DNA from: Anaerolineae bacterium
Lineage (GTDB): Bacteria; Chloroflexota; Anaerolineae; Aggregatilineales; Aggregatilineaceae
DNA length: 64,000 nt
Assembly (NCBI GenBank): GCA_018432315.1
Contig: JAHDLB010000017.1
Coordinates: 1 to 64,000, forward strand
Direction of reading: 5' to 3'
Shown here: in pieces, positions 1 through 64,000 of the stretch
How positions within the stretch are numbered: the stretch's first letter is position 1
Layout: every line of letters starts with the position of its first letter
The notes under the pieces: generated by a model
Seen by the model: the letters and a program-made list of their open reading frames with translations, nothing else
Databases searched by the model: none
What the model was told of the DNA's origin: nothing
Made by a program: the position numbers and the translations under genes

Positions 1-44
1 AGAAGTTGCCGAATGCGCTCGCTCGGCGGTATCTTTGCGCTCAT
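1..44 (-). CDS. 5' fragment of a gene running off the left edge
   Basis: Only the first 14 codons are in the window, starting at an ATG at 44 and preceded by a GAAGGAG ribosome binding site. The visible residues begin MSAKIPPSERIRQL. This resembles the start of the 425-residue protein encoded at 35794-37071 (MPTTTNQPPATIRVWF) and occupies the same position relative to its neighbours (helix-turn-helix gene, then MIENLRPL gene, then this one). I infer it is a paralogue of that unknown protein; function unknown. Confidence 0.5.
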   Translation of the reverse strand, partial: MSAKIPPSERIRQL

Positions 45-120
45 GGCGTGGGCTCCTTCTCCCTTTTCGGGAATTCGTTCTTGGACAAACGAATGGTAGC
101 TCACGCCTCCACTTTTTACA

Positions 121-279
121 TCAGTTTACGGACATTACCGGCGGATACTTCGAGATAGTCGCGTAATTGAAATGCTCGCGCACTGGTTTGGAACCAATTG
201 CGCGTATCACGGCTTCGCGCGCAGCTTGATGAGCTGCCTGGCGTTGTTCTTGAGTCAGTGGTCGAAGGTTCTCAATCAT
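121..279 (-). pseudogene. Truncated paralogue of the 37236-38132 membrane protein
   Basis: Reading from the ATG at 279 gives a 52-residue peptide starting MIENLRPLTQEQRQAA and containing IGSKPVREHFNYATISKYP. Over its length it matches the N-terminus of the protein encoded at 37236-38132 (MIENLRPLTQEQRQGA, LGSKPTREQFTHTAISRYP), then stops where that protein enters its first membrane segment. The rest of the gene is missing, so this is a broken copy. It follows directly the helix-turn-helix tail of the left recombinase, as its intact homologue follows the helix-turn-helix gene at 38147. This shows that the same target locus occurs twice in the window. Confidence 0.65.
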
Positions 280-290
280 GGCAGTCACTC

Positions 291-2306
291 TCACTTCCGG
301 CGATCATTCAGAATCTGCCAGATGCGCTGCTCGGTGATGCCAAAGACCTCAGCCAGCGTCGCTATCGACTCACCTTGTTGATGTCTTGCGCGGATTTCAG
401 CATTACGTTTGCATTTGGGGGATGTGCCATCGGAGACGGGAGACTGAGGGAGTTCTAAGCCGCGATACGAGATTGCCATCGCGAACGCCACCGAGAACAA
501 AACCTGGGGGAATGATCTGCCCTGTATCCCCCTATGGGGCATCGCATTCCAACAGCCTAGAAGCTCGTTGGAATGTGCTTTTTCTACGGCTTTTTCATAC
601 CCCTCGCTGCCCGGTTCCAGGTCCCCAAATTCATCGTAATACAACTCCATCCGCAGCATCAGGAAGTCATCCGCCCACGGCTTGAGCTTGTAGCTCACAA
701 TGCGCCGCGTGTCCAGGTCAAACACAATCTCCGAGAACAGATGCCGCGCCATCCCCTGGCGGTCTTCATCATCGGCCGTATCCCACAGCTGGCTTATCCG
801 GTTGACCGCATCCAGGCAGAGGGATAGTTCCAGAGCCTTGCGTTCCGTCTCTGTGGTCCGCGCTTCCCAATGCGCAATCTCCCGTTCGTTCTGCTCGACC
901 CGCCGCAGGTATTCATCGCGCGTCATACGCCCATCCCCGTACAGATGCACCGCCGCATCAATCCGCCGCTGGCACAGGGCAATCGCGTCCCGCTTCTGCG
1001 CTTCCAGGTCAATATCATCGTCTGAGGTCAGCCCGCGCTCAGTCTGTATCGCCAACGCGGTCAGGTAGTCGAGCGCATCTTCCCGCACCGTGAGCAGTTT
1101 GAGCAGCCGCCCGACTTCGGCTTCTATGTCATCCGCCGGAACCGTCCGATTCGTGCAACCGCACACCACCCCTTGCTTGTGCTTGTACCGCCGCTTGCCG
1201 CGCGGGTCCGTTGACCCCGCCAACCGCTCCCGCAGCCGTGGATCATCCTGCTCCTGGGCCAGCCGGTCACAATGCGCGCAGTAGACCAACGTGCTGAGGG
1301 CATAGGTCCGCGTCCGGTGCTGTATCCCGTTATCCGGCGACTTGTGCGCCCGCGCCTTTCGCACCTGGGCGACCCCCTGCAACAACTCCAACGGAAACAC
1401 CGCCCGCGATTCGATGAGCAGCGCCGGGTCTACATCGTTCTGAGCAGACCGGTCTTTCGCCCGCGTTTCTGGCACCAGCCCGCCATATTCGGGCCAGTTC
1501 GCCACCACCCGCCGGATATCCTCCTGGCTGATAGGCCGCGGATTGCCTTTCCGGTCCCGAAACGGCCAGCCCTCGGTGTTCAGGCGATAGGCTATCTTGT
1601 CCATGCCTATTTCGTTTTCCGCGTAGATTTCCAGGATGTACCGCGCGCACTCGAAGAACCCGCGCCAGAGTGCCCCCTCCTGAGGCGACTGGTCAGGCTT
1701 GCCCCTGGCGAAGCTCCCATCCGGTAGCAGCCACGCCCCCTTGGGTGACGGTTCCAGGAACCCATCCTCCCCCCGCTGCGTGCCGAAAGGTGGACTGCCC
1801 ACGCTTTTCCCCTGCGCCCGCAGGAACGCCACCGCCGCTTTCGTGCGTTCGCTCACCTGCTCGGCATAGTCTTCATCCAGCATCCCGCGAATCTGCGCCA
1901 GGAACTTCCCGCTGCGCGTTCTGGTGTCCAGCTCGTAATTCGGACGCGTGAACACCAGCTCGATATCGTACTGCTCGAGCTGGTCCAGCAGGTCACCAAT
2001 CCGCCAGCCCTTCCGGTGCAGCCGCGCCAGGTCATACACCACCAGCGCTTTCACATCCGGGTCAGCCAGCCGGTGCTGTAGCTCCAACCAGCCGGGCCGG
2101 TTGGTCACGAACCGCGCCGACTTGTGCCCATCCGCATCTTCATACCATTCCGCGGTCAGCCCAACGGATTGCACATACGACCGGGCTAACGCCCGCTGGC
2201 GCTCAGGACTGGCCTTGTCGCTGTCGTTCTTGGTCACCGACTGGCGGATGTACACGAGGGCTATACTGCGTTCTGTGAGGGCTTGACGCCGCTTTGACGT
2301 AGACAT
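291..2306 (-). CDS. Large serine recombinase with in-frame C-terminal HTH tail
   Basis: Large serine recombinase/integrase of about 671 residues, predicted to cut and rejoin att sites through a phosphoserine link. Start at 2306 is chosen because AAGGAG lies just upstream and the resolvase fold begins soon after (YIRQS, catalytic Ser about residue 23; DLARLHRKGWR further in). A recombinase domain and a zinc ribbon (CAHC with a later CGC) follow, then a coiled helical segment. The last 84 residues (MPHRG... EIRARHQQGESIATLAEVFG) are not part of the recombinase in the sister gene at 38068-40236, where the same segment is a separate reading frame. The junction is exactly att site A, so the tail comes from the target locus and was joined in frame by integration. 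Nearest upstream neighbours are the 2477-2683 gene and Rep, same strand. Confidence 0.9.
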   Translation of the reverse strand: MSTSKRRQALTERSIALVYIRQSVTKNDSDKASPERQRALARSYVQSVGLTAEWYEDADGHKSARFVTNRPGWLELQHRLADPDVKALVVYDLARLHRKGWRIGDLLDQLEQYDIELVFTRPNYELDTRTRSGKFLAQIRGMLDEDYAEQVSERTKAAVAFLRAQGKSVGSPPFGTQRGEDGFLEPSPKGAWLLPDGSFARGKPDQSPQEGALWRGFFECARYILEIYAENEIGMDKIAYRLNTEGWPFRDRKGNPRPISQEDIRRVVANWPEYGGLVPETRAKDRSAQNDVDPALLIESRAVFPLELLQGVAQVRKARAHKSPDNGIQHRTRTYALSTLVYCAHCDRLAQEQDDPRLRERLAGSTDPRGKRRYKHKQGVVCGCTNRTVPADDIEAEVGRLLKLLTVREDALDYLTALAIQTERGLTSDDDIDLEAQKRDAIALCQRRIDAAVHLYGDGRMTRDEYLRRVEQNEREIAHWEARTTETERKALELSLCLDAVNRISQLWDTADDEDRQGMARHLFSEIVFDLDTRRIVSYKLKPWADDFLMLRMELYYDEFGDLEPGSEGYEKAVEKAHSNELLGCWNAMPHRGIQGRSFPQVLFSVAFAMAISYRGLELPQSPVSDGTSPKCKRNAEIRARHQQGESIATLAEVFGITEQRIWQILNDRRK
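507..553. repeat. att-like site A (recombinase/HTH junction)
   Basis: A 47-bp site with GGAATG at 509-514, core CCCCTATGGGGC at 529-540 and CATTCCAAC at 545-553, giving inverted GGAAT/ATTCC arms round a near-palindromic core. The same layout and spacing is seen at sites B (7701) and C (38362), and in diverged inverted form at D (7847). On the minus strand the core supplies the ATG of the HTH segment. I infer this is the integration junction of the left element. Confidence 0.7.
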
Positions 2307-2416
2307 GAAAAAGACTCCTTTTGTGTTCGGTCCAATACCATCCGTTAGCGAGAGGCCACCAAACACGCTAGAGTCTGTAGGTGGTCGCTGCGCTACTCAC
2401 ACTAGTGCATCGGCCA

Positions 2417-2449
2417 GAGCGCCGAGGTATTCACAGTACCTTGGCGCTC
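2417..2449. promoter_or_regulatory. Strong stem-loop upstream of the recombinase gene
   Basis: GAGCGCCGAGGTA (2417-2429) and TACCTTGGCGCTC (2437-2449) can pair over 13 positions with one mismatch around a 7-nt loop. It lies between the 2477-2683 gene and the recombinase start. No T-run follows on either strand, so a simple intrinsic terminator is unlikely; an operator or replication/recombination structure is possible. Confidence 0.4.
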
Positions 2450-2476
2450 ACATTCACCAATGCGCTAAGCTTAGTC

Positions 2477-2683
2477 CTACTCGATTCCCCTGTCAAGTTC
2501 CCCGTTCGCCTTGCGCGTCAGGTCTTTCGCCAGCGCCGAGGCAACCGCTTCCATGAACCCGGCGAACTCATGCACCGATTCCCGGCTTACCGGACCAGCC
2601 ACACGCTCCCGGTACGCCGCCCGCGTGAAATGGACCAGGACATCAGATGCAGGCGGCACGTATTCCACTCGCCCGCTACCCAT
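2477..2683 (-). CDS. Small conserved partner of the recombinase, 68 aa
   Basis: The start ATG at 2683 overlaps the stop of the Rep gene (2676-2678), the usual sign of translational coupling. The protein has no recognised domain. Its second half (VLVHF... GPVSRESVHEFAGFMEAVA... LTRKANGE) aligns with the C-terminal half of the 105-residue protein at 40288-40605 (VLDHF... HPEVARGLADFLTTVA... LNRKGNNE), which also sits directly upstream of a large serine recombinase. I therefore infer a conserved helper of this recombinase family, perhaps a directionality factor or regulator, but nothing in the sequence proves a function. Confidence 0.6.
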   Translation of the reverse strand: MGSGRVEYVPPASDVLVHFTRAAYRERVAGPVSRESVHEFAGFMEAVASALAKDLTRKANGELDRGIE

Positions 2684-3884
2684 CCTTGCCCCCTCCCCAC
2701 TTGGAGAACACTTCCCACTTCTGCGCCGCTTTCCGGTTGATGTCCTCGAAGGTGTACCCCTCGCCATACAGGAACGAAAGCGCTTGCGCGAGACTGGCCG
2801 GGCCCCTTGCGCCCTGCTCAATTCCTACCCGCGCTTGCAGTCCCGCCAGCCAGCCCGCCGCCGAACTCAGGTACCGCGCTGTGATGTCCGGCTTCATCTC
2901 ATAATGAGGCCGGATGGTGTCTTCATAGTGGACGCTCCATTCATCGATGAACGCCCGCAGTTCTTCCCACAGCGGAGCCAGCGCCCACCGGCTTTTGTGG
3001 TTGGCATCCTCGCCGGGAATGCACAACCGCCCCCATATCTGACTGGCGTAGTTGAGCAGCCCCAGGAACCCCTCGAACGTGTACTCCGACAGGTACCGCA
3101 TCCCAGGGAACCCGGCTTGATAGGGACGGAACGACCACTCGAACCGGGTCACCGCGATATCGTCATCCTCGCCCACGCCCCACACCGACCGCCAGAAGCG
3201 TGAGTCCCCATCCCGCTCGCTTTCGACAACTTTGTCGTACACCGTGAAGCACACGTTACCCTTGCGCGAGCCTACCGAAATGCCGGTCAATTCCCCGCTG
3301 CGCTGCGACAGGTGAAAATTCCGAGGCTTGGCATAGCCCACCCATTGACGCCGCCATTCATCCAGCGAGAATGATTCCACGTCCAGGCCCAGGACATCCA
3401 GCGCGATATCCAGGCGGTTGATGCGAATCGGGTACTGTCCTGGGTCGCGCATGCCGAACAGCATCAGCTGGCCCAACACGTTTTCCCGCAGTGTTTTCTC
3501 CGCGAAAGGTTCCCCATACGACCGCAGCCACTTGGGGCCAAGTTGGAGCATGACGCCCATCCCTTCGCCCTCATGTTTCGTCCCTTCCAGCCGGTCATTC
3601 ACCCGGTTGGTGAGGAACAACCGCGCATCGTCATCCCACACCGAGAGCTTGTAGCCCTGCGCCCCACGCTTGAGGATATTCCCCTCATACGGCAGGCCCG
3701 TGTATAGCCGTGGGTCACTCAGGTCACCCACACCCGCCGCCCAGATTCCGAACAAATCCTCGTGAGGATATTCCACCACCAGATACAGGCTATCCATCCA
3801 CAAATTGACCAGTTGGTGTTTGACTCCCCGTAATACAGTACGGGGAGTGGTTGCCCCACCATTCCAACCCGCTTGACTGTCCAT
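2676..3884 (-). CDS. Rep_trans-type replication initiation factor, 402 aa
   Basis: Likely rolling-circle initiator of the replication initiation factor family (Pfam Rep_trans), which nicks the element's origin. Diagnostic stretches are YPIRINRLDIALDV near residue 155 and GISVGSRKGNVCFTVYDK near residue 200, matching the conserved RLD and GSR...R(I/V)YDK motifs; the tyrosine of VYDK is a candidate nicking residue by family analogy. Start at 3884 has AAAGGAG upstream. The gene is first in a same-strand run with the small partner and the recombinase. Because the second element in this window carries a RepA-like helicase instead, replication modules appear interchangeable between these elements. 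Confidence 0.75.
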   Translation of the reverse strand: MDSQAGWNGGATTPRTVLRGVKHQLVNLWMDSLYLVVEYPHEDLFGIWAAGVGDLSDPRLYTGLPYEGNILKRGAQGYKLSVWDDDARLFLTNRVNDRLEGTKHEGEGMGVMLQLGPKWLRSYGEPFAEKTLRENVLGQLMLFGMRDPGQYPIRINRLDIALDVLGLDVESFSLDEWRRQWVGYAKPRNFHLSQRSGELTGISVGSRKGNVCFTVYDKVVESERDGDSRFWRSVWGVGEDDDIAVTRFEWSFRPYQAGFPGMRYLSEYTFEGFLGLLNYASQIWGRLCIPGEDANHKSRWALAPLWEELRAFIDEWSVHYEDTIRPHYEMKPDITARYLSSAAGWLAGLQARVGIEQGARGPASLAQALSFLYGEGYTFEDINRKAAQKWEVFSKWGGGKDG

Positions 3885-4013
3885 ACGACTCCTTTCTTGT
3901 CGGGCCAGCCCGCCCCGGTTAGAATGGAGCCAGCTGACCTACTCACACGATTCAGGTTTGCTGCTGCCAGGACGGTGTTGCCCCACCCTCCTGGCCTTTT
4001 TTTGACCGACCGA

Positions 4014-4277
4014 CTATTTCCCGCTGTGCAGCGGATGGTTGAACTCCCGCGGTCGCCGCTCGAATATCGCCTTGGAGAATGCAAAATCCGGACACGGTCC
4101 CGCCGCGATGCGCTCCGCAATCAGCGCCGTATCCTCCGCGTTGTAAGGTGGCCCACCGTACACGATGCGGAACGCCACCGGGCACTTGACCCATATCCAG
4201 TACTCGCAGCCCACCTTTCGACATACGCCGCAGTTCCGGCTGAGCCACCGCTCCAACTCTTTGACATCAATTTCCAA
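4014..4277 (-). CDS. Small cysteine-containing protein, 87 aa
   Basis: Short open frame read from a TTG at 4277, upstream of Rep on the same strand. The N-terminal third holds CGVCRKVGCEYWIWVKC, a possible metal-binding cluster of four cysteines. No family recognised. The start codon and weak ribosome binding site make the exact limits uncertain. Small zinc-ribbon proteins are common next to replication initiators of such elements, so a role in the element's own replication or regulation is plausible but unproven. Confidence 0.5.
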   Translation of the reverse strand: MEIDVKELERWLSRNCGVCRKVGCEYWIWVKCPVAFRIVYGGPPYNAEDTALIAERIAAGPCPDFAFSKAIFERRPREFNHPLHSGK

Positions 4278-4678
4278 CGTTCTTTCTCACCCCCTTTCTT
4301 TCTTGCGTTAACGCCACTCCGCGCGGGCTGCCGTCAGTCTAGCGCCCAGGGAACCCCGGCAATCAAGGGCCGCGCTCCTGGCTGGCGCCGCTTCGCTCAC
4401 CGCGCGGACTGCCCCCTTGACTGCCACCCCTATGGCGCTGCTGCCGGGTCGCCCCGGCGGAGTGGGCTGGCAGACTGGCCGACCGGGGGGAGCGAAGCGT
4501 GAGCCGGTGTCCCCGCCCCCCTGTCACGCTTTGTTCTGGTGGGGCGTTGCCCCACGCCCCAGGCAGACCTGATGCGGGAACAAAGCGTGAGCGCCGCCCG
4601 CCGGGAACGACCGCCCGCGCTTGTTGACGATCCAACCCCTTGCGTTTCCATGCGATTCGTCGTAAAATAATCGCATGA

Positions 4679-4700
4679 GCGTATATCGATAATTATACGC
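4679..4700. promoter_or_regulatory. Candidate XRE operator/promoter
   Basis: GCGTATA (4679-4685) and TATACGC (4694-4700) form an inverted repeat in an AT-rich patch about 50 bp upstream of the XRE gene and between divergent transcripts. A similar CGTATATAAT string lies upstream of the paralogous repressor at 40953. I infer the autoregulatory operator of the repressor; this is by position and symmetry only. Confidence 0.4.
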
Positions 4701-4746
4701 AATTGCGGATAAGAGTCAAGACCAGCGGATAAAGTGAGGGCAACCC

Positions 4747-5184
4747 ATGAACGAGGAAAAGATGCGGGCTACACGAGCCATACTCGCCAGTGCCGAAAAG
4801 AGGGTCCGAAACGAAGTAGGCGAACAGATACGCCGGGCACGCGTTGAGAGGGATATGAGTCAGGCGGAACTGGCCGACCTGCTGAACCGCAGGCAGGCGT
4901 ACATCTCCGATATCGAGAACGGCAAGACCGAGCCGAACGTCACTTTTCTGGTTCAGTTGAGTATGGTGCTGGACAAGCCCATTCAGTTCTTTTTTCCATC
5001 CGAATGGCCCAGCGGCGGACAGCACACCTTAAAAGACGACGAACTGACGCCCGAGGAAAGCGAACTCATTCACCGGCTGCGCCAGTTGGAGGAGGGCTTC
5101 AGCTATCATCTGGCGTTACGTATTCTGCTCACCATGGCCGAGGTCAACCGCGAACAAGAGGACTATTTCAACCGCAACAGCTGA
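4747..5184 (+). CDS. XRE-family repressor of the left element, 145 aa
   Basis: Cytoplasmic DNA-binding regulator. A Cro/C1-type HTH spans about residues 24-78 (IRRARVERDMSQAELADLL, RRQAYISDIENGKTEP), followed by a VLDKPIQFFFP segment and a helical C-terminus. It is clearly paralogous to the XRE protein at 40953-41351 (same HTH, same PLTYFFP-type segment), and both are transcribed away from a recombinase/replication block. Expected role: keep the element's recombinase and Rep genes silent. The following 250 bases up to 5440 hold GC-rich hairpin-prone sequence and then a sharp drop in GC. Confidence 0.85.
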   Translation: MNEEKMRATRAILASAEKRVRNEVGEQIRRARVERDMSQAELADLLNRRQAYISDIENGKTEPNVTFLVQLSMVLDKPIQFFFPSEWPSGGQHTLKDDELTPEESELIHRLRQLEEGFSYHLALRILLTMAEVNREQEDYFNRNS

Positions 5185-5439
5185 CGCCACCGCAGCGCGG
5201 GCCCCTGGCCCCCGCCCCGCGCTCCCGCGCGGGTACCCACCCAGGAGGGCCCGCGCGATTCCTCACAATCCGCAACGTCCCAAAACCTAGCGGTTGCTCC
5301 GTTGAAGCACGTTTCTTGTTCTTGCACACAGTCATTCTAAATGTCTGAGAATATCTGAATGTCATGACATACTGGTCCTCCAGGCTGCTTTGGGTTAGGC
5401 TTAGCAATGTCAACTCTGTAAAAAACCTGAGGTACGAAA

Positions 5440-7308
5440 ATGCCAGCAATAAGTTTCGGCGGGGGGCAGTACCTAAATATAGAAAACGCCGGAGATGGTC
5501 TTCACCCAAGAAGCAATTTCACTATAGAAGCATTGGTCACCCCGCTTGAGGCAGGTGAGAACCCATCTATTTTCTCCCGACCCATTAGTAAGAAATGGGA
5601 AGAACCATATGTATCTTATCGACTCGGTTTCTCTGCTACAGAATTAATCCCTGAGTTTGAGCTCCTGTTTGAGGGCGAATCTACTCCCCTAGTCCTGAGA
5701 AGTTCCAAACCCGTACCTCTGCAACGTCCGACACACCTAGCAGGAACCTACGACGGCTTGAAAGTACGGCTGTTCGTTGATGGAGAACTAGTCAAAGAAA
5801 TCAAAAAACTGGGGAAAACGGTACAAAGTCTAGAACCACCTACGGTAGGTTCTCGATCAAGTTCTGATCCAGGCGGATATTTCGTCGGTCTAGCTCACGA
5901 GATTCGTGCATGGAATGTTGCACGCACCCCCAAAGAAATCGACTTCTGGAAGTTCCGAATACTTCCACTTCCTGCCCCACCGGAATGCCAAGGGCTATGG
6001 CAGACAGAAGTCGGCATAGGTCGCGAACAAGCTTTTCACTTGGCAGCCCAAGGATTTTCTGCTCAAGAACGAGCATGGGCATCATTCATCACGCGATACA
6101 CCACAGAATACAATCGCCTCGCGCCTGCAATGTTAAACTCAGAAGCAAGAACTCGTTTCGCTAGCGCGATTTCATCTTGCGTGTTGGTCAAGGCAAGAGA
6201 CGGATACCTAGCAATCTATCATTCCAGCACGCCCCCATACATACAAGCTGATATTCCCGGCACAGAGGAATCGCCAACCGATGGTTTCTTTGTTTTCGAT
6301 ACAACCGAGACCACTCTTTCGCAGATCTTGCAGGATGGTACAGGAAACGGCATCAAAGTAGCGTATCCCACACCTGGAAGCCAAACGGGCGATCCCTGGT
6401 CTGAGCCGGAGGATATCCCAAATCCATCTGGTGCAATGATAGCTTCTGATTTTTGCGGTTCAATGGCCACTATACCACGCATTGCCATCACCCCAGAAGT
6501 TCTTACCGAACATGACATAGTGACTGGTGTTAAGTCAAGCCGACTTCGCATCCTTTCACCATTGGCGAGCCACAACGATGACAGTGTTTCTCGTCTCTTT
6601 GATTGGCTGTTCATCGATCTCTGGTTTGGAGATATTAGTTGGGATATAGCCAAAGCGACATTGAGCGAAACCTTGGCAACTGCAGATTTGGTTAATCTCA
6701 ATCAAGCTGCACAACTACCACTCCCGCGACAACAAACCCTCGCCATTCCACCAACTGACCCTCTGACTGCTGTCGAGGCTACCATCGATGAATTTGAACA
6801 ATTGCTGGAAAGACCAGATGTTGATGAAGTACGAGATATTCAGCCCTTTTTGGCAGACCCTAAACATTGGTTTTTACTTAGTCCCGGTTGCAGGAATGTC
6901 TGGCAGGAGAAGCGCCTAGGTAACAAATACAAAGTGGACTATATCGTAGAAGAAGCTCAAGGCACATATGTTGCGATTGAGATTGAGTCACCAAAGAAGA
7001 AGGCGTACAAGACTGGAAAGGTAAAAGATCCATACTCCGACCTTACGCACGCTGAACAGCAAGTTCGAGATTACTGTAACTACATTGATTGGAATCGCGA
7101 CACAGTAGAAAGAGAAGAAGGGCTTGCCGAAATCTTCAAACCACGCGGTGTAGTAGTTATCGGAAGAAGAAGGGATTTGTCAGATGATGGTGCGAGAAAG
7201 CTCAAGGAACGAAACGCCGACTCCGCCCGGTATTCGATTATGGTTTATGACGACTTAATCGACCAAGCACGAAGCATGATTCGTCGCCTGAGGGCTATTA
7301 CCAGTTGA
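5440..7308 (+). CDS. LamG-like/Shedu-like (DUF4263) nuclease fusion, 622 aa
   Basis: Probable anti-phage effector. Residues about 1-170 read as a concanavalin A/LamG-like jellyroll (GGGQYLNIENAG start, FTIEALVTPLEAGEN, HLAGTYDGLKVRLFVDGELV, HEIRAWNVARTPKEI). About 170-450 has no recognised domain. The C-terminal 150 residues resemble the Shedu nuclease (DUF4263): VDYIVEEAQGTYVAIEIESP gives a PD-(D/E)xK-like arrangement with Asp500, Glu514, Glu516 and Lys519/520, ending in GVVVIGRR and a helical tail. Start at 5440 has a GAGG site eight bases upstream. The gene is markedly AT-richer than its neighbours and is the only cargo between the repressor and att site B, indicating recent transfer. The N-terminal LamG domain would be the sensor if it follows the usual Shedu design; that is inference. 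Confidence 0.75.
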   Translation: MPAISFGGGQYLNIENAGDGLHPRSNFTIEALVTPLEAGENPSIFSRPISKKWEEPYVSYRLGFSATELIPEFELLFEGESTPLVLRSSKPVPLQRPTHLAGTYDGLKVRLFVDGELVKEIKKLGKTVQSLEPPTVGSRSSSDPGGYFVGLAHEIRAWNVARTPKEIDFWKFRILPLPAPPECQGLWQTEVGIGREQAFHLAAQGFSAQERAWASFITRYTTEYNRLAPAMLNSEARTRFASAISSCVLVKARDGYLAIYHSSTPPYIQADIPGTEESPTDGFFVFDTTETTLSQILQDGTGNGIKVAYPTPGSQTGDPWSEPEDIPNPSGAMIASDFCGSMATIPRIAITPEVLTEHDIVTGVKSSRLRILSPLASHNDDSVSRLFDWLFIDLWFGDISWDIAKATLSETLATADLVNLNQAAQLPLPRQQTLAIPPTDPLTAVEATIDEFEQLLERPDVDEVRDIQPFLADPKHWFLLSPGCRNVWQEKRLGNKYKVDYIVEEAQGTYVAIEIESPKKKAYKTGKVKDPYSDLTHAEQQVRDYCNYIDWNRDTVEREEGLAEIFKPRGVVVIGRRRDLSDDGARKLKERNADSARYSIMVYDDLIDQARSMIRRLRAITS

Positions 7309-7482
7309 AAAACCGTAGAACAAGGCTATCTGACCTTATTGGCAAACTAGAATCGTTCGGATCTACGAGACATGCACGGGTTTTAATCTGTACCATCAAG
7401 CTACCAAGATTTGATATTCTTCTTTTTATCTGGCACCTGATACAGTTACATTGTCACATCCGAAGGTCTCACCTGCAAATGG

Positions 7483-7737
7483 CTATTGTGCACCTTTGGC
7501 TCTCACAATCTGTGAAACACGTTGTTCCGAGACACCAAACAGTTCTGCCAGGTCCGCGAGCGCTTCTCCCGCAGCATATCGCGCTCGGATCTCGTCATTC
7601 CGCTCACGTTTCGTCGGCGTATAGTCGGTGACTGGTTTTGTCGGGGAAATTCGCCCAATATACATAAGCACCATCCCGTAAGCAATGCCATCCACCAGAC
7701 GTTGGAATGCCCTACCTCGTAGGCCCCTATGGGGCAC
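7483..7737 (-). CDS. Small HTH protein at att site B, 84 aa
   Basis: Begins MPHRGLRGRAFQRLVDG with its ATG inside the att core, and ends in a resolvase-type helix-turn-helix (RNDEIRARYAAGEALADLAELFGVSEQRVSQIV). It is homologous to the C-terminal tail of the left recombinase and to the gene at 38147-38398. Unlike those two copies, no MIENLRPL gene follows it; the LamG-Shedu gene ends convergently at 7308 instead. It may be the att-borne copy carried by the left element. Function unknown; possibly a regulator or a recombinase-tail donor. The space 7309-7482 holds nothing recognisable. Confidence 0.6.
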   Translation of the reverse strand: MPHRGLRGRAFQRLVDGIAYGMVLMYIGRISPTKPVTDYTPTKRERNDEIRARYAAGEALADLAELFGVSEQRVSQIVRAKGAQ

Positions 7738-7747
7738 ACGATTCCCA
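7701..7747. repeat. att-like site B
   Basis: GTTGGAATG at 7701-7709, core CCCCTATGGGGC at 7724-7735 and ATTCCC at 7741-7746. Same spacing between left arm and core (18 bases after GGAATG) as site A. It marks the right limit of the left element and holds the start codon of the HTH gene at 7737. Confidence 0.7.
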
Positions 7748-7777
7748 CTAGTGCATTCACCCCCTTTGCATTAGTGG
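7745..7777. promoter_or_regulatory. Inverted repeat upstream of the site-B HTH gene
   Basis: CCACTAGTGCA (7745-7755) and TGCATTAGTGG (7767-7777) are inverted copies with one mismatch, overlapping the right end of att site B and just upstream of the HTH start codon. This could be an operator for the HTH protein or an accessory recombinase site. The rest of 7778-8010 shows only att site D. Confidence 0.35.
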
Positions 7778-7846
7778 TATTACTACCTTCCCTCGCGCAT
7801 CACAAATGTAGTGAATGTCTCCACTGTCTAAACACGTTTCAAGGCT

Positions 7847-7893
7847 GTTGGAATCCGGTGCCCCATACCAACGTTAGAGCATAGGATTCCAAC
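7847..7893. repeat. Diverged, inverted att-like site D
   Basis: GTTGGAATCC (7847-7856) and GGATTCCAAC (7884-7893) are perfect 10-bp inverted arms, enclosing GGTGCCCCATACC. Read on the minus strand it aligns with sites A-C (GTTGGAAT, then TATGGGGCA, then ATTCCAAC), with one base fewer before the core and without the left CCCC of the core. It lies at the left end of the sulfur/copper island and in opposite orientation to A-C. Confidence 0.5.
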
Positions 7894-8010
7894 CTGACTA
7901 TCGAAACTTGCATCCAAACTCCTACTGATTTGCAGCAGAAATTAGTGGAATTGGGGCAAATTGATCCGCCGATCAAGCGATTCATACTCCACCATTCATC
8001 ACAAATAAAG

Positions 8011-8059
8011 TTGACAAATTGCCTTGGCGAGTATAATATTCAATTATTCTCTTGAATAT
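8011..8059 (+). promoter_or_regulatory. Promoter and ArsR-type operator of the sulfur operon
   Basis: TTGACA at 8011-8016 and TATAAT at 8032-8037 (or TAATAT at 8034-8039, giving 17-bp spacing) form a good sigma-70-like promoter. Directly downstream is a perfect inverted repeat ATATTCAA (8036-8043), 8-bp spacer, TTGAATAT (8052-8059). Position over the -10 region fits repression by the ArsR-family protein encoded at 8086. Confidence 0.75.
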
Positions 8060-8085
8060 TGAACAAAATAAGCAGGTGTTAGAAA

Positions 8086-8751
8086 GTGTCCACCAAACAC
8101 CAACAGAAAATCCAACTCTACGACCTCTTCGCCCAGATCGGTAAGGCGCTGTCGAGTCCCGGCAGACTGGAACTGCTCGACTTGCTCACCCAGGCATCGC
8201 GCACTGTCGAAGAACTCGCGGTTGAAACGGGTATGAGCATCTCCAATACCTCCCAGCACTTGCAGCGGCTCAAGCAGGCGCGCCTCGTCGAGACCGAGCG
8301 GGAAGGAACCTTCATCCGCTACCGGCTGGCTGCACCCGCCGTGAGCGAACTCTGGCACACACTGCGCCAGGTGGCCGAACAGCAGATCAGTGACGTTGAC
8401 CAGGCCCTGGATGCCTATCGCGAACGGCGCCACGAGTTTGAGCGCATCAATGCTCAGAATCTGCGCCTGCGCCTGCAAAGCAGAGATGTGGTTCTGCTTG
8501 ATGCGCGTCCGACCGTCGAGTATGAATCCGGCCATCTGCCCGGCGCGCTGTCCGCCCCGATCGAGACGGTGGAACAACTGCTGACATCACTTCCCGACGA
8601 CAAGACCATTGTGGCTTACTGTCGTGGCCCCTACTGTGTGCTGGCCGATGAGGTTCTGGCGCTGTTCGCCCAGGCTGGCAGACAGGTCGCACGGCTGGAG
8701 GAAGGCGTTATCGAGTGGCAGATGGCTGGTTATGAAGTATCTCGCGCGTAA
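8086..8751 (+). CDS. ArsR-family regulator with C-terminal rhodanese domain, 221 aa
   Basis: Starts at GTG 8086 with AGGTG eight bases upstream. Residues about 15-95 are a winged HTH of the ArsR/SmtB type (LSSPGRLELLDLL, MSISNTSQHLQRLKQARLV). Residues about 115-215 are a rhodanese domain (VVLLDARPTVEYESGHLPGA) with active loop CRGPYC, two cysteines. This fusion is known to couple sulfane-sulfur sensing with transcription of sulfide-oxidation genes. It heads an operon with DsrE, an SQR-like flavoprotein, a methyltransferase and a cysteine desulfurase, and has a clear inverted-repeat operator in its own promoter. Likely role: persulfide or metalloid-responsive repressor. Confidence 0.88.
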   Translation: MSTKHQQKIQLYDLFAQIGKALSSPGRLELLDLLTQASRTVEELAVETGMSISNTSQHLQRLKQARLVETEREGTFIRYRLAAPAVSELWHTLRQVAEQQISDVDQALDAYRERRHEFERINAQNLRLRLQSRDVVLLDARPTVEYESGHLPGALSAPIETVEQLLTSLPDDKTIVAYCRGPYCVLADEVLALFAQAGRQVARLEEGVIEWQMAGYEVSRA

Positions 8752-8777
8752 GCTCTGAAGGAGCAAACACACATCCG

Positions 8778-9143
8778 ATGGACAATCCAACTGCACAGAA
8801 TATCCTGATCATCATCAACGACGGACCCTACGGCAATGAGCGTGCTTACAACGCTTTGCGCCTGGGCATGAATCTGGCGAAACGGGCCGAGGCCATCGTA
8901 CGCGTGTTTCTGGTAGGGGATGGCGTGGCCTGCGCCAAACGCAACCAGACCACGCCCCAGGGGTACTACAACGTCGAGCGGATGCTCAAGCCCATCCTTA
9001 AGCGCGGCGAGGTCGCAGTTTGAGGTAGCTGCTGTGAGGCTCGCGGGTTCGAGTCAGAAGCATTAATCGAAGGTGTTGTGATCGGGTCGATGGACCTTCA
9101 GGGGGAGTGGACCCTGGCCGCCGACAAAGTGCTGGTTTTCTAA
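8778..9143 (+). CDS. DsrE-family sulfur-transfer protein, candidate selenoprotein (in-frame TGA at 9021)
   Basis: Family: DsrE/YchN-like proteins that relay persulfide sulfur on conserved cysteines in the cytoplasm. Residues 1-81 match the family (IIINDGPYGNERAYNALRLG, VRVFLVGDGVACAKRNQTTP, YYNVERMLKPILKRGEVAV). A TGA then stands at codon 82, where relatives have the first Cys of a CGxC motif. The same frame continues for 39 more codons to TAA at 9141 and completes the family end (GSCCEARG, EGVVIGSMDLQGEWTLAADKVLVF split here). A SECIS-like hairpin follows the TGA. I read this as 121 residues with Sec82. A nonsense mutation or sequencing error is the alternative. Second gene of the ArsR-rhodanese operon. 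Confidence 0.75.
9030..9062 (+). promoter_or_regulatory. Candidate bacterial SECIS element in the dsrE-like gene
   Basis: GGCTCG (9038-9043) pairs with CGAGTC (9050-9055) round a 6-nt loop CGGGTT; TGCT (9030-9033) with AGCA (9059-9062) extends it across a small internal loop. The loop starts 21 nt after the TGA and has G in its second position, both within the accepted bacterial SECIS pattern. The pairing is seen by eye; no folding energy was computed. Confidence 0.55.
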
Positions 9144-9212
9144 TATCTTCCCACATCGCAAACCAGGGCGGCAGGCGCGAATCTGCCGCCTCATCGTACT
9201 CAGGAGAAAACC

Positions 9213-10448
9213 ATGAGCAACAAAACGATCCTCATTCTCGGAGGTGGCGTCGGCGGCCTGGTCACGGCCAATGAACTGCGCCGCTACCTTCTATCTCAGC
9301 ACCGCATTATCGTTATTGACCGGCAGACCCAGCATATCCACAATCCCTCTCTGTTGTGGCTGATGATAGGCTGGCGCGAATCCTCCCATCTCCAGGCCAA
9401 CCTGCACCAACTGGCGCACCGCAATATTGAGTTCGTGCAAGCCGACATCCAGGTTATCGAACCGGACAACCATCGCGTGCAGACCTCTGCAGGGGAATTT
9501 GCTGGCGATCACCTGGTGATCGCGCTCGGCGCGCAGCCTGCTCCTGAGCTGACGCCAGGGTTTGTCGAGGCGGCGCACACGCCGTACACGCTGGAAGGTG
9601 CGGTCCAACTGCGTCAGGCGCTGACTGAATTCAAGGGTGGAAAGTTGGTTGTCGCTGTCACCGGCCTGCCGTATCGCTGCCCGGCTGCGCCCTATGAGAC
9701 AGCGTTGATGTTACACGCATACCTGAAAAAGCGCGGCATGCGGGATCAGACTGACATGGTGATGATCTCGCCGGAAGCTATGCCGATGGGGACTGCCGGG
9801 CCGATCATGGGGAACGCCGTGCGGGAAATGCTCACCGAGCGCGACATTCTGTACCGACCTTCAACCCCTTCCCAGGCCATCGACGCTAACAGTCGCGAAT
9901 TGGTTCTGAACTCCGGCGAACGTGTTCCGTTCGACCTCCTGGTGGGCGTGCCTGCGCATCGCAGCCCGCAGGTCGTGCGCGAATCGGGCCTGACCAATGA
10001 GGCGGGTTGGATTCCGGTCGATGCCAATACCTTGACTACCCGCACTGAAGGCGTCTATGCGCTGGGCGATGTGACCGTCATCCCGCTGCCGGGGCGTTTC
10101 CAGCCAGACGCCGCACTAACCCTCCCCAAAGCGGGTGTTTTCGCTCACCGGCAGGCGGAGGTGGTTGCGTTCAATCTGGCGGCGGAGATTCTGGGTCGCG
10201 CAGAACGCCGCGCTTTTGACGGTCTGGGTGGCTGTTTTGTCGAACTGGGCGATGGCCGGGCGGGTTACGGCGCAGGCGATTTCTATGATCCGCAAGCGCC
10301 AGCCGTGACGCTGCGCAACCCTACCCGGTACTGGCATTGGGCGAAAGTACTGGTTGAGAAGTACTGGCTGTGGCGCTGGTTTTCATCGCGATTCGCCACT
10401 GTGCAGCCCATTGGTGACCGGCTGTTGTTTGGCCGGACGTCGCGTTGA
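9213..10448 (+). CDS. SQR-like FAD-dependent pyridine nucleotide-disulfide oxidoreductase, 411 aa
   Basis: Flavoprotein that probably oxidises sulfide or persulfide and passes electrons to quinone. FAD-binding GxGxxG is at the N-terminus (LILGGGVGGLVTANEL); a second ATG-like motif (HLVIALGAQPAPE) and the C-terminal FAD motif (GVYALGDVTVIPLP) are present. A single redox-like Cys sits in LPYRCPAAPYE about residue 157; the other cysteines typical of classical sulfide:quinone reductases are not evident, so it belongs to a divergent SQR/FccB-like group. The C-terminus (KVLVEKYWLWRWF) is amphipathic and could bind membrane. AGGAG precedes the start. It lies between the DsrE-like protein and a methyltransferase in one operon. 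Confidence 0.8.
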   Translation: MSNKTILILGGGVGGLVTANELRRYLLSQHRIIVIDRQTQHIHNPSLLWLMIGWRESSHLQANLHQLAHRNIEFVQADIQVIEPDNHRVQTSAGEFAGDHLVIALGAQPAPELTPGFVEAAHTPYTLEGAVQLRQALTEFKGGKLVVAVTGLPYRCPAAPYETALMLHAYLKKRGMRDQTDMVMISPEAMPMGTAGPIMGNAVREMLTERDILYRPSTPSQAIDANSRELVLNSGERVPFDLLVGVPAHRSPQVVRESGLTNEAGWIPVDANTLTTRTEGVYALGDVTVIPLPGRFQPDAALTLPKAGVFAHRQAEVVAFNLAAEILGRAERRAFDGLGGCFVELGDGRAGYGAGDFYDPQAPAVTLRNPTRYWHWAKVLVEKYWLWRWFSSRFATVQPIGDRLLFGRTSR

Positions 10449-10471
10449 TTTTTCGGAAGGTAACACAACGA

Positions 10472-11101
10472 ATGCCCAAAACAGGCCCTTTTGACAGATT
10501 CACAGCTGATTACGATACCTGGTTCGAAGCGCACACCGCAGTCTACGAATCGGAACTGGCAGCAATCCGGACCCTGCTGCCGGCAGCAGGAGTAGGAATC
10601 GAGATCGGGGTTGGCACGGGAAGGTTCGCTGCACCGCTGGGTGTCAGATTCGGTATCGAACCCTCGCGGACGATGGCCATTATTGCTCAACAACGTGGAG
10701 TCAAAGTGGCAGTCAGCGTGGCGGAACAGCTCCCATTTGGCAGCTTGCGATTCGATTTTGCCCTGATGGTGACCACCGTCTGTTTCCTGGACGACCTGGC
10801 TACGGCGTTCAAAGAGGGTTACCGGGTGCTGAAACCTGGCGGCAAGTTTCTCATCGGCCTGATTGATCGCGACAGCCAGCTTGGTCAGGTCTATGAAGAA
10901 CACAAATCCGAAAACGTGTTTTACAGGGATGCGACTTTTCATTCCGTTACCGAGGTGGTAAGCCACCTGGCACAGACTAGATTCAGCCAGTTCGAGTTCG
11001 CTCAGACGATCTCCGGAGCACTTTCAGACATTCACGCGCCTCAGCCGGTCAAAAACGGTTACGGCAAAGGCGCCTTCGTCATGATCCGGGCTGTGAAGTG
11101 A
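10472..11101 (+). CDS. Class I SAM-dependent methyltransferase, 209 aa
   Basis: Rossmann-type methyltransferase of the Methyltransf_11 kind. Motif I is IEIGVGTGRFAAPLG about residue 45, followed by FGIEPS (acidic residue after strand 2) and FDFALMVTTVCFLDD, with KPGGKFLIGLIDRDS as the post-motif strand. The ATG at 10472 is preferred because GGAAGG lies 11 bases upstream, rather than the TTG at 10445 that overlaps the previous stop. Substrate unknown. Methyltransferases of this kind often accompany arsenic or sulfur genes, but no arsM-type cysteine set is present. Confidence 0.8.
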   Translation: MPKTGPFDRFTADYDTWFEAHTAVYESELAAIRTLLPAAGVGIEIGVGTGRFAAPLGVRFGIEPSRTMAIIAQQRGVKVAVSVAEQLPFGSLRFDFALMVTTVCFLDDLATAFKEGYRVLKPGGKFLIGLIDRDSQLGQVYEEHKSENVFYRDATFHSVTEVVSHLAQTRFSQFEFAQTISGALSDIHAPQPVKNGYGKGAFVMIRAVK

Positions 11102-11159
11102 ACGAAACATGCAGCCTCACACGATACGCCCTACCCAACTAGCAAGGAGTGGATTAACT

Positions 11160-12287
11160 ATGCAGCCGATTTACCTGGACTACAACGCAACCACACCGGT
11201 TGATCCCCGCGTCATCGATGCGATGCTGCCCTACCTGCGGGAGCACTTCGGCAACCCTTCCAGCAGCCATTATTATGGTTCCCAGGCGCGAGCCGGAGTT
11301 GACACAGCGCGCGAACAGGTTGCCAGTCTGTTGGGGTGTGCGCCCGGCGAGATCGTGTTCACCGGCGGCGGGAGCGAGTCGGATAACCTGGCGATTAAGG
11401 GTGTAGCTGAAGCCTACCGGGATCGCGGCAATCACATCATCACCTGCCAGATCGAACACCCTGCCGTTCTGAATACCTGCCGTTACCTGGAACGGCACGG
11501 ATATCGGGTTACCTATCTCCCGGTGGATCCTGAAGGCCGGGTAGATCCCAACGCTGTCGCGCGAGCCATTACGCCTGAAACCATCCTGATCACCCTTATG
11601 CACGCCAACAACGAAGTGGGGACCATTCAGCCCCTTGGGGCAGTCAGCCAGATAGCGCGCGAGCACGGCATCCTGTTTCACACGGATGCCGCTCAGTCGG
11701 TGGGCAAAATACCCACGCGCGTCGATGAGCTGGGCGTGGACTTGCTGACGGTGGCCGGACACAAACTCTATGCCCCGAAAGGTATCGGCGCATTATACGT
11801 TCGTCGAGGAATGTCGCTGGAACCGCTGATCCACGGTGCGGGACATGAGCATGGGCTGCGCGCCGGAACGGAAAACACCGCCAGCATCGTCGGGTTGGGG
11901 GCAGCCTGCGAGCTTGCAGCGTTAACCCTGGATGAGTCGGTCAGACAGCAAACAGCGCTGCGCGACAGATTGTATCAGGGCTTGTGCAAGCGGGTGCAAA
12001 CAGTTCAGTTGAACGGTCATCCAACCGAACGGCTCCCCAACACGCTCAATGTCAGCTTTGTCGGGCAAGACAGCAGCCTCCTGCTGCCCTCAGTTCCGGA
12101 GATTGCAGCTTCCACCGGCTCGGCGTGTCACGCGGGAGAAACGGAACCATCGGCTGTCTTGTTAGCCATGGGCGTGCCGCGTGACGTGGCGTTGGGTGCC
12201 GTTCGCCTCAGCCTGGGCCGGTGGACCACTGAGGAAGAAATCGACCGGGCTGTTGAAATTCTGGCCCGGCAGGTCAACAGCCTGTGA
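11160..12287 (+). CDS. Cysteine desulfurase (NifS/IscS-like), 375 aa
   Basis: PLP enzyme that removes sulfur from cysteine (selenium from selenocysteine in some members). Family features in order: YLDYNATTPVDP at the start, FTGGGSESDNLAIKG, HPAVLNT, HANNEVGTIQP, HTDAAQSVGK, PLP lysine in VAGHKLYAPKG, and the catalytic cysteine in STGSACHAGE. Start at 11160 is supported by AAGGAG; the longer reading from 11109 lacks one. Last gene of the operon that begins with ArsR-rhodanese, so it likely feeds persulfide to the DsrE and rhodanese partners. A role in supplying selenium to the proposed selenoproteins is possible but speculative. Confidence 0.9.
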   Translation: MQPIYLDYNATTPVDPRVIDAMLPYLREHFGNPSSSHYYGSQARAGVDTAREQVASLLGCAPGEIVFTGGGSESDNLAIKGVAEAYRDRGNHIITCQIEHPAVLNTCRYLERHGYRVTYLPVDPEGRVDPNAVARAITPETILITLMHANNEVGTIQPLGAVSQIAREHGILFHTDAAQSVGKIPTRVDELGVDLLTVAGHKLYAPKGIGALYVRRGMSLEPLIHGAGHEHGLRAGTENTASIVGLGAACELAALTLDESVRQQTALRDRLYQGLCKRVQTVQLNGHPTERLPNTLNVSFVGQDSSLLLPSVPEIAASTGSACHAGETEPSAVLLAMGVPRDVALGAVRLSLGRWTTEEEIDRAVEILARQVNSL

Positions 12288-12305
12288 CATGATACGATCG
12301 TCTCT

Positions 12306-12896
12306 CTAATGGCCTTGATGAGCGCTGTGATCTTCCGCTGACGCATTATACCCACGTACGGTGTTATACAGTTGGACCTGGTGCGGGGTCAGGACTTCGA
12401 GAGTCACCAGGTGCGTGCGCAGATGAACAAAGCGCAGTTCAGCCTTGAGACTCTCGATGCTGATGAGCCTGTCACGGAGCCATTCCTCGTCAATCGTTCC
12501 TTCGCGAAAGGCCAGCTCAAGTCCGGCTTCCTGGTCCAGAATCTGCTCACCCAACGCGATGGCCTGCGGCAGCATGTCATCAAACAGCGCCTGAATCTGA
12601 GTTTGTTGGCCGGAAGTCAATTCCAACTCATTCACCAGGTCGAGCACATGGCGTGGGCCGGGATAACCGTTCAACTCAGCAGGCAGTGCCATTCCTAACC
12701 CTGCCCCGGTACGATAGCCTTCGATAGTGGCGGGATCGATGCCTCGAATTTCGGTGTCCAGTAATTCCCCATAAGCAGACGGAGTCGGCGTCGGTTCACC
12801 CTGCGCACTCGCGCCACTGCCCATACCCATGATCAGCGCCAGCAACACAACGCCGCATATTGCCGCCATCAACCCAAAAACTCGCTTATGCTGCAT
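12306..12896 (-). CDS. Secreted CpxP/Spy-like helical protein, 196 aa
   Basis: Start at 12896 with GGGAGGA upstream. The N-terminus is a signal peptide (RVFGLMAAICGVVLLALIMG, AxA-type end GASAQG). The mature part is mostly helical with LELTSGQQTQIQALFDDM and VLTPHQVQLYNTVRGY, two LTxxQ-like motifs as in CpxP/Spy/ZraP proteins that sense or buffer metals and misfolded proteins outside the membrane. It ends HSAHQGH, histidine rich. It converges with the cysteine desulfurase and lies downstream of two SHOCT genes and CopB on the minus strand, so a periplasm-like copper stress role is inferred. Confidence 0.65.
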   Translation of the reverse strand: MQHKRVFGLMAAICGVVLLALIMGMGSGASAQGEPTPTPSAYGELLDTEIRGIDPATIEGYRTGAGLGMALPAELNGYPGPRHVLDLVNELELTSGQQTQIQALFDDMLPQAIALGEQILDQEAGLELAFREGTIDEEWLRDRLISIESLKAELRFVHLRTHLVTLEVLTPHQVQLYNTVRGYNASAEDHSAHQGH

Positions 12897-12958
12897 TGTG
12901 ATCCTCCCTGATGTGGTGATCAAATTGTTCGCCAACCAGTTTGAAGCTCCAAGGGGTG

Positions 12959-13171
12959 CTATCGTCGCAAACCCTCACGCATCTCCAAGTATTCTGCTCG
13001 ACTAATCTCACCGCTGGCATAACGTTTTTCGAGAATATCAAGTGCAGTGGACGAATCGTGTTTCTGTTTTCCCTGCCAGGTACGTTCTTCCTGGTCTTGT
13101 GGCAGCCAGCCCAAAAAATACGCCAACGCCACCAGAATTAGAACCGGCACCAGCCATCCAAATCCCATCAT
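12959..13171 (-). CDS. Single-pass membrane protein with SHOCT domain, 70 aa
   Basis: N-terminal membrane helix (WLVPVLILVALAYFLGWLP) followed by a C-terminal SHOCT motif (ALDILEKRYASGEISRAEYLEMREGL), a short domain found at the end of many bacterial membrane and oligomerising proteins. GGAGGA stands upstream of the ATG at 13171. Similar small SHOCT proteins are at 13205-13474 and 18677-18958 in this island, suggesting duplication. Function unknown; the repeated link to copper genes is the only clue. Confidence 0.7.
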   Translation of the reverse strand: MMGFGWLVPVLILVALAYFLGWLPQDQEERTWQGKQKHDSSTALDILEKRYASGEISRAEYLEMREGLRR

Positions 13172-13204
13172 GGTTGTATCTTCCTCCGGCGATGTTTCTT
13201 GAGC

Positions 13205-13474
13205 TTATGCTCTGAGATCATCGCGTATTTGCTCAAATTCGGTTTTACTGATCTCACCGCGCGCATAGCGCTCCTTGAGTATGTCTAACGCGTCGCGTGT
13301 TGGACGGTGGTGACTCGCCGCTTCGGCATTATCAGAGTTGCGGTTCGCATTCGATCCGACAGAAGCGCGGAACAGCCATACCGCCAACACAACCAACCCA
13401 CCCCAGAACAAAACCATCATCAGTCCGCCGAAGATCATCGTTTCCCAGCTATAGCCATGATGTGGATACCACAT
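13205..13474 (-). CDS. Membrane SHOCT protein, 89 aa
   Basis: I place the start at 13474 (MWYPHHGYSWETM), with GGAG and AAGGG upstream, rather than at the longer reading from 13564. One membrane helix (FGGLMMVLFWGGLVVLAVWLF), then a linker and a SHOCT motif (ALDILKERYARGEISKTEFEQI). The N-terminal Met/His-containing segment would face outside and could touch metal. It is adjacent to the 70-residue SHOCT gene and downstream of CopB, same strand, probably one operon. Confidence 0.65.
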   Translation of the reverse strand: MWYPHHGYSWETMIFGGLMMVLFWGGLVVLAVWLFRASVGSNANRNSDNAEAASHHRPTRDALDILKERYARGEISKTEFEQIRDDLRA

Positions 13475-13612
13475 AGTGCCCTTGTTTTCTCCTACCAGTT
13501 TCACCATCAGTGTATCCGTTGATTGTGAAGCTCTCGTGTCCCGCCTATGACGTTTTCGTAACAATCGTGAGAAGTGCCAGGCCCCGGCAGGGTGACTACA
13601 AGGGCATTTCTT

Positions 13613-15690
13613 CTACGAGGCGAACTGCATACGACGGAGCAATTGCGCATTCGCGGCAACAATCACCGTACTCAGCGACATGAACAGCGCGCCGACTGCC
13701 GGTGACAGCACAATCCCAATCGGAGCCAGCACGCCTGCCGCCAGCGGCAGCGCAAAAACGTTATAGCCAGTTGCCCAGATCAGGTTCTGGATCATCTTGC
13801 GGTAAGTTGCACGACTCAGCTCAAAGATGTGTACCACATCGAGGGGGTTACTGCGCACCAAGATGATCCCCGCCGACTCAATCGCAACATCCGTGCCGCT
13901 GCCGATGGCGATCCCTACATCGGCGCGCGTGAGCGCGGGCGCATCGTTGACGCCATCCCCAACCATAGCAACCTGTTTGCCCTGCTTTTGCAGTTCGGCC
14001 ACCTTGTGATCTTTGTGTTCAGGCAGCACTTCAGCAAAGTAGGTGTCAATTCCAAGTTCCTCCGCGACCGCCCGTGCTACGGCTTCGCTGTCGCCGGTGA
14101 GCATCGCGACTTCGATTCCCATCGCGTGCAGACGCTGAACAACGTCACGACTTTCCTCGCGGATCACGTCCGCCAGCGCAAACGCGGCGACCGGCTGTGT
14201 GTCATCCACCAGATAGACCACCGACTGCCCTTTAGCCCCGGCATCGTCACGAAACTGCTGCAAAGTGTCCGGCAAACGCTCTCCAACATCTCCAGCAAAC
14301 GCGGACCACCAACGTATACCGTTCGCCCATCATAGGTTGCCTGGATGCCACGTCCCTTGATCGCCTCAAAATCGCGCATGCTGGGCGGGGTGATCTGGCG
14401 ATCTTCCGCGGCACGACGAATGCCACGCGCGATCAAGTGCTCGGAATCCCCCTCCACCGCCAAGGCAACCGCCAGAGCTTGTTTTTCATCCCAGCCATTC
14501 GCCGTTGCCATCTTCACCACCCCAAACGCCCCTTCGGTCAGAGTGCCGGTTTTGTCGAAGATCACCAGATCGATCTGACGCGCTTTTTCGAGCGCCAGCC
14601 GGTCACGGATCAAGATGCCGTTGCGCGCGCCCAACGAGGTACTGATCGCCACCACCAACGGGATCGCCAACCCTAGCGCATGCGGGCACGCAATCACCAG
14701 CACGGTCACAGCCCGTTCGAGCACCTCAAGTTCAAACCCCACCGCGAGCAGCCACGCCACGATAGTTATGCCAGCCACGACCAGCGCCACATAAAACAGC
14801 CATCCAGCCGCCTTATCGGCCAGGATTTGGGTGTTCGATTTGCTCTGTTGGGCTTCTGCAACCAGGCGCATAATCCCGGCCAGGGCGGTTTCGTCGCCGG
14901 TCGCGGTCACACGCACGCGCAGACTGCCATCCCCGTTGATCGTCCCACCGATCACCTTATCGCCAGGATTCTTCTCGACCGGTTTGGATTCGCCCGTGAT
15001 CATGGCTTCGTTGACGTCTGAATGCCCCTCCACCACTTCACCATCAGCAGGGACACTCGCGCCAGGGCGAACCAGAATCAGATCGTTGTTTTTGAGCTGG
15101 CTGACAGATACTTCTTCGGTCCCTCTGTCCGTGATACGTTCTGCCGTATCAGGCATCAGCTTAGCAAGCTCGTTCAATGCCCCCGATGCCTGCCGCACAC
15201 TGCGCATTTCAATCCAGTGCCCCAACAGCATGATGTCGATCAGCGTCGCCATCTCCCAGAAAAAGCCACTGTCGGGGGAAACAAACACGGCGAACACGCT
15301 GTACACAAACGCCACCGAGATCGCCAGTGAGATCAAGGTCATCATGCCGGGGCGACGGTTCTTGATTTCCGGCACGGCCATTTGCAGGAAAGGTACACCG
15401 CCGTAGAAAAAGATCGCGATCGCAAACAGGGGCCCCACCCACCGGTCACCGGTAAACTCCGGCAGACTGAATCCAAACCAGTCCTGCAGCATGGGGCTGA
15501 ATAACAGCACCGGAATGGTCAGCAGCAGCGATACCCAGAACCGGTTACGAAACATGAATTCGTGGCCGGTGTGATCGACATGCGCGCTACCATGCCCGCT
15601 GTGATCATGCTCGTGCGCAGCCTGCCGGGTATGTTCCTGGGGATGAGTCTGTGTATGGCCTGCGTGCATATCATGCGGATGTTCTGTCAT
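13613..15690 (-). pseudogene. copB: CopB-type copper P1B-ATPase interrupted by a frameshift
   Basis: Heavy-metal exporting P-type ATPase of the CopB (P1B-3) kind: histidine-rich N-terminus ([21 protein letters not shown]), membrane helices, ion-binding CPH in [13 protein letters not shown], phosphorylation motif DKTGTLT, and [20 protein letters not shown]. Start at 15690 has AAAGGA upstream. Near 14290 the frame changes: the first part ends [10 protein letters not shown] and then reads nonsense to a stop at 14164, while the next frame resumes [14 protein letters not shown] two-base AG duplication (GAGAGCG for GAGCG) explains it. So the gene is either inactivated, wrongly assembled, or split. 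A TACGCCA-TT-TGGCGTA operator lies upstream. Confidence 0.8.
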
Positions 15691-15777
15691 GGGATGGTCC
15701 TTTCTAATCTTGCTATATCCCCCTCCCACAGGGGGTGGGCATAAGAAAGAATATAAATGAAGCAAGATTTTTTGGTA

Positions 15778-15793
15778 TACGCCATTTGGCGTA
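15778..15793. promoter_or_regulatory. Island operator, perfect copy (TACGCCA-TT-TGGCGTA)
   Basis: Perfect 7-bp inverted arms around TT, 85 bp upstream of the CopB start. Same element as at 23906, 30762 and 30849. Position upstream of copper and redox genes suggests a shared transcription factor. Confidence 0.6.
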
Positions 15794-15834
15794 TTTTCCT
15801 ATCCGTCATTCGGCACAAATCATTCGTTCTCTGG

Positions 15835-16959
15835 CTAAAACGCGGTCGGCAGTGTGAATGTGAAACTGCTTCCCTGACCGGGACCGGGACTCGCCGCCCG
15901 TATGGTTCCGCCATGTGCCTCAACCAGATGCCGGGCGATGGTCAGCCCGATCCCACTCCCACCGCCCGTTCGTGACCGAGATTTGTCTACGCGATAAAAA
16001 CGCTCAAAAAGATGAGGCAAGTGTTCCGGGGCAATACCAATCCCCGTGTCGGCCACCGTCATAACTATCTCATGCGCGGCGGTTTTAGCGCTCACAGCCA
16101 CCATACCACCTGCAGGGGTATATTGCAGGGCATTGCCGAGCAGGTTGATGACCACCTGCACGATCCGATCTGGATCGGCGGTAATATCCGGCAGGTTATG
16201 GTCCAGTGATAACTCAAGACCAACATTCTTGTCATCAAATTGTGGCCGCAGCCGCGCGGCGGCGGATTCGATCAGGCTGGCAATTTGCACTGGTTTGCGG
16301 TCAAGGACAAGCTGTCGCGCCTCAACGCGTGAGAGTTCCTGCAAATCCTGCACCAGCCGCTGAAGACGATCCAACTCACTTTGAATATTCACGTAAGTCG
16401 CCGGTTCGCCGGGCAGCACGCCGTCAATCAATCCTTCCATCATCGCCTGCAAGCTGCCCAACGGCGTGCGCAGTTCGTGAGCAACATTTCCGATCAATTC
16501 CAGGCGGCGCTGTTCGGTATGCTCCAAATCCTGCGCCATCTGGTTAAAGGCGGTGGCGAGGTCGCCCAGTTCATCCTGACTCACGATTTGAACCCGTTTG
16601 TGGTAATCACCCTGCGCGATACGCTGGCTGGCTTGCCGCATCTGGCGAACGGGTTCGACAATCCGCTGAGACACAAACAGGCTCATCACAAACGCGGCCA
16701 TCATCGCCACTGCCACAGCCACCACCATGATCTCGTTGAGACTGTCCATAAAACTATCACGCCAATCGTTCTCGACCATTGCCCGGTTGCCCATCATGGT
16801 CATCATGGATTCCATGCGCATGGTATGGTGCGTAAGCGCGGTTGGCGCACGCCAGCGAGCCGTAACCAACAGTACGGCGCTGCCCACCAGCACGATAACG
16901 GCATAAGACAAAAACAGCTTCCAACGCAGGCGTTGTTGGATTATCGTCCAGATCATCAT
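15835..16959 (-). CDS. Membrane sensor histidine kinase, 374 aa
   Basis: Sensor of an OmpR-type two-component system. Two membrane helices (LFLSYAVIVLVGSAVLL near the start and VAVAVAMMAAFVMSLFV about residue 80) enclose a short Met-rich extracellular loop (MRMESMMTMMGN) that could bind copper. HAMP follows, then HisKA with the phospho-acceptor in VAHELRTPLGSLQ, and HATPase with N, G1 and G2 boxes (NLLGNALQY, VADTGIGIAPEHL, GSGIGLTIA). The start ATG overlaps the stop of the response regulator. Likely senses metal and controls CopB and the neighbouring proteins, by context. Confidence 0.88.
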   Translation of the reverse strand: MMIWTIIQQRLRWKLFLSYAVIVLVGSAVLLVTARWRAPTALTHHTMRMESMMTMMGNRAMVENDWRDSFMDSLNEIMVVAVAVAMMAAFVMSLFVSQRIVEPVRQMRQASQRIAQGDYHKRVQIVSQDELGDLATAFNQMAQDLEHTEQRRLELIGNVAHELRTPLGSLQAMMEGLIDGVLPGEPATYVNIQSELDRLQRLVQDLQELSRVEARQLVLDRKPVQIASLIESAAARLRPQFDDKNVGLELSLDHNLPDITADPDRIVQVVINLLGNALQYTPAGGMVAVSAKTAAHEIVMTVADTGIGIAPEHLPHLFERFYRVDKSRSRTGGGSGIGLTIARHLVEAHGGTIRAASPGPGQGSSFTFTLPTAF

Positions 16960-17654
16960 ACGGGTTTATCTTCAAACCGGTAACCTGCCCCGCGCACGGT
17001 GGTGATCAGCGTAGGACTTGCTGGCTCGTCTTCGATCTTTTTGCGCAAGCGTCCGACATGGACATCGACGACTCGATCATCACCGTAGTAATCATATTCC
17101 CACACCTGCCGGACCAACTGTTCGCGGCTCAAGACCAATCCCGGATGACGCGCAAATACATGCAGCAGGTCAAACTCCATGGCGGTTAACTCAATCTCCT
17201 CACCATCCTTCCACGCGCGATGTTCGTCGAGGTGGATCACCAGCCGTTCGAACGCGAGCCGCACCGTTTCTTGTGCTCCTGTCGTACCCCGGTCGCGGCG
17301 TAAAATCGCCTTGACACGCGCCACCAGTTCGCGCGGACTGAACGGCTTGGTCATATAATCGTCAGCTCCCATCGTCAGGCCGACAATCCGATCCGTCTCT
17401 TCCGTTTTGGCAGTGAGCATCAACACGTACACATCCGACTGCTTGCGTACCTCGCGCAGCAGATCCAGCCCATCCAGACCGGGCAGCATGATATCGAGCA
17501 CAATCAGATCGGGGTCAAGCCTGCGCGCTGCATCCAGGGCTTCAGGACCAGTGGACGCCGTGAAAACACGGAAATTATCTTTTTCCAAATAAGCGCGCAC
17601 CGTGCTCACGATGTTGGGTTCGTCATCAACCACAAGTATTTTGATCTGGTCCAT
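16956..17654 (-). CDS. OmpR-family response regulator, 232 aa
   Basis: Receiver domain with acidic pair DD at residues 10-11, phospho-acceptor Asp54 (LIVLDIMLPG), conserved Thr and Lys (LTAKTE, KPFSPRELVARV), followed by a winged-helix trans_reg_C domain (TAMEFDLLHVFARHPGLVLSREQL, VDVHVGRLRKKIED, VRGAGYRF). Partner of the kinase encoded immediately downstream with a 4-bp overlap. Transcribed away from the Met-rich protein operon at 17785-18958, whose terminator lies just upstream of this gene. Confidence 0.9.
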   Translation of the reverse strand: MDQIKILVVDDEPNIVSTVRAYLEKDNFRVFTASTGPEALDAARRLDPDLIVLDIMLPGLDGLDLLREVRKQSDVYVLMLTAKTEETDRIVGLTMGADDYMTKPFSPRELVARVKAILRRDRGTTGAQETVRLAFERLVIHLDEHRAWKDGEEIELTAMEFDLLHVFARHPGLVLSREQLVRQVWEYDYYGDDRVVDVHVGRLRKKIEDEPASPTLITTVRGAGYRFEDKPV

Positions 17655-17728
17655 AGTCCACCCCCAAATGAGGTAATTGGAGTCCTGTATTTGATTCTAG
17701 CATGAGCGACCACTGCGCATTGACGCAA

Positions 17729-17759
17729 AAAACCTGCCAGAGAGAATCCGGCAGGTTTT
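17729..17759 (-). terminator. Intrinsic terminator after the Met-rich protein operon
   Basis: AAAACCTGCC (17729-17738) pairs perfectly with GGCAGGTTTT (17750-17759) round an 11-nt loop. On the minus strand a run of T follows. It ends transcription coming from 18958-17785. Confidence 0.85.
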
Positions 17760-17784
17760 GAACTCACGTGCAGCAATTCGAAGC

Positions 17785-18675
17785 TTATTCAGCGGGACCG
17801 GTCATGGTCACGAAATCGCCATGCCAGTGATGCAGCCATACCTGACCGCTGTAGCCGTTCACGCTCAGCATCCCGATGATCTGCCCGTCGCGCAGAATGT
17901 GCAGCGTGTAATAACCGTAGAAGGTGTCCGCACCATCCTCAGCCTGAGTGCCAGGCAGTACAGTGTCGAGGTAAGCCTGTGCGTACTCGTGCGCCTGCTG
18001 GATCGTGACCGACATCTCGGCGGCATCTGCCGCTGCTGGCTGCCACAGGCCCGCGCCCATCATCATATTCATGCCATAGCGCACATTCCACATCATGTTC
18101 GGACCGGGTTCGCCCACGACGATACCCGTCTGGGGATCGATCAGGAATTCGAACGCGCCGTGCCCGGTATCAGATTCCACCGCTTCACCGTAGAAATTGT
18201 TCGAAAACTGCATAACCTCGCCCAGTTCCAGCGGCTGGTCCGTGTTCCACTGCGCGACGTAGGCTTCGGCTATCGCAACGGCTTCGTCAAGGGTCAAGAC
18301 GTCTCCACTGGGGCGCAATTCTTCCGACGGGGTCCAGGCACCCATCATGCCGGAGCCAGGACCAAACTGACCATACTGGTCAAAATCGCCCATCATCATC
18401 CCCATCATCGATCCCATGCCCATGTGGCCCATCATGCCGCCGGTCATGCCCATGCCAAACCAACCGGATTCAAGACACTCTTCGGGGATGCTGCCGCCCA
18501 TCATGCCGCCTCGGCCCATCATACCGCCCTGGCCCATCATGGCACCGCGTCCCCAATAGTTGCAGTCTGGATCATTGCCCGGTCCCTGGGCAGAGACATT
18601 TACCAAACCTACCACCAGCAGCAGAGCAAGAACGACGCCAACCACCACAATACTGCGTTTACCTAACCGAGACAT
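17785..18675 (-). CDS. Secreted Met/Gly-rich protein with PepSY-like repeats, 296 aa
   Basis: Start at 18675 with AAAGGAG upstream. Signal-type N-terminus (SIVVVGVVLALLLVVGLVNVSAQ). Then a methionine/glycine-rich stretch of about 90 residues (MMGQGGMMGRGGMMGG, MGSMMGMMMG), typical of extracellular Cu(I) binding. The second half carries two PepSY-like units (LTLDEAVAIAEAYVAQW... FEFLIDPQTGIVV; VTIQQAHEYAQAYLDTVLPG... YYTLHILRDGQIIGMLSVNG). Probable copper chaperone or buffer outside the membrane; inferred from composition and context between two-component genes and a SHOCT gene. Confidence 0.65.
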   Translation of the reverse strand: MSRLGKRSIVVVGVVLALLLVVGLVNVSAQGPGNDPDCNYWGRGAMMGQGGMMGRGGMMGGSIPEECLESGWFGMGMTGGMMGHMGMGSMMGMMMGDFDQYGQFGPGSGMMGAWTPSEELRPSGDVLTLDEAVAIAEAYVAQWNTDQPLELGEVMQFSNNFYGEAVESDTGHGAFEFLIDPQTGIVVGEPGPNMMWNVRYGMNMMMGAGLWQPAAADAAEMSVTIQQAHEYAQAYLDTVLPGTQAEDGADTFYGYYTLHILRDGQIIGMLSVNGYSGQVWLHHWHGDFVTMTGPAE

Positions 18676-18676
18676 A

Positions 18677-18958
18677 TCAACCGCTCCTTTTGCTTTTTCG
18701 TTTGAATTTGAGTTCTGCGTCTGCCAGATACGGATCATTCACAATATCCAGGAATTCCTCGCGCGATATTTCGCCGCGGGCGTAGCGTAACTCCGCGACA
18801 GTAAGCGCCGAGGTCGTCTGCGTGTGTGGGCGTCGGGAAACCAACCGAAACGAGTGATGTCGCAATCGCAAAAACAGCACTGCCACGACACCTGCAATCA
18901 GCATTCCGGTTATCAGGTCAGACCCTGCGGTCGAAGCTCCATGCCAGCCCATCATCAT
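18677..18958 (-). CDS. Membrane SHOCT protein, 93 aa
   Basis: Start at the first of three consecutive ATG codons (18958) with AAGGATG upstream; the longer TTG reading from 19045 lacks support. One membrane helix (DLITGMLIAGVVAVLFLRL) and a C-terminal SHOCT motif (ELRYARGEISREEFLDIVND). One base separates it from the Met-rich protein gene, so they are co-transcribed. Third SHOCT protein of the island. Confidence 0.65.
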   Translation of the reverse strand: MMMGWHGASTAGSDLITGMLIAGVVAVLFLRLRHHSFRLVSRRPHTQTTSALTVAELRYARGEISREEFLDIVNDPYLADAELKFKRKSKRSG

Positions 18959-19104
18959 TGTGTCATCCTTACTGCCAGACTTGATCCGAATTATCTCAGT
19001 GCCAGGTAACGGGTGAGTGAAGCCAATGTAACAATTCGATAACAATCACCGAGTTAACTCGTCCGGCAGATCGAAACTCGAGCAGATAGATCAAACCGCT
19101 CATG

Positions 19105-19143
19105 AAAATCAGCTTAAGAGCAGTATCACCCTAAGCTGATTTT
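19105..19143 (-). terminator. Intrinsic terminator after the 310-residue secreted protein
   Basis: AAAATCAGCTTA (19105-19116) and TAAGCTGATTTT (19132-19143) form a perfect 12-bp stem with T-runs on both sides, 30 bp past the stop at 19173. It can act in both directions. Confidence 0.8.
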
Positions 19144-19172
19144 GCTCTTCGGTTATTGCCACATCGAAATGA

Positions 19173-20096
19173 CTACGCACCACAGCTTCCACCCTGATTG
19201 GGCGTTCCATCAATCGGGCCAACGGCTGAAGCAACTCGCCGCGCACCCTGCGCACTCGAATAATCCGGTCCTAAGATGACTTGAGGACTGACTTCCGACC
19301 AGGGAATATCTTGTTGGGCGAAATACGCGGCCACCCGAATGTAGCTGTCCGAGAATGCATACCCATTGAATGCCAGCGCTGCCTGGTAGAGTTCCTCTTC
19401 TGTTGCGCCTTGGGATGCCACCAGTTCCATGAGGCCCAGTACCGCCATCCCGTGATTACAATCAGGGAACGCCGTGTGATTGCCACAACAGGGGCGGAAT
19501 ACGTTCTCGGCCACACGGTAGACCAGATCGTCTTGTTCAGGCGTCAGATCAATCAGGCGCGCACTGTTGTAGAGTTCTTCGGCGGATTGGCTACCCAGCG
19601 TCCACCCGCCAGTGGAGGCGTACCCTCCAATCGGGTTGGTCTCTTCGTACTGTTTGATCGGACCTTCGCCTAGTACTTTGCTTTCCTGTACCAGACCGAG
19701 CGCCCACAGCACGTTGGTCCAGAACTGGATGTTCTCTGGCTTGAAGGTGATTTCAGTCAGTTCATCGCCGAGCAGGATTGCTTCCTGTTCCTCGCTCAAA
19801 CCACTATACCGCGCCTGGAACTTGTCGAGATCAATCGCGCCCGACTCGATCAACTTCTGGCCCATATCGCCCCAGTTCACCGTAATCGTCGTGCCGGACA
19901 GCGGCGCAACCTGCTGCAAGAGCTGGTCATAACTGATCGTCTCTGCATTGGCCGTTTGCGCATCACCTGACTCGGACTGAACGTAAACGATTTTGGACGG
20001 TTCATCCGATAATGCCTGGGATAGTCCATAAAACACCCCCAGCAATCCAGCCAGAATGCTGGCGATCATGACACTTACTACAACTTTCTGATTCAT
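19173..20096 (-). CDS. Membrane-anchored CC-motif protein, 307 aa
   Basis: Start at ATG 20096 with AAGGAG upstream. N-terminal membrane helix (VVVSVMIASILAGLLGVFYGLS) and an extracellular domain. A cysteine/histidine cluster, VFRPCCGNHTAFPDCNHGMAV about residue 205, looks able to bind metal, and the protein ends GGSCGA. No named family recognised; similar proteins are conserved near copper and nitrous-oxide type genes in Chloroflexota as far as I recall. It is the last gene of a minus-strand run with an HMA protein, a CsoR regulator and the TlpA/CcdA/DsbA group, so copper handling or cofactor assembly is inferred. Confidence 0.6.
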   Translation of the reverse strand: MNQKVVVSVMIASILAGLLGVFYGLSQALSDEPSKIVYVQSESGDAQTANAETISYDQLLQQVAPLSGTTITVNWGDMGQKLIESGAIDLDKFQARYSGLSEEQEAILLGDELTEITFKPENIQFWTNVLWALGLVQESKVLGEGPIKQYEETNPIGGYASTGGWTLGSQSAEELYNSARLIDLTPEQDDLVYRVAENVFRPCCGNHTAFPDCNHGMAVLGLMELVASQGATEEELYQAALAFNGYAFSDSYIRVAAYFAQQDIPWSEVSPQVILGPDYSSAQGARRVASAVGPIDGTPNQGGSCGA

Positions 20097-20114
20097 ATTG
20101 TGCAATCTCCTTAG

Positions 20115-20333
20115 TTATGCAAATGGCGGGCCAGGCGGGTACCCGGTGAGGTCAAGTTGGCGTTCAATGGCTTGCCACGTGGCTGGATTGTCCCAGGTTA
20201 CCGTGACGGTCTTGCGCTCCAATACGATGTCAACTGATTGAATACCTGTCAGCCCGTCCAGTGCCTGCCGCACGAGGGCAACACAGTTCTCACAGCATAT
20301 TTTGGGAATTCTGAACGATTTACGTGATGCCAT
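20115..20333 (-). CDS. Heavy-metal-associated (HMA) domain protein, 72 aa
   Basis: Stand-alone ferredoxin-like HMA domain. Metal site CCENC near residue 13, then the usual VRQALDGLTGIQSVDIVLERKTVTVTWDNP pattern, shortened here, and a PPGPP end. CopZ-like proteins carry Cu(I) to CopA or to a repressor. It lies 16 bases downstream of the CsoR-like gene on the same strand, which supports a copper chaperone role. The extra Cys before CxxC is unusual. Confidence 0.75.
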   Translation of the reverse strand: MASRKSFRIPKICCENCVALVRQALDGLTGIQSVDIVLERKTVTVTWDNPATWQAIERQLDLTGYPPGPPFA

Positions 20334-20348
20334 TTCATCTATTCCTCG

Positions 20349-20627
20349 CTAAAGCTTGTTGACCCAACCAAACAAATCTCCAATATCCTTTAATGCGTTT
20401 GAGCAACAACCACCAGCCTGAACGGTACTCGCTACGCAGACTATGAGATGACCCTCAAGAAGCGCCACTGCAATCTGGCGCAACTCAGCCTGAACCGACC
20501 GGATCCGTCGAATCGCTTCAAGACTGCAATCCTCTTGATCCAGCAGTGTGACAATATCATTCACATGTTCCGCCACTATTCTCAGTCCATTAACCGCTTC
20601 GGTTCTGTCCATCACAACACGCTTCAA
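20349..20627 (-). CDS. csoR: CsoR-family metal-responsive repressor, about 92 aa
   Basis: All-helical DUF156 repressor. The expected metal ligands are in place: Cys in QEDCSLEAIRRIR, and His and Cys in EGHLIVCVAS, giving the C-H-C set of Cu(I)-sensing CsoR rather than the two-Cys set of persulfide-sensing CstR. Extra Cys residues (GGCCSN) follow. The first codon is uncertain: a TTG at 20627 overlaps the TlpA stop, and an ATG lies at 20612. It sits between TlpA and an HMA chaperone. No clear CsoR operator was recognised. Confidence 0.75.
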   Translation of the reverse strand: MKRVVMDRTEAVNGLRIVAEHVNDIVTLLDQEDCSLEAIRRIRSVQAELRQIAVALLEGHLIVCVASTVQAGGCCSNALKDIGDLFGWVNKL

Positions 20628-21199
20628 ACCATTGGTCTAGCATCTATCAGGCCATCCAGAATTGCATCAAGCTGACCTTCCGTGGCTGGCCTTACGTGCA
20701 TCTCTACAATATTCCCGGCTTGATCCACGATAAAGGTTTCGGGCACGCCCTGGATTCGATACTGCTCGGAGATGGTCTTGCCCATATCAAGGCCATTAGG
20801 ATATGTGATGCCAAATTCATCAATGAAGGCCAGTGCGTCACGCTCGATGTCGAGATAAGCCACTCCGACCAAAACGACGCCTCGGTCGCGATAACGCTCC
20901 CAAACATCTTGCAGGATGGGCGCTTCATCACGACACGGCACACACCAGCTCGCCCAAAAGTTGATGACAACTACCCTGCCCCGCCGTTCGGCGAGATCGA
21001 ATGTCTCACCATCAAATGTGCGCAGGGTGAACTGTGGCGCAGGCCCTGACGTAGGCTGAGTTTTCCCAACACGGGACAAGCTGACACCCAACATGGCAAT
21101 GAACAGCACCGCTATGACGATAGTGACTATGGCGGTCCAGCTAAGTCGCCATTCCGTCTTCTGTTCAGCAGGATGTTGATAGATCGCTGAGTCAGTCAT
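20624..21199 (-). CDS. TlpA/ResA-like membrane thioredoxin, 191 aa
   Basis: Start at 21199 ([10 protein letters not shown]), overlapping the end of the CcdA-like gene. N-terminal membrane anchor ([19 protein letters not shown]), then a thioredoxin fold of the AhpC/TSA-Redoxin kind with redox motif in [17 protein letters not shown], and [11 protein letters not shown] carrying the cis-proline. Family role: reduces disulfides of apocytochromes or of metal-site cysteines outside the membrane, receiving electrons through CcdA, which is encoded next to it. In this island it could keep CuA and other thiol sites reduced. Confidence 0.85.
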
Positions 21200-21987
21200 T
21201 GGATATCTCTTCTTCCAGGTGAAGCATCCACAACATGGCGGCTCAGATAGCCCAGATAAGCAGGGACCAAAGGCAGCACACACGGTGACAGGAACGACAG
21301 CGCTCCCGCCAACACAGCAATGAAATACGACGGTGTCGCACCGCCAGCCTGCACATCGATAAACAGCCCGTTGCGTTGCGCCCAGATCGCGATCACATAC
21401 AGGCTATCAGTCAATAACAGGAGGCCGATCGCGATTTGCAGCAGCCCGCTCACCACCTCGATATGGCGCAGATACGGTCGCAAACGGCGTGTAAACGTAC
21501 TGGCACGCGCCACCATCAGCCCCAGGATCAGAAACGGCACGCCAAGACCTAGCGCATAACCGCTCGCCAGCAGCATGGCCCTACCGGATGTCTCCTGACT
21601 GAAGCCTAATGTGAGAATCGCGCCCAGTGTTGCGCCGATACACGGCGTCCATCCCGCGGCGAAGAACACCCCCATCAGGCCGGACGATAACAATCCACCA
21701 CCTTCACCCCAATAGCGTTGAGGGCGGGTATCGCGGTTGAGCCAGGCGACCCGGTGAATGCCAAGGGTGTGTAGCCCAAAGAGAATCACGACTACGCCAC
21801 CGAACTTGCTGATGCTGTCCCGGTAATCACTGAAAAGCTGGCCGAGCAAAGTAACAGCGCTGCCCCAACCCACAACAAAGACCAGCGAAAAACCAAGCAC
21901 AAACGCAACTGCGTGCAAAAACACAACGGTCTGCCGCGACAGACGAAGCATAAAATAACCGCTTGGATTGGTTGTCTCACCGGTCAT
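21196..21987 (-). CDS. CcdA-like thiol-electron transporter with first helix moved to the C-terminus
   Basis: CcdA carries electrons across the membrane to TlpA/ResA. Here the order looks circularly permuted. The protein begins with what is normally the second helix (VVFLHAVAFVLGFSLVFVVGWG), continues through GLMGVFFAAGWTPCIGATLG and GLGVPFLILGL, and only then has the normal family N-terminus (FIAVLAGALSFLSPCVLPLVPAYLGYLSR) as its last helix. Both conserved motifs, SPCVLPLVP and AGWTPCIG, are intact. Start at 21987 overlaps the DsbA stop by 11 bases and has GGAGGA upstream. It could be a real permutation or a fusion with the 5' end of another copy. Confidence 0.75.
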   Translation of the reverse strand: MTGETTNPSGYFMLRLSRQTVVFLHAVAFVLGFSLVFVVGWGSAVTLLGQLFSDYRDSISKFGGVVVILFGLHTLGIHRVAWLNRDTRPQRYWGEGGGLLSSGLMGVFFAAGWTPCIGATLGAILTLGFSQETSGRAMLLASGYALGLGVPFLILGLMVARASTFTRRLRPYLRHIEVVSGLLQIAIGLLLLTDSLYVIAIWAQRNGLFIDVQAGGATPSYFIAVLAGALSFLSPCVLPLVPAYLGYLSRHVVDASPGRRDIQ

Positions 21988-22798
21988 TGGACATATCCTC
22001 CAATGGTGGCGATCCGGCGAGCGCAAGTTCTTCATCAATGATGTCGGCAAAAGTGTTCACTGACTGCGCGCCGACCAGAACCCGTCCGTTGATGTAAAAG
22101 GTAGGCGTGCCGCGGACACCGAGCGTCTGTCCGTCAGCAGTATCGGCTTTCACTTCATCCTCTACAGCCGGGTCACTGGCACAACGGGCAAAGGCCTGTA
22201 CATCCAGGTCCAGTTCTTTGGCCAGCGCAAAAAACAGCTTGGTGTTCAGGTTATCTTGCTGTTCAAACAAACGATCATGGTAGAGCCAAAATGCGCCCTG
22301 ATCGTACGCACACTCAGCGGATATGGCAGCCTGCAGCGAGATCGGCCCGTAAAACACAAAGTCCCGGTACACGAAACGGACCCGGTCACCATACAGATTC
22401 AGCAGCGGGTATAATGTCTCATGCGCAAATAAGCCGCAGTAGTAACACTGGTAATCGCTGAACTCGATAATCACGACCGGGGCATCCTCAGGCCCCAGTG
22501 CCGGATCATCATCCGGACTGACCACAAAACGCCCGGTTGGGGTGGGCTGTTCCTGGGTGGGCGGAATGAATGTGACTGGTTGGGGCAGCGGATAACTGGG
22601 TTGCAAACTGGTATTCTCCGTCGCGTGGGTGTCAAGCAAACGGTAGACCAACAGGGCAGCAACCACGCCGAGGATAACAATACCCACCAGTATCACACCG
22701 AAATGGACTGTATATCGGGGAATAGCGAACACGACCACAGTGCCATCTGTCTGCCAGTCTTCCTCGACATGCTGTCCGTGTGGAGTGTAATCGTTCAT
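21977..22798 (-). CDS. Membrane-anchored DsbA-like thiol oxidoreductase, 273 aa
   Basis: N-terminal cytoplasmic tail, one membrane helix (HFGVILVGIVILGVVAALLVY), a proline-rich linker, and a DsbA/thioredoxin_4 domain. Redox motif is CYYC in IIEFSDYQCYYCGLFAHE, cis-Pro loop in GVRGTPTFYINGRVLVG; an insertion of helices lies between them with two further cysteines. Expected to form or isomerise disulfides outside the membrane. Coupled by 4-bp overlap with the upstream HMA gene and by 11 bp with the CcdA-like gene, so thiol chemistry and metal delivery are co-expressed. Confidence 0.85.
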   Translation of the reverse strand: MNDYTPHGQHVEEDWQTDGTVVVFAIPRYTVHFGVILVGIVILGVVAALLVYRLLDTHATENTSLQPSYPLPQPVTFIPPTQEQPTPTGRFVVSPDDDPALGPEDAPVVIIEFSDYQCYYCGLFAHETLYPLLNLYGDRVRFVYRDFVFYGPISLQAAISAECAYDQGAFWLYHDRLFEQQDNLNTKLFFALAKELDLDVQAFARCASDPAVEDEVKADTADGQTLGVRGTPTFYINGRVLVGAQSVNTFADIIDEELALAGSPPLEDMSNDR

Positions 22799-23133
22799 TG
22801 CTGTTGGAGCAGCGTGTCGAGACCGTTTTTGGGCAATAGTACACGCGCCGAATAGTGATGGCGGCCATCATTTCCCGCGTCGGCAACCGCCTGAACCAGC
22901 GCGGCAGGCACCACACGCTCGGGATCAAAAGTGACCGCAGCGAGGTTATGGTCTAGCAGGACCTCTGCCAGCAAGACGCCCTCTACTTGCAGCAGTCCGT
23001 TTTGCACACGCAGCGCGCAGCGCGGGCACCCCATGCCTTGCACAGACAAATAAACAACCTCAGCACGTTCAAGTGCGGTCTGATCTACCGGCTTAATCAC
23101 CGGCTCAACGTGACAATTCTGGTGTTGGGTCAT
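22795..23133 (-). CDS. HMA-domain protein, 112 aa
   Basis: HMA fold in the middle with metal motif GMGCPRCALRVQ about residue 33, followed by LQVEGVLLAEVLLDHNLAAVTFDPERV. An N-terminal extension contains NCHVEP and the C-terminus LLPKNGLDTLLQQ is a separate short helix. The domain resembles CopZ and MerP-like metal carriers. It precedes DsbA with overlapping stop and start. Whether the metal is copper or mercury cannot be told from sequence; copper fits the neighbours. Confidence 0.75.
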   Translation of the reverse strand: MTQHQNCHVEPVIKPVDQTALERAEVVYLSVQGMGCPRCALRVQNGLLQVEGVLLAEVLLDHNLAAVTFDPERVVPAALVQAVADAGNDGRHHYSARVLLPKNGLDTLLQQQ

Positions 23134-23210
23134 GTTTTATCTCCGCTATTTGGAAATAAGTGTCTGGAGAGCCATTTTCACAGCCCTACAGACCGAAGGA
23201 ACCGGCGGGA

Positions 23211-23390
23211 TCAGTGATGATCGTGATGGCCGGATTCTTCGCTGCTTGCTCCAAGATATTTTTCGGGGTCTTTGTCGAATGCCTGCTTGCAGCCGGGAGC
23301 GCAGAAGTAATAGGTCTTGCCTTTGTACTCCGACTTACCCGCCGCTGTCTTTTCATCCACTTCCATACCGCATACCGGATCTTTTGCCAT
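23211..23390 (-). CDS. YHS-domain metal-binding protein, 59 aa
   Basis: Short gene: ATG at 23390 with GGAGT upstream, stop at 23211. Reads [17 protein letters not shown], then [22 protein letters not shown] and ends in GHHDHH. This is a YHS domain ([12 protein letters not shown]), a small metal-binding fold seen next to or fused to copper ATPases and in copper-tolerance operons. The histidine tail adds further ligands. It lies between the HMA gene and the cysteine-histidine protein on the same strand. Confidence 0.8.
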
Positions 23391-23401
23391 GGTGATACTC
23401 C

Positions 23402-23800
23402 TTAACAGTCAGTGTGTTGACTCGCCGGTGAGTGCGTTTCACTATCCTCATTGAGTGTGATCAGATGAGCAGCCGCCAACACCTGAACAATCTCCAACGA
23501 TAAGCCTGCCGGGGCTCGTCCGTCGGGCGGATCAGAGACGGTGATCCAACTGTGATGGTCGCGGCCATGCGCGACCACTGTGACCGGGGCGAAGAGGGCC
23601 TGTTGGTACACCAACAACACGTTATACTGGCAGTCACATAACGCCGTGCCGTGATGGGGGCACGTACAGTTGGGAACGAGCGTGAGTGCGGCGCGTAGGT
23701 CAAACGACTGCTCCACGCGCAGCCCGGCGGCGCTTAACACCTGGCGGACCGCCGCCACACTCTCATCACAGGGGAGATAAACAGCAAACTCACGTAACAC
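23402..23800 (-). CDS. Cys/His-rich protein of unknown function, 132 aa
   Basis: I prefer the GTG at 23800, preceded by AGGAG, over the ATG at 23857. The protein starts with [22 protein letters not shown] (an ACT-like or ferredoxin-like strand-helix), then holds a compact ligand cluster, [16 protein letters not shown], followed by [25 protein letters not shown]. The cluster could bind a metal. No named family recognised. First gene of the minus-strand metal/thiol run, divergent from the NarL-type system, with an island operator in the shared intergenic space. Confidence 0.6.
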
Positions 23801-23905
23801 GGCAGGTGCTCCTCTTTTTTTCCATCTGCTTTGAGTATAGGCGGCAAATTCAGACATCTGTAGCGCCGTATGTCGTGTTTCGGTATAAGCATTTTGGCGT
23901 AGTCA

Positions 23906-23921
23906 TGCGCCAAATGGCGCA
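23906..23921. promoter_or_regulatory. Island operator, perfect copy (TGCGCCA-AA-TGGCGCA)
   Basis: Perfect 7-bp inverted arms around AA in the divergent intergenic region between the 23402-23800 gene and the NarL-type regulator. A half-site TTTTGGCGTA stands just to the left (23892-23901), so two dimers could bind side by side. Suggests autoregulation of the two-component system. Confidence 0.6.
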
Positions 23922-23982
23922 GGGCACACCAGAGAGATCGTGTTAAGCTAAAAGAAAAACCAGATGTTGAGGAATAAACAAA

Positions 23983-24660
23983 ATGACCCCTGACTTACCG
24001 ATTCGAGTTGTACTGGCCGACGATCATCAGGTTGTCCGACATGGAATCAAGCAGTTTCTTACCTCAGCCGGGATCGAGGTGGTGGCTGAGGCAGAAGAGG
24101 GTGCACGAGCGTTGGAACTCATCGAGAATCACCAACCTGATGTCGCCGTGTTAGACATTCACATGCCGGAGCTTAGCGGCATTGAGGTAGCGCGTCGGGT
24201 GCGCGCGAAGGGATGGCCGGTGGGATTGCTCATTCTCACCGCCTATGACGACGATCCCTACATCGTCGCGGCGCTCGAAGCGGGCGTGAACGGCTTCGTG
24301 CTCAAAACCGCCGACATGGAAGAGATTATCGAGGCGGTGCGTGCCGTGAACGAAGGCCAGTCCGTGCTCGATCCTGAGATCGTGCTCAAACTGATGCGTG
24401 CTGTTACATCGTCTCACAAACCTTCCATGGAATACGAGCCGTTGACCGATCGCGAGTTGGAAGTGCTGCAAGCCGCCGCGCGCGGTTTGACTAACAAAGC
24501 CATCGGCGTGCTGCTGAACATCAGCGACCGGACCGTACAAGGGCACTTACGTCGCATCTTTGAGAAGTTGAACGTCGCTAACCGGACCGAGGCGGTCGTC
24601 AAAGCCTCCCAACTCGATTTACTCACGTTACCCACATCCCATGAAGAACCGTCTGAGTAG
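23983..24660 (+). CDS. NarL/LuxR-type response regulator, 225 aa
   Basis: Receiver domain with phospho-acceptor Asp58 (VAVLDIHMPELSG), Asp pair ADD near residue 13, Thr/Tyr switch in LILTAYDDDPY and conserved Lys in GFVLKTADMEE. C-terminal LuxR-type HTH (EPLTDRELEVLQAAARGLTN, LNISDRTVQGHLRRIFEKLNV). Its cognate kinase follows with a 20-bp overlap. NarL-type regulators bind short inverted half-sites, so this protein is a reasonable candidate to recognise the TGGCG repeats found in the promoters of the island, one of which is upstream of its own gene. Confidence 0.9.
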   Translation: MTPDLPIRVVLADDHQVVRHGIKQFLTSAGIEVVAEAEEGARALELIENHQPDVAVLDIHMPELSGIEVARRVRAKGWPVGLLILTAYDDDPYIVAALEAGVNGFVLKTADMEEIIEAVRAVNEGQSVLDPEIVLKLMRAVTSSHKPSMEYEPLTDRELEVLQAAARGLTNKAIGVLLNISDRTVQGHLRRIFEKLNVANRTEAVVKASQLDLLTLPTSHEEPSE

Positions 24661-26296
24661 TCTCCCCCTCCAACTGCTGGCCTTTGTGGTCCTGCCGCTG
24701 CTGGTGCTATTGATGGTTGTGGCGTTTGGCGGGGTGGCGCTGCACCAGGCCGAGATGCGTGACATGCTGGTCGATCACAATCGCCGGGTGGTTGCGGGCG
24801 CTGCCGCCAGTCTGTCCGATCAGTTGGCACAACGCCAATCCGCGCTGGCGGACCTCGTCGTGACTGTGGAAGCTACAGACAGTGCATCACTGCTGTTGGA
24901 ACAGTCCAGTTGGCTAAACGAATTTTTTGACGAGGGCGTAACGCTCTACGCGGCTGATGGACATGTGCTTGCCGCCTTGCCACCTGATAACCCAATTTCG
25001 CTGGATGGTCAGCAGCGCAACGTCACCATCTTTCCTTTGCTGGAAGCAGGTCAGGATACGACCCGGATCGTGATCACTACGCCGCAAAATACAGGAGCGA
25101 TGCAAGCTGTAGGTATTGTCTCACTGGATAGATTGTCATCCGCCAGCATTTTGACGAGTCTGCACGCATCGGACAGTACCGATGTCTACCTGTTGGGGCC
25201 GAATGGCCTGGTGATATTTCACAGTGATCCGGTGTATATCGGCCAACTTTTCGACACCGTGGGTACGGAATCCGAAACTGTGGAACGCACAGATGCCAAA
25301 GGGCGGGATGTCGTGGCGACCACAGCCCCCATACCGGCAGCCGGATGGACCCTGATTCAGGAAGAACGGTGGCAGGAAACGCTCAGCCCGCTGATGCGCT
25401 ATTCGCAGGCGGCTCCCCTCGCTCTAGTGCCCGGTTTGCTGATTGCAGTTGGTGCGGTCTGGCTGGGAATCCAACGTATTGTGTATCCCCTGCGACGATT
25501 GGAGGCTCAAGCAACAGAACTGGCCTGGGGCGATTTCGCGGCAATTGATCCGCAGGTCGGCGGCATCGAAGAGATCCGGCGGCTGCAAGCCACCCTCCGA
25601 CACATGGCGCAGCGCGTGCAGGTCGCCCAGGCGAACATGCACAACTACATTGGCGCGATCACCCATGCACAAGAAGATGAACGGCAGCGGCTCGCACGCG
25701 AACTGCATGACCAGACCGCGCAGGCGCTCGTCGCGTTGGACCATCGCCAGCAGATGCTAAAGCCGTATTTGAAGGATGATCCGGCAGCAGGTGACATGCT
25801 GGCTGAAAACCGGCGGATGATTGTTGATACCATCAACGATCTGCGGCGCATTGTGCGTGCGCTGCGGCCCATCTACCTGGAAGAATTGGGACTCGCTCCG
25901 GCGCTGCAAACGCTCGCGCGTGATCTAAAACTCGACGACAAAGTGACCGTCCATTTTGAGCAACAAGGGTCACCCAAACGACTTACCCCTGAACACGAAA
26001 TGGCGTTGTATCGCATTGCGCAGGAAGCGCTTAACAATGCCTGGCAGCATGGCCGCGCCTCCCAGATATGGCTTGCCGTGACTTTTGAAGAAACCCATGT
26101 GCAGATATCGGTGCGCGATAACGGTCAAGGGTTTACAGCTCCCCGTCACGCCGCCGAATTGAGCGCATCGGGCAGGAAGCATTTTGGCATCATGGGCATG
26201 TACGAACGTGCTTCGTTGATTGGCGCGCACCTGCAGGTCCAATCCGAACCGGGGATGGGGACGACAATCACGGTCCGGGTGCCAATCAAAATCTGA
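24641..26296 (+). CDS. NarX/LiaS-type sensor histidine kinase, 551 aa
   Basis: Starts at ATG 24641 inside the regulator gene. First membrane helix (LLAFVVLPLLVLLMVVAFGGVAL), an extracellular domain of about 250 residues resembling a double Cache sensor (FDEGVTLYAADGHVLAALP, DVYLLGPNGLVIFHSDP), a second helix (PLALVPGLLIAVGAVWLGI), HAMP, a HisKA_3 domain with phospho-acceptor in ERQRLARELHDQTAQALVAL, and HATPase (ALNNAWQHG, VRDNGQGF, MGTTITVRVP). Senses an external small ligand; which one is unknown. The surrounding genes suggest copper, sulfur species or nitrogen oxides. Confidence 0.88.
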   Translation: MKNRLSSLPLQLLAFVVLPLLVLLMVVAFGGVALHQAEMRDMLVDHNRRVVAGAAASLSDQLAQRQSALADLVVTVEATDSASLLLEQSSWLNEFFDEGVTLYAADGHVLAALPPDNPISLDGQQRNVTIFPLLEAGQDTTRIVITTPQNTGAMQAVGIVSLDRLSSASILTSLHASDSTDVYLLGPNGLVIFHSDPVYIGQLFDTVGTESETVERTDAKGRDVVATTAPIPAAGWTLIQEERWQETLSPLMRYSQAAPLALVPGLLIAVGAVWLGIQRIVYPLRRLEAQATELAWGDFAAIDPQVGGIEEIRRLQATLRHMAQRVQVAQANMHNYIGAITHAQEDERQRLARELHDQTAQALVALDHRQQMLKPYLKDDPAAGDMLAENRRMIVDTINDLRRIVRALRPIYLEELGLAPALQTLARDLKLDDKVTVHFEQQGSPKRLTPEHEMALYRIAQEALNNAWQHGRASQIWLAVTFEETHVQISVRDNGQGFTAPRHAAELSASGRKHFGIMGMYERASLIGAHLQVQSEPGMGTTITVRVPIKI

Positions 26297-26323
26297 GTGC
26301 AACACCGCCGCGCAACCTTCCAC

Positions 26324-26338
26324 ACGCCAAAATGCGTA
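26324..26338. promoter_or_regulatory. Island operator, weaker copy upstream of copA
   Basis: ACGCCAAAATGCGTA: left half-site ACGCCA is conserved, right arm TGCGTA lacks one G compared with TGGCGTA. About 120 bp before the copA start. Included because of matching position; weaker than the perfect copies. Confidence 0.4.
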
Positions 26339-26459
26339 TGATCTACCCCGCCGTTTTGCCTATCGCTCGCGCGCCGGTTAACGCTTCCAGGGGGCATCGG
26401 GCAGGTGCTATGCTTACAGTCAGTTGGAAGTACAAGATCATGAAGGAAGCGTAGACCCC

Positions 26460-28898
26460 ATGAGTGAAAAAAACATCACTCTTCCCATCACCGGCATGAC
26501 GCGCGCAAACTGCGCGACTAACATCGAACGCAGCGTACGCAAACTCGACGGGGTGCATGACGCCAATGTCAACCTCGCCAGCGAGCGGCTGAATCTGGTA
26601 TTCGATGCGTCTCTATTGACCGAAAGCGACATCATCGCGCGGGTCCGTAAAGCAGGTTATGACGTGCCGGAGCAGACTGTCGATCTGGCGATTACAGGTA
26701 TGACGTGTGCCAACTGCGCCGCCAATGTCACGCGTGCCCTAAAGAAAGTGGATGGGGTGTTGGAGGTGAATGTCAACTTCGCCAATGAGCACGCAACCGT
26801 AACCGCCGCACCAAATGTGGCGCGCAATGACCTGATCGCAGCGGTTGAAAAAGCCGGGTACGGAGTTGTGGTGGCTGAAGATGAAGCAGAACTGCAAGAC
26901 GCTGAACAGGCTGCACGGGAAGCCGAAATCCGCCACCAGGTGCGGCGGTTGGTTATCGGCGCGTTGTTCACGATTCCACTGTTTTTGCTGACCATGACTC
27001 GTGATTTTGGCCTATTTGGCATGTGGGCACATGAGACGTGGTTTAATGTGCTGCTGATGGCGCTGGCGACACCTGTCCAGTTTTATGTTGGGCGCGATTA
27101 CTATATCGGCGGCTACAAAGCCGTGCGAAACGGTTCGGCCAACATGGATGTGCTGGTGGCGCTCGGCACTAGTGTGGCATATGTCTACAGCGTCGCCGTG
27201 ATGCTGGAGTTGCTGCCCGGCCACGTGTACTTCGAAACGGCAGCCGTGATCATCGTGCTGATCGTCTTGGGTAAGCTGCTCGAAGCCCGCGCGAAAGGTC
27301 GCGCCAGCGAAGCCATCAAGAAACTGATGGGCTTGCAGGCCAAAACCGCCCGTGTGGAACGCGGCGGCGTCGAGCAGGATATCCCGGTCGAACAGGTGCG
27401 TGTTGGGGACGTCGTGATTGTGCGTCCCAGTGAGAAAATCCCGGTCGATGGCGTGATCCTGGAGGGCCACAGCGCATTTGATGAGAGTATGATCACCGGC
27501 GAAAGCCTGCCGGTGGATAAACAACCTGGCGATACCGTGATTGGCGCGACGATCAACAGGCAGGGTCTGATCAAGTTCGAGGCGACCAAGGTCGGGCGCG
27601 AGACCGCACTGGCCCAAATCATCCGGCTGGTCGAAGCCGCGCAGGGTAGTAAAGCGCCGATCCAGAAGTTGGTTGATCAGGTGTCATCGGTGTTTGTCCC
27701 GATTGTGATCCTGACAGCCATCACGATATTTGGCATCTGGATGATCGGCTCCGGCGACTTCACCGCTTCGACGGTCCGGCTGATCGCAGTACTGGTCATC
27801 GCCTGCCCGTGTGCGATGGGGCTGGCGACCCCAACCGCGATCATGGTGGGCATGGGGAAAGGCGCGGAAAACGGCATCCTGTTCAAAAACAGCGAATCGC
27901 TCGAACGCGCGCACAAGCTGACTGCGATTGTGCTTGATAAAACCGGCACGCTGACACGCGGGGAACCAAGCGTTACTGATGTTGTTGTCAGCAGCACAGC
28001 GACTCTGGATGAAACGAGTCTTCTGGCGTTGGCAGCCAGTGCCGAACGCGGCAGCGAGCACCCTCTTGGTGAATCGATTGTTCGTGCGGCTCAAAAACGC
28101 AATATCGCGCTCAGTGCGCCGCAGAACTTCGAAGCCATCACCGGACAGGGTATCCGCGCTGACGTGGATGGAAAGACCGTTCTGGTTGGGAACCTTGCAC
28201 TCATGACCGGCAGCAGGGTCAACTTGAACGGTCTGGTACCGGAAGCGGAACGCTTGCAACGTGAGGCGAAAACCGCGATGTGGATGGCGGTCGATGGGCA
28301 GGCCAACGGTGTGATTGCAGTAGCTGACACAATTAAAGACGGTTCGGTTGAGGCCGTGAGCCGGTTACACAACCTGGGCATCACCGTCGTCATGATGACC
28401 GGTGACAACCAGGCGACCGCCGATGCTATCGCGGCGGAAGTAGGCATTGACCGGGTATTTGCTGAGGTCAAACCCGGCGACAAAGCCGCCTACGTCAAGC
28501 AATTGCAGGATGAAGGGTACGTGGTCGGCATGGTTGGCGACGGTATCAACGATGCCCCTGCGCTGGCGCAAGCCGATGTTGGTGTTGCCATCGGCACGGG
28601 CACAGATGTCGCTATGGAAGCCTCGGATGTGACGCTCATTAGCGGAGATCTGCGCGGCGTCCCGCGCGCCATTGCGCTCAGCAAAAGCACGATGCGCACC
28701 ATCACGGAGAACCTGTTTTGGGCGTTTGGCTACAACACGTTGCTCATTCCGGTCGCTGCCGGTATCTTCGCGCCGTTCAGTTGGGCACCCGGATTCTTGC
28801 AGCAGCTCAGCCCGATCCTGGCGGCGGGCGCGATGGCCTTTAGTTCGGTCAGTGTTGTAACCAACAGTCTCCGACTGCGGCGTGTTCGTTTGCAGTAG
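26460..28898 (+). CDS. copA: CopA-type Cu(I)-exporting P1B-ATPase, 812 aa
   Basis: Start at 26460 with GAAGGA upstream. Two N-terminal HMA domains: the first has GMTRANC, with Arg in place of the first metal cysteine; the second has intact GMTCANC. Then eight membrane helices, TGES actuator loop ([11 protein letters not shown]), CPC transport site ([17 protein letters not shown]), [10 protein letters not shown] with the phosphorylated Asp, HP motif (SEHPLGES) and [22 protein letters not shown]. Exports cytosolic Cu(I). Length and layout are normal for CopA. The degenerate first HMA suggests regulatory delivery relies on the second. Transcribed alone, after the NarX-like kinase, and followed by a hairpin. 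Confidence 0.95.
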
Positions 28899-28914
28899 CC
28901 GGACACATTGTACA

Positions 28915-28949
28915 GGGGTGAGGTTGGAGCCTCTATCTGACCTCGCCCC
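28915..28949 (+). terminator. Stem-loop after copA
   Basis: GGGGTGAGGT (28915-28924) can pair with ACCTCGCCCC (28940-28949), one G-T pair, round a 15-nt loop, 17 bp after the copA stop. No T-run follows, so termination is likely but not certain. Confidence 0.4.
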
Positions 28950-28971
28950 CACAGCTCCAATGGCATTGATC

Positions 28972-28987
28972 TGCGCCAAAATGCCTA
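28972..28987. promoter_or_regulatory. Island operator, weaker copy upstream of the rhodanese lipoprotein
   Basis: TGCGCCAAAATGCCTA: left half-site TGCGCCA is perfect, right arm degraded. About 80 bp before the gene at 29069. Confidence 0.35.
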
Positions 28988-29068
28988 TTGTGATCCCGGA
29001 CACACATTGACAAAATAAACGAGGTCGGCTTCAAGAAGATTAGCCGAAGTAACCAAGGAATAGGGATA

Positions 29069-29542
29069 ATGCAGATAAAGCGGTGGGTATGGTTGGCAGT
29101 TATATTGGTAGTCAGTGCAACTCTATTAGCCGCATGCGGCTCGGATAACGACGATAAACCACAAGAGAGCAGCACGAACACTACAACACCCGATGAAGGT
29201 ACTGCTATTGAGGCGGGGCCGGGTGAATACCAGACGCTGTCAATCGATGAGTTTGCCGACATTGTTGAGAACCGGGCAGATGAATACCAGATTATCAATG
29301 TGCATATTCCCTACGCAGGCGACGTGGCAAATACCGATGCCAACATTCCCTACAACGATCTGGACGCCCTGACAGCAGCGATTCCCACGAAGAACATGCC
29401 CGTGATTCTGTACTGCCGCAGCGGCAATATGAGCGAACAGGCGTCACGCGCGCTGGTTGAGCAGGGATATACCCAAATATGGGACGTGCCCGGTGGTATG
29501 GTTGCCTGGCAATCCAGTGGGCGAGAACTGGTGGACCAATGA
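29069..29542 (+). CDS. Rhodanese-domain lipoprotein, 157 aa
   Basis: Lipoprotein signal peptide with lipobox LLAACGS, a Thr/Ser-rich linker, then a rhodanese domain (LSIDEFADIVENRADEYQIINVHIPY) with active loop CRSGNMSEQAS and end motif VPGGMVAWQSSG. Exposed outside the membrane; would transfer or bind sulfane sulfur, or act as a thiol redox partner. The stop is followed by a possible 23-codon frame (29539-29612) that I do not count. A degraded island operator lies upstream. Confidence 0.85.
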   Translation: MQIKRWVWLAVILVVSATLLAACGSDNDDKPQESSTNTTTPDEGTAIEAGPGEYQTLSIDEFADIVENRADEYQIINVHIPYAGDVANTDANIPYNDLDALTAAIPTKNMPVILYCRSGNMSEQASRALVEQGYTQIWDVPGGMVAWQSSGRELVDQ

Positions 29543-29613
29543 GTTTTCGTAGTCCCGTGCTATTGCTGTTAACAACCCTGATTCTGGTGGCATTTGGCGC
29601 AGGTGATGCATAA

Positions 29614-29638
29614 GCGCGCCACGCTGATTGTGGCGCGC
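29614..29638 (+). terminator. Stem-loop after the rhodanese lipoprotein
   Basis: GCGCGCCAC (29614-29622) pairs perfectly with GTGGCGCGC (29630-29638) round a 7-nt loop. It lies between the lipoprotein gene and a convergent small gene. There is no T-run, so it is called on stem strength and position. Confidence 0.5.
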
Positions 29639-29755
29639 ATCTTCAGATCCAATCGGAACCAGGAGCAGGCACAGCAGTAACCCTCCAGGCCCCAATTGGA
29701 CTATCACCAGAGGTGAACTGACCGCTCAAACGGCCTTGCCGTTTGAGGAAGTGTG

Positions 29756-29992
29756 TTACAGGCAGGTATGTTCGTGGTCACCATGATCCGAAAAGTCTGC
29801 CAACCCCTGGTGCATGCCAGGGGTGTGTTCCTGACCCAGGTGCCCAGCCTGGGCGTGCTCGGCGTGATGCTGGCCGAAATATTTGCCGCACGTACTGCCC
29901 GGCGCGGGACTATCACCCTCGGCAAATGCAGGAAGAGCCGCGCTAAGGATAACCATTCCAACCAGAAGTGAGAGAAGCAAAAAGCGTTTCAT
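29756..29992 (-). CDS. Small secreted His-rich protein, 78 aa
   Basis: Start at 29992 with AGGAGG upstream. Signal peptide (FLLLSLLVGMVILSAALPAFAEG), then a short mature part with one Cys near each end (STCGKYF, HTCL) and many His (QHHAEHAQAGHLGQEHTPGMH, HGDHEH, split here as two segments). Composition fits a metal-binding peptide outside the membrane. No family recognised. Downstream of the DUF305 gene, same strand. Confidence 0.6.
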   Translation of the reverse strand: MKRFLLLSLLVGMVILSAALPAFAEGDSPAPGSTCGKYFGQHHAEHAQAGHLGQEHTPGMHQGLADFSDHGDHEHTCL

Positions 29993-30054
29993 AGTGCCTC
30001 CTAGGGGCAACAATGTGACAGACGATGACGTGGGGCAGGTTCAACGTGCAGTCC

Positions 30055-30687
30055 CTAACTTGACGGGGCGATCTCGACCAACAGCACTTCCATGCTTTCG
30101 ATCTCAGCCATCTGGTCGTCAATAATCTGCTGAGCCAGCGCGCGTAAGTCCTCGTGTTCGGCGTAACGTAGAACTCGTTCGGACATATGCACCGCGTCGT
30201 CATGATGATCGACCATGGCTTCCAACCAGGCGATGTCATAGTCGAGGCCCTCTACACGGTCAAACCCGGACATCATACCCATCATCAGGGGCATATCGGT
30301 CGCCGGGTTGGTAGTGTGATCGCCATGTCCCATGTCCATCCCGCTGTCCACACCCAACCCCATCAGCCCCATCAACTCAGACATCGCCATAGGGGTGTAG
30401 TCAATGCCGTACCATTCCAGCAACCAGCCACGCATTAGCTCGATTTCCAACGTTTGGGCATCAATCACGTTCTGGCACAGCGTGCGAACAGTATCAGTTG
30501 TGGCCTTCATGAGGCAGTCTTCAGCCATGTCCAACGCCATCTGATGATGATCCACCATTCCTTCCATGAAGCGCACCTCGGCCCGTCCGGCGCGCCCGGT
30601 CACAGGTGCATCGGCATAGACGGACGATGCGGTCAGGGACACAAGCAAAATTATCGCTATCCTCAGCAGGTTTATTCGCTTCAACAT
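30055..30687 (-). CDS. DUF305 secreted protein, 210 aa
   Basis: Start at 30687 (MLKRINLLR) with GAGGA upstream. Signal peptide ending SVYADA. Two DUF305 helical units with the hallmark EVRFMEGMVDHHQMALDMAE and IAWLEAMVDHHDDAVHMSE, separated by a Met/His-rich loop (GMDMGHGDHTT, MPLMMGMMSG). DUF305 proteins are ferritin-like helical bundles often encoded beside copper genes; the MxDHH motifs are likely metal ligands. Divergent from the PCYCGC lipoprotein gene, with two island operators in between. Confidence 0.82.
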   Translation of the reverse strand: MLKRINLLRIAIILLVSLTASSVYADAPVTGRAGRAEVRFMEGMVDHHQMALDMAEDCLMKATTDTVRTLCQNVIDAQTLEIELMRGWLLEWYGIDYTPMAMSELMGLMGLGVDSGMDMGHGDHTTNPATDMPLMMGMMSGFDRVEGLDYDIAWLEAMVDHHDDAVHMSERVLRYAEHEDLRALAQQIIDDQMAEIESMEVLLVEIAPSS

Positions 30688-30761
30688 ACTGGCAACATCC
30701 TCACTAATCTTCCTCGCTTGTACAATGTAAAGATAATACATTCATCGAGGCGCTGTGTATA

Positions 30762-30777
30762 TACGCCATTTGGCGTG
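30762..30777. promoter_or_regulatory. Island operator (TACGCCA-TT-TGGCGTG)
   Basis: Near-perfect inverted repeat, one mismatch at the outer base, 75 bp upstream of the DUF305 start. With the copy at 30849 it occupies the divergent promoter region, centre-to-centre distance 87 bp. Confidence 0.6.
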
Positions 30778-30848
30778 TTTGACCGGGCAGCTGCGTGAGG
30801 TGCCTGGCGCTGTAACCCCAAAAATGTGACAGATCGCGCACCTTGGAA

Positions 30849-30864
30849 CACGCCATTTGGCGCA
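30849..30864. promoter_or_regulatory. Island operator (CACGCCA-TT-TGGCGCA)
   Basis: Six-base arms CGCCA/TGGCG conserved around TT, 67 bp upstream of the start at 30931. Second copy in the same divergent intergenic region. Confidence 0.6.
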
Positions 30865-30930
30865 TGTATGCCTATCACCGCTACCGTATAGTAGAGGTTG
30901 AGTACATCGACACTATCGCGGAGAATGAGT

Positions 30931-31383
30931 ATGCGCCTCGTTGTTAACCGGTTAGCGGTTGTTTTGGTTCTTCTGGCAAGTGGACTGCTCATGGCGGCGT
31001 GCGGCAGTTCGGGCGCTTCCGATATGGACACAACAAGTGCTGCCCTGCTGCCGGACTGGGCGCGCGATGCCTCACCTCGCGTGCGAGAAGCCTATGAGTA
31101 TGCTGTCGCTAACCCGGAAGAACTGGCGAAATATCCCTGCTACTGTGGCTGTGACAACATGGGCCATACCAGCAACCTGAGTTGTTACGTTCAGGACATC
31201 GCACCGGATGGCACCATCACTTTTGATAGCCATGCGAACGGCTGCGGCATCTGTGTAGATATCACGCAGGACGTCATGCGGCTGAAAGGCGAAGGTCAAT
31301 CCTCGCCTCAGGTGCGCGCCTATATCGACGCACAGTACAGCCCCTTCGGTCCCGGCACAGATACCCCTTTCCCAACGGAGTAG
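30931..31383 (+). CDS. PCYCGC-motif lipoprotein, 150 aa
   Basis: Lipoprotein signal with lipobox LLMAACGS. The mature protein has the defining PCYCGCDNMGHTSNLSCYV stretch and a second pair in ANGCGICVDI, six conserved cysteines and a His that can form a metal site. PCYCGC proteins occur in Firmicutes and Chloroflexota; their function is not settled, and copper or heme delivery has been suggested. Start at 30931 is supported by GGAG seven bases upstream. First gene of a five-gene run that continues with CuA-type proteins, so delivery of copper to those is a reasonable guess. Confidence 0.75.
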   Translation: MRLVVNRLAVVLVLLASGLLMAACGSSGASDMDTTSAALLPDWARDASPRVREAYEYAVANPEELAKYPCYCGCDNMGHTSNLSCYVQDIAPDGTITFDSHANGCGICVDITQDVMRLKGEGQSSPQVRAYIDAQYSPFGPGTDTPFPTE

Positions 31384-31387
31384 AATC

Positions 31388-31882
31388 GTGCAGCAACTGT
31401 TAGAAAATCGCCCGCGTCTGATCGGACTGCCGGTCCTCGCGCTGATGCTGGTGGTATGGCTGATCCCCCCGCCGGGAGCCACTCACGCCACCACGCACGA
31501 AATTTCGCTGGACGCCACCCAATACGAATATGCACCGGGCCGCGTGCACGTCAACCAGGGCGACCGGGTCGTGATCACCCTCACCGCCGCAGATGTGGTG
31601 CATGGCTTCTATCTGGACGGGTACGGCCTGGAACGGCGTGTTGAACCAGGGGTATCGCAGCAGATTACCTTCACCGCCGACAAAGCCGGGAAATTCCGCT
31701 ATCGCTGTTCCGTGAGCTGTGGACCGCTGCATCCATTCATGATTGGCGAACTGGTAGTCGAGTCCAACACTCCCTACTGGCGCGCGACTGGACTAGTGTT
31801 AGTCGCTGTAGGTGGCATGTTGGCGTATCTGTGGTTAACTGGCAAAAACAAATCGTATCAGGAGGTTATCAGTGGCAAATAG
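31388..31882 (+). CDS. Membrane-anchored CuA-type cupredoxin, 164 aa
   Basis: Begins at GTG 31388. N-terminal helix (LIGLPVLALMLVVWLIPPP), a cupredoxin domain, and a C-terminal helix (GLVLVAVGGMLAYLWLTG). The CuA ligands are complete: His in ADVVHGFYLDGYG, then CSVSCGPLHPFM, the C-x3-C-x3-H-x2-M pattern of cytochrome oxidase subunit II and N2O reductase. No oxidase subunit I or nosZ is encoded nearby, so it is a stand-alone electron carrier. Overlaps the next gene by 11 bp. Confidence 0.85.
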   Translation: MQQLLENRPRLIGLPVLALMLVVWLIPPPGATHATTHEISLDATQYEYAPGRVHVNQGDRVVITLTAADVVHGFYLDGYGLERRVEPGVSQQITFTADKAGKFRYRCSVSCGPLHPFMIGELVVESNTPYWRATGLVLVAVGGMLAYLWLTGKNKSYQEVISGK

Positions 31883-32396
31883 AATCAAGAAGTCTTCGCG
31901 ACGAAGCAGGAAGCAATCCCGCAATAACTTGACATGGATCATCAGCGGAGCTGTGGGTCTTGCCGTACTCGTGGTTGCGGCATTGGTCCTGCGTTCGGGC
32001 AATGACAATGGAACCGGACAGAAGGAATTCGACTCAGATTTCGAGCCGGAAGTGACCGGTGCGCCACGCGTTGAAGTCGTGCAGGATGAGGTCGTCGATT
32101 ATGGTGATGTCAAGTTGGGCACCACTGTAACGACGACGTACAACGTGCGCAACGTGGGCGACGAACCGCTCGCCATCTTAGGAGAGCCGCAAGTCGAACT
32201 TATGGAGGGCTGTTGACCGCCTCGCGCTGTCGTCAGTTCGACGACCATTGAACCCGGCCACGAGGCCACTATGTCGCTGTCGTTTAACATGCACGGGAAT
32301 ATGGGTGGACCACACGAATTTCGGGTGCACCTGCGCACCAATGACCCGGAAGAGCCGGTCAAATATCTGACCATTCTTTCGAATTGGGTAGAGTAA
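31872..32396 (+). CDS. DUF1573-like membrane protein, candidate selenoprotein (in-frame TGA at 32214)
   Basis: Starts at GTG 31872 with GGAGG upstream. A basic N-terminus and one helix (LTWIISGAVGLAVLVVAALVL) anchor an outside DUF1573/Ig-like domain: VVDYGDVKLGTTVTTTYNVRN, then VGDEPLAILGEPQVELMEGC. TGA follows at codon 115. The frame stays open for 60 codons and completes the family (TTIEPGHEATMSLSF, then GPHEFRVHLRTNDPEEPV) to TAA at 32394. The TGA takes the place of the second Cys in an EGCCPP-type motif, and a perfect 6-bp hairpin follows. I read 174 residues with Sec115. The downstream gene starts directly after the TAA. Confidence 0.72.
32229..32245 (+). promoter_or_regulatory. Candidate bacterial SECIS element in the DUF1573 gene
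   Basis: GTCGTC (32229-32234) pairs perfectly with GACGAC (32240-32245) round loop AGTTC. The loop begins 19 nt after the TGA and has G at position two, closely matching the geometry of the hairpin in the dsrE-like gene. Seen by eye, not folded computationally. Confidence 0.55.
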
Positions 32397-33779
32397 ATGC
32401 TCACTGAAGGACGGATCGATCTGTTGGAGCGTATACCACTGCTCAAGCGAATGCTGAAGGCGCGTGCGTTCCAACCGGCGATGATGCTACTGACGCTGTT
32501 CGTGTTCACGCTCGCGATCCTGACCGGGATTGCAGGTACCCCTGCCGGAAGCCGCAACTTCGGCATCATCTTCGTGTGGATTGTCTGGTGGGCACTGCTG
32601 ATCGTGGTGTTGGTGCCGTTTTTCGGGCGGCTGTGGTGTACCATCTGCCCCATTCCGGCTCCGGGCGAATGGCTTCAGCGCCGCGCGATTATCGAGCGCC
32701 TACCGGGCAAACTCCGCACGCGCGGGCTACGTTGGCCGCGCCGCCTGAAAAACATGTGGCTGCAGAACTTTGGCTTTTTGGGCGTGGCAGTTTTCAGCAC
32801 CATCATCCTCACCCGCCCTAACGTCAGCGCGTGGCTGCTGCTGAGTTTTCTGCTGGTGGGCGTGGCCTTGAGTGCGTTCTACAAGAACCGCGTATTCTGC
32901 CGTTACGTGTGCCCGGTTGGCGGCTTCATCGGGTTGTACTCGCTGCTGTCGCCGATTGAACTGCGCGTTGCTGATCCCAACGTGTGCGCGGATCACAAAA
33001 CCAAAGACTGCGTCACCGGCAATGAACACGGTTACGGATGTCCCTGGATGGTTTTTCCCGGCGACCTGACGCGCAATGTCTACTGCGGCATGTGTTTTGA
33101 GTGTTTGAAAACCTGCCCTAAAAACAACATTGTGCTGAATCTGCGTCCGTTTGGCAGCGATCTGATGGTCGCCAAAGAACGCCGCCTGGATGAAGCCTAC
33201 AAAGCGTTCATTATGCTCGGCTGCGCCCTGCTTTACTCGGTGGTATTGCTTGGTCCCTGGGGCTGGCTGAAAAACTGGGCCAGCATGGACACGCTGCCCC
33301 ATTGGGCGTTGTATGCGTCGAGTTTTGTGATCTTCAATCTGGTGCTGCTGCCGGGCTTGTTCGCGCTTGTAGTGTGGTTGATCCGGCGCATCACGGGAAA
33401 TCAACGCCCGTTCCACCAGATGTTCGTGGATTTCGCCTACACGCTGATCCCGTTGGGACTCGCCGCTTGGATCGCGTTCAGTTTTGGTTTTGTGCTGATC
33501 AATGGCAGTTACGCGCTGGTAGTGCTGTCCGATCCATTCGGCTGGGGCTGGAATCTCTTCGGCACATCCGGTGTCTCGTGGACACCGCTTGGCACGAGCC
33601 TGATCCCGTTCCTGCAAGTGGGAGTCTTGACTGCCGGACTGCTCTTTGCGCTCAACACCGCCTACAAGGTTGCGCGACAGCACAACGCCCACCATCGTCC
33701 GGCGTTTTTGGCGATGCTGCCGGTAGCTGGCTTCGCAGTGCTGGTGACGCTCGGCTTTTTGAGACTTTACTTGGGATAG
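32397..33779 (+). CDS. NosR/NapH-like polyferredoxin membrane protein, 460 aa
   Basis: Membrane electron carrier with several helices and cysteine motifs of the 4Fe-4S NapH/NosR/RdxA family: GRLWCTICPIPAPGEW about residue 80, FCRYVCPVGGFIGLYS about 165, and a ferredoxin-like set YCGMCFECLKTCPKNN about 230, with additional Cys in DHKTKDCVTGNEHGYGCPW. The last third is a further helical block (MFVDFAYTLIPLGLAAWIAFSF). Such proteins pass electrons from quinol to copper or molybdenum reductases or to maturation enzymes. Located between the DUF1573 protein and a cupredoxin-cytochrome c, so an electron chain to CuA and heme is likely. Confidence 0.8.
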   Translation: MLTEGRIDLLERIPLLKRMLKARAFQPAMMLLTLFVFTLAILTGIAGTPAGSRNFGIIFVWIVWWALLIVVLVPFFGRLWCTICPIPAPGEWLQRRAIIERLPGKLRTRGLRWPRRLKNMWLQNFGFLGVAVFSTIILTRPNVSAWLLLSFLLVGVALSAFYKNRVFCRYVCPVGGFIGLYSLLSPIELRVADPNVCADHKTKDCVTGNEHGYGCPWMVFPGDLTRNVYCGMCFECLKTCPKNNIVLNLRPFGSDLMVAKERRLDEAYKAFIMLGCALLYSVVLLGPWGWLKNWASMDTLPHWALYASSFVIFNLVLLPGLFALVVWLIRRITGNQRPFHQMFVDFAYTLIPLGLAAWIAFSFGFVLINGSYALVVLSDPFGWGWNLFGTSGVSWTPLGTSLIPFLQVGVLTAGLLFALNTAYKVARQHNAHHRPAFLAMLPVAGFAVLVTLGFLRLYLG

Positions 33780-33780
33780 T

Positions 33781-34815
33781 ATGCGAATCAACACGTCACG
33801 CACAGAACTGGTCGCCCTGGTCTCCGTTGGACTGATTGTGCTTGGGCTACCTGCGGCGGCTTTGGGCTATCAGTACTGGCTGCGTCCGGCAACCGCGCCC
33901 ACGCACGTGATCGATATCGATCTACGTGTGCCACAAGATGGCGGGTTCGCTCCTGAAGCGATCACGGTCACAATGGGCGAACCCGTCACGCTGCGTTTCG
34001 CTTCGCTGGATGTGACCCATGGCATTGCCATTGGACCCGGACTTGGCGTGGACCTCGGTCATGTTGATCCTGGTCAGGTGAAAGAGATTACGCTCACATT
34101 CGATCATCCCGGCACATACACCTACTACTGCAACGCCTGGTGCAGCCCGGATCACTGGCGAATGCGTGGCACACTCCAGGTCATCGACCCAGACAATCCG
34201 GGGTTCGTGCCCCCGGCCCAGTCCGATCCCATGATCCAGGCGCTGATCGTGGAAGGCGTAGATATTGATGCTAAACACGAGGAAGGGCACGGGCATGACG
34301 ACGATCCGGCGCTGGAAATCACACGCCCGCTCTCGGCCCAGCACGGCGCAGATCTGCTCGACAGCGTGACACTTCCTGATGAAGTAATCGATCCCCTCTG
34401 GCGGCGTTCCCATGCACCAACACAGGCGCTTGAGCTATTGGGCACGGCCAATCCTCAGATGACACAGGCTGATTTGATCGATGTAGTCGCGTATCTGTGG
34501 ACGGCGGATACTGCACCAGAAACAATCCTCAATGCTCAGGTCTTGTACAACAAAAACTGCGCAGCCTGTCACGGGCAGTACGGCGGCGGAGACGGTCCAG
34601 CAGCGGATACAACCGCCGAAAACCCGGTGATCTTCGCTGATCCCGCATTTATGTTTGAAATGCGCAGCGATGTACTGTATGCCAAAATTCGGCGTGGGGG
34701 GATGGGCACCGACATGCCCAACTTCGGCACCTTATTCACGCAGGAAGAAACCTGGGCGCTGGTCGAATACCTCTGGACGCTGCCCGTGCAATTAGCTAAT
34801 CAAGGCGAAGAGTGA
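33781..34815 (+). CDS. CuA cupredoxin fused to cytochrome c, 344 aa
   Basis: N-terminal signal/anchor helix (ELVALVSVGLIVLGLPAAALGY), then a cupredoxin with complete CuA ligands (DVTHGIAIG and CNAWCSPDHWRM, C-x3-C-x3-H-x2-M), a His-rich linker (DAKHEEGHGHDDD), an ADLLDSV helical part, and a class I cytochrome c with heme motif NCAACHGQYGGGDG about residue 260 and axial Met in GMGTDMPNFG. This is the layout of cytochrome oxidase subunit II of the caa3 type, but without subunit I nearby and with a single N-terminal helix. Likely carries electrons outside the membrane to an unknown acceptor. Confidence 0.85.
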   Translation: MRINTSRTELVALVSVGLIVLGLPAAALGYQYWLRPATAPTHVIDIDLRVPQDGGFAPEAITVTMGEPVTLRFASLDVTHGIAIGPGLGVDLGHVDPGQVKEITLTFDHPGTYTYYCNAWCSPDHWRMRGTLQVIDPDNPGFVPPAQSDPMIQALIVEGVDIDAKHEEGHGHDDDPALEITRPLSAQHGADLLDSVTLPDEVIDPLWRRSHAPTQALELLGTANPQMTQADLIDVVAYLWTADTAPETILNAQVLYNKNCAACHGQYGGGDGPAADTTAENPVIFADPAFMFEMRSDVLYAKIRRGGMGTDMPNFGTLFTQEETWALVEYLWTLPVQLANQGEE

Positions 34816-34818
34816 TCC

Positions 34819-35631
34819 ATGTCGACAACGTCACAGGCCAACTTACGCCCCCTCTATGCGACCCGCGCTTTGATGCGGCACTGGCTGCTGATCTTCATCG
34901 CTCTGTATGGCGTGTTTAACCTGTTGCCATTTCTCGCGCCAGTTTTGATGAAAATCGGGTGGCCAGGTGGAGGTAACGCCATCTATACATTTTACTCAGC
35001 CCTCTGCCACCAAATGGCTCAACGTTCGTTTTTCCTGTTTGGTCAGCACAACATGTACACGCTGGACCAATTACCAGTGATGTTAACCGGCAACACCGGG
35101 ACTGACACCCTGTTGTTGAGAAATTTCCGGGGCAACGATGTGTTGGGGTGGAAAGTTGCGTGGTCTGACCGGATGGTATCGATGTATGCCGGCATCTGGC
35201 TGGTTGGTGTGGTGTATTGGGGCGCGTCCCGTGTACGCCCACAGAGACCCATCTCAATCTGGCGCTTTGGATTGCTCGCACTCCCGATGGTCATAGACGG
35301 GAGCACACACATGATTAGTGATACGCTGGATGGCTTGACTACCGGCTTTCGCTATCAAAACACCTGGTTGGCATCTTTGACGGGGCATGTCATGTCAGAC
35401 AGTTTCTACACCGGTGATGCACTCGGCTCATTTAACTCGTGGATGCGTTTGCTAACCGGCTTGCTATTTGCGGTTGGGGCCGTGTGGCTGGTCTTTCCAC
35501 TGATGGATCGTTACGCGCGCGCAACTCTGGTTGACATTGACACCAAAATCGAACAGGTCAACGAAGCTCAACGTCGTTTATCTGCACAGCGCGAACAATT
35601 GCTGAATCAGGTTCATCATCTGGGTGGATAG
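34819..35631 (+). CDS. DUF2085 multi-helix membrane protein, 270 aa
   Basis: Integral membrane protein with DUF2085 hallmark FYSALCHQMAQRSFFLFG near residue 60 (Cys-His pair) and further helices (MYAGIWLVGVVYWGAS, GLLALPMVIDGSTHM, RLLTGLLFAVGAVWLVFPL). C-terminal coiled segment (DIDTKIEQVNEAQRRLSAQREQLLNQ). Family function unknown; the CHQ motif suggests metal or heme contact. Last gene of the PCYCGC-CuA-DUF1573-NosR-cytochrome operon, closed by a strong terminator. Confidence 0.75.
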   Translation: MSTTSQANLRPLYATRALMRHWLLIFIALYGVFNLLPFLAPVLMKIGWPGGGNAIYTFYSALCHQMAQRSFFLFGQHNMYTLDQLPVMLTGNTGTDTLLLRNFRGNDVLGWKVAWSDRMVSMYAGIWLVGVVYWGASRVRPQRPISIWRFGLLALPMVIDGSTHMISDTLDGLTTGFRYQNTWLASLTGHVMSDSFYTGDALGSFNSWMRLLTGLLFAVGAVWLVFPLMDRYARATLVDIDTKIEQVNEAQRRLSAQREQLLNQVHHLGG

Positions 35632-35721
35632 GGGTCATGCTGATTATTCCCTAAAATGGTGTGGGTTTTGCTCTTTTCCTCATGTCCGAAGTGTTTACGC
35701 TGGATCAATACTATTACAACG

Positions 35722-35759
35722 AAATGCCAAGAGCAATTGATCACTGCTCTCGGCATTTT
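35722..35759. terminator. Bidirectional terminator closing the electron-transfer operon
   Basis: AAATGCCAAGAGCA (35722-35735) pairs with TGCTCTCGGCATTTT (35745-35759), one mismatch, with a T-run after it. It lies between the convergent DUF2085 gene and the gene at 35794. Confidence 0.85.
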
Positions 35760-35793
35760 CTGATCATCTGTTTGAATCAACAGCACCACCGGT

Positions 35794-37071
35794 TTAGTCG
35801 ATCGCTATCTCCTGGGGCGAAAAACAATACTCAGGATCGAGCTGCAACATGTAACCGCCTGGAATACCATAGACTGGAATCGGCTCACCATAGGATGATC
35901 CTGGTACACATGGATTGTTGCGCCACACGCAGAAGATACCGGTTTTGGCGTGCAATCCATAGTTTGCACCATCCAGCGTGTCGAACATCACGCTCTCAGC
36001 CTCGTTGATGTCCTCAACGATACGTTCCATCTGATCGCGTGGTACAAAAGCGATCTGGTCGGTTTCGTTGCCACGATGCAGGTACTGAAACGGCGGATTG
36101 GCGCGATGACGCTCCGGATCACCGGGTTCGGACTGGGTGGTCAGAATCAGCGCAGCGGGAGCTTGTCCCGTATCCGACTCCAACACAAATACATGCACCG
36201 GCTGCCGGTCAAAGATTAGCGCATCCCGCCCGCGCAGCCAGATTTCGTCCCCGCCAAGCTGAACGATGTGCAGTAGATTGGTCGGTAAGGTGGCAGCCTG
36301 GGTAGTGTAGAGCGTCGGGAGCGAACCTTCCTGGTATTCCTCAGGTACGGTCGCGACCTTGAGCGCGTGGGCAATCGCCAGCCAGGCGGGCAGTGTGTCA
36401 GGCGGCAGCGCCGCCCAGTACCCTTCCTTCAACGACCGGCGCAGATCATACGCCAATTGGACACCAAACGGATCGTTCGTATACGATGTGCGATTATCCA
36501 CAAAATGTGAGTAGTTGTGGCGACTCTCGATCAGCCAACGGAAGCAGGCCGCAGTCTCCGCACTGCCAAACACAAAACCCTCGCCGATCTCGACTTCGAT
36601 GTCCAGGTGGGGGTTGTCAACGATCTGGTCTTCCGGCACATCTTCGAGCGGATCCAACGCGTCATCATCCAGTGTGATATCGTCGTATTCGGATGGCACG
36701 TCAAGATCGCTCCAGTATTGATAGACCACCTCGTCACCGAAGGTTTCCTCGACAGCCTTCAGCATCTCATAGCCAAAAACGCGCCGGATTAGATCGATTA
36801 CGGGAGGCTGCTGGGCATCGTGTCGATTTTCCCAGGCCAGCCAGGTGCAGTTGGGCCAGACGCGGTTGGCCAGCGCCATGTGCCGCACCTGCGCCAGCCG
36901 GTTCAGGTTGAGTAGCGCTTCAGCGGTCGGCGCAGCAGACAACAGCGTTTCCACTTCAGAACGCTTGACGCCCAAGGCGCGCGCCACATGATGTTCGGGT
37001 AGATCGGTCACACCGCGCTGGGCAAACCACACGCGGATGGTGGCTGGTGGTTGGTTCGTAGTCGTAGGCAT
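35794..37071 (-). CDS. Uncharacterised protein, 425 aa
   Basis: No recognised domain. The N-terminal 60 residues look like an HTH (TIRVWFAQRGVTDLPEHHVARALGVKRSEVE split here), the centre is acidic (YDDITLDDDALDPLEDVPEDQ), and the C-terminal half is beta-rich with VHVFVLESDTGQAPAALILTT and YCFSPQE. No signal peptide or membrane segment. It follows the gene at 37236-38132 on the same strand and the same order appears in fragment form at the left window edge (1-44), so it belongs to a repeated unit with the HTH and MIENLRPL genes. Function unknown; a cytoplasmic regulator or an element-encoded protein are both possible. Confidence 0.6.
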   Translation of the reverse strand: MPTTTNQPPATIRVWFAQRGVTDLPEHHVARALGVKRSEVETLLSAAPTAEALLNLNRLAQVRHMALANRVWPNCTWLAWENRHDAQQPPVIDLIRRVFGYEMLKAVEETFGDEVVYQYWSDLDVPSEYDDITLDDDALDPLEDVPEDQIVDNPHLDIEVEIGEGFVFGSAETAACFRWLIESRHNYSHFVDNRTSYTNDPFGVQLAYDLRRSLKEGYWAALPPDTLPAWLAIAHALKVATVPEEYQEGSLPTLYTTQAATLPTNLLHIVQLGGDEIWLRGRDALIFDRQPVHVFVLESDTGQAPAALILTTQSEPGDPERHRANPPFQYLHRGNETDQIAFVPRDQMERIVEDINEAESVMFDTLDGANYGLHAKTGIFCVWRNNPCVPGSSYGEPIPVYGIPGGYMLQLDPEYCFSPQEIAID

Positions 37072-37119
37072 TTGTTTCTCTTTCCATCGCTTCCGAGTAT
37101 CTCGGATAAGCGGATTATC

Positions 37120-37278
37120 TCATATATCAACAGTCAACGCGCGACGTCGTTTCGCCCGCTGGCGGCAGGCATTGGAGCAGTACACCCGACGCCGCCCCCC
37201 TAAGGGAGAGGCATCCGGCAGCACCGTTGCACATACTACACAGCGCCGCTCGCGGCGGCGATCACTTTTGGGACAGCA
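37120..37278 (-). pseudogene. Zinc-finger frame without start, possible frameshifted tail
   Basis: A frame with no start codon, overlapping the 3' end of the gene at 37236, reads SDRRRERRCVVCATVLP, then GRRRVYCSNACRQRAKRRR. This is a recognisable CxxC...CSNACRQRAKRR zinc-finger of the kind that ends many element-encoded proteins. The main frame stops at 37236 just as the finger begins, so a -1/+2 shift would append it to the membrane protein. Either a disabling frameshift or a programmed one. Confidence 0.5.
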
Positions 37279-38132
37279 CTATTGCCGTTGCGGCGTGGCG
37301 ACGACAGGTCGTCCAGCAGGTCGAGCGCTGCGTGGTTTGCTGGCCGTTCCGTTTCCTCCGGCTCAGCGAACCAGAGATCCGCTTGCATTTCCCGGTAGAC
37401 TGCCAATCTCCAATCTGCCTGCGTCATGGCCGCCAGCGTTTCCTTACGACGGGCATTGACTTTGCGCAGCGCATCCTGGAGGGCATTCGCGTGAAACTGG
37501 GACCACTCAGGGAGCTGCTCAGGTTCAGCAGTCAACGCCTGCCAGTCCACCAACGCGGATTGATAGGCGTACTCAGCCGCATGACGCTGCTCAATCGTTT
37601 CGAGCATCTGACCCTTGAGCACGTAGGCGGTGCTTAATACCACCATCGGCGGCACAATCGCCTCAAGCCAGGCGAAAACGCTCTGCTCAAAACCCAGTAG
37701 AGCCACCTGGATGTTCCCCGCCAACGCCACCGAAGTGCACATGCCCATGCTGAGATACAAGAGCCGCCTGGACGTGGTTGAGGTGCCAAGCGTGGCTAAG
37801 GCCAACGAAAATACCACCTGTCCGATTTCGGCAGACAGAACCGTCGCCAGCCCGACCGCCACTTGCGCCAGGTTGTTGGGTACGGCTTGCCCAAAAGTCT
37901 GCGAGCCGATGACATAGAGCCGGATGGCCGATGGCGTGAAGGCTGCCAGCAACAGAACCATGCACAGCAGTGAAATCAGTCGGGTAACGGACAGCGGATA
38001 GCGGGAGATCGCGGTGTGGGTGAACTGCTCGCGCGTCGGTTTGGAGCCAAGCGCACGAATCACGGCGTTACGCGCACTTTTGCGCGCACCCTGTCGTTGT
38101 TCTTGTGTAAGAGGTCGCAGGTTCTCGATCAT
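37236..38132 (-). CDS. Multi-helix membrane protein of the att-locus unit, 298 aa
   Basis: Start at 38132 (MIENLRPLTQEQRQ) with GGAGG upstream; the reading from GTG 38150 overlaps the HTH stop. A basic cytoplasmic N-terminus of 50 residues is followed by four or five helices (LISLLCMVLLLAAFTPSAIRL, VAVGLATVLSAEIGQVVFSLA split here, VFAWLEAIVPPMVVLSTAYVL) and a long soluble C-terminal helix-rich part. No family recognised. A truncated copy with near-identical N-terminus lies at 121-279. A zinc-finger coding frame continues past its stop in another frame. Possibly a membrane-bound spreading or exclusion factor, but that is only a guess. Confidence 0.6.
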   Translation of the reverse strand: MIENLRPLTQEQRQGARKSARNAVIRALGSKPTREQFTHTAISRYPLSVTRLISLLCMVLLLAAFTPSAIRLYVIGSQTFGQAVPNNLAQVAVGLATVLSAEIGQVVFSLALATLGTSTTSRRLLYLSMGMCTSVALAGNIQVALLGFEQSVFAWLEAIVPPMVVLSTAYVLKGQMLETIEQRHAAEYAYQSALVDWQALTAEPEQLPEWSQFHANALQDALRKVNARRKETLAAMTQADWRLAVYREMQADLWFAEPEETERPANHAALDLLDDLSSPRRNGNSAVPKVIAAASGAV

Positions 38133-40236
38133 CGCCGTGTCCTCCGTCACTTGCGCTTGCCGCGCAGTATCTGAGAAACGCGCTGCTGCGAGATGCCAAA
38201 AGCTTCGGCAAGTGACACCACCGTCTCACCCTGGATATAACGAGCACGTATCCGGCGATTGCGTTCATGTTTGCTGGGTGTATGATCTGTGAGGGGAAAA
38301 TCCGGGGTTTTCTGCCCGATGTACATGAGTAACATACCGTAATTGATCGCGTCCACAAGATGTTGGAATCCCCTGACGCATAGGCCCCTATGGGGCATAA
38401 ATCGCTCGTGGTCTTGAGACCCGGGCGATTGTGTTTCTGGTCACCTGAATCACCACTTACTTCTCCTCCACCACCGCCTGACGAGCCGCCATCCCCACCA
38501 CCGTCTGAGCCTGGCGTGCCGCCACTTCCACCGTCATCTCCATCGGGGTTGCCTCCCTCCGTGAAATGAAGCGCCATGCGCAGGTCCAGGAACCGTTCCG
38601 CCCACGGCTTGAGCGTGAAGTGGACAATCCGCTGTTCGTCCAGGTCGTAGATGATCTCCTCGAACATCATGCGCGCGAGCTGCTGCCGGTCCTCGTCGGA
38701 GCTTTCATCCCACAGTGACGAGATCATGTTGAGCACTTCCATGCACATGCGCAGCTCAATCGCCGCCTTCCGCACATCCGTCGTCCGCGACTCCCAGTGC
38801 GCGATCTCCCGCTCGCAGTCGGTCTTCCGCTTCACGTACTCTTCGCGCGAGAGGTCGCCGTCTTCGAACAGGTAGCGCGCCGCCTCGATCTTGCGCCGCA
38901 GCTTGGCGATGGCCGCCTGCTTCTGGCGTTCGATGTCGTCCTCTACCGGGCTGGGTCCGCCCTGGTCCACCTGGATCGCCATCTCAACGAGCAACGGGAG
39001 CTTGTCTTCCCTGATGTTCAGCACGCTGATCAGCTTCTTGAAGTCGTCCTCGATGACGTGCGTGGACACGGAACGGGTTCCGCAGCCGCACTTAACACCC
39101 TCGGCATGCCGGTAACGCAGCTTGCCGTACTGATCCACACCGCTCAGCCGGGAGCGGAGCTTGGGGTTGTCGTGTTCGCGGGCGTTGCGCTCGCACTGCG
39201 CGCACCACAGCAATCGGGTGAGTGGATATGGGTGAGCCTGTTTGACCGAACCGAAGGGGCGGGTCGTGACGCTGCGGCTCTCCTGGATCGTCGCCACCCG
39301 CTCAATGAGTTCGAATGGAAACACGCAGCGTCCCGTATCGTAGAGGATGCCCGTGGGGTTGTCCAGCATGCTCGCGTTCATGTCCTTGGCACGCCCCTCC
39401 GGGCTCAGGCCGGCATACTGCCGCCAGTTGGATACCACGCGGCGGATGTCATCCCGATTGACGGTGCGGGGCCGGTGCTTACGATCGCGGAAGACCCAGC
39501 CCTCGTCGGTGATCTGGTACGCGATACGCTCGATGCCCTGGTTGTTCCCGGCATATAGCTCCAGGATGCGCCGGGCGCAGTCATAGTACCCACGCCACAG
39601 CGCACCCGGTTCCGGTGGATCCTGCTCCACATCACCTGGCACGTACTGACCGTCAGGCAGAAGCCAGGCGCCGTAGGGTGATGGCTCGAGATATCCCCGT
39701 TCATTTCGGATCGTTCCGAAGGGAGGCATCCCAACCGTCTTGCCTTGCCCTTTGCGATAGACGATGCTGTCCTTGGCACGCTGTGCGATGTCGGCGGCAT
39801 AAGCCTCATCCTGCATCGCCATGAAGTTGACCATCATGCGACCCATCGGGGTCGAGGTGTCGATCTCCCGCCCAGGTGCGGCCAGCACCAGGTGTACGCC
39901 ATGTTCATCCAGCAGGTCCAGCAAGTGACCCACCCGCCACGTCTTGCGGTGCAGGCGCGCCAGGTCGTTGGCGACCAGGGCCACCACATCTGGATCGCCC
40001 AGTCGTGTCTTCAGAGCCAGCCAGCCCGGACGGTTCTTCACTTCACGTCCCGACTTGTGTCCCTCGGCATCCTCGTACCATTCGGGTATCCAGGCATTCC
40101 GGTCACAGACCGTCTGGATGTTGGCACGCTGGCGTTCCGGGCTGTTCATGTCGCTCTCGTCGCGCGTGTACGATTGGCGGATGTAACACAGGGCGACGGT
40201 GCGTGGTACAGTGAACTGGCGTTTGGGGTTGGGCAT
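38068..40236 (-). CDS. Large serine recombinase of the second element, about 722 aa as read
   Basis: Start at 40236 (MPNPKRQFTV) with AGGAGGAG upstream. Resolvase domain with catalytic Ser about residue 22 (LCYIRQSYTRDE) and DLARLHRKTWRVGHLL; recombinase domain (RILELYAGNNQGIERIAYQIT); zinc ribbon (LLWCAQCERN, VKCGCGTRSV); coiled helices; then a Gly/Ser/Asp-rich linker of about 40 residues (GSGGTPGSDGGGDGGSS). After the linker the frame crosses att site C and runs on for about 110 residues in a frame that overlaps the HTH gene antiparallel in phase, so that tail is probably accidental. About half-identical by eye to the recombinase at 291-2306. Upstream lies the 105-residue partner gene. Confidence 0.85.
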   Translation of the reverse strand: MPNPKRQFTVPRTVALCYIRQSYTRDESDMNSPERQRANIQTVCDRNAWIPEWYEDAEGHKSGREVKNRPGWLALKTRLGDPDVVALVANDLARLHRKTWRVGHLLDLLDEHGVHLVLAAPGREIDTSTPMGRMMVNFMAMQDEAYAADIAQRAKDSIVYRKGQGKTVGMPPFGTIRNERGYLEPSPYGAWLLPDGQYVPGDVEQDPPEPGALWRGYYDCARRILELYAGNNQGIERIAYQITDEGWVFRDRKHRPRTVNRDDIRRVVSNWRQYAGLSPEGRAKDMNASMLDNPTGILYDTGRCVFPFELIERVATIQESRSVTTRPFGSVKQAHPYPLTRLLWCAQCERNAREHDNPKLRSRLSGVDQYGKLRYRHAEGVKCGCGTRSVSTHVIEDDFKKLISVLNIREDKLPLLVEMAIQVDQGGPSPVEDDIERQKQAAIAKLRRKIEAARYLFEDGDLSREEYVKRKTDCEREIAHWESRTTDVRKAAIELRMCMEVLNMISSLWDESSDEDRQQLARMMFEEIIYDLDEQRIVHFTLKPWAERFLDLRMALHFTEGGNPDGDDGGSGGTPGSDGGGDGGSSGGGGGEVSGDSGDQKHNRPGLKTTSDLCPIGAYASGDSNILWTRSITVCYSCTSGRKPRIFPSQIIHPANMNAIAGYVLVISRVRRWCHLPKLLASRSSAFLRYCAASASDGGHGDDREPATSYTRTTTGCAQKCA
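38147..38398 (-). CDS. Small HTH protein at att site C, 83 aa
   Basis: Its ATG lies in the att core (ATGCCCCATAGGGG on this strand). Sequence starts MPHRGLCVRGFQHLVDA and ends with a resolvase-type HTH (RIRARYIQGETVVSLAEAFGISQQRVSQIL). Homologous to the gene at 7483 and to the recombinase tail at 291. Here the upstream recombinase reads through the same DNA in another frame, so the HTH protein must be made separately, if at all. Overlaps the start region of the membrane-protein gene downstream. Confidence 0.6.
   Translation of the reverse strand: MPHRGLCVRGFQHLVDAINYGMLLMYIGQKTPDFPLTDHTPSKHERNRRIRARYIQGETVVSLAEAFGISQQRVSQILRGKRK
38362..38408. repeat. att-like site C
   Basis: GTTGGAAT at 38362-38369 and core CCCCTATGGGGC at 38385-38396 with the same spacing as sites A and B. 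The right arm is different (ATCGCTCG in place of ATTCC), as expected if this half came from another partner during recombination. Confidence 0.65.
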
Positions 40237-40287
40237 GGCTCCTCCTGGTATGCTGGTTACGTGGTTCCTGGTCACAGATGGCGCGCG

Positions 40288-40605
40288 TCACTCAACGCGC
40301 AGAGTGAACTCGTTATTGCCCTTCCGATTGAGGTTGTTCGCCTGAATCTGGGCAACAGTCGTGAGGAAGTCGGCGAGACCGCGGGCGACCTCCGGATGGG
40401 CGAAGTCTGCTCCAAGTTCTTCGCAGACCGCGAAGGCGAAGTGATCGAGCACTTCAGGGGATGGCGGGTAGTACGTCGTGGATAGAGCTGTGTTGTGTGT
40501 GATGCTCAAGATCCGATCTCCTTGTTGCATTGGATACGATGGGTAGCTGAAGCGTGGCTGAGCAGCGAACTGCACGTAAACTTCGGCGCCCTCAAACAAC
40601 GTCAT
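40288..40605 (-). CDS. Small conserved partner of the second recombinase, 105 aa
   Basis: Lies 50 bp upstream of the recombinase, same strand. The C-terminal 55 residues align with the 68-residue protein at 2477-2683 (VLDHFAFAVCEELG, EVARGLADFLTTVAQ, LNRKGNNE). The N-terminal half (EGAEVYVQFAAQPRFSYPSYP) is specific to this copy. No known family. Its constant place before this recombinase type suggests a functional link, such as excision control. Start codon at 40605 lacks a strong ribosome binding site, so the beginning is uncertain. Confidence 0.6.
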   Translation of the reverse strand: MTLFEGAEVYVQFAAQPRFSYPSYPMQQGDRILSITHNTALSTTYYPPSPEVLDHFAFAVCEELGADFAHPEVARGLADFLTTVAQIQANNLNRKGNNEFTLRVE

Positions 40606-40701
40606 AACGTCTTACTCTGCGTTCCTTCACCCTGCAGGATCAGGCCGACATGATGCGTTTGCACCTGTGGCACTGACGCACATCGAAACCACTATCAGGT
40701 T

Positions 40702-40715
40702 GGGAACCGGTTCCG
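40702..40715. repeat. Palindrome copy 1 (GGAACCGGTTCC exact)
   Basis: Exact 12-bp core at 40703-40714 in the gap between the partner gene and the XRE gene. Leftmost copy of the family. Confidence 0.75.
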
Positions 40716-40952
40716 GCGAACGAGCCAGGCGCGAAGCTCGGAGGATAATATGGCGAACCGTCCAGCTTCACGACTCGGGGCCCTTTCTGTCAGACTGGCG
40801 AACCCAACCAGGACCATTCATCCTATCGAGGCAATGCGCTCGTAACAGGTATTCCAGACTGCTACATAGGCATTGATCCCGATTCGCTATTCGTATATAA
40901 TTTTAGCATGAAACGCATTTTCAATCAATCCCCTTGCAGGAGAAGAGTCACT

Positions 40953-41351
40953 ATGTCAAGCTCATCCATTTCCCCTCAGGATCCGCTCCCAACCGCGTTC
41001 ACCGAAGCTGTCGGACGGCGCATCCGTGAAGCGCGCGAGGAACGCAGGCTGAGCCAAAAACGACTCGCAGAACGTATCGAGCGCCGGCAGGCTGCCATCT
41101 CTGATATGGAGAACGGACGCATGCAGCCGGATGCCACCACACTGGTCGTGATGGCCGAGGCGCTGCACAAGCCACTCACCTACTTCTTCCCACCACCTTG
41201 GGGGCCACACGTGACGCGTGGGGATCTGAATTACGACGAGCAGGCGCTGCTTCTGGAGTTCCGGCGGCTGGAGAGTGAGGAATACCGGAAGATTGCTGTT
41301 GCGCTGCTGGCGGCGCTGGCCTCAATCGAGACCGTGGATCAGGATCGCTAG
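40953..41351 (+). CDS. XRE-family repressor of the second element, 132 aa
   Basis: Start at 40953 with AGGAG upstream, in place of the ATG at 40908. Cro/C1 HTH at about residues 17-72 (GRRIREAREERRLSQKRLAERI, RRQAAISDMENGRMQP), then LHKPLTYFFPPPW and a helical end. Paralogue of the regulator at 4747-5184. An AT-rich CGTATATAAT string lies about 60 bp upstream, similar to that before its paralogue, and may be the operator. Divergent from the recombinase block. Confidence 0.85.
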   Translation: MSSSSISPQDPLPTAFTEAVGRRIREAREERRLSQKRLAERIERRQAAISDMENGRMQPDATTLVVMAEALHKPLTYFFPPPWGPHVTRGDLNYDEQALLLEFRRLESEEYRKIAVALLAALASIETVDQDR

Positions 41352-41504
41352 GCGCGGTTCATCTCGCCAACAAGTATCGAAAATCATCAAAAAGTCAAGG
41401 TAGACGTAATTTAGTCTTGACGAACCTTTGGATATTATTGTTGTCCACTGGCTATTGCCATCGCGTCTCGATATTTATACAAACGACAAGATAGGAGCTT
41501 ACCA

Positions 41505-42677
41505 GTGGACGACGAATTTTCGCACCTCGGTTTGACCGACTCTGATCAACCGCCCGGGCTATCAACCTCCAGCATGAAGGAAATCGAGGAGGTTGTTCGA
41601 ACGGGCACGCTATTGGGGCCCGACGGTCCCAATGGAAAGTCTCGACCGTTGGGAAAACTGTCGACATGGGATCGCCTGAACACACTTGCAGATGCCTTCG
41701 CGGAACGTGAACCCATTGAGTATGTCATCGACGGCCTGTTACCGATTCCAAGTCTGTCCATTCTCTACGGTCTCCCAGGAGACCTGAAAAGCATGCTACT
41801 GATGGACGCAGCAGTTTGTGTAGCAGGCGGACTTCCGTGGTTGTCACCACTCCAAGATGGTAGCTCGGCCCCAATGGTCACACGCCAAGTGCCGGTCTTT
41901 TGGTATGACTACGATAACGGCCAACGGCGGTGTCACGAGCGATTCCAGGCACTCGCGAAAGGCCGGGGTCTATCACCAACATCCGACCTTCCGTTCTACT
42001 ATCTATCGGTTCCTGAGCCTGCCCTCGACGCTCACAACAGCGATCGCGTTGCGGAACTACTGGAACCCAAAATCGACGAACACGGAATCAAGCTCCTGTG
42101 CATAGATAACCTGACTACAATTTCCGGCAATGTGGACGAGAACTCAGTCGCAATGTTTACCGTCATGAGCACTCTACGCACGCTCGTTGAGAAAAAGCAC
42201 TTGGCGTGCATCGTCATCCACCACCAACGAAAGAACACGGGGACGAAGGAACAGCACGCGGGTGAGACTTTGCGCGGTCACAGCAGCATCAACGCCGCGG
42301 TCGATCTGGCGCTTCTCGCGATCAGAAAACCCTACACGAACACCGTCACGGTTTCCAGTACGAAGACCCGGGGAAAAGACGTGCCGCCATTCGGAGCGGA
42401 ATTCAAGTACACGTCTCGTCCCGACGGCGAGCTGGAAACCGCGCAGTTCTTCGGTTTCCACGTTGCCGGTTCCGAAACATTCACACAGATTGAAACCGCC
42501 ATCCTCGAGATTCTTTCGGCTGAAAGCTCGTGCAACCAATCCCAGCTTACGAACCAACTTAGACGCAGGGGATTTAAGAAGAGTGCTTATCTGACGGTCC
42601 TCGAAAAAATGGAGGTTGAGGAAAAACTCACAACTGAAAGAGGCCAACACAATGCCAAATTCTACCAAATCGCCTAG
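41505..42677 (+). CDS. RepA-like hexameric helicase (AAA_25) with winged-helix tail, 390 aa
   Basis: GTG start at 41505 with TAGGAG upstream. P-loop of the RepA/RecA type (LSILYGLPGDLKSMLLMDAAV, Walker A slightly unusual with GDLKS), Walker B region (IKLLCIDNLTTISG), a switch segment (LACIVIHHQRKNTG) and LRGHSSINAAVDLALLAI. C-terminal 70 residues form a winged helix (ILEILSAESSCNQSQLTNQL). Family members unwind DNA at plasmid or element origins. It fills the replication slot that Rep_trans fills in the left element. GC is slightly lower than its surroundings. Confidence 0.8.
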   Translation: MDDEFSHLGLTDSDQPPGLSTSSMKEIEEVVRTGTLLGPDGPNGKSRPLGKLSTWDRLNTLADAFAEREPIEYVIDGLLPIPSLSILYGLPGDLKSMLLMDAAVCVAGGLPWLSPLQDGSSAPMVTRQVPVFWYDYDNGQRRCHERFQALAKGRGLSPTSDLPFYYLSVPEPALDAHNSDRVAELLEPKIDEHGIKLLCIDNLTTISGNVDENSVAMFTVMSTLRTLVEKKHLACIVIHHQRKNTGTKEQHAGETLRGHSSINAAVDLALLAIRKPYTNTVTVSSTKTRGKDVPPFGAEFKYTSRPDGELETAQFFGFHVAGSETFTQIETAILEILSAESSCNQSQLTNQLRRRGFKKSAYLTVLEKMEVEEKLTTERGQHNAKFYQIA

Positions 42678-42814
42678 CTATTTTCAGTTTTCCAGATGCA
42701 CCAGGCGATTTAGATAACTGGCGCCAGTGTTTTCTGTTTTCCCACTCCCTAGGAGGGGAAAACTAGTAAACTGATTATACAGAAAAACGGACAACTAGCA
42801 GACAGTGTCATGGG

Positions 42815-42830
42815 CGGGAACCAGTTCCCG
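42815..42830. repeat. Palindrome copy 2 (CGGGAACCAGTTCCCG)
   Basis: Sixteen-base copy with one central mismatch from perfect symmetry, 137 bp after the RepA-like gene. Confidence 0.7.
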
Positions 42831-43008
42831 TCCACTTTTTTATGAGAAGTCACCACACTTGCAAGCATGGACGGTCGGACGTTACGTACGTGGGAACCCT
42901 CATCGTTTGGAATGCTACACAAAGATGCCGACACCGGAGGTGGTATCGTGCACTCGCTGGCATCCGAGCTGTCCCCTTATCGAGCGCCGTGTGGGCTTGT
43001 TCCAAACT

Positions 43009-43022
43009 GGGAACCGGTTCCC
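43009..43022. repeat. Palindrome copy 3 (GGGAACCGGTTCCC exact)
   Basis: Exact 14-bp palindrome in the gene-poor region. Confidence 0.75.
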
Positions 43023-43161
43023 CAGCTATGGAGCAAATCCCGAAACGGGTATTGCGTCTACTGCGCCCTCATGCCGGCAATGGAGCTGGATTACGTCGCC
43101 CCAAGTCCATTTGCATCGGGTGCTCACTGCATGGAGCTGAACTACCGGTTCGTCAGTCTAC

Positions 43162-43175
43162 GGGAACTGGTTCCT
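43162..43175. repeat. Palindrome copy 4 (variant, CTGG centre)
   Basis: GGGAACTGGTTCCT, two changes from the consensus. It stands about 45 bp before the first degenerate repeat unit, as copy 5 stands before the second. Confidence 0.65.
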
Positions 43176-43205
43176 GGGCCGGTCCACGCTGGCACATACT
43201 ATCAC

Positions 43206-43333
43206 CGCTGAACGTTGGAGTGCGAGCGAGCGGGAACAGACGCGCCATATGCTCTTCACATGACGGCGCTTTGAAGATCCTCTACTAACCAGCCATGCCC
43301 GCAAGCCAGCGACACGTGCAATGTGGCGGTCAG
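43206..43333. repeat. Degenerate direct repeat, unit 1
   Basis: About 128 bp sharing AACG(T/G)TGGAGTGC, then GCGCCATATGCTCTTCAC, GACGGCGC-like sequence, GCCAGCG and CCAGCGACACGTGC with unit 2 at 43446. The two units lie 240 bp apart, each with the palindrome at the same side. No coding potential recognised. Confidence 0.65.
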
Positions 43334-43399
43334 ATCGCTGCTACCTGCACATCATGGGTTGTGGTTCAGCATACGTGGCCGCGAGTCCTACCCTACGCA

Positions 43400-43415
43400 C
43401 GGGAACCGGTTCCCG
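43400..43415. repeat. Palindrome copy 5 (16-bp exact)
   Basis: CGGGAACCGGTTCCCG, perfect over 16 bases, upstream of degenerate repeat unit 2. Confidence 0.75.
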
Positions 43416-43445
43416 GACTTAGCGGTCGTATCGCGCGCCAGCTCC

Positions 43446-43572
43446 GCCGAACGGTGGAGTGCCAGGGTGAGGAGACAAACGCGCCATATGCTCTTCACCT
43501 GTCGGCGCATTGACGACTCTTCCCCAACAGCTCAAGCCAGCGGACCAGCGACACGTGCGATATAGCCGTCAG
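43446..43572. repeat. Degenerate direct repeat, unit 2
   Basis: Second copy of the unit at 43206-43333; the longest shared string is GCGCCATATGCTCTTCAC. A fragment GATGACGGCGCT near 43760 may be a remnant of a third. Confidence 0.65.
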
Positions 43573-44189
43573 GTATACAGACGCCACCGCTGCCCAGCAT
43601 CTCCTGCCCGCCCAGAGGGTGTACGCACAGGGAGCCCCCCATGCTCACTTTCAGCTCGCTAACCACAATGGGCCGACCAACATTCAGAGCGAGGAGTCGA
43701 AAACTACGCTGGGTGTCAACATGCTGGATGCAAGCCTGAGGTATAGGGTGGAGCACACTCGATGACGGCGCTCTACCTGCATGGCACAGTGGTTACAGAG
43801 CTGGCGTCATCCCTGGAGGGGAACTCAGTGTCGGCATTGCTGGAATACATAGCGCATAAGGCTGCCAGAGGCCGGAGCGGCGTTTGCGCTGTGGGTTAAC
43901 ACGGGGACCAGCGTCAATCGGGTGGGGCTGGTGTTTCCTCGCCCGGAGCAGTTTACATGAGTTGACGTTCGTGGGGTGTGTTCACAGGGTTTGGCGGCCC
44001 TTAGCATGGGACGTCCCCCAGACTCCCGCAACACACGCGCGCCCAAAACCACGCGCGCCGCCCCATCATCCAGCCCAATGAGGTCCTGCTACGGGGAAAA
44101 CCCCCTCCCCCCTGCCGGCATTGAGCTTCAGACAACACGTTATCCTTCTCCCTGCAGTGGATACCTGTAGTAGCCGACACCGTCTTTCC

Positions 44190-44203
44190 GGGAACCGGTT
44201 CCC
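44190..44203. repeat. Palindrome copy 6 (exact)
   Basis: GGGAACCGGTTCCC, 66 bp past the end of the small membrane-protein gene at 44270. Confidence 0.75.
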
Positions 44204-44269
44204 ACGCCATCAGCTCGTATGCTGCCATGGGAGACGCCGGCATCATCCGCTCCCACCTGCCGGCCCAAA

Positions 44270-44665
44270 TTACGCAGAGCGTCCTCCATGCCTGTCAGTC
44301 TGTTCCTGCTCTGCCAACAGGTCCGCCAGTGGCAGGGACTCACCATCCGCCTCCAGCTCGCCCGCCAGCCGCGACCGCAGAGCATCCCGCTCGTCCGGTG
44401 TGAGCAGCGAGAGCAAGAGTGACAGTCGGGGGTCCTCCTCCGTGCCGGCATCGCGCTTGGCTTTCTCACGGGGCGTGCCATCGACGCTGATGCCGTACGC
44501 GTCCAGTGCCCACATCGACCAGATGGTCATCGTCGAGATGATGGCCAGTATCGCGGCGGCTCCCTGCACGAATGCAGTCCCGTCGATCTGGCCCACTACC
44601 ACCACGCTGAGCCAGATGATGGCCGTGGCGACCAGCAGGGCTCGTACTCTCTTGATTGTCTCCAT
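44270..44665 (-). CDS. Small two-helix membrane protein, 131 aa
   Basis: Start at 44665 (METIKRVRA) with GAGGAG upstream. Two membrane helices (ALLVATAIIWLSVVVVGQI and GAAAILAIISTMTIWSMWAL) and a charged cytoplasmic tail rich in Glu/Asp/Arg (PDERDALRSRLAGELEADGE). The tail looks like the short repeat-rich ends of phage-borne membrane proteins. No family recognised. A terminator on the same strand lies upstream, so it has its own promoter. Confidence 0.6.
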   Translation of the reverse strand: METIKRVRALLVATAIIWLSVVVVGQIDGTAFVQGAAAILAIISTMTIWSMWALDAYGISVDGTPREKAKRDAGTEEDPRLSLLLSLLTPDERDALRSRLAGELEADGESLPLADLLAEQEQTDRHGGRSA

Positions 44666-44723
44666 TTGGGTACGCTCCTCGTGATTGGGATATGAGCCGG
44701 GCTTGCAGGTCAACTCGTGACAC

Positions 44724-44753
44724 CAAAAAGCCCCAACAGGTTCGTCGGGGCTT
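44724..44753 (-). terminator. Intrinsic terminator upstream of the membrane-protein gene
   Basis: On the minus strand AAGCCCC pairs with GGGGCTT round a 12-nt loop and is followed by TTTTTGG. No gene ends into it, so it may close an unrecognised transcript or act as a leader terminator for the gene at 44665. Confidence 0.65.
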
Positions 44754-44831
44754 CGTCGTATCAGGGTCATCTGCCCTGTCGTTGTTGTGCTCTGCCAGGG
44801 CCAGCCACGTACCCTTTAACGGCAGAGCCTC

Positions 44832-45446
44832 TTGGAGACCAGAGCATATCACAGCTCTGCCCCTATTCTACCACACCTGGAGCGGGAAAGACATGCCGAG
44901 ACATTCGATGCACGCGGGAACCGGTTCCCTCTGGTCTCCTGCCGGCCCTCACCCATCCGCGACGAGTTCAAGGTCGTCCACGCCGAGGACGCGATCATCG
45001 TCTCCGACATCGAAGTGCCAGACTTCAGCAACTTCATGTTCAAGGCCGCGCTCCTGACCGGCATGCGGTATGGGATCAAGCGCATCATCTTCGCGGGCGA
45101 CCTCATTGCCACCGACCAGGACGCGCTGAACACCTGGCTCAACACGTGGCGGGACGAGTATGGCCGCACCTTCATGGCCGATGTCCGGGAGCTGGAGCGA
45201 ATCCTCGCTACCTTCAGCGACTGGTTCAGTGACGGTATCGACGCGATCCTCGGCAACCACGACATGCGGCTGGCCAAGAAGACTGGCGGCCAGGTCACCC
45301 TGGATGACCTGATCGCGCACACCGGCGTGCAGCTCGGCCAGTACAGCTACATGTACGTGTGGAACCCCACCACGAAGGAGTGGACGTATGTCTGCCACCA
45401 GTTCAACTACTCTAAGACCAGCGTCAAACTTGTCCGGAAAGTGTAG
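44832..45446 (+). pseudogene. Calcineurin-like metallophosphoesterase, damaged
   Basis: Residues from about 45 on match a phage-type calcineurin-like phosphoesterase: VSDIEVPD, FAGDLIATDQD, ILGNHDMRL, and VCHQFNYSKTS near the end. These supply most of the metal ligands (D, D-N-H, H). The family normally continues with at least one more histidine motif, which is absent here because the frame stops at 45446. The N-terminal part reads across palindrome copy 7 (DARGNRFPL) and has no Met near the true domain start, so both ends appear lost. Remnant of a prophage or element. Confidence 0.65.
44916..44929. repeat. Palindrome copy 7 (exact)
   Basis: GGGAACCGGTTCCC inside the damaged metallophosphoesterase frame, just before the conserved domain starts. 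Confidence 0.75.
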
Positions 45447-45483
45447 GACCGGGAATCGAACCAGCTTCAGCGGCGCTGATCCA

Positions 45484-45495
45484 GGGAACGGTTCC
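45484..45495. repeat. Palindrome copy 8 (one base deleted)
   Basis: GGGAACGGTTCC, consensus lacking one central C, 38 bp after the metallophosphoesterase fragment. Confidence 0.55.
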
Positions 45496-45707
45496 GAGCG
45501 GGTGATCAGCAGAGCACAACACCGCCCATTCCCCGCCTGTGAGCCTCAAAACAGGCCCGAAATCGTGGAGTCCTTCGCGAACGGTACAACACAGCCAAAC
45601 GCGCCGCAGAGCGGCTGGGGCACGGCACATGCGCGCGCGTTGAAGCTCGACACAAATCACCGGTACAATAGAAGCATCGTCAGCTTAGGCTGTGGAGGAA
45701 CACTCGC

Positions 45708-45905
45708 ATGCTGGACGACAAGCGTATCGCCTATGGGGCGCTCATCGTGGGGATCGTGGCGGCGGTCCTCGCCATCGTGATTGACCCGCTACGGGGACTT
45801 GACCTGTACATGCACTGGGGACAGATCGTCGTGCTGGTCGTAGGTATCGTCCTGGCTCTGGTCGGGGCCTATCTCAGTTTCGTGCGCAAGCCACCCGTTG
45901 GATAA
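45708..45905 (+). CDS. Small two-helix membrane protein, 65 aa
   Basis: GGAGG stands upstream of the ATG at 45708. Two helices (AYGALIVGIVAAVLAIVI and WGQIVVLVVGIVLALVGAYL) separated by a short loop, with a basic end (SFVRKPP). No family recognised. It is intact in a region of decayed genes, so may be under selection. The space 45447-45707 holds only palindrome copy 8. Confidence 0.6.
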   Translation: MLDDKRIAYGALIVGIVAAVLAIVIDPLRGLDLYMHWGQIVVLVVGIVLALVGAYLSFVRKPPVG

Positions 45906-45995
45906 CTGACCGACATCACACTTGCGTGGCATAAGTTCACGGGCCGGTCCTCGATTCTGCAGGATGGATCGGCCCGTCTGTCCCTCACCTGCCTG

Positions 45996-46013
45996 CCGGG
46001 AACCGGTTCCCGG
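45996..46013. repeat. Palindrome copy 9 (18-bp exact)
   Basis: CCGGGAACCGGTTCCCGG, the longest perfect copy, between the 65-residue membrane protein and the HNH gene. Confidence 0.75.
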
Positions 46014-46213
46014 ACATCCCGGACTTGGACACCTGCAATCAGCCGCGCCACACCCTCCAGAATGGCCGCACGAGCTGACGAAATGCTCGACAGGTCTATT
46101 TGTATCGGTCGAATCCGACTCCACGATGACGGGCCTTCCAGAGGCTGAGACAGGCATCACCCGAAGCGTGCTCGTCCCCGACAGGCGCACCATGGTCTGA
46201 CTTTCCGGAGCGC

Positions 46214-46226
46214 GGGAACTGGTTCC
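46214..46226. repeat. Palindrome copy 10 (variant, CTGG centre)
   Basis: GGGAACTGGTTCC, immediately past the stop of the HNH endonuclease gene. Confidence 0.65.
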
Positions 46227-46233
46227 GGGATGA

Positions 46234-46776
46234 TCAATCCAGCGTCAGCCCGCGCTTCTTCAGCCGCTCGGCCACCTGACGGACGATAGGCTCTGGCGCC
46301 TCCCGGTCCGGGTAGTTGCACACCGCGAACTCGCCGAACAGCCGCCGGGCCGCCTCGTCATACGCCAGCGCCGCCGTCTCGGCGTCCTCGAAAAAGCCGA
46401 GGAAGTACCGCATGCCCTGCAACTGGATGCGGGCGTGGTACTTGCGCCGCCCTTCGTGCCAGCTCACGCCCTTCAGCCCTGTGCTGGACAATGGGCTGAC
46501 CCGCCGGTTCTGCCCGTTCTGGTACGCCGTCGCCAGCCGCAGGTTGTTCCGCCGGTTGTCCAGCGAGTAGCCGTTGATGTGGTCCACGCACTGGCCTGGC
46601 TGGGCATCCATGATGAACCGGTGCAGGTAGGTGAGCTTGAACTTCCCGTTCACCGGCACGAACGCCACGGCGTAGCCCGTGCCGGACAGGAACCAGTTGT
46701 AGGGCTTGACCTTCTCGTAGTCGTCGTCATCAACGAGCGCGAAGGTGTCCATGTTGAGGGAGATGTATTGAGACAT
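46234..46776 (-). CDS. HNH homing endonuclease with AP2 domain, 180 aa
   Basis: Start at 46776 (MSQYISLNMDTFALVDDDDYE) with AGGAG upstream. Residues about 60-110 are an HNH nuclease (YLHRFIMDAQPGQCVDHING, YSLDNRRNNLRLATAYQN) and about 115-165 an AP2/ERF-type DNA-binding domain (GVSWHEGRRKYHARIQLQG, FFEDAETAALAYDEAARR). This is the classical free-standing homing endonuclease of phages and mobile introns. A terminator lies directly upstream on the same strand. It is flanked by palindrome copies 9/10 and 11. Confidence 0.88.
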   Translation of the reverse strand: MSQYISLNMDTFALVDDDDYEKVKPYNWFLSGTGYAVAFVPVNGKFKLTYLHRFIMDAQPGQCVDHINGYSLDNRRNNLRLATAYQNGQNRRVSPLSSTGLKGVSWHEGRRKYHARIQLQGMRYFLGFFEDAETAALAYDEAARRLFGEFAVCNYPDREAPEPIVRQVAERLKKRGLTLD

Positions 46777-46848
46777 GTGGGGGTTACTCCTGGAGGTGAC
46801 CATGCGAGGTACACGTGCGAGGAAAAGCGAGTAGGAACTGCGCAACGC

Positions 46849-46869
46849 AAAAAACCCGTCACCGGGCTT
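46849..46869 (-). terminator. Intrinsic terminator upstream of the HNH gene
   Basis: On the minus strand AAGCCCG pairs with CGGGTTT round GTGA and is followed by six T residues. It insulates the HNH gene from upstream transcription or serves as its leader terminator. Confidence 0.7.
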
Positions 46870-47028
46870 TCGTTCGATATATCGCGCTGTCAGTCAGTCG
46901 TTCAGGGGACGTGGTCGGGCGCGCAGCTCAACCACAGGGATAGTGTAGCATGGATTCGGCCTGATGAGAAGATACGCCAGCCCAGGAAAAGCTGCCAAGG
47001 TCGACCGGTGGGACTACACGCTCGACGC

Positions 47029-47044
47029 CGGGAACCGGTTCCCG
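47029..47044. repeat. Palindrome copy 11 (16-bp exact)
   Basis: CGGGAACCGGTTCCCG, 23 bp past the stop of the flavin-binding protein gene at 47067. Confidence 0.75.
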
Positions 47045-47066
47045 AGCACCGGGGTCCAGGAGCCGC

Positions 47067-47483
47067 TTACTCCATTACCTGGACCACCTTCCGGATGGTG
47101 AACCGCATGGCCTGGTGCGGTCCCCACGCGGCAATCTCCCGCTCGACCCGCTCGTCATCGTCCCAATAGCGACGAGCAATGCGCCTGATCCAATCAAACC
47201 CCGGCTCGCCTTCCAGCGCCCATTCGCCTTGGAAGAGGTAACCGACCGCATAGCTCTCGTGGTCGCCCACGGGATCGCCGCCAACCGTGACGGCGCCCTT
47301 GGGATTGGCGCGGACGTTCCTGACCTTGCGCGCGCGGGGAGCAGTCGCGATGACGATATCGTCGCCGTCGAGGATGTACCAGATCGGCACGGTGTGGGGA
47401 TAACCGTCACGATCCAGCGTGGTCACGCGGGCGATGAGCCGCTGCTGAAGGAGTGTGTGTATGATGTCGTCCGCTACGGCCAT
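47067..47483 (-). CDS. Pyridoxamine 5'-phosphate oxidase-like flavin-binding protein, 138 aa
   Basis: Split beta-barrel of the PNPOx-like superfamily. Start at 47483 with GGGAGGG upstream. Typical features: LIARVTTLDRDGYPHTVPIWYILDGDD (split here by the 20-residue limit at TVPIW), RARKVRNVRANPKGAVTVGG. Such proteins bind FMN or F420 and reduce small substrates; the exact type cannot be told. It is divergent from the defence operon and probably an ordinary chromosomal gene. Confidence 0.75.
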   Translation of the reverse strand: MAVADDIIHTLLQQRLIARVTTLDRDGYPHTVPIWYILDGDDIVIATAPRARKVRNVRANPKGAVTVGGDPVGDHESYAVGYLFQGEWALEGEPGFDWIRRIARRYWDDDERVEREIAAWGPHQAMRFTIRKVVQVME

Positions 47484-47693
47484 GATCGTTTCCCTCCCAA
47501 ATACGAACAACCGCGGCTCGTGTTAAGTGATACAAAGGTACGGTCATAGACGGCGCGCAAACCGTACCTACTTACTACTTCTTGCTCGGAGATGTGCTGC
47601 ATTATATTATTGGCTTGACTGAGTAACAACCTACACTGAGAAGAACCCGCAGGATTCTTCACCAGCAAGTGATTTCGACACAGAGAGGTCAAC

Positions 47694-50600
47694 ATGCAGT
47701 CAATCTTTGCGACCTGCGAGCCACGCCCAGAAGTTCTGGCCGGTGAGCTTCGGGAAGAGATCTTCGCAGCACGTCTTAGAGACGTCATCGAGGATCGAGC
47801 GGACGACGTTTACTGGAAACCCGACATCTTCTTCGAGAACACCTACCCAACCGAAGGCTTACGGCTGCTCCTGGATGAAGCGTTGGGCCGCCTGTCGGGC
47901 ATCAAGCCTGCGAATAACGCCGTCATTCGGCTTGAGACAGCGTTTGGTGGCGGTAAGACGCATAACCTGATCGCGCTTTACCATGCGGCTTCTGGCTATG
48001 TGCCAGATGAGGTCTTTGTCGATGGAGGGTTGATCCCTCCCCAGGGAACAGTGCGAATTGCTGGGGTTGTCGGCTCTGATTTAGAACCAACCATGGGGCT
48101 GCAACATGACGATACTTCAACCTACACGTTGTGGGGCGAGATAGCCTACCAACTTGGTGGCGCGGAAGCTTATCGAATGGTACAGCAAAGCGAGGTAGAC
48201 AAGACCGCACCGGGTACTGGATTGCTGGAACGTTTGATTGGCGATCAACCTACTCTGATCATGCTGGATGAGGTCGCCAGGCATCTTCGCTCGGCCAAGA
48301 CGGTTCCGACCAGTACTGGGCGCTCGGATCTTGCTGAACAGACCATTGCCTTCTTGATGTCGCTCTTTGAGTTCGCCGCCAGCAAACAACACGTTGTTGT
48401 GGTCCTGACGCTTGCCGACGCATCGGACGCATTTGGGCGGGAAACCGAAGAACTGCGGCAGTACATCGCCCGCGAACTCGCCGAAGCGAAACGGCTGTCG
48501 GCCCGTCAGGAACGAGTGATCACTCCTACTGCCGAAAACGAGATCGCGGCGATCGTGACGCACCGTCTCTTCAGACGTATCGATGAAACAGCAGCCGTCG
48601 ATACTGCCCGCCTATACATGGATTACTTCCGTCACTGCATTGAACATGGCGCTGATCTTCCTCAGCGGGCAGTCCGCGCCGAATATGCTCAGGAGATCGA
48701 AGCCGACTACCCCTTCCACCCGGAATTGCTGACCGCGCTCAACCGAAAAGTCTCCACCATCCCCAATTTCCAGAAAACGCGCGGCGCGCTTCGTCTGCTA
48801 GCCATGGTAATCCGCGAACTCTGGCAGTACCCTCAGGACGGCGTCTTTCTGATCCACCCGTTCGATATCGACCTGACTCACGAAGGAATTATCAATGACC
48901 TGACGAGCCGGCTTGAACGCCCCTCGTTCAAGCAGGTCATTGAAGCGGATATCGTCAGCCCCTTGAGCGGGTCACTTGCCCACGCTCAGGTGCTAGATGA
49001 AACGATCGGTGGCGCGCCTTTTACACAACGCGTCGCTGCTGCTGCATTCCTACACAGCCTAACCCAGGGGATCGCATCCGGCGTGGATCCTGCTGATCTT
49101 GCCCTGGCCGTAATCACACCGGGTGACGATCCGGCACTCGTTCGCAAGGCGGCTGAGCGACTGCTGGACAAAGGCTGGTTCTTCGAATACGACGGTCACC
49201 GTTATCGTTTCAAGACCGAACCTTCGATCAACAAGATCGTCACGGACGAGATGGGAGCCGTGGGCCTGGTGAAGGCCAAGATGGAGCTAGACAGCCGCAT
49301 CCGGCAGGTTTGGCGCAAGAGTTTTTTCAGGCCAGTATATTTCCCCAGCGAGCCAGCCGACATCGATGATGATGCGCAGATGCCTAAACTGGTCATTGTG
49401 CATTACGATGCCGCCGACACAGCAACCGAAAACGCCGCCCCGCCAGACCTGGTCGTGCGCCTGTTCAATCACACCGGCGCACAGGAAGGCTATCGCACCT
49501 ACAAAAATAACCTGGTGTTCCTGGTCGCAGATCAGGACCAGATCGACAACATGGTAACCAACGCTCAGCGCTATCTGGCCATTCAGCGCATCCTGAACGA
49601 TCCGGAGCGCATGACTGAGTTCTATAACGACCAGCGCCAGAAACTCAAGCGCATGGGCGACAGTGCCGAGCTGGATGTCCGCGTGGCGATCACCAAAGCC
49701 TACCGGTGGCTCTATTACCCCAATGGGGATGCGCCTCAGGCACACAGCAATCTGGCCCGCGAGCAGTTGCAGGTTCAGGACCAGGGCCAGGTGAACATCG
49801 ACCAGAGCGAGGTCATTCTGCGCATTCTGAAATCGTTTGAGAAAGTCCAGACTCAGGATGCCCAACCACTCTCGGCCAAATTCATCAAGGCACGCGCGTG
49901 GGACATGGGCCAAACCCATCTGAGCACTGAGGATCTGCGCAAAGCGTTTGCCCGCAAGATGAACCTGCGCATGATGCTGGATCTGAACCAGCTCAAGAAA
50001 ACCATCCGCAACGGCATCGAACAGGGCGTATGGATTTACTACGATGCGCGCCAGCAGGTTGGGTACGGCCCCGACTCGCCTACACCCACGATCGAGATCG
50101 GGGATGATGCCCTCCTGTACGCGCCTGAGGAATATGAGCGTCTCGGCTGGCGAATTGACGGTGAGGAGCCAATCGACATCCCACGTGGCACTGGGCCCAC
50201 ATCCGAACACTGCCCGATCTGTGGCAATCCCGTTGCACAGTGCACGTGCGGCACAGTCGTGTTGCCAACGCGTGAAGCCCTGCAGGGCAGCGGCGCGCCT
50301 GGACAGGCCTTCCAACGGCTCTATGACCTCTGTCTGGACCAGGAGATCACCCACCTCGGCCAGCTAACCATCAACATCCAGGGGGATGGCCAGCAAGGCG
50401 CGAATGAGGTTCGCGCCCTGGGATTGGCGATACCCCAGATGGGCAAAGGTCAGTTCTGGGTGGAGCAGAGCCTGATAGCGGAGTTTGGCGGAGACGAGCA
50501 ATTTCACGTGACGTTCGCGGGAGGCTGGGATCGCTACAAGCGGCTCAAGCAGGTGACCGAATCCTTCGCCCAGGACGCGCACAAATTCAACGCTCGCACC

Positions 50601-50738
50601 ACTCTGAAGGCGGACTTTCCTTCCGGCCTGGAGGTTCGGGGCGACCAGTTCCGCACCATCCACGAGGTCGTCTCCCAATTGGGATTCGGCCACATTATCG
50701 TGACTGCCGAACCGTTCGACGAGGACAATCGCTCATGA
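47694..50738 (+). CDS. DUF499 AAA+ ATPase of the defence operon, 1014 aa
   Basis: Large ATPase of the DUF499 (COG1483) family. Walker A about residues 82-92 (LETAFGGGKTHNLIAL), Walker B about 190-200 (PTLIMLDEVARHL), a VVVLTLADASDAF strand, and a zinc ribbon near residue 840 (HCPICGNPVAQCTCG). The rest is helical. The family is related in role to BREX/Pgl ATPases and is consistently encoded beside DUF1156 methylases and SNF2-type helicases in predicted defence loci. Its stop overlaps the next start (ATGA). First gene of an eight-gene run to 61365. No strong promoter was identified in 47511-47693. Confidence 0.88.
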   Translation: MQSIFATCEPRPEVLAGELREEIFAARLRDVIEDRADDVYWKPDIFFENTYPTEGLRLLLDEALGRLSGIKPANNAVIRLETAFGGGKTHNLIALYHAASGYVPDEVFVDGGLIPPQGTVRIAGVVGSDLEPTMGLQHDDTSTYTLWGEIAYQLGGAEAYRMVQQSEVDKTAPGTGLLERLIGDQPTLIMLDEVARHLRSAKTVPTSTGRSDLAEQTIAFLMSLFEFAASKQHVVVVLTLADASDAFGRETEELRQYIARELAEAKRLSARQERVITPTAENEIAAIVTHRLFRRIDETAAVDTARLYMDYFRHCIEHGADLPQRAVRAEYAQEIEADYPFHPELLTALNRKVSTIPNFQKTRGALRLLAMVIRELWQYPQDGVFLIHPFDIDLTHEGIINDLTSRLERPSFKQVIEADIVSPLSGSLAHAQVLDETIGGAPFTQRVAAAAFLHSLTQGIASGVDPADLALAVITPGDDPALVRKAAERLLDKGWFFEYDGHRYRFKTEPSINKIVTDEMGAVGLVKAKMELDSRIRQVWRKSFFRPVYFPSEPADIDDDAQMPKLVIVHYDAADTATENAAPPDLVVRLFNHTGAQEGYRTYKNNLVFLVADQDQIDNMVTNAQRYLAIQRILNDPERMTEFYNDQRQKLKRMGDSAELDVRVAITKAYRWLYYPNGDAPQAHSNLAREQLQVQDQGQVNIDQSEVILRILKSFEKVQTQDAQPLSAKFIKARAWDMGQTHLSTEDLRKAFARKMNLRMMLDLNQLKKTIRNGIEQGVWIYYDARQQVGYGPDSPTPTIEIGDDALLYAPEEYERLGWRIDGEEPIDIPRGTGPTSEHCPICGNPVAQCTCGTVVLPTREALQGSGAPGQAFQRLYDLCLDQEITHLGQLTINIQGDGQQGANEVRALGLAIPQMGKGQFWVEQSLIAEFGGDEQFHVTFAGGWDRYKRLKQVTESFAQDAHKFNARTTLKADFPSGLEVRGDQFRTIHEVVSQLGFGHIIVTAEPFDEDNRS

Positions 50739-51613
50739 AGACGCTCTCCATACGGCAACCCTGGGCAGAGCTGATCCTGCAGGGGCGCAAAACGATCGAA
50801 CTGCGCACCTGGCAGACACACTACCGAGGGCCTGTCCTCATTCACGCCGGCGGCATTGTCGAGCAGGATGGGTGTGACGCCTACGGCATCGACCCCGCCG
50901 ATCTCACCCGTGGAGCGATCGTGGGCACAGTCGAAATCGTCGAAATGGTTGCGTTCGATCACGACAGCTTTGCCGCCCTGCGCGACGAGCACCTCGACCT
51001 GGGAGACTGGCCGGGCGATGTACTGGGTTGGCGGCTGACCAAGCCGCAACGCCTGCCGGAACCGGTTCCCATGCGCGGGCGACTGGGGCTGTTCGATGTG
51101 CCGGACGACGTGCTGGAGAGCGGAAAAGTGCCCGACTACCTCGCGCCGCCCCAGCCCCCACGCGCACCGGACGACTACGATCCGGAAAGACCGTTCGAGC
51201 TTCACGTTGAGCCGCGCGACGAACACAGTTACGCACTGGCGCTCTACCAGTGGCCGGTGAAGGCCAACGGCGCGCCGCTCCAAGCCCGGCGGGTGGTAGC
51301 GGTGAGTGGGGTGAACCTGCAGGCCGTGGCCGACCACGTGCTGGAGGCGCTGCGACGGGACGGCTACAAGGCCACCGATCTCTCGCCGCGCCGACGCAAA
51401 CCCTTCCGCCTGGACGAAGAGACCGGGCTGCGCCTGGGCCTCCTGTTCCTGACCATCGCACCCCTGTCGCGCATCGACCGCATCGAGTCCATTTCGCGCG
51501 AGCTGCGCGCCATGCCGTCCGAGGAAGCGTACTACTGGTACAGCAAATGCACGGACCCGTTTTACAGCAGCCGCGCCCAACAAGCCTTACGTGTCCTTCT
51601 AGCTGCAGAGTAG
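50735..51613 (+). CDS. ASCH-domain protein with conserved C-terminal domain, 292 aa
   Basis: Residues 1-115 are an ASCH domain (SIRQPWAELILQGRKTIELR, GPVLIHAGGIVEQDG, AIVGTVEIVEMVAF), a PUA-like fold that binds RNA or modified nucleotides. A Pro-rich linker follows, then a domain of about 110 residues (ALALYQWPVKANGAPLQARR, LSPRRRKPFRLDEETGLRLG, EEAYYWYSKC) that I recall as a conserved companion in DUF499/DUF1156 loci. Coupled to DUF499 by a 4-bp overlap. May recognise modified bases or signalling RNA for the system. Palindrome copy 12 lies inside its coding sequence. Confidence 0.75.
   Translation: MKTLSIRQPWAELILQGRKTIELRTWQTHYRGPVLIHAGGIVEQDGCDAYGIDPADLTRGAIVGTVEIVEMVAFDHDSFAALRDEHLDLGDWPGDVLGWRLTKPQRLPEPVPMRGRLGLFDVPDDVLESGKVPDYLAPPQPPRAPDDYDPERPFELHVEPRDEHSYALALYQWPVKANGAPLQARRVVAVSGVNLQAVADHVLEALRRDGYKATDLSPRRRKPFRLDEETGLRLGLLFLTIAPLSRIDRIESISRELRAMPSEEAYYWYSKCTDPFYSSRAQQALRVLLAAE
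51058..51069. repeat. Palindrome copy 12 (12-bp exact, within the ASCH gene)
   Basis: GGAACCGGTTCC coding for part of LPEPVPM, at the end of the ASCH domain. The only copy inside a clearly intact gene. Confidence 0.7.
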
Positions 51614-51623
51614 TGACAGAACG

Positions 51624-53336
51624 ATGAAAACCCGACCCGATCATGAGAAAATTCTGACCCTGATTCACAAAGCGCGCAGCGGCAAAGTTGTGCTGCCACA
51701 GTTCCAGCGCAATTTCGTGTGGGGCCGTGACGACATCACGGATCTCCTCCAGTCGATCTTTGAAGGCTACTTCATCGGTTCGTTCTTGATGCTGGACACA
51801 GATGCCGAGAATGTCCCGTTCGCAGTCCGTCCGCTGCAAGGCGTTGAACTCAATATCCAACAACTGCGTCCAGAATGGATGGTCCTTGACGGCCAACAGC
51901 GGCTGACCTCACTGCATTACGTCTTCGCCGCCCCCCCGATCCCGATGCGGTGGACGAAGTACCCATACCGCTTCTTCCTCAACCTTCAAAAGATTGCCGA
52001 TGGTGACCTGGAAGGAGCAATCTGGAGCGAGCGAGCTGACCTGGTTAACGAACGACTGGACCTCAAGAAGCAGTATGAATCCCTCGACGTCCCATTCACC
52101 GTGATCGACCAGTGGGATCGCTGGCTATATGACTACGAGACATGGCTGCGGCATGATCGTGCAGCCTATGATCAGTACTGGGAGCGCTATCGCGGGCCGT
52201 GGGCCGCGATGATCGATCGCCTCAAGAATTTCGAAGTGCCGATCATCGAGATCGAGAAGGCGTCACCGAACGATCCTGAATATCTTGGCCAGGTGTGCGC
52301 CATTTTCGAGAAGATGAACAGTAGGGGCGTCAAGCTCTCGGTATACGATCTGCTTATCGCTCGTCTGTACAAAGACGGCATCGATATGCATGACCTGTGG
52401 GGGCGGGCGATTGACCAGCACGACCTGCTCGACCAGTTGTCAGGCGGCGACCCGGAAAGCTATGGCGTGATTCTGTTGCGCGTCATTGCGCTGATGCGTG
52501 GCCAGGACGTCAAGGGCAAGACGCTCATCACCCTGGACCCGAAAAACTTCGAGAGGGACTGGGAAAGAGCTGTCCACTTTATAGAACAGGCTCTCCAGCG
52601 GATCACCAGCACCAACCGGGACGGCTTCGGCGCCTTCGACATGAAGTGGATGCCCTACTCCACCATGGTGGCGCCGCTTGCCGCCGCCCTCGAAGCTGTC
52701 GATCGTTACCGGCTGGGCCACCGCGCCTACAAGCTGGTCCGGCGCTGGTATTGGGCCTCGACCTTCACCGAACGCTACTCAAGCTCGGTTGAGAGCCAGA
52801 CCTATCGGGACTACCAGGACTTGCTCACTGCCTTCGACGATGAGGCCGCCGTCCCGACCGCGATTGCAGAGGCCATCACGGCAATCGTCGAAAATCCACG
52901 GTTCTCGCTGGTGGACGTCAACCGGGTGAACGCTGTCTACCGCGGCGTAATGTGTCTGACTGCGCTACGCGGCGCCCGCGATTTTCGCGACGACGACTCG
53001 ATCGAGTTCCACACGCTGGACGATCACCACATCTTCCCCCAGGCTTATCTGCGCCGGTTGCGCCATAATAACGGCACGGCCATAACGAACAACCTGATCA
53101 ACTCGATCGTGAACCGCACCCTGATCACGTCCAGCACGAATCGCAGCATCAGCCGGTCATCGCCAGCGGATTACCTGGAGAAGCTGGTCCCGGACGAGCA
53201 CGAAGCAGCGATCATGGACAGCCATTTCATCGACGCAGATGCCCTGCAAGCCATGCGCGACAACGACTTCGAGAGCTTCTTGCACTACCGCGAGAAAGCG
53301 ATCGTGGATGAAATCCGCCGTCAGTTGACGGGTTGA
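51624..53336 (+). CDS. GmrSD-like DUF262/DUF1524 nuclease, 570 aa
   Basis: Resembles type IV restriction enzymes of the GmrSD kind. N-terminal DUF262 (GmrS-like, ParB/Srx fold): VVLPQFQRNFVWGRDDITDL and the nucleotide-binding EWMVLDGQQRLTSLHYVF about residue 85. A middle helical part contains VCAIFEKMNSRGVKLSVYDL. The C-terminal part holds a DUF1524-like HNH motif LDDHHIFPQAYLRRL about residue 465 followed by NSIVNRTLI. Family members cut DNA with modified cytosines. It lies inside the DUF499/DUF1156 operon, 11 bases after the ASCH gene, suggesting a built-in second defence layer against modified phage DNA. Confidence 0.85.
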   Translation: MKTRPDHEKILTLIHKARSGKVVLPQFQRNFVWGRDDITDLLQSIFEGYFIGSFLMLDTDAENVPFAVRPLQGVELNIQQLRPEWMVLDGQQRLTSLHYVFAAPPIPMRWTKYPYRFFLNLQKIADGDLEGAIWSERADLVNERLDLKKQYESLDVPFTVIDQWDRWLYDYETWLRHDRAAYDQYWERYRGPWAAMIDRLKNFEVPIIEIEKASPNDPEYLGQVCAIFEKMNSRGVKLSVYDLLIARLYKDGIDMHDLWGRAIDQHDLLDQLSGGDPESYGVILLRVIALMRGQDVKGKTLITLDPKNFERDWERAVHFIEQALQRITSTNRDGFGAFDMKWMPYSTMVAPLAAALEAVDRYRLGHRAYKLVRRWYWASTFTERYSSSVESQTYRDYQDLLTAFDDEAAVPTAIAEAITAIVENPRFSLVDVNRVNAVYRGVMCLTALRGARDFRDDDSIEFHTLDDHHIFPQAYLRRLRHNNGTAITNNLINSIVNRTLITSSTNRSISRSSPADYLEKLVPDEHEAAIMDSHFIDADALQAMRDNDFESFLHYREKAIVDEIRRQLTG

Positions 53337-53358
53337 GACCGATTCTGGAGAACAGCGC

Positions 53359-54117
53359 ATGGGGTATTTCAAGTCCACGCAGGACTGCCAGCACTACAAA
53401 CCCGAATGGGAAGCCGTGGTCCACCAGATAGCGAGTCGCCCGGAGTACGGGCCGTATGAACTGGGCCGGAACCCGCCGTCACATCACCTGGAAGCGAAAG
53501 CCCTCTACATCTTCACGGTGGCACGGCGACTGATCTGCTCTGCCTGGAGACTCTGTTGGGCGAACAATAACAATTGGAACTTGATCTTCGTCGAAACCTC
53601 AACGCTGTTGTTCCCAGTGCTTGAACTGATTGGAGAGGCGCGCAAAGCTCCTGGCACACATCAGCTTGGAGCCGGTATACGGTGGCTGCAATCGGTGAAT
53701 TTGCTCTCCTCCGCCGATCCCGGATCAGATCGGAGTCTGGTTACCTCCCTTACCCGACACATGGGCAAAGGAGCACCAGAAGTCCGTCATCTATACTTCC
53801 TGCGCAACTATTATCTGCACGGACTGAAAAACGTCCGGACCGGAAGCACCAAAGTCACGCCCAGGGAGATCGCTGACATGGCAAACGCAGAGTTGCCTAG
53901 AGCGATTGCCCAACAAGCTGAGATTGCCATGCGTGAGTATTGGAAACAATTGAAGCAGGATGATGGCACGGACCAGAACAATAACTGGATTGAGCGTCTC
54001 GCAGCCGCCGATATCCATCCCTTCATGATCGAGGGCTCAGGCATATTTGATGCCGGGTTAGCAGATCCCAATATTGTTGACTACCTGGAAGACTCGAACG
54101 CGACTGTTTGTAGCTGA
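53359..54117 (+). CDS. Unknown protein with HEPN-like RNxxxH motif, 252 aa
   Basis: No recognised family by overall sequence. It is soluble and helix-rich. Around residue 148 it has LYFLRNYYLHGLKN, an R-N-x3-H pattern followed by G, which fits the catalytic RxxxxH of HEPN ribonucleases, set in a helical context (IFVETSTLLFPVLELIGEAR before it). I therefore suspect a HEPN RNase effector, though one motif is weak proof. GGAG lies upstream of the start. Located between the GmrSD-like gene and the methylase, same strand and tight spacing. Confidence 0.55.
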   Translation: MGYFKSTQDCQHYKPEWEAVVHQIASRPEYGPYELGRNPPSHHLEAKALYIFTVARRLICSAWRLCWANNNNWNLIFVETSTLLFPVLELIGEARKAPGTHQLGAGIRWLQSVNLLSSADPGSDRSLVTSLTRHMGKGAPEVRHLYFLRNYYLHGLKNVRTGSTKVTPREIADMANAELPRAIAQQAEIAMREYWKQLKQDDGTDQNNNWIERLAAADIHPFMIEGSGIFDAGLADPNIVDYLEDSNATVCS

Positions 54118-54131
54118 AAAGGACCTTTAAC

Positions 54132-57065
54132 ATGCCCACCCGCCCCGCCGTCCTGATTGAAGACTGGCTGCCGTTTGAGGCCGTCGGCGCAGAGAGCCAG
54201 CGCGAACGTGGCGCAAGCAGCGCCCTGCCCCCACTGTATTTCTTGCACGTGTGGTGGGCGCGCCGCCCGCTGACCGTCAGCCGGGCCGCGATCCTGGCTG
54301 GCGTGCTGCCGCAGTGGTCACCCGATTGGCCGCCCCCCTTGCGCGAGCGCTTCCACGACGAGAAGACCTACCGCGACTGGTTTGTGCGCCTGCTGGGCAT
54401 CACCGGCGATCCGGTGGCCGGGCGAAAGCTGATCCAGTGGGCGAAGGAACGTAACATCAAGCTCGACGTGCACCCGTATGGCGGCGCGCCACGCGCCTTC
54501 ACCGTCAATCCCAGCCCGGAAGACCTGACGCTGCTGCGCGATCTGCTCGAGCACACCTGGGGCGAGCGCGATCTCTCGGTGATGGACGTGACGGCAGGTG
54601 GCGGATCGATTCCCTTCGAGGCGCTGCGTTATGGCTTTACCACCTAAGCTAACGAGCTGAACCCGGTCGCGTCGGTCATCCTCAAGGCCACGCTGGATTA
54701 CCCGGCGCGCTTCGGGCGAGAACTGGCAAATGACATCGAGCGATGGGGGAACGAGTGGGCGCGGCGCGTCGAGGAACGTCTGGCGGAATTCTTCCCGAAG
54801 GAACCGGGCGAGAGCATCTTCGCCTACCTCTGGGCGCGGACGGTGGCCTGCCCAACGACCGGCAAGCCCGTCCCGCTCTCGCCTAATTGGTGGCTGCGCA
54901 AGGGCAGCGATCCCGTGGCGGTGCAGGTGGTGGCCGATCCGGCCTGGGATGCGCCGCAGTTCGTCATCAAACACGGCGACGCCCTCGACTTCGACCCGGA
55001 CGCGGGTACGGTCAGCCGGGGCGTGGGCCTCTCGCCGTGGACGAACGAGGCCATCCCCGGCGACTACATCAAGGCCGAGGCGCAGGCCGGGCGCATGGGC
55101 CAGATGCTTTACGCGGTGGCCGCCAAGCGAACCGGCGGATTCGACTTCCGCGCGCCGACCGCTGAGGATCTAGAAGGCGTGCACGGCGCCGAGATCGCGC
55201 TGGCCGAGAATATGCCGAGGTGGGAAGCGGCAGGGCTGGTGCCAAAAGAACCGTATCCCGAGGTCAGCAACGACCCGCGCCCGCTGGTCTACGGGATGCC
55301 AACCTGGGCTGATATGTTCTCCCCGCGCCAGTTGGTGGCGATGCTCACTTTCCTGGAGACGCTGCGCGAGATCGGGCGCGAACTTCGCGCGGAGATGGAC
55401 GCAGATCGCGCGGCGGCGGTGGAGACGTATTTGGGAATGATGCTGGACAAATGTCCGAACTACAGTTCGCTACTTGCTAGCTGGCACGCGCCGCGGGCTG
55501 TCATGAGGAGCGTGTTCGACCGCCACGACTTCAGCTTCAAATGGACCTTTGGTGAGTTCGACGCCGCCGCCAACTTGCTGCCCTGGGGAGTAGCCCAAGT
55601 TGTGGATGCATATGCAGGAATGGCGGAGTTGGCCAGTCCTGCACAATATCCTTTGTGGCAAGCTGAGAGTGTTCCGCCCTTTGAGCGACTGACAGTCTGG
55701 CAGGACTCTGCCACGGATCTGGCCCAGGTCCAGGCCGGCAGCATCCACAACATCACCTTCGACCCGCCCTACTACGACAACGTGATGTACGCCGAGCTGT
55801 CGGACTTCTTCTACGTCTGGCTCAAGCGCTCGGTCGGGCACCTGTTCCCGGAGTTCTTCCAGGATCACCTGGCGAACAAGGACGACGAGGCCGTCGCCAA
55901 CGTCGCCCGCTTCGAGGGCATGGGCCGCAATAAACGCGAGCTGGCCGAGCAGGACTACGAGCGCAAGATGGAGGCCATTTTCCGCGAGTGCCATCGTGTC
56001 CTGCGCGACGACGGCGTGCTGACGGTCATGTTCACGCACAAGAAGGTCGAGGCGTGGGATACGCTCGCCAGCGCGCTGATCAACGCGGGCTTCTCCGTCC
56101 AGGCGTCGTGGCCGGTCCACACCGAGAGCGAGCACTCGCTGCACCAGGCTAAGAAGAACGCCGCGCGGAGCACGATCCTGCTGGCCTGCCGCAAGCGCGA
56201 TCCGGCTGGCGAGGCGGTGTGGTGGGACGACATCCGCGGACAGGTGCAGCGCGTGGCCCGCGAAAAGGCCGCCGAGTTCGCGGCGCAGGGCATCGGCGGC
56301 GTGGACCTGTACATCAGCACGTTCGGCCCGGCGCTATCGGTCATTTCGGCGCACTGGCCGGTGCTCACCAGCGAGATCGACGAGCGCACCGGCGAGCCGC
56401 GCCCGCTGCGCCCCGAGACCGCGCTCGATCTGGCGCGCGAGGAGGTCATCAAGCTGCGCAAGCAGGGCCTGCTGCTGGGCCGCGACATCGACTTCGACCC
56501 GTTCACCGACTGGTATCTGATGGCATGGGATGCGTTCAAGGCCGAGCAGTTCCCCTACGACGAGGCGCGCAAGCTGGCGATTGCGCTGGGCGTGGATCTC
56601 GACGGCGACATTCGCGGGCACAAGAACCTCGTCGCCAAGAAGGGGCAGTTTGTCGTGATGCAGGCGCCCCGGCAGCGCCGCAAGCGCGGCATGGTCGATC
56701 CCGACCTGGTGATGTTCGACAGCCTGATCGACGCGGTGCACACGGCGCTGCTGGTCCTGCAAGAGGACGGCGCGCACGCCTGCGAGATGTTCCTCAGGCG
56801 ATCCGGACTGCTGAACGATGGGCAGTTCCGGCAGTGCATCCAGGCGCTGCTGAACGCGGTCCCGCGGACGCAGGTCAGGGGACAGTGGGTGCGCGTCGAG
56901 GCGGACGTGCTGGAGCGTCTGCGGGCCAACTTCTACCCGGATCTCGAGGTCCCGCCGGAAGAGGAGCCGCCGCAACTCCCGCAGCAGTTGGGCCTGGGCG
57001 GCGAGTTTGGCGGCGCGGAGGAGGAGATCGACGAGGAAGATGAGGATCAGGAGGACGAAGACTGA
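54132..57065 (+). pseudogene. DUF1156 adenine-specific DNA methyltransferase with in-frame TAA at 54645
   Basis: DUF1156 (COG1743) N6-adenine methylase, 977 codons before the stop if read through. The start (VLIEDWLPFEAVGAESQRER) is typical. SAM motif I is VMDVTAGGGSIPFEALRYGF about residue 160, and the catalytic motif FDPPYYDNVMYAELSDFFYV about 541, with a Zn-binding region between. At codon 172 TAA stands between YGFTT and ANELNPVASVILKATLDYP in the same frame; a TAT or TAC codon would restore it. Either the gene is broken, or the base is an error, or two polypeptides are made (the second could start near 54843). Its last base pair overlaps the DUF4258 start. Confidence 0.8.
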
Positions 57066-57379
57066 TGCCGCCCGATTTAGCGGCTCTGCGGCAGTGTTTT
57101 GCCGAGCGGGCCTACCTGCTGACGGCTCATGCTTCTGATCGGGCCGCACAACGTGGTATTATCAGCCGTGAGATCGAAGAAGTGATCGCGGACGGTGAGA
57201 TCATCGAGGACTATCCCGACGACAAATATGGCCCAAGCTGTTTGCTGCTGGGCCACACACCAGCGGGTCGCGCGCTGCATGTGCAGGTCAGCTACCCACC
57301 CGCAGTGAAAGTAATCACCGTATACGAACCGTCGCCGGATCAATGGGATGACAGTTTCAGGGTAAGGAAATCACCATGA
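57065..57379 (+). CDS. DUF4258 toxin-like protein, 104 aa
   Basis: Small DUF4258 protein (LLTAHASDRAAQRGIISREI, VIADGEIIEDYPDDKYGPSC, ALHVQVSYPPAVKVITVYEP), a family with a RelE/BrnT-like fold, taken as a ribonuclease toxin. Start overlaps the methylase stop by one base (TGATG). Its partner YgiT-type zinc finger follows with a 4-bp overlap, the usual order of this toxin-antitoxin pair. Inside a defence operon it could stabilise the locus or act as a back-up abortive response. Confidence 0.8.
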   Translation: MPPDLAALRQCFAERAYLLTAHASDRAAQRGIISREIEEVIADGEIIEDYPDDKYGPSCLLLGHTPAGRALHVQVSYPPAVKVITVYEPSPDQWDDSFRVRKSP

Positions 57380-57618
57380 GCGAGCAACGTTGTCTGTACT
57401 GCCAGGGCGAACTGGAACCTCAGCGAGTCACGCGCGCCCAGGAAGTCGAAGGGCGCTGGATCGTGATCGAGAACCTGCCGGCGCTGGTCTGCCGCCAATG
57501 CGGCGAGCGTTTTTACACCCCGGACGCTCACGATCTGGTCGTTGCGTTGGTCCAGGGGCTGGTCAAGCCAACGCGGACTGAGGTGGTCGAGGTCTACGAC
57601 GCAACTCGCGTAGCGTAA
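57376..57618 (+). CDS. YgiT/MqsA-type zinc-finger antitoxin-like protein, 80 aa
   Basis: N-terminal zinc finger with two CxxC pairs (RCLYCQGELE and LVCRQCGERFY) as in MqsA/YgiT. The family's C-terminal HTH is missing, as in most DUF4258 partners; only a short helix (ALVQGLVKPTRTEVVEVYD) remains. It probably binds and neutralises the DUF4258 protein. Start codon overlaps the toxin stop. Confidence 0.8.
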   Translation: MSEQRCLYCQGELEPQRVTRAQEVEGRWIVIENLPALVCRQCGERFYTPDAHDLVVALVQGLVKPTRTEVVEVYDATRVA

Positions 57619-57630
57619 GGGATTACCGAG

Positions 57631-60600
57631 ATGGCAAGCCCGACTCTGCGCGATACCGAATGGCAAATCTCATACGGCCCATCGGATGACCGGCTGAACG
57701 ATTTCTACATCCCGGCCCTGCAGCGTTCCGTGCGATATGACCGCAGCGCCGGCTTTTTCAGCAGCTCGGCGCTGGCGGTAGCGGCGGCGGGCGTCGCGGG
57801 GCTGATCGCCAACGGCGGCACGATGCGCCTGCTGGTCGGCGCCCAACTCAGCCGCGAGGATGTGGACGCCATTGCGCGCGGTGCGTCGCTAGAGGGAATT
57901 GTCACTGAGAACCTGCTTGCCGAGCTGAGCCAGCCGGTCGAGGACCTGCTGCGCCGCCGGTTGGAGGTGCTGGCCTGGATGATTGCGTCTGACACCTTGC
58001 AGATCAAGGTGGTCCTGCCGCGTGATGCGCATGGGCTTCCCATCCCAGCCGACCAGGCCGTGGATTACTACCATCCCAAAGAAGGCGTGTTCACGGATGC
58101 CGAGGGACATCAGGTCGCGTTCAGCGGCAGCGTCAACGAGTCCATGACCGGCTGGCAGCGCAACTACGAGCAGTTCAGCGCCTACTTCTCGTGGAATGAC
58201 AGCCGGCCCTATTTGAGACAGGTTGCCATTCGTTTCGACCGGGCCTGGGAAGGCCGCGAAGAAGACTGGATTGCTTTCGACATTCCGCAGGCAGCGCGCG
58301 AATCACTGCTGCGGTTCGTCCCGAGCAGCGCGCCGGAACACGATCCGCTGGCTCCCGTCGTGGTCGATGTCGTGCCCTCGCAGGACGAGGAAGCCCAGCT
58401 TCAGAAAGAGCGCATCATCTTCCGGTTCCTGCGTGATGCACCCTACCTGCCGAACGCGGGGCAGCTTGGCGCAGCCACATGTGCGCTCACGCCCTGGCCG
58501 CACCAGATGCGCGTCTCGCAGAAGATCATCGAAACCTACCCCAAGCGCTACATGCTATGTGACGAGGTTGGCCTGGGCAAGACGATCGAGGCCGGTCTGG
58601 CACTACGGCAGCTCGTGATTTCCGGGCGAGTCCGGCGCTGCCTGCTGCTCGTGCCCAAGTCGGTCGCGCGGCAGTGGCAGGAGGAGATGTACGAGAAATT
58701 CGTGCTCGACATTCCGCTCTACGACGGCGGACGGTTCTGGAATTACGCGGGTGACGAACTGGAGTGGCAGTACGACACAGCCAATCCGTGGGATGCTTTC
58801 GACATGATGATTGCGTCCAGCCAGCTCGCTAAACGCCGCGAGCGACAGGGGCAGGTCACATCGGCGCGCTCGTGGGATCTGGTGATGGTGGACGAAGCTC
58901 ACCACGCCCGGCGACGGGATTTCCTGCAGCCCATCTATCGTCCCAACCGGCTGCTCGAACTGCTGACCTCCCCCGATTTCCAGGCCAGGGCCATTCTGCT
59001 GATGACGGCGACGCCGATGCAGGTCCATCCGCTGGAGGTGTGGGATCTGCTCAGGGTCTTGGGTCTGGGGGGCAAATGGGGAGCGCATGAAGGCTATTTC
59101 ATACACTTCTACCGTGAGTTGATGAAGTCGTTCGAGGATGTCGATTGGGACTTCGTGTTCGAGATGGTGAAAGACTATCTCGAGTTCGGCGGCCAGATCG
59201 ATCCCGAGTTCGCGAGGCAAGCCCAAGATGCGCTGGGCCCGGTCGACTGGGACAAACTCCGCCAACTCCCCCACGATCCCAATCCATCGAGGGCTGTGAA
59301 ATCACTTCCAGAGAGCGCCAGACCGTATATCGTCGAGATGGCCCGCCAGCACACGCCGCTCCATGATTACATGTTCCGAAACACACGCGATTTGCTGCGC
59401 GAGTATGTCCGGCGCGACCTGCTGGAGGACAACGTCCCCGACCGTGATCCGAGGCTTGTCTGGATACCAATGCGACCTGAAGAGATGCGGCTCTATCTCC
59501 GGATAGAAGACTACATCTCGAACTTCTATCGCAAGTACGAAGATGAACGCAAGGGACTTGGCTTCGTCATGACGGTTTATCGTCGCCGCCTGACCAGCAG
59601 CTTTTACGCCGTTCGCCAAAGCCTGGAGCGACGGCTCGAATTCCTGGAGGGGCGAGCCGAGCAGATATTCGACGATGACGATCTGGAGCAAGCCGATCTC
59701 GAGCAGGATGTGACAGAAATTCTGGATGACGATCAGCGATCCCTCTACCGGGAGGAGATTGACTACGTCGAGACCTTCATCCACGATCTTCAACAGCTTG
59801 CGACGCATGACTCCAAAACTGAGCAACTCATCCTGGATCTGAGCACGGTCTTCCGCCAGCGTGAAACAGCGATCGTCTTTACCCAATATACAGATACCAT
59901 GGACTATCTGCGCGAAAAACTGCGGCAGGTCTATGGGAGCCAGGTCGCTTGCTACAGCGGGCGTGGTGGCGAGATCTGGAACGGAATAGCCTGGGTGAAC
60001 GTCACTAAGGAACAATTGAAACAGGCATTCCGCGAAGGCGATGACATCAAGTTGCTGGTTTGCACCGAAGCCGCCAGCGAAGGTCTGAACCTGCAGACGT
60101 GCGGCGTCCTGATCAACTACGATATGCCGTGGAATCCCATGCGAGTCGAGCAGCGCATCGGGCGCATCGACCGTATCGGCCAGGTATATGATGAGGTCTG
60201 GATTCGCAACTACTTCTATGAAGACACGGTTGAAGCGCGCGTGTACCGAGCACTCGAGAACCGCATCCAGTGGTTCGAGGGTGTTGTGGGCAATCTTCAA
60301 CCGATTTTGGCTCGTGTCGGTCGTGCGATTGAGCGTGTGGTGATGGCTGCCCCGGATGAGCGCGACCAGCTACTCATGCAAGAACTCTCGGAAATTGAGA
60401 AAGACCTGGATCAGCGTGACGGTGACATGCTCAACGTGTATGAGAGTTCGGAAGACGTCCATCCCTGGTCGGGCATTGCCGCACCACTCACGCTGGCTGA
60501 GATTGGGCGGTTTATCGTCGAGTCACGACACTTCGCTCGCCATATTGTTCCTGCCTCAGAGATTGAGGCATCCTACCACCTCACCGAAACGGGTTCTGGA

Positions 60601-61365
60601 AACACCATCGTCACCTTCGACCCAGATGTCTTTGACCGTTATCCAAACTCCGTGCATTTGTTGTCCTTTGGCAACCCGTTACTTGAGCAATTGCTCGGAC
60701 ATGTACCCGAACCGAGCTACGATGGACGGCAGAGTATACTCCGTGTATCAACAAATGACCCCGTGCCACTCGTCGCCTATTATGCGCTGAACCAGCAGGA
60801 ACTACCTGTCCGCGTGCAGACCCTGCACGAGCTGACAACGATACTGCAGAACCCGAGCATTGCATCGCGTTGGACTGATGAGGCTCAGACCGCAGCACTA
60901 GCGGACTTTGAGCGCGTCACAGATTCTGTCCGAACCCTGGCCGGCCAGATTGTGAGCACGCAACTTGAGGCCAATAGGGCTAAGCTCATTGAGGAAGCCA
61001 GACGACTCCTTGGTCACACAGTACTTGTTGAGCAAATGCAGATGGGGGGACGGAGTGGAATAGCGACCGACGAAGGTGTTCGAACAATCAGCTTCGACGA
61101 ACCAACGATAAACCGGCTAGCACAACGCGGCTATCCGTTTGGTGCATTGGTTCAATTAGCGCGCCAGCAACTGCAAGAGTCTTTGATGATAAGCCTGGTG
61201 GGACTCAGGGCTTCCACAGAACACAGCTCGCGGATCTGGCCGAGACTTGAACAGGAAGCCCGAAAACTGCTCGCACGCTGGCGCCACATCTCCGAACAAC
61301 CAACGGCAGAACATGGATCCTCGACTTCGATTCGTGCGGATTTCCTTTCCTACGACCCGAGTTAG
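57631..61365 (+). CDS. PLD-domain SNF2-family helicase, 1244 aa
   Basis: Residues about 1-210 form a phospholipase D-like domain (YIPALQRSVRYDRSAGFFSS, GVFTDAEGHQVAFSGSVNES). The classical HxK is not complete, so this half may be non-catalytic. The SNF2 helicase follows: Walker A DEVGLGKTIEAGLALRQL about 310, DEAH in VMVDEAHHARRR about 420, TATPMQ, then motifs V-VI EAASEGLNLQ and RVEQRIGRIDRIGQ about 815-845. The long C-terminus is unassigned. Same type as the COG0553 helicases accompanying DUF499 and DUF1156, comparable to DrmA/DrmC functions of DISARM joined in one chain. Last gene of the operon. Confidence 0.88.
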   Translation: MASPTLRDTEWQISYGPSDDRLNDFYIPALQRSVRYDRSAGFFSSSALAVAAAGVAGLIANGGTMRLLVGAQLSREDVDAIARGASLEGIVTENLLAELSQPVEDLLRRRLEVLAWMIASDTLQIKVVLPRDAHGLPIPADQAVDYYHPKEGVFTDAEGHQVAFSGSVNESMTGWQRNYEQFSAYFSWNDSRPYLRQVAIRFDRAWEGREEDWIAFDIPQAARESLLRFVPSSAPEHDPLAPVVVDVVPSQDEEAQLQKERIIFRFLRDAPYLPNAGQLGAATCALTPWPHQMRVSQKIIETYPKRYMLCDEVGLGKTIEAGLALRQLVISGRVRRCLLLVPKSVARQWQEEMYEKFVLDIPLYDGGRFWNYAGDELEWQYDTANPWDAFDMMIASSQLAKRRERQGQVTSARSWDLVMVDEAHHARRRDFLQPIYRPNRLLELLTSPDFQARAILLMTATPMQVHPLEVWDLLRVLGLGGKWGAHEGYFIHFYRELMKSFEDVDWDFVFEMVKDYLEFGGQIDPEFARQAQDALGPVDWDKLRQLPHDPNPSRAVKSLPESARPYIVEMARQHTPLHDYMFRNTRDLLREYVRRDLLEDNVPDRDPRLVWIPMRPEEMRLYLRIEDYISNFYRKYEDERKGLGFVMTVYRRRLTSSFYAVRQSLERRLEFLEGRAEQIFDDDDLEQADLEQDVTEILDDDQRSLYREEIDYVETFIHDLQQLATHDSKTEQLILDLSTVFRQRETAIVFTQYTDTMDYLREKLRQVYGSQVACYSGRGGEIWNGIAWVNVTKEQLKQAFREGDDIKLLVCTEAASEGLNLQTCGVLINYDMPWNPMRVEQRIGRIDRIGQVYDEVWIRNYFYEDTVEARVYRALENRIQWFEGVVGNLQPILARVGRAIERVVMAAPDERDQLLMQELSEIEKDLDQRDGDMLNVYESSEDVHPWSGIAAPLTLAEIGRFIVESRHFARHIVPASEIEASYHLTETGSGNTIVTFDPDVFDRYPNSVHLLSFGNPLLEQLLGHVPEPSYDGRQSILRVSTNDPVPLVAYYALNQQELPVRVQTLHELTTILQNPSIASRWTDEAQTAALADFERVTDSVRTLAGQIVSTQLEANRAKLIEEARRLLGHTVLVEQMQMGGRSGIATDEGVRTISFDEPTINRLAQRGYPFGALVQLARQQLQESLMISLVGLRASTEHSSRIWPRLEQEARKLLARWRHISEQPTAEHGSSTSIRADFLSYDPS

Positions 61366-61545
61366 AGGTAGCCGACGGGATGGCAGGGCCGCTGAAACGC
61401 CTAGGTAGTAGTTTCCTCTATCGGCTTCTATAAATGTCACTATGTGTATAGAGCGCCAACACGTATAAGAATCCTACAAGTTGAGGTATAATATACACTG
61501 TATGGCGTCGTATACTGACAGCCTCTTTGAGGCGGGAGGACGTGT

Positions 61546-62019
61546 ATGGACCGAACCAAATTTCTCGCGTGGGGAACGGCAATCTACCTTCCCCTGCTGC
61601 TCGTCGTCTACCTCCTTGCGGGCTTGCCCTGGACCGCGTGGCTCGTACCGGCTACCATCCTGCTCACCTCGCTCGCCATCTACGCCCTGCGCCAGCAGTG
61701 GCATCGCCGTCGCCAGGACGACCTGCGCTGGCTGACCGGCTACATCCGGCGCGACTGCGTGACCTGGTGGCGGTTCCAGCACGACTGGATTGGCCGCACC
61801 GTCCGGTTGAAAGAGGATATCCGCAACTCCAAAGAACCCGCCGGTCTCCAGCTCTATGTCCAGGCGGGCACACTGGGGAAGATCGTGGCGCTGCGGCGCA
61901 ATTTCGATGCGCCGTTCGAGGTCCTGTTTCCGGGGTTCAAGATCAAGGTGGCGGTGCGCCTGGAGAAGCTCGACCTCAACCCGGTAAGCGACCTCGGCGA
62001 GGATTACGACGCCGCCTGA
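61546..62019 (+). CDS. Membrane-anchored protein of unknown function, 157 aa
   Basis: GGAGG precedes ATG 61546. Two N-terminal helices (FLAWGTAIYLPLLLVVYLLA and WTAWLVPATILLTSLAIYAL), then a basic stretch (RQQWHRRRQDDLRW) and a mostly beta C-terminal part (GKIVALRRNFDAPFEVLFPG). No family recognised. Upstream 61366-61545 has AT-rich symmetrical GTATAATATAC that may be a promoter or operator. Closed by a good terminator, so transcribed by itself and probably not part of the defence operon. Confidence 0.6.
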   Translation: MDRTKFLAWGTAIYLPLLLVVYLLAGLPWTAWLVPATILLTSLAIYALRQQWHRRRQDDLRWLTGYIRRDCVTWWRFQHDWIGRTVRLKEDIRNSKEPAGLQLYVQAGTLGKIVALRRNFDAPFEVLFPGFKIKVAVRLEKLDLNPVSDLGEDYDAA

Positions 62020-62060
62020 CATCGCGGCTGCGGGTTGGTGTTGAACAGCTCCAACAGAAT

Positions 62061-62090
62061 GGCCCCTGGTGAACGACAGGGGCCTTCGTT
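62061..62090 (+). terminator. Intrinsic terminator after the 157-residue protein
   Basis: GGCCCCTG (62061-62068) pairs perfectly with CAGGGGCC (62077-62084) round an 8-nt loop, followed by TTCGTTT. Confidence 0.8.
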
Positions 62091-62094
62091 TCCT

Positions 62095-62109
62095 GGGAAC
62101 CGGTTTCCC
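62095..62109. repeat. Palindrome copy 13 (one T inserted)
   Basis: GGGAACCGGTTTCCC, just after the terminator. Rightmost copy seen. Confidence 0.65.
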
Positions 62110-62146
62110 GGCGTCAGGCCAGCCCATCACCCGCCGCGCCGTGACC

Positions 62147-63307
62147 TCATTCTCGCCGCAGATGTGTTCTCTGAAACAACCAGATGCCGCCAGCAAAATA
62201 CAGCACCGAAAGCACCAGGACTGCACCCAATTCAAACTGGATGGCGCTCAGCCCCTCCCCTAGCGTCAAGACCTTGTTCAGTGCGACGACGGCGTGGGTT
62301 GGAGGCAGCACATCGTAGGCCCGAAAGGTATGCCCACCGAGCGTCAATAGCTCCCCGCCCGGTACGGGCATGAACGTGCCGGTGAAGAACATCATCAGGA
62401 AGAGCACAAAGGTGCTGACCATAAACGCCTGATAGGTCGTTCGGGCGAAACACGTCACGATCAGGCCAATGCCCACCGCCGAGAATGTGGTCACCGCGCC
62501 GATCAGCACGGCCACCCACACCGGTCCCGTACTGTGAAAACCGAGTGCCAGCGCCGTACCAAACGTCAGCAAAACCGCCGCCGCGCCGATGATCACCTGC
62601 GAAACGCTGATGCCACCCAGCAGATCAAAAGCGGAAAGTCGCGTGATGCGCAGCCGGTCCAGAGTCCCCGCCTCCACCTCGCGCACCACAACCATCGAGG
62701 CTTGATACACCAGCATCAAGACCGCGAGAATCAGCAGGCCGGGCACGTATAGCTCGAACTCGGTTCGGGCCGACGATTCGCCCAGCGCTTCTTCTACCAC
62801 CTGTACCGGACGGCCCTGACGAGTGACCGTATCCAGAAAACCCGTCAAGGCAGCGTTGGCTAAAGTCGAAGCTACTGTGTAGTACGTGTTTGTCAGATCC
62901 CCCACAAACGTCACGGTGCCAGGCGGTGTTTCGGTCGCGCCCAATGCCTGAGTGAAGTCCGGTGGGATGATCACCAGCAGCGCGGCATCCCGATTCTTGA
63001 GGCGGCGCTCGGCATCTGCCCGATCGTCGACTTGTTTCACGCGGAGCATCGGCTGGCCGTTTTCGTAGGTGATCGTCTCCTGCAGCATGGTGATCAGGTC
63101 GTCGCCCGCGCTCCAGGTAGTTCCGTCCTCAATGACCACACCGCGATCCTGGTTGATGACCAGCACGGAATAGCTCGTCGAACCGCCGCCAAAGAACAGC
63201 CAGTAGACGAAGACAAAAAACGGTGCGGTGGACAGGGTCAGCAGCAACGACAGAAGGTCGCGGCGCTGCTCGCGCAAGCTCTTGATCAATACGCTCAGCA
63301 GCTTCAT
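62147..63307 (-). CDS. ABC-2 type transporter permease, 386 aa
   Basis: Permease half of an exporter. One N-terminal helix (LLTLSTAPFFVFVYWLFFGG), a large extracellular domain of about 150 residues, then five helices ending in FVLFLMMFFTGTFMPVPGGE and GAVLVLSVLYFAGGIWLF, the usual ABC2_membrane_3 layout. The start ATG overlaps the stop of the ATPase gene. Substrate unknown; similar systems export drugs, lipids or antibiotics. Confidence 0.85.
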   Translation of the reverse strand: MKLLSVLIKSLREQRRDLLSLLLTLSTAPFFVFVYWLFFGGGSTSYSVLVINQDRGVVIEDGTTWSAGDDLITMLQETITYENGQPMLRVKQVDDRADAERRLKNRDAALLVIIPPDFTQALGATETPPGTVTFVGDLTNTYYTVASTLANAALTGFLDTVTRQGRPVQVVEEALGESSARTEFELYVPGLLILAVLMLVYQASMVVVREVEAGTLDRLRITRLSAFDLLGGISVSQVIIGAAAVLLTFGTALALGFHSTGPVWVAVLIGAVTTFSAVGIGLIVTCFARTTYQAFMVSTFVLFLMMFFTGTFMPVPGGELLTLGGHTFRAYDVLPPTHAVVALNKVLTLGEGLSAIQFELGAVLVLSVLYFAGGIWLFQRTHLRRE

Positions 63308-64000
63308 TCGCGCAGCCTCCTGCCGGTCAGGGCAATGAACACGTCCTCCAGGGTCGTGGCGCGCAGCCGGACCTCGCCGGGCTGCAACCCGGCATGTTCC
63401 AGGGCAGCCAGGATCGCCGGCAGTCGCTCGACGATGTGACGCGATCGCAACACCAGGGTATGGTCAGCAGAGTCAACGCGCGACACAAGCCGGCTCAGGG
63501 TGGCCACTGCCTGAGGGATCTGCCGGTCCAGCGTGGCGGGATCCTCGGTGACCAGCGTGATCTCGAGCACGTCGCCCTCCCCTGCCTGACGTTTGAGTGC
63601 GTCGGGCGTGTCCAGCGCAAACAACCGCCCGTGGTCGATGATCGCCACGCGGTCAGCCAACCGTTCAGCTTCGTCCATGTCGTGGGTCGTCAGGATTACG
63701 GTCTTGTGCCGCGCGAGCGCCCGAATGTACTCGCGCACCAGGATCCGGCCTTGCGGGTCCAGCCCGGCCTCCGGTTCGTCGAGCACGAGCAAGTCCGGGT
63801 CGTGCACCAGCGCCATGATCAGGTTCAGCCGGCGCTGCATGCCTCCTGACAGCGTCTTGGCCAACGCGTCGCGCTTCTCACCCAGACCGATGTCATTCAG
63901 GAGGTGGATGCCACGCGTCCGCGCCGACCGGCCAGACAGACCGTACATTTGCCCGATGAAAACCAGTTGCTCCAGGCAGGTCAGGTTGTTCCACAAGACG
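63304..64000 (-). CDS. ABC transporter ATP-binding protein, 5' end outside window
   Basis: ATPase partner of the permease downstream. Visible are the signature motif LAKTLSGGMQRRLNLIMAL, Walker B DPDLLVLDEPEAGLDPQG, and the H-loop VILTTHDMDEAERLADRV, then an ABC-2 exporter-type C-terminal domain. The Walker A motif lies beyond the right edge, so the gene is incomplete here. The reading frame continues to base 64000 without a convincing start. Confidence 0.88.
   Translation of the reverse strand, partial: VLWNNLTCLEQLVFIGQMYGLSGRSARTRGIHLLNDIGLGEKRDALAKTLSGGMQRRLNLIMALVHDPDLLVLDEPEAGLDPQGRILVREYIRALARHKTVILTTHDMDEAERLADRVAIIDHGRLFALDTPDALKRQAGEGDVLEITLVTEDPATLDRQIPQAVATLSRLVSRVDSADHTLVLRSRHIVERLPAILAALEHAGLQPGEVRLRATTLEDVFIALTGRRLRE

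Follow-up and report, generated by a model that had tools for sequence, protein, structure and literature searches.

A gene on the forward strand at 31872-32396 of the DNA analysed here (a 64,000-nucleotide stretch from an Anaerolineae bacterium, hereafter the window) is, with high probability, a bacterial selenoprotein gene in which the UGA at 32214-32216 is read as selenocysteine (Sec), a reading that draws on comparison with relatives. The first-pass annotation of the window had taken its product for a DUF1573-like selenoprotein in the membrane, with Cys and Sec as a pair, and this core claim is supported by the alternation of TGA and Cys codons in homologues and by the covariation of the hairpin that follows the TGA. 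Because its motif is Cys-Sec (C-U), its match to the described DUF1573 selenoprotein OS_HP2 stays below the cut-off and it carries a Met/His motif, we assign the gene to a new subfamily, set apart by its Sec position, within an already known selenoprotein domain, separate from OS_HP2 and with repeated Sec/Cys switches. The C-U form occurs in the class of this bacterium and, beyond the class, elsewhere in the phylum, and it would tie the use of selenium to a copper electron-transfer cluster.

The gene, its TGA codon and the predicted protein

The frame contains a single in-frame TGA (32214-32216; motif EGC-U-PP), which follows GGC TGT (Gly-Cys) in a GTG-started frame, and the sequence and its translation agree with the annotation on this point. 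Past the TGA the frame stays open to a TAA at 32394-32396 and the ATG of the next gene follows immediately at 32397, as had been described, over 59 sense codons and not the 60 that were counted. In a standard-code listing of open reading frames the gene stops at 114 residues. The features of the gene, all on the forward strand, are as follows.

31860..31865, +, Shine-Dalgarno-like AGGAGG read in the sequence, 6 nt upstream of the GTG start
31872..32396, +, DUF1573 selenoprotein gene (probable), GTG to TAA, 174 residues with Sec as residue 115
31929..32000, +, predicted helix (predicted secondary structure), residues 20-43, probable membrane anchor following a Lys/Arg-rich start
32082..32363, +, DUF1573 domain (Pfam), residues 71-164, PapD-like/ASH Ig fold by model and fold match
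32211..32216, +, Cys114 (TGT) and Sec115 (TGA) pair
32229..32245, +, bacterial SECIS-type hairpin, stem 32229-32234 with 32240-32245, loop AGTTC
32289..32315, +, Met140-His141-x2-Met144-x3-His148 motif, conserved in the C-U subfamily

The DUF1573 features noted downstream of the TGA are borne out by Pfam, where the PF07610 match, with TGA read as Sec, covers residues 71-164 across residue 115 (E=1.6e-9) and passes the gathering cut-off (38.1 bits against 26.1). No second DUF1573 match at E<=0.001 was found in the same genome. The structure model (mean pLDDT 88.3) combines helix 20-43 with a beta domain of the PapD-like/ASH type; its top match in a second look for related folds was 2qsv (Z 12.9, 2.4 Å over 105 residues), and a sequence search of solved structures returned no match. 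Judged from the sequence, the helix probably serves as a membrane anchor with the domain outside the membrane. Cys114 is invariant and forms a vicinal pair with Sec115 between modelled strands 107-110 and 119-121, while Met140 and Met144 lie between strands 131-138 and 146-156, the latter beginning with His148. The Ig-like topology of the model suggests that the Cys114-Sec115 and Met140/Met144 loops share one pole. Of 52 C-U proteins, 51 have all three of Met140, Met144 and His148, a combination missing from both of the two canonical CGC proteins.

Comparative evidence for selenocysteine

The order-level search covered 101 genomes (the source genome and 100 relatives) and returned matches in 26. 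At the codon level, 13 intact TGA copies from 12 genomes and 14 TGC or TGT copies from 13 genomes share the same column, preceded by Gly-Cys in every copy examined by codon, so that the alternation of Cys and TGA for which a check had been proposed is present. An additional TGA copy (L026, genome G053) is broken. The phylum-level sample of 400 genomes had a match in 24, the source genome included, and added 25 aligned TGA copies, spread over 20 genomes, with Gly before the Cys in 24 of these and Ser in L109. Other phylum-level copies at the codon level include L102 (G369), with a TGA at different spacing, L108, with a TGA in a frameshifted gene, and the canonical CGC proteins L101 and L103, without TGA; a Cys form of the C-U subfamily was absent from the phylum-sample copies examined in this way. 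Codon-level counts exclude L027 and L028 (fragment, weak hit), the second copy in G030, G043:C186, G229:C226, two more phylum-sample fragments, and L128-L130 and L132 from a search with the OS_HP2 model NF041425. The broken L026, the C-U copy L102 and L108, the second copy in G212, were kept out of alignments A2 and A4. L108 is a near-copy of the DUF1573 gene that sits near the opposite end of a single contig from L085, a duplication that may be an assembly overlap. A scan of genome contigs gave one canonical DUF1573 match, limited to a Phocaeicola record, and a plasmid search with the gene gave none.

The hairpin GTCGTC-AGTTC-GACGAC (32229-32245) has the geometry given by the first-pass annotation: a perfect 6-bp stem, an 18-nt gap from the TGA with the loop beginning at nt 19, and G at loop position two. 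It did not hold up as evidence standing alone. Under loose scanning criteria, 16 TGA frames of the window, the present gene counted, have a hairpin of this sort; Rfam at its gathering threshold reported no family anywhere in the window, and the hairpin was rejected as stand-alone proof. Applied to the selD genes of these genomes, the same loop rule left 6 of 8 without a 6-bp stem; with 16 window frames passing and most of these selD genes failing, the rule is neither specific nor complete. It is the conservation and covariation of the aligned hairpin in relatives that exceed chance, and not the hairpin by itself.

Over the 48 nt that begin with the TGA, the alignment of the 38 intact TGA copies is free of gaps, with the stem in columns 16-21 and 27-32. 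Pairing is kept in 224 of 228 cells (98.2%), and five of the six stem pairs are altered on both sides (49 such cells), the outcome of the covariance test that the first reading of the sequence had called for. Pairing, changed cells and covariation score lie above all 500 shuffles, which leave shared ancestry in place, and above every slid register; sliding the partner register by 1-3 columns lowers pairing to 6-70%. Two measures are weaker, as the number of pairs changed on both sides was reached in 5 of 500 shuffles and that of further pair types in 256 of 500. Stems range from GTCGTC/GACGAC to ACCATC/GATGGT, GTCGTA/TACGAC and GTTGTG/CACAAC. A stem with six Watson-Crick pairs is present in 31 of 38 TGA copies against 0 of 14 Cys copies, among which L006 and L007 could form six pairs with G-U and L013 retains five. 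Where two of the 13 order-level TGA copies have the same amino acid, its codon is also the same in 393 of 422 comparisons within the hairpin against 227 of 476 elsewhere; for the 14 Cys copies the figures are 64 of 152 within the hairpin region and 152 of 461 elsewhere. Codon identity is thus raised inside the hairpin in TGA copies, and the constraint accompanies the TGA. Codon resampling, with frequencies that include the hairpin itself, gave 0.13-0.17 per gene in 21 of 22 genes and 0 for L093, which lacks the sixth pair; given this choice of frequencies, the test carries no weight in the argument.

The source genome encodes tRNA-Sec with anticodon TCA along with selB (334.7 bits), selA (544.7 bits) and selD (363.8 bits), the last with one TGA of its own. 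An intact TGA copy is present in 12 order-level genomes. Searches of these gave tRNA-Sec in 11, SelB over the cut-off in 10 (not in G005 or G017), some SelA match in 11 (8 over the cut-off; no match in G044) and selD in all 12, each with its own TGA; these gaps fall in multi-contig drafts. The 21 phylum-level TGA genomes carry tRNA-Sec in 18 cases, including 13 of 13 of high quality, and the TGA genomes that lack it at either level (G017, G221, G229 and G358) are all multi-contig drafts. G053, home of the broken copy, gave no match for tRNA-Sec, and neither SelA nor SelB passed the cut-off there. Relatives that carry the TGA without sel genes had been named as an observation that would speak against the selenoprotein, and G017 is in part such a case, with neither tRNA-Sec nor SelB found, though a SelA fragment and a TGA-bearing selD remain. 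We read this gap as missing sequence because the genome is a 420-contig draft, retains the fragment and selD, and has a congener (G015) with tRNA-Sec, SelA, SelB and SelD. Since tRNA-Sec also occurs in 6 of 11 Cys-only genomes, codon and machinery are only loosely linked, and sel genes as a clean divider of TGA from Cys genomes were set aside as only partly successful (tRNA-Sec in 11/12 versus 6/11). In G277 about 4 kb separate the tRNA-Sec gene (G277:C15:13168-13262) from L115, the DUF1573 selenoprotein gene.

Two other accounts of the TGA have to be weighed against Sec. Were it a nonsense mutation or a sequencing error, the protein would end at Cys114, and the broken copy in G053 shows that such damage occurs; this is nevertheless very improbable, as the TGA is common to 38 aligned copies, of which the 37 besides the window gene share 26-70% protein identity with the window protein, the hairpin covaries and the protein is conserved beyond the TGA. 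Additionally, draft errors cannot explain the TGA copies of G105, G212 and G436, because these genomes are single contigs. That the TGA is decoded as some other residue, by Trp insertion or a near-cognate suppressor, has the smallest probability of all: the open frame alone would suit any reading, but all 14 copies examined that lack the TGA have Cys in this column, and the host has tRNA-Sec and SelA, SelB and SelD. Of 16 window frames checked, 7 end normally in TGA, which agrees with termination at Cys114 and counts against a general reassignment of the codon. Selenocysteine remains by far the most probable reading.

A tree of 54 domains requires seven changes of the Cys label, at least five of them forced by well-supported branches; the tree is midpoint-rooted, with bootstrap incompletely settled and several long branches. 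The first branches beside the two canonical proteins are Sec, which suggests that Sec is old in the C-U subfamily and was replaced by Cys several times. Sec and Cys copies coexist in G044 and in G063, and these genomes make any advantage of Sec over Cys directly testable.

Relation to described selenoproteins

The first-pass annotation knew of no described DUF1573 selenoprotein, a statement contradicted by OS_HP2, which is in print with the motif UGC or UxC (PMC2398784, PMC9312934 and PMC13188914, as far as the available parts of these papers go). The motif is UxC in the available text of PMC2398784 and UGC in the table of PMC9312934, and the portion at hand of a 2026 review (PMC13188914) has the DUF1573 selenoprotein only as UGC in its table of 119 families and subfamilies, counting different Sec positions as distinct subfamilies. 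A C-U form is not listed in that portion of the review, DUF1573 goes without mention in the accessible part of PMC12013277, and no C-U DUF1573 selenoprotein is described in the excerpts of selenoprotein literature on Chloroflexota, Chloroflexi or Anaerolineae among the matches listed.

OS_HP2 (PF07610; NF041425) resembles the window protein in having a DUF1573 domain with one Sec, and the profile match is weak but clear; at 39.1 bits it lies far below the curated 100-bit cut-off. At E<=0.001 the OS_HP2 profile matches 36 of the 54 rows in alignment A4, two of them canonical. The motifs differ, since OS_HP2 has Sec at the first position of CGC (UGC) or in UxC and the window protein has GC-U-P together with the Met/His motif. 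Alignment A4 pairs Cys114 with the first Cys of CGC and Sec with the Gly, and pairwise tblastn pairs Sec with the Thr after CGC; these positions are compared by way of canonical CGC proteins and not an OS_HP2 reference, and neither alignment places Sec on the first Cys. No protein in the 400 phylum-level genomes exceeded the NF041425 cut-off, and the two best-hit proteins examined (G284 and G292) are canonical CGC. The canonical CGCT proteins L101 and L103 share the domain, and Cys114 corresponds to their first Cys by its spacing to Pro-Gly, but they have C-G-C-T where the window protein has C-U-P-P and lack both the Met/Met/His motif and the TGA.

Adjacent Cys-Sec pairs are also found in HgcA, SaoL, SaoC, CopZ-like form 2 and MbdU, according to the part of the review table at hand (PMC13188914). 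Several of these names are tied to mercury, copper or metal binding, but the proteins have other domains and the likeness is one of motif, not of membership. OS_HP4/CYCXC (PF13798), likewise a described selenoprotein family in the available parts of PMC9312934 and PMC13188914, is a different protein and the family of a neighbouring gene. The window's PCYCGC gene is a Cys form of it that scores 67.7 bits against the 90-bit OS_HP4 cut-off, whereas the G043 copy has a TGA at the UxxC site and a hairpin. That neighbour (L055, minus strand) carries its TGA at 306-308, with UNIC in place of CGIC and a 7-bp hairpin, and two adjacent genes therefore look like selenoprotein genes there.

A possible copper connection and other genes of the window

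The DUF1573 gene belongs to a module of five genes (30931-34815). The other four encode a PCYCGC lipoprotein, two CuA proteins and an FeS membrane protein, as follows.

30931..31383, +, PCYCGC lipoprotein (PF13798), Cys form, with a weak OS_HP4/CYCXC model match below the cut-off
31388..31882, +, cupredoxin/CoxII-like protein with the CuA ligand motif CxxxCxxxHxxM
32397..33779, +, NapH-like 4Fe-4S membrane protein (PF12801)
33781..34815, +, CuA-type cupredoxin domain fused to cytochrome c

The complete order PCYCGC, CuA, DUF1573, FeS and CuA-cytochrome c is found in 15 of 28 order-level regions, and a sixteenth (L050) has the cluster order cut by a contig end. Five of 17 phylum-level regions hold all five genes, with the DUF1573 gene last, and the PCYCGC gene is present in 20 of 28 order-level and 12 of 17 phylum-level regions; several regions in these counts run out at a contig edge. 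Some DUF1573 copies sit outside the CuA cluster. Every CuA match (21 of 21) and every CuA-cytochrome match (22 of 22) retains CxxxCxxxHxxM; the CuA-cytochrome matches have the heme motif in 20 of 22 and include at least one that looks like a cross-match to the CuA protein. Genes for a heavy-metal P-type ATPase and, on the opposite strand, for a DUF305 protein lie upstream in the window. Pfam scanning of the genes neighbouring the module identified no oxidase subunit I. A link to nitrous oxide reductase, hinted at by the CuA and NapH-like neighbours, was rejected for the source genome, which has no NosZ match; NosZ is present in 17 of the 101 genomes. A large serine-recombinase-like gene with a Resolvase domain lies close to the copper genes (38068-40275, minus strand).

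In the mechanism we propose, SelA, SelB, SelD and tRNA-Sec of the host would decode the UGA as Sec under the direction of the hairpin, giving a membrane-anchored, probably extracytoplasmic Ig-fold protein. The Cys114-Sec115 pair and the Met140/Met144/His148 loop would act as a soft-metal ligand or a thiol/selenol reductant, so that copper is kept at, or loaded into, the CuA sites of the cluster's two CuA proteins; the 4Fe-4S protein may donate the electrons. Such a role would resemble that of copper chaperones of the PCuAC and Sco kind. The copper reading leans on the conserved CuA motifs, the nearby P-type ATPase and DUF305 genes and the near-universal Met/His motif of the C-U proteins. It also leans on C-U motif selenoproteins of the metal-related families HgcA, SaoL and MbdU (PMC13188914, available part). 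On this sequence-based footing, a soft-metal or thiol/selenol function serving the CuA proteins is a tentative proposal with rather less than an even chance. The fuller version, in which the unlisted C-U subfamily is an extracytoplasmic copper-handling selenoprotein whose Cys-Sec and Met/Met/His deliver or reduce copper for a two-CuA electron-transfer module, is somewhat unlikely.

The main rival to the copper reading is a purely redox role, in which the protein is still a selenoprotein and the Cys-Sec pair works, without binding copper, as a thiol-disulfide or selenylsulfide oxidoreductase or a peroxide scavenger for the exported proteins of the cluster. This has not far short of an even chance. 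A catalytic thiol would agree with the repeated Sec/Cys switching, conserved Cys residues occur in the PCYCGC and CuA neighbours, and uncharacterised selenoproteins are mostly presumed to be redox proteins (PMC13188914, available part). Conversely, the modelled fold is PapD-like/ASH and not thioredoxin, an adjacent C-U differs from the usual CxxU or UxxC, and the co-conserved Met/Met/His is left unexplained, a motif that the copper reading does take up.

Elsewhere in the window, a DsrE-like gene at 8778-9143 (+; PF02635, E=5.4e-20) has a TGA at 9021-9023 in a UGSC site and the hairpin GGCTCG/CGAGTC; a DsrE-like UxxC selenoprotein is a described family (PMC9312934, in the part available). It is very likely the other selenoprotein candidate of the first-pass annotation, which had placed two TGA genes in one island, a placement not borne out so far, as the two genes lie about 23 kb apart. 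The gene at 5440-7308 (+) encodes a Shedu SduA C-terminal domain after a Laminin_G_3/ConA-like domain and is possibly a defence gene.
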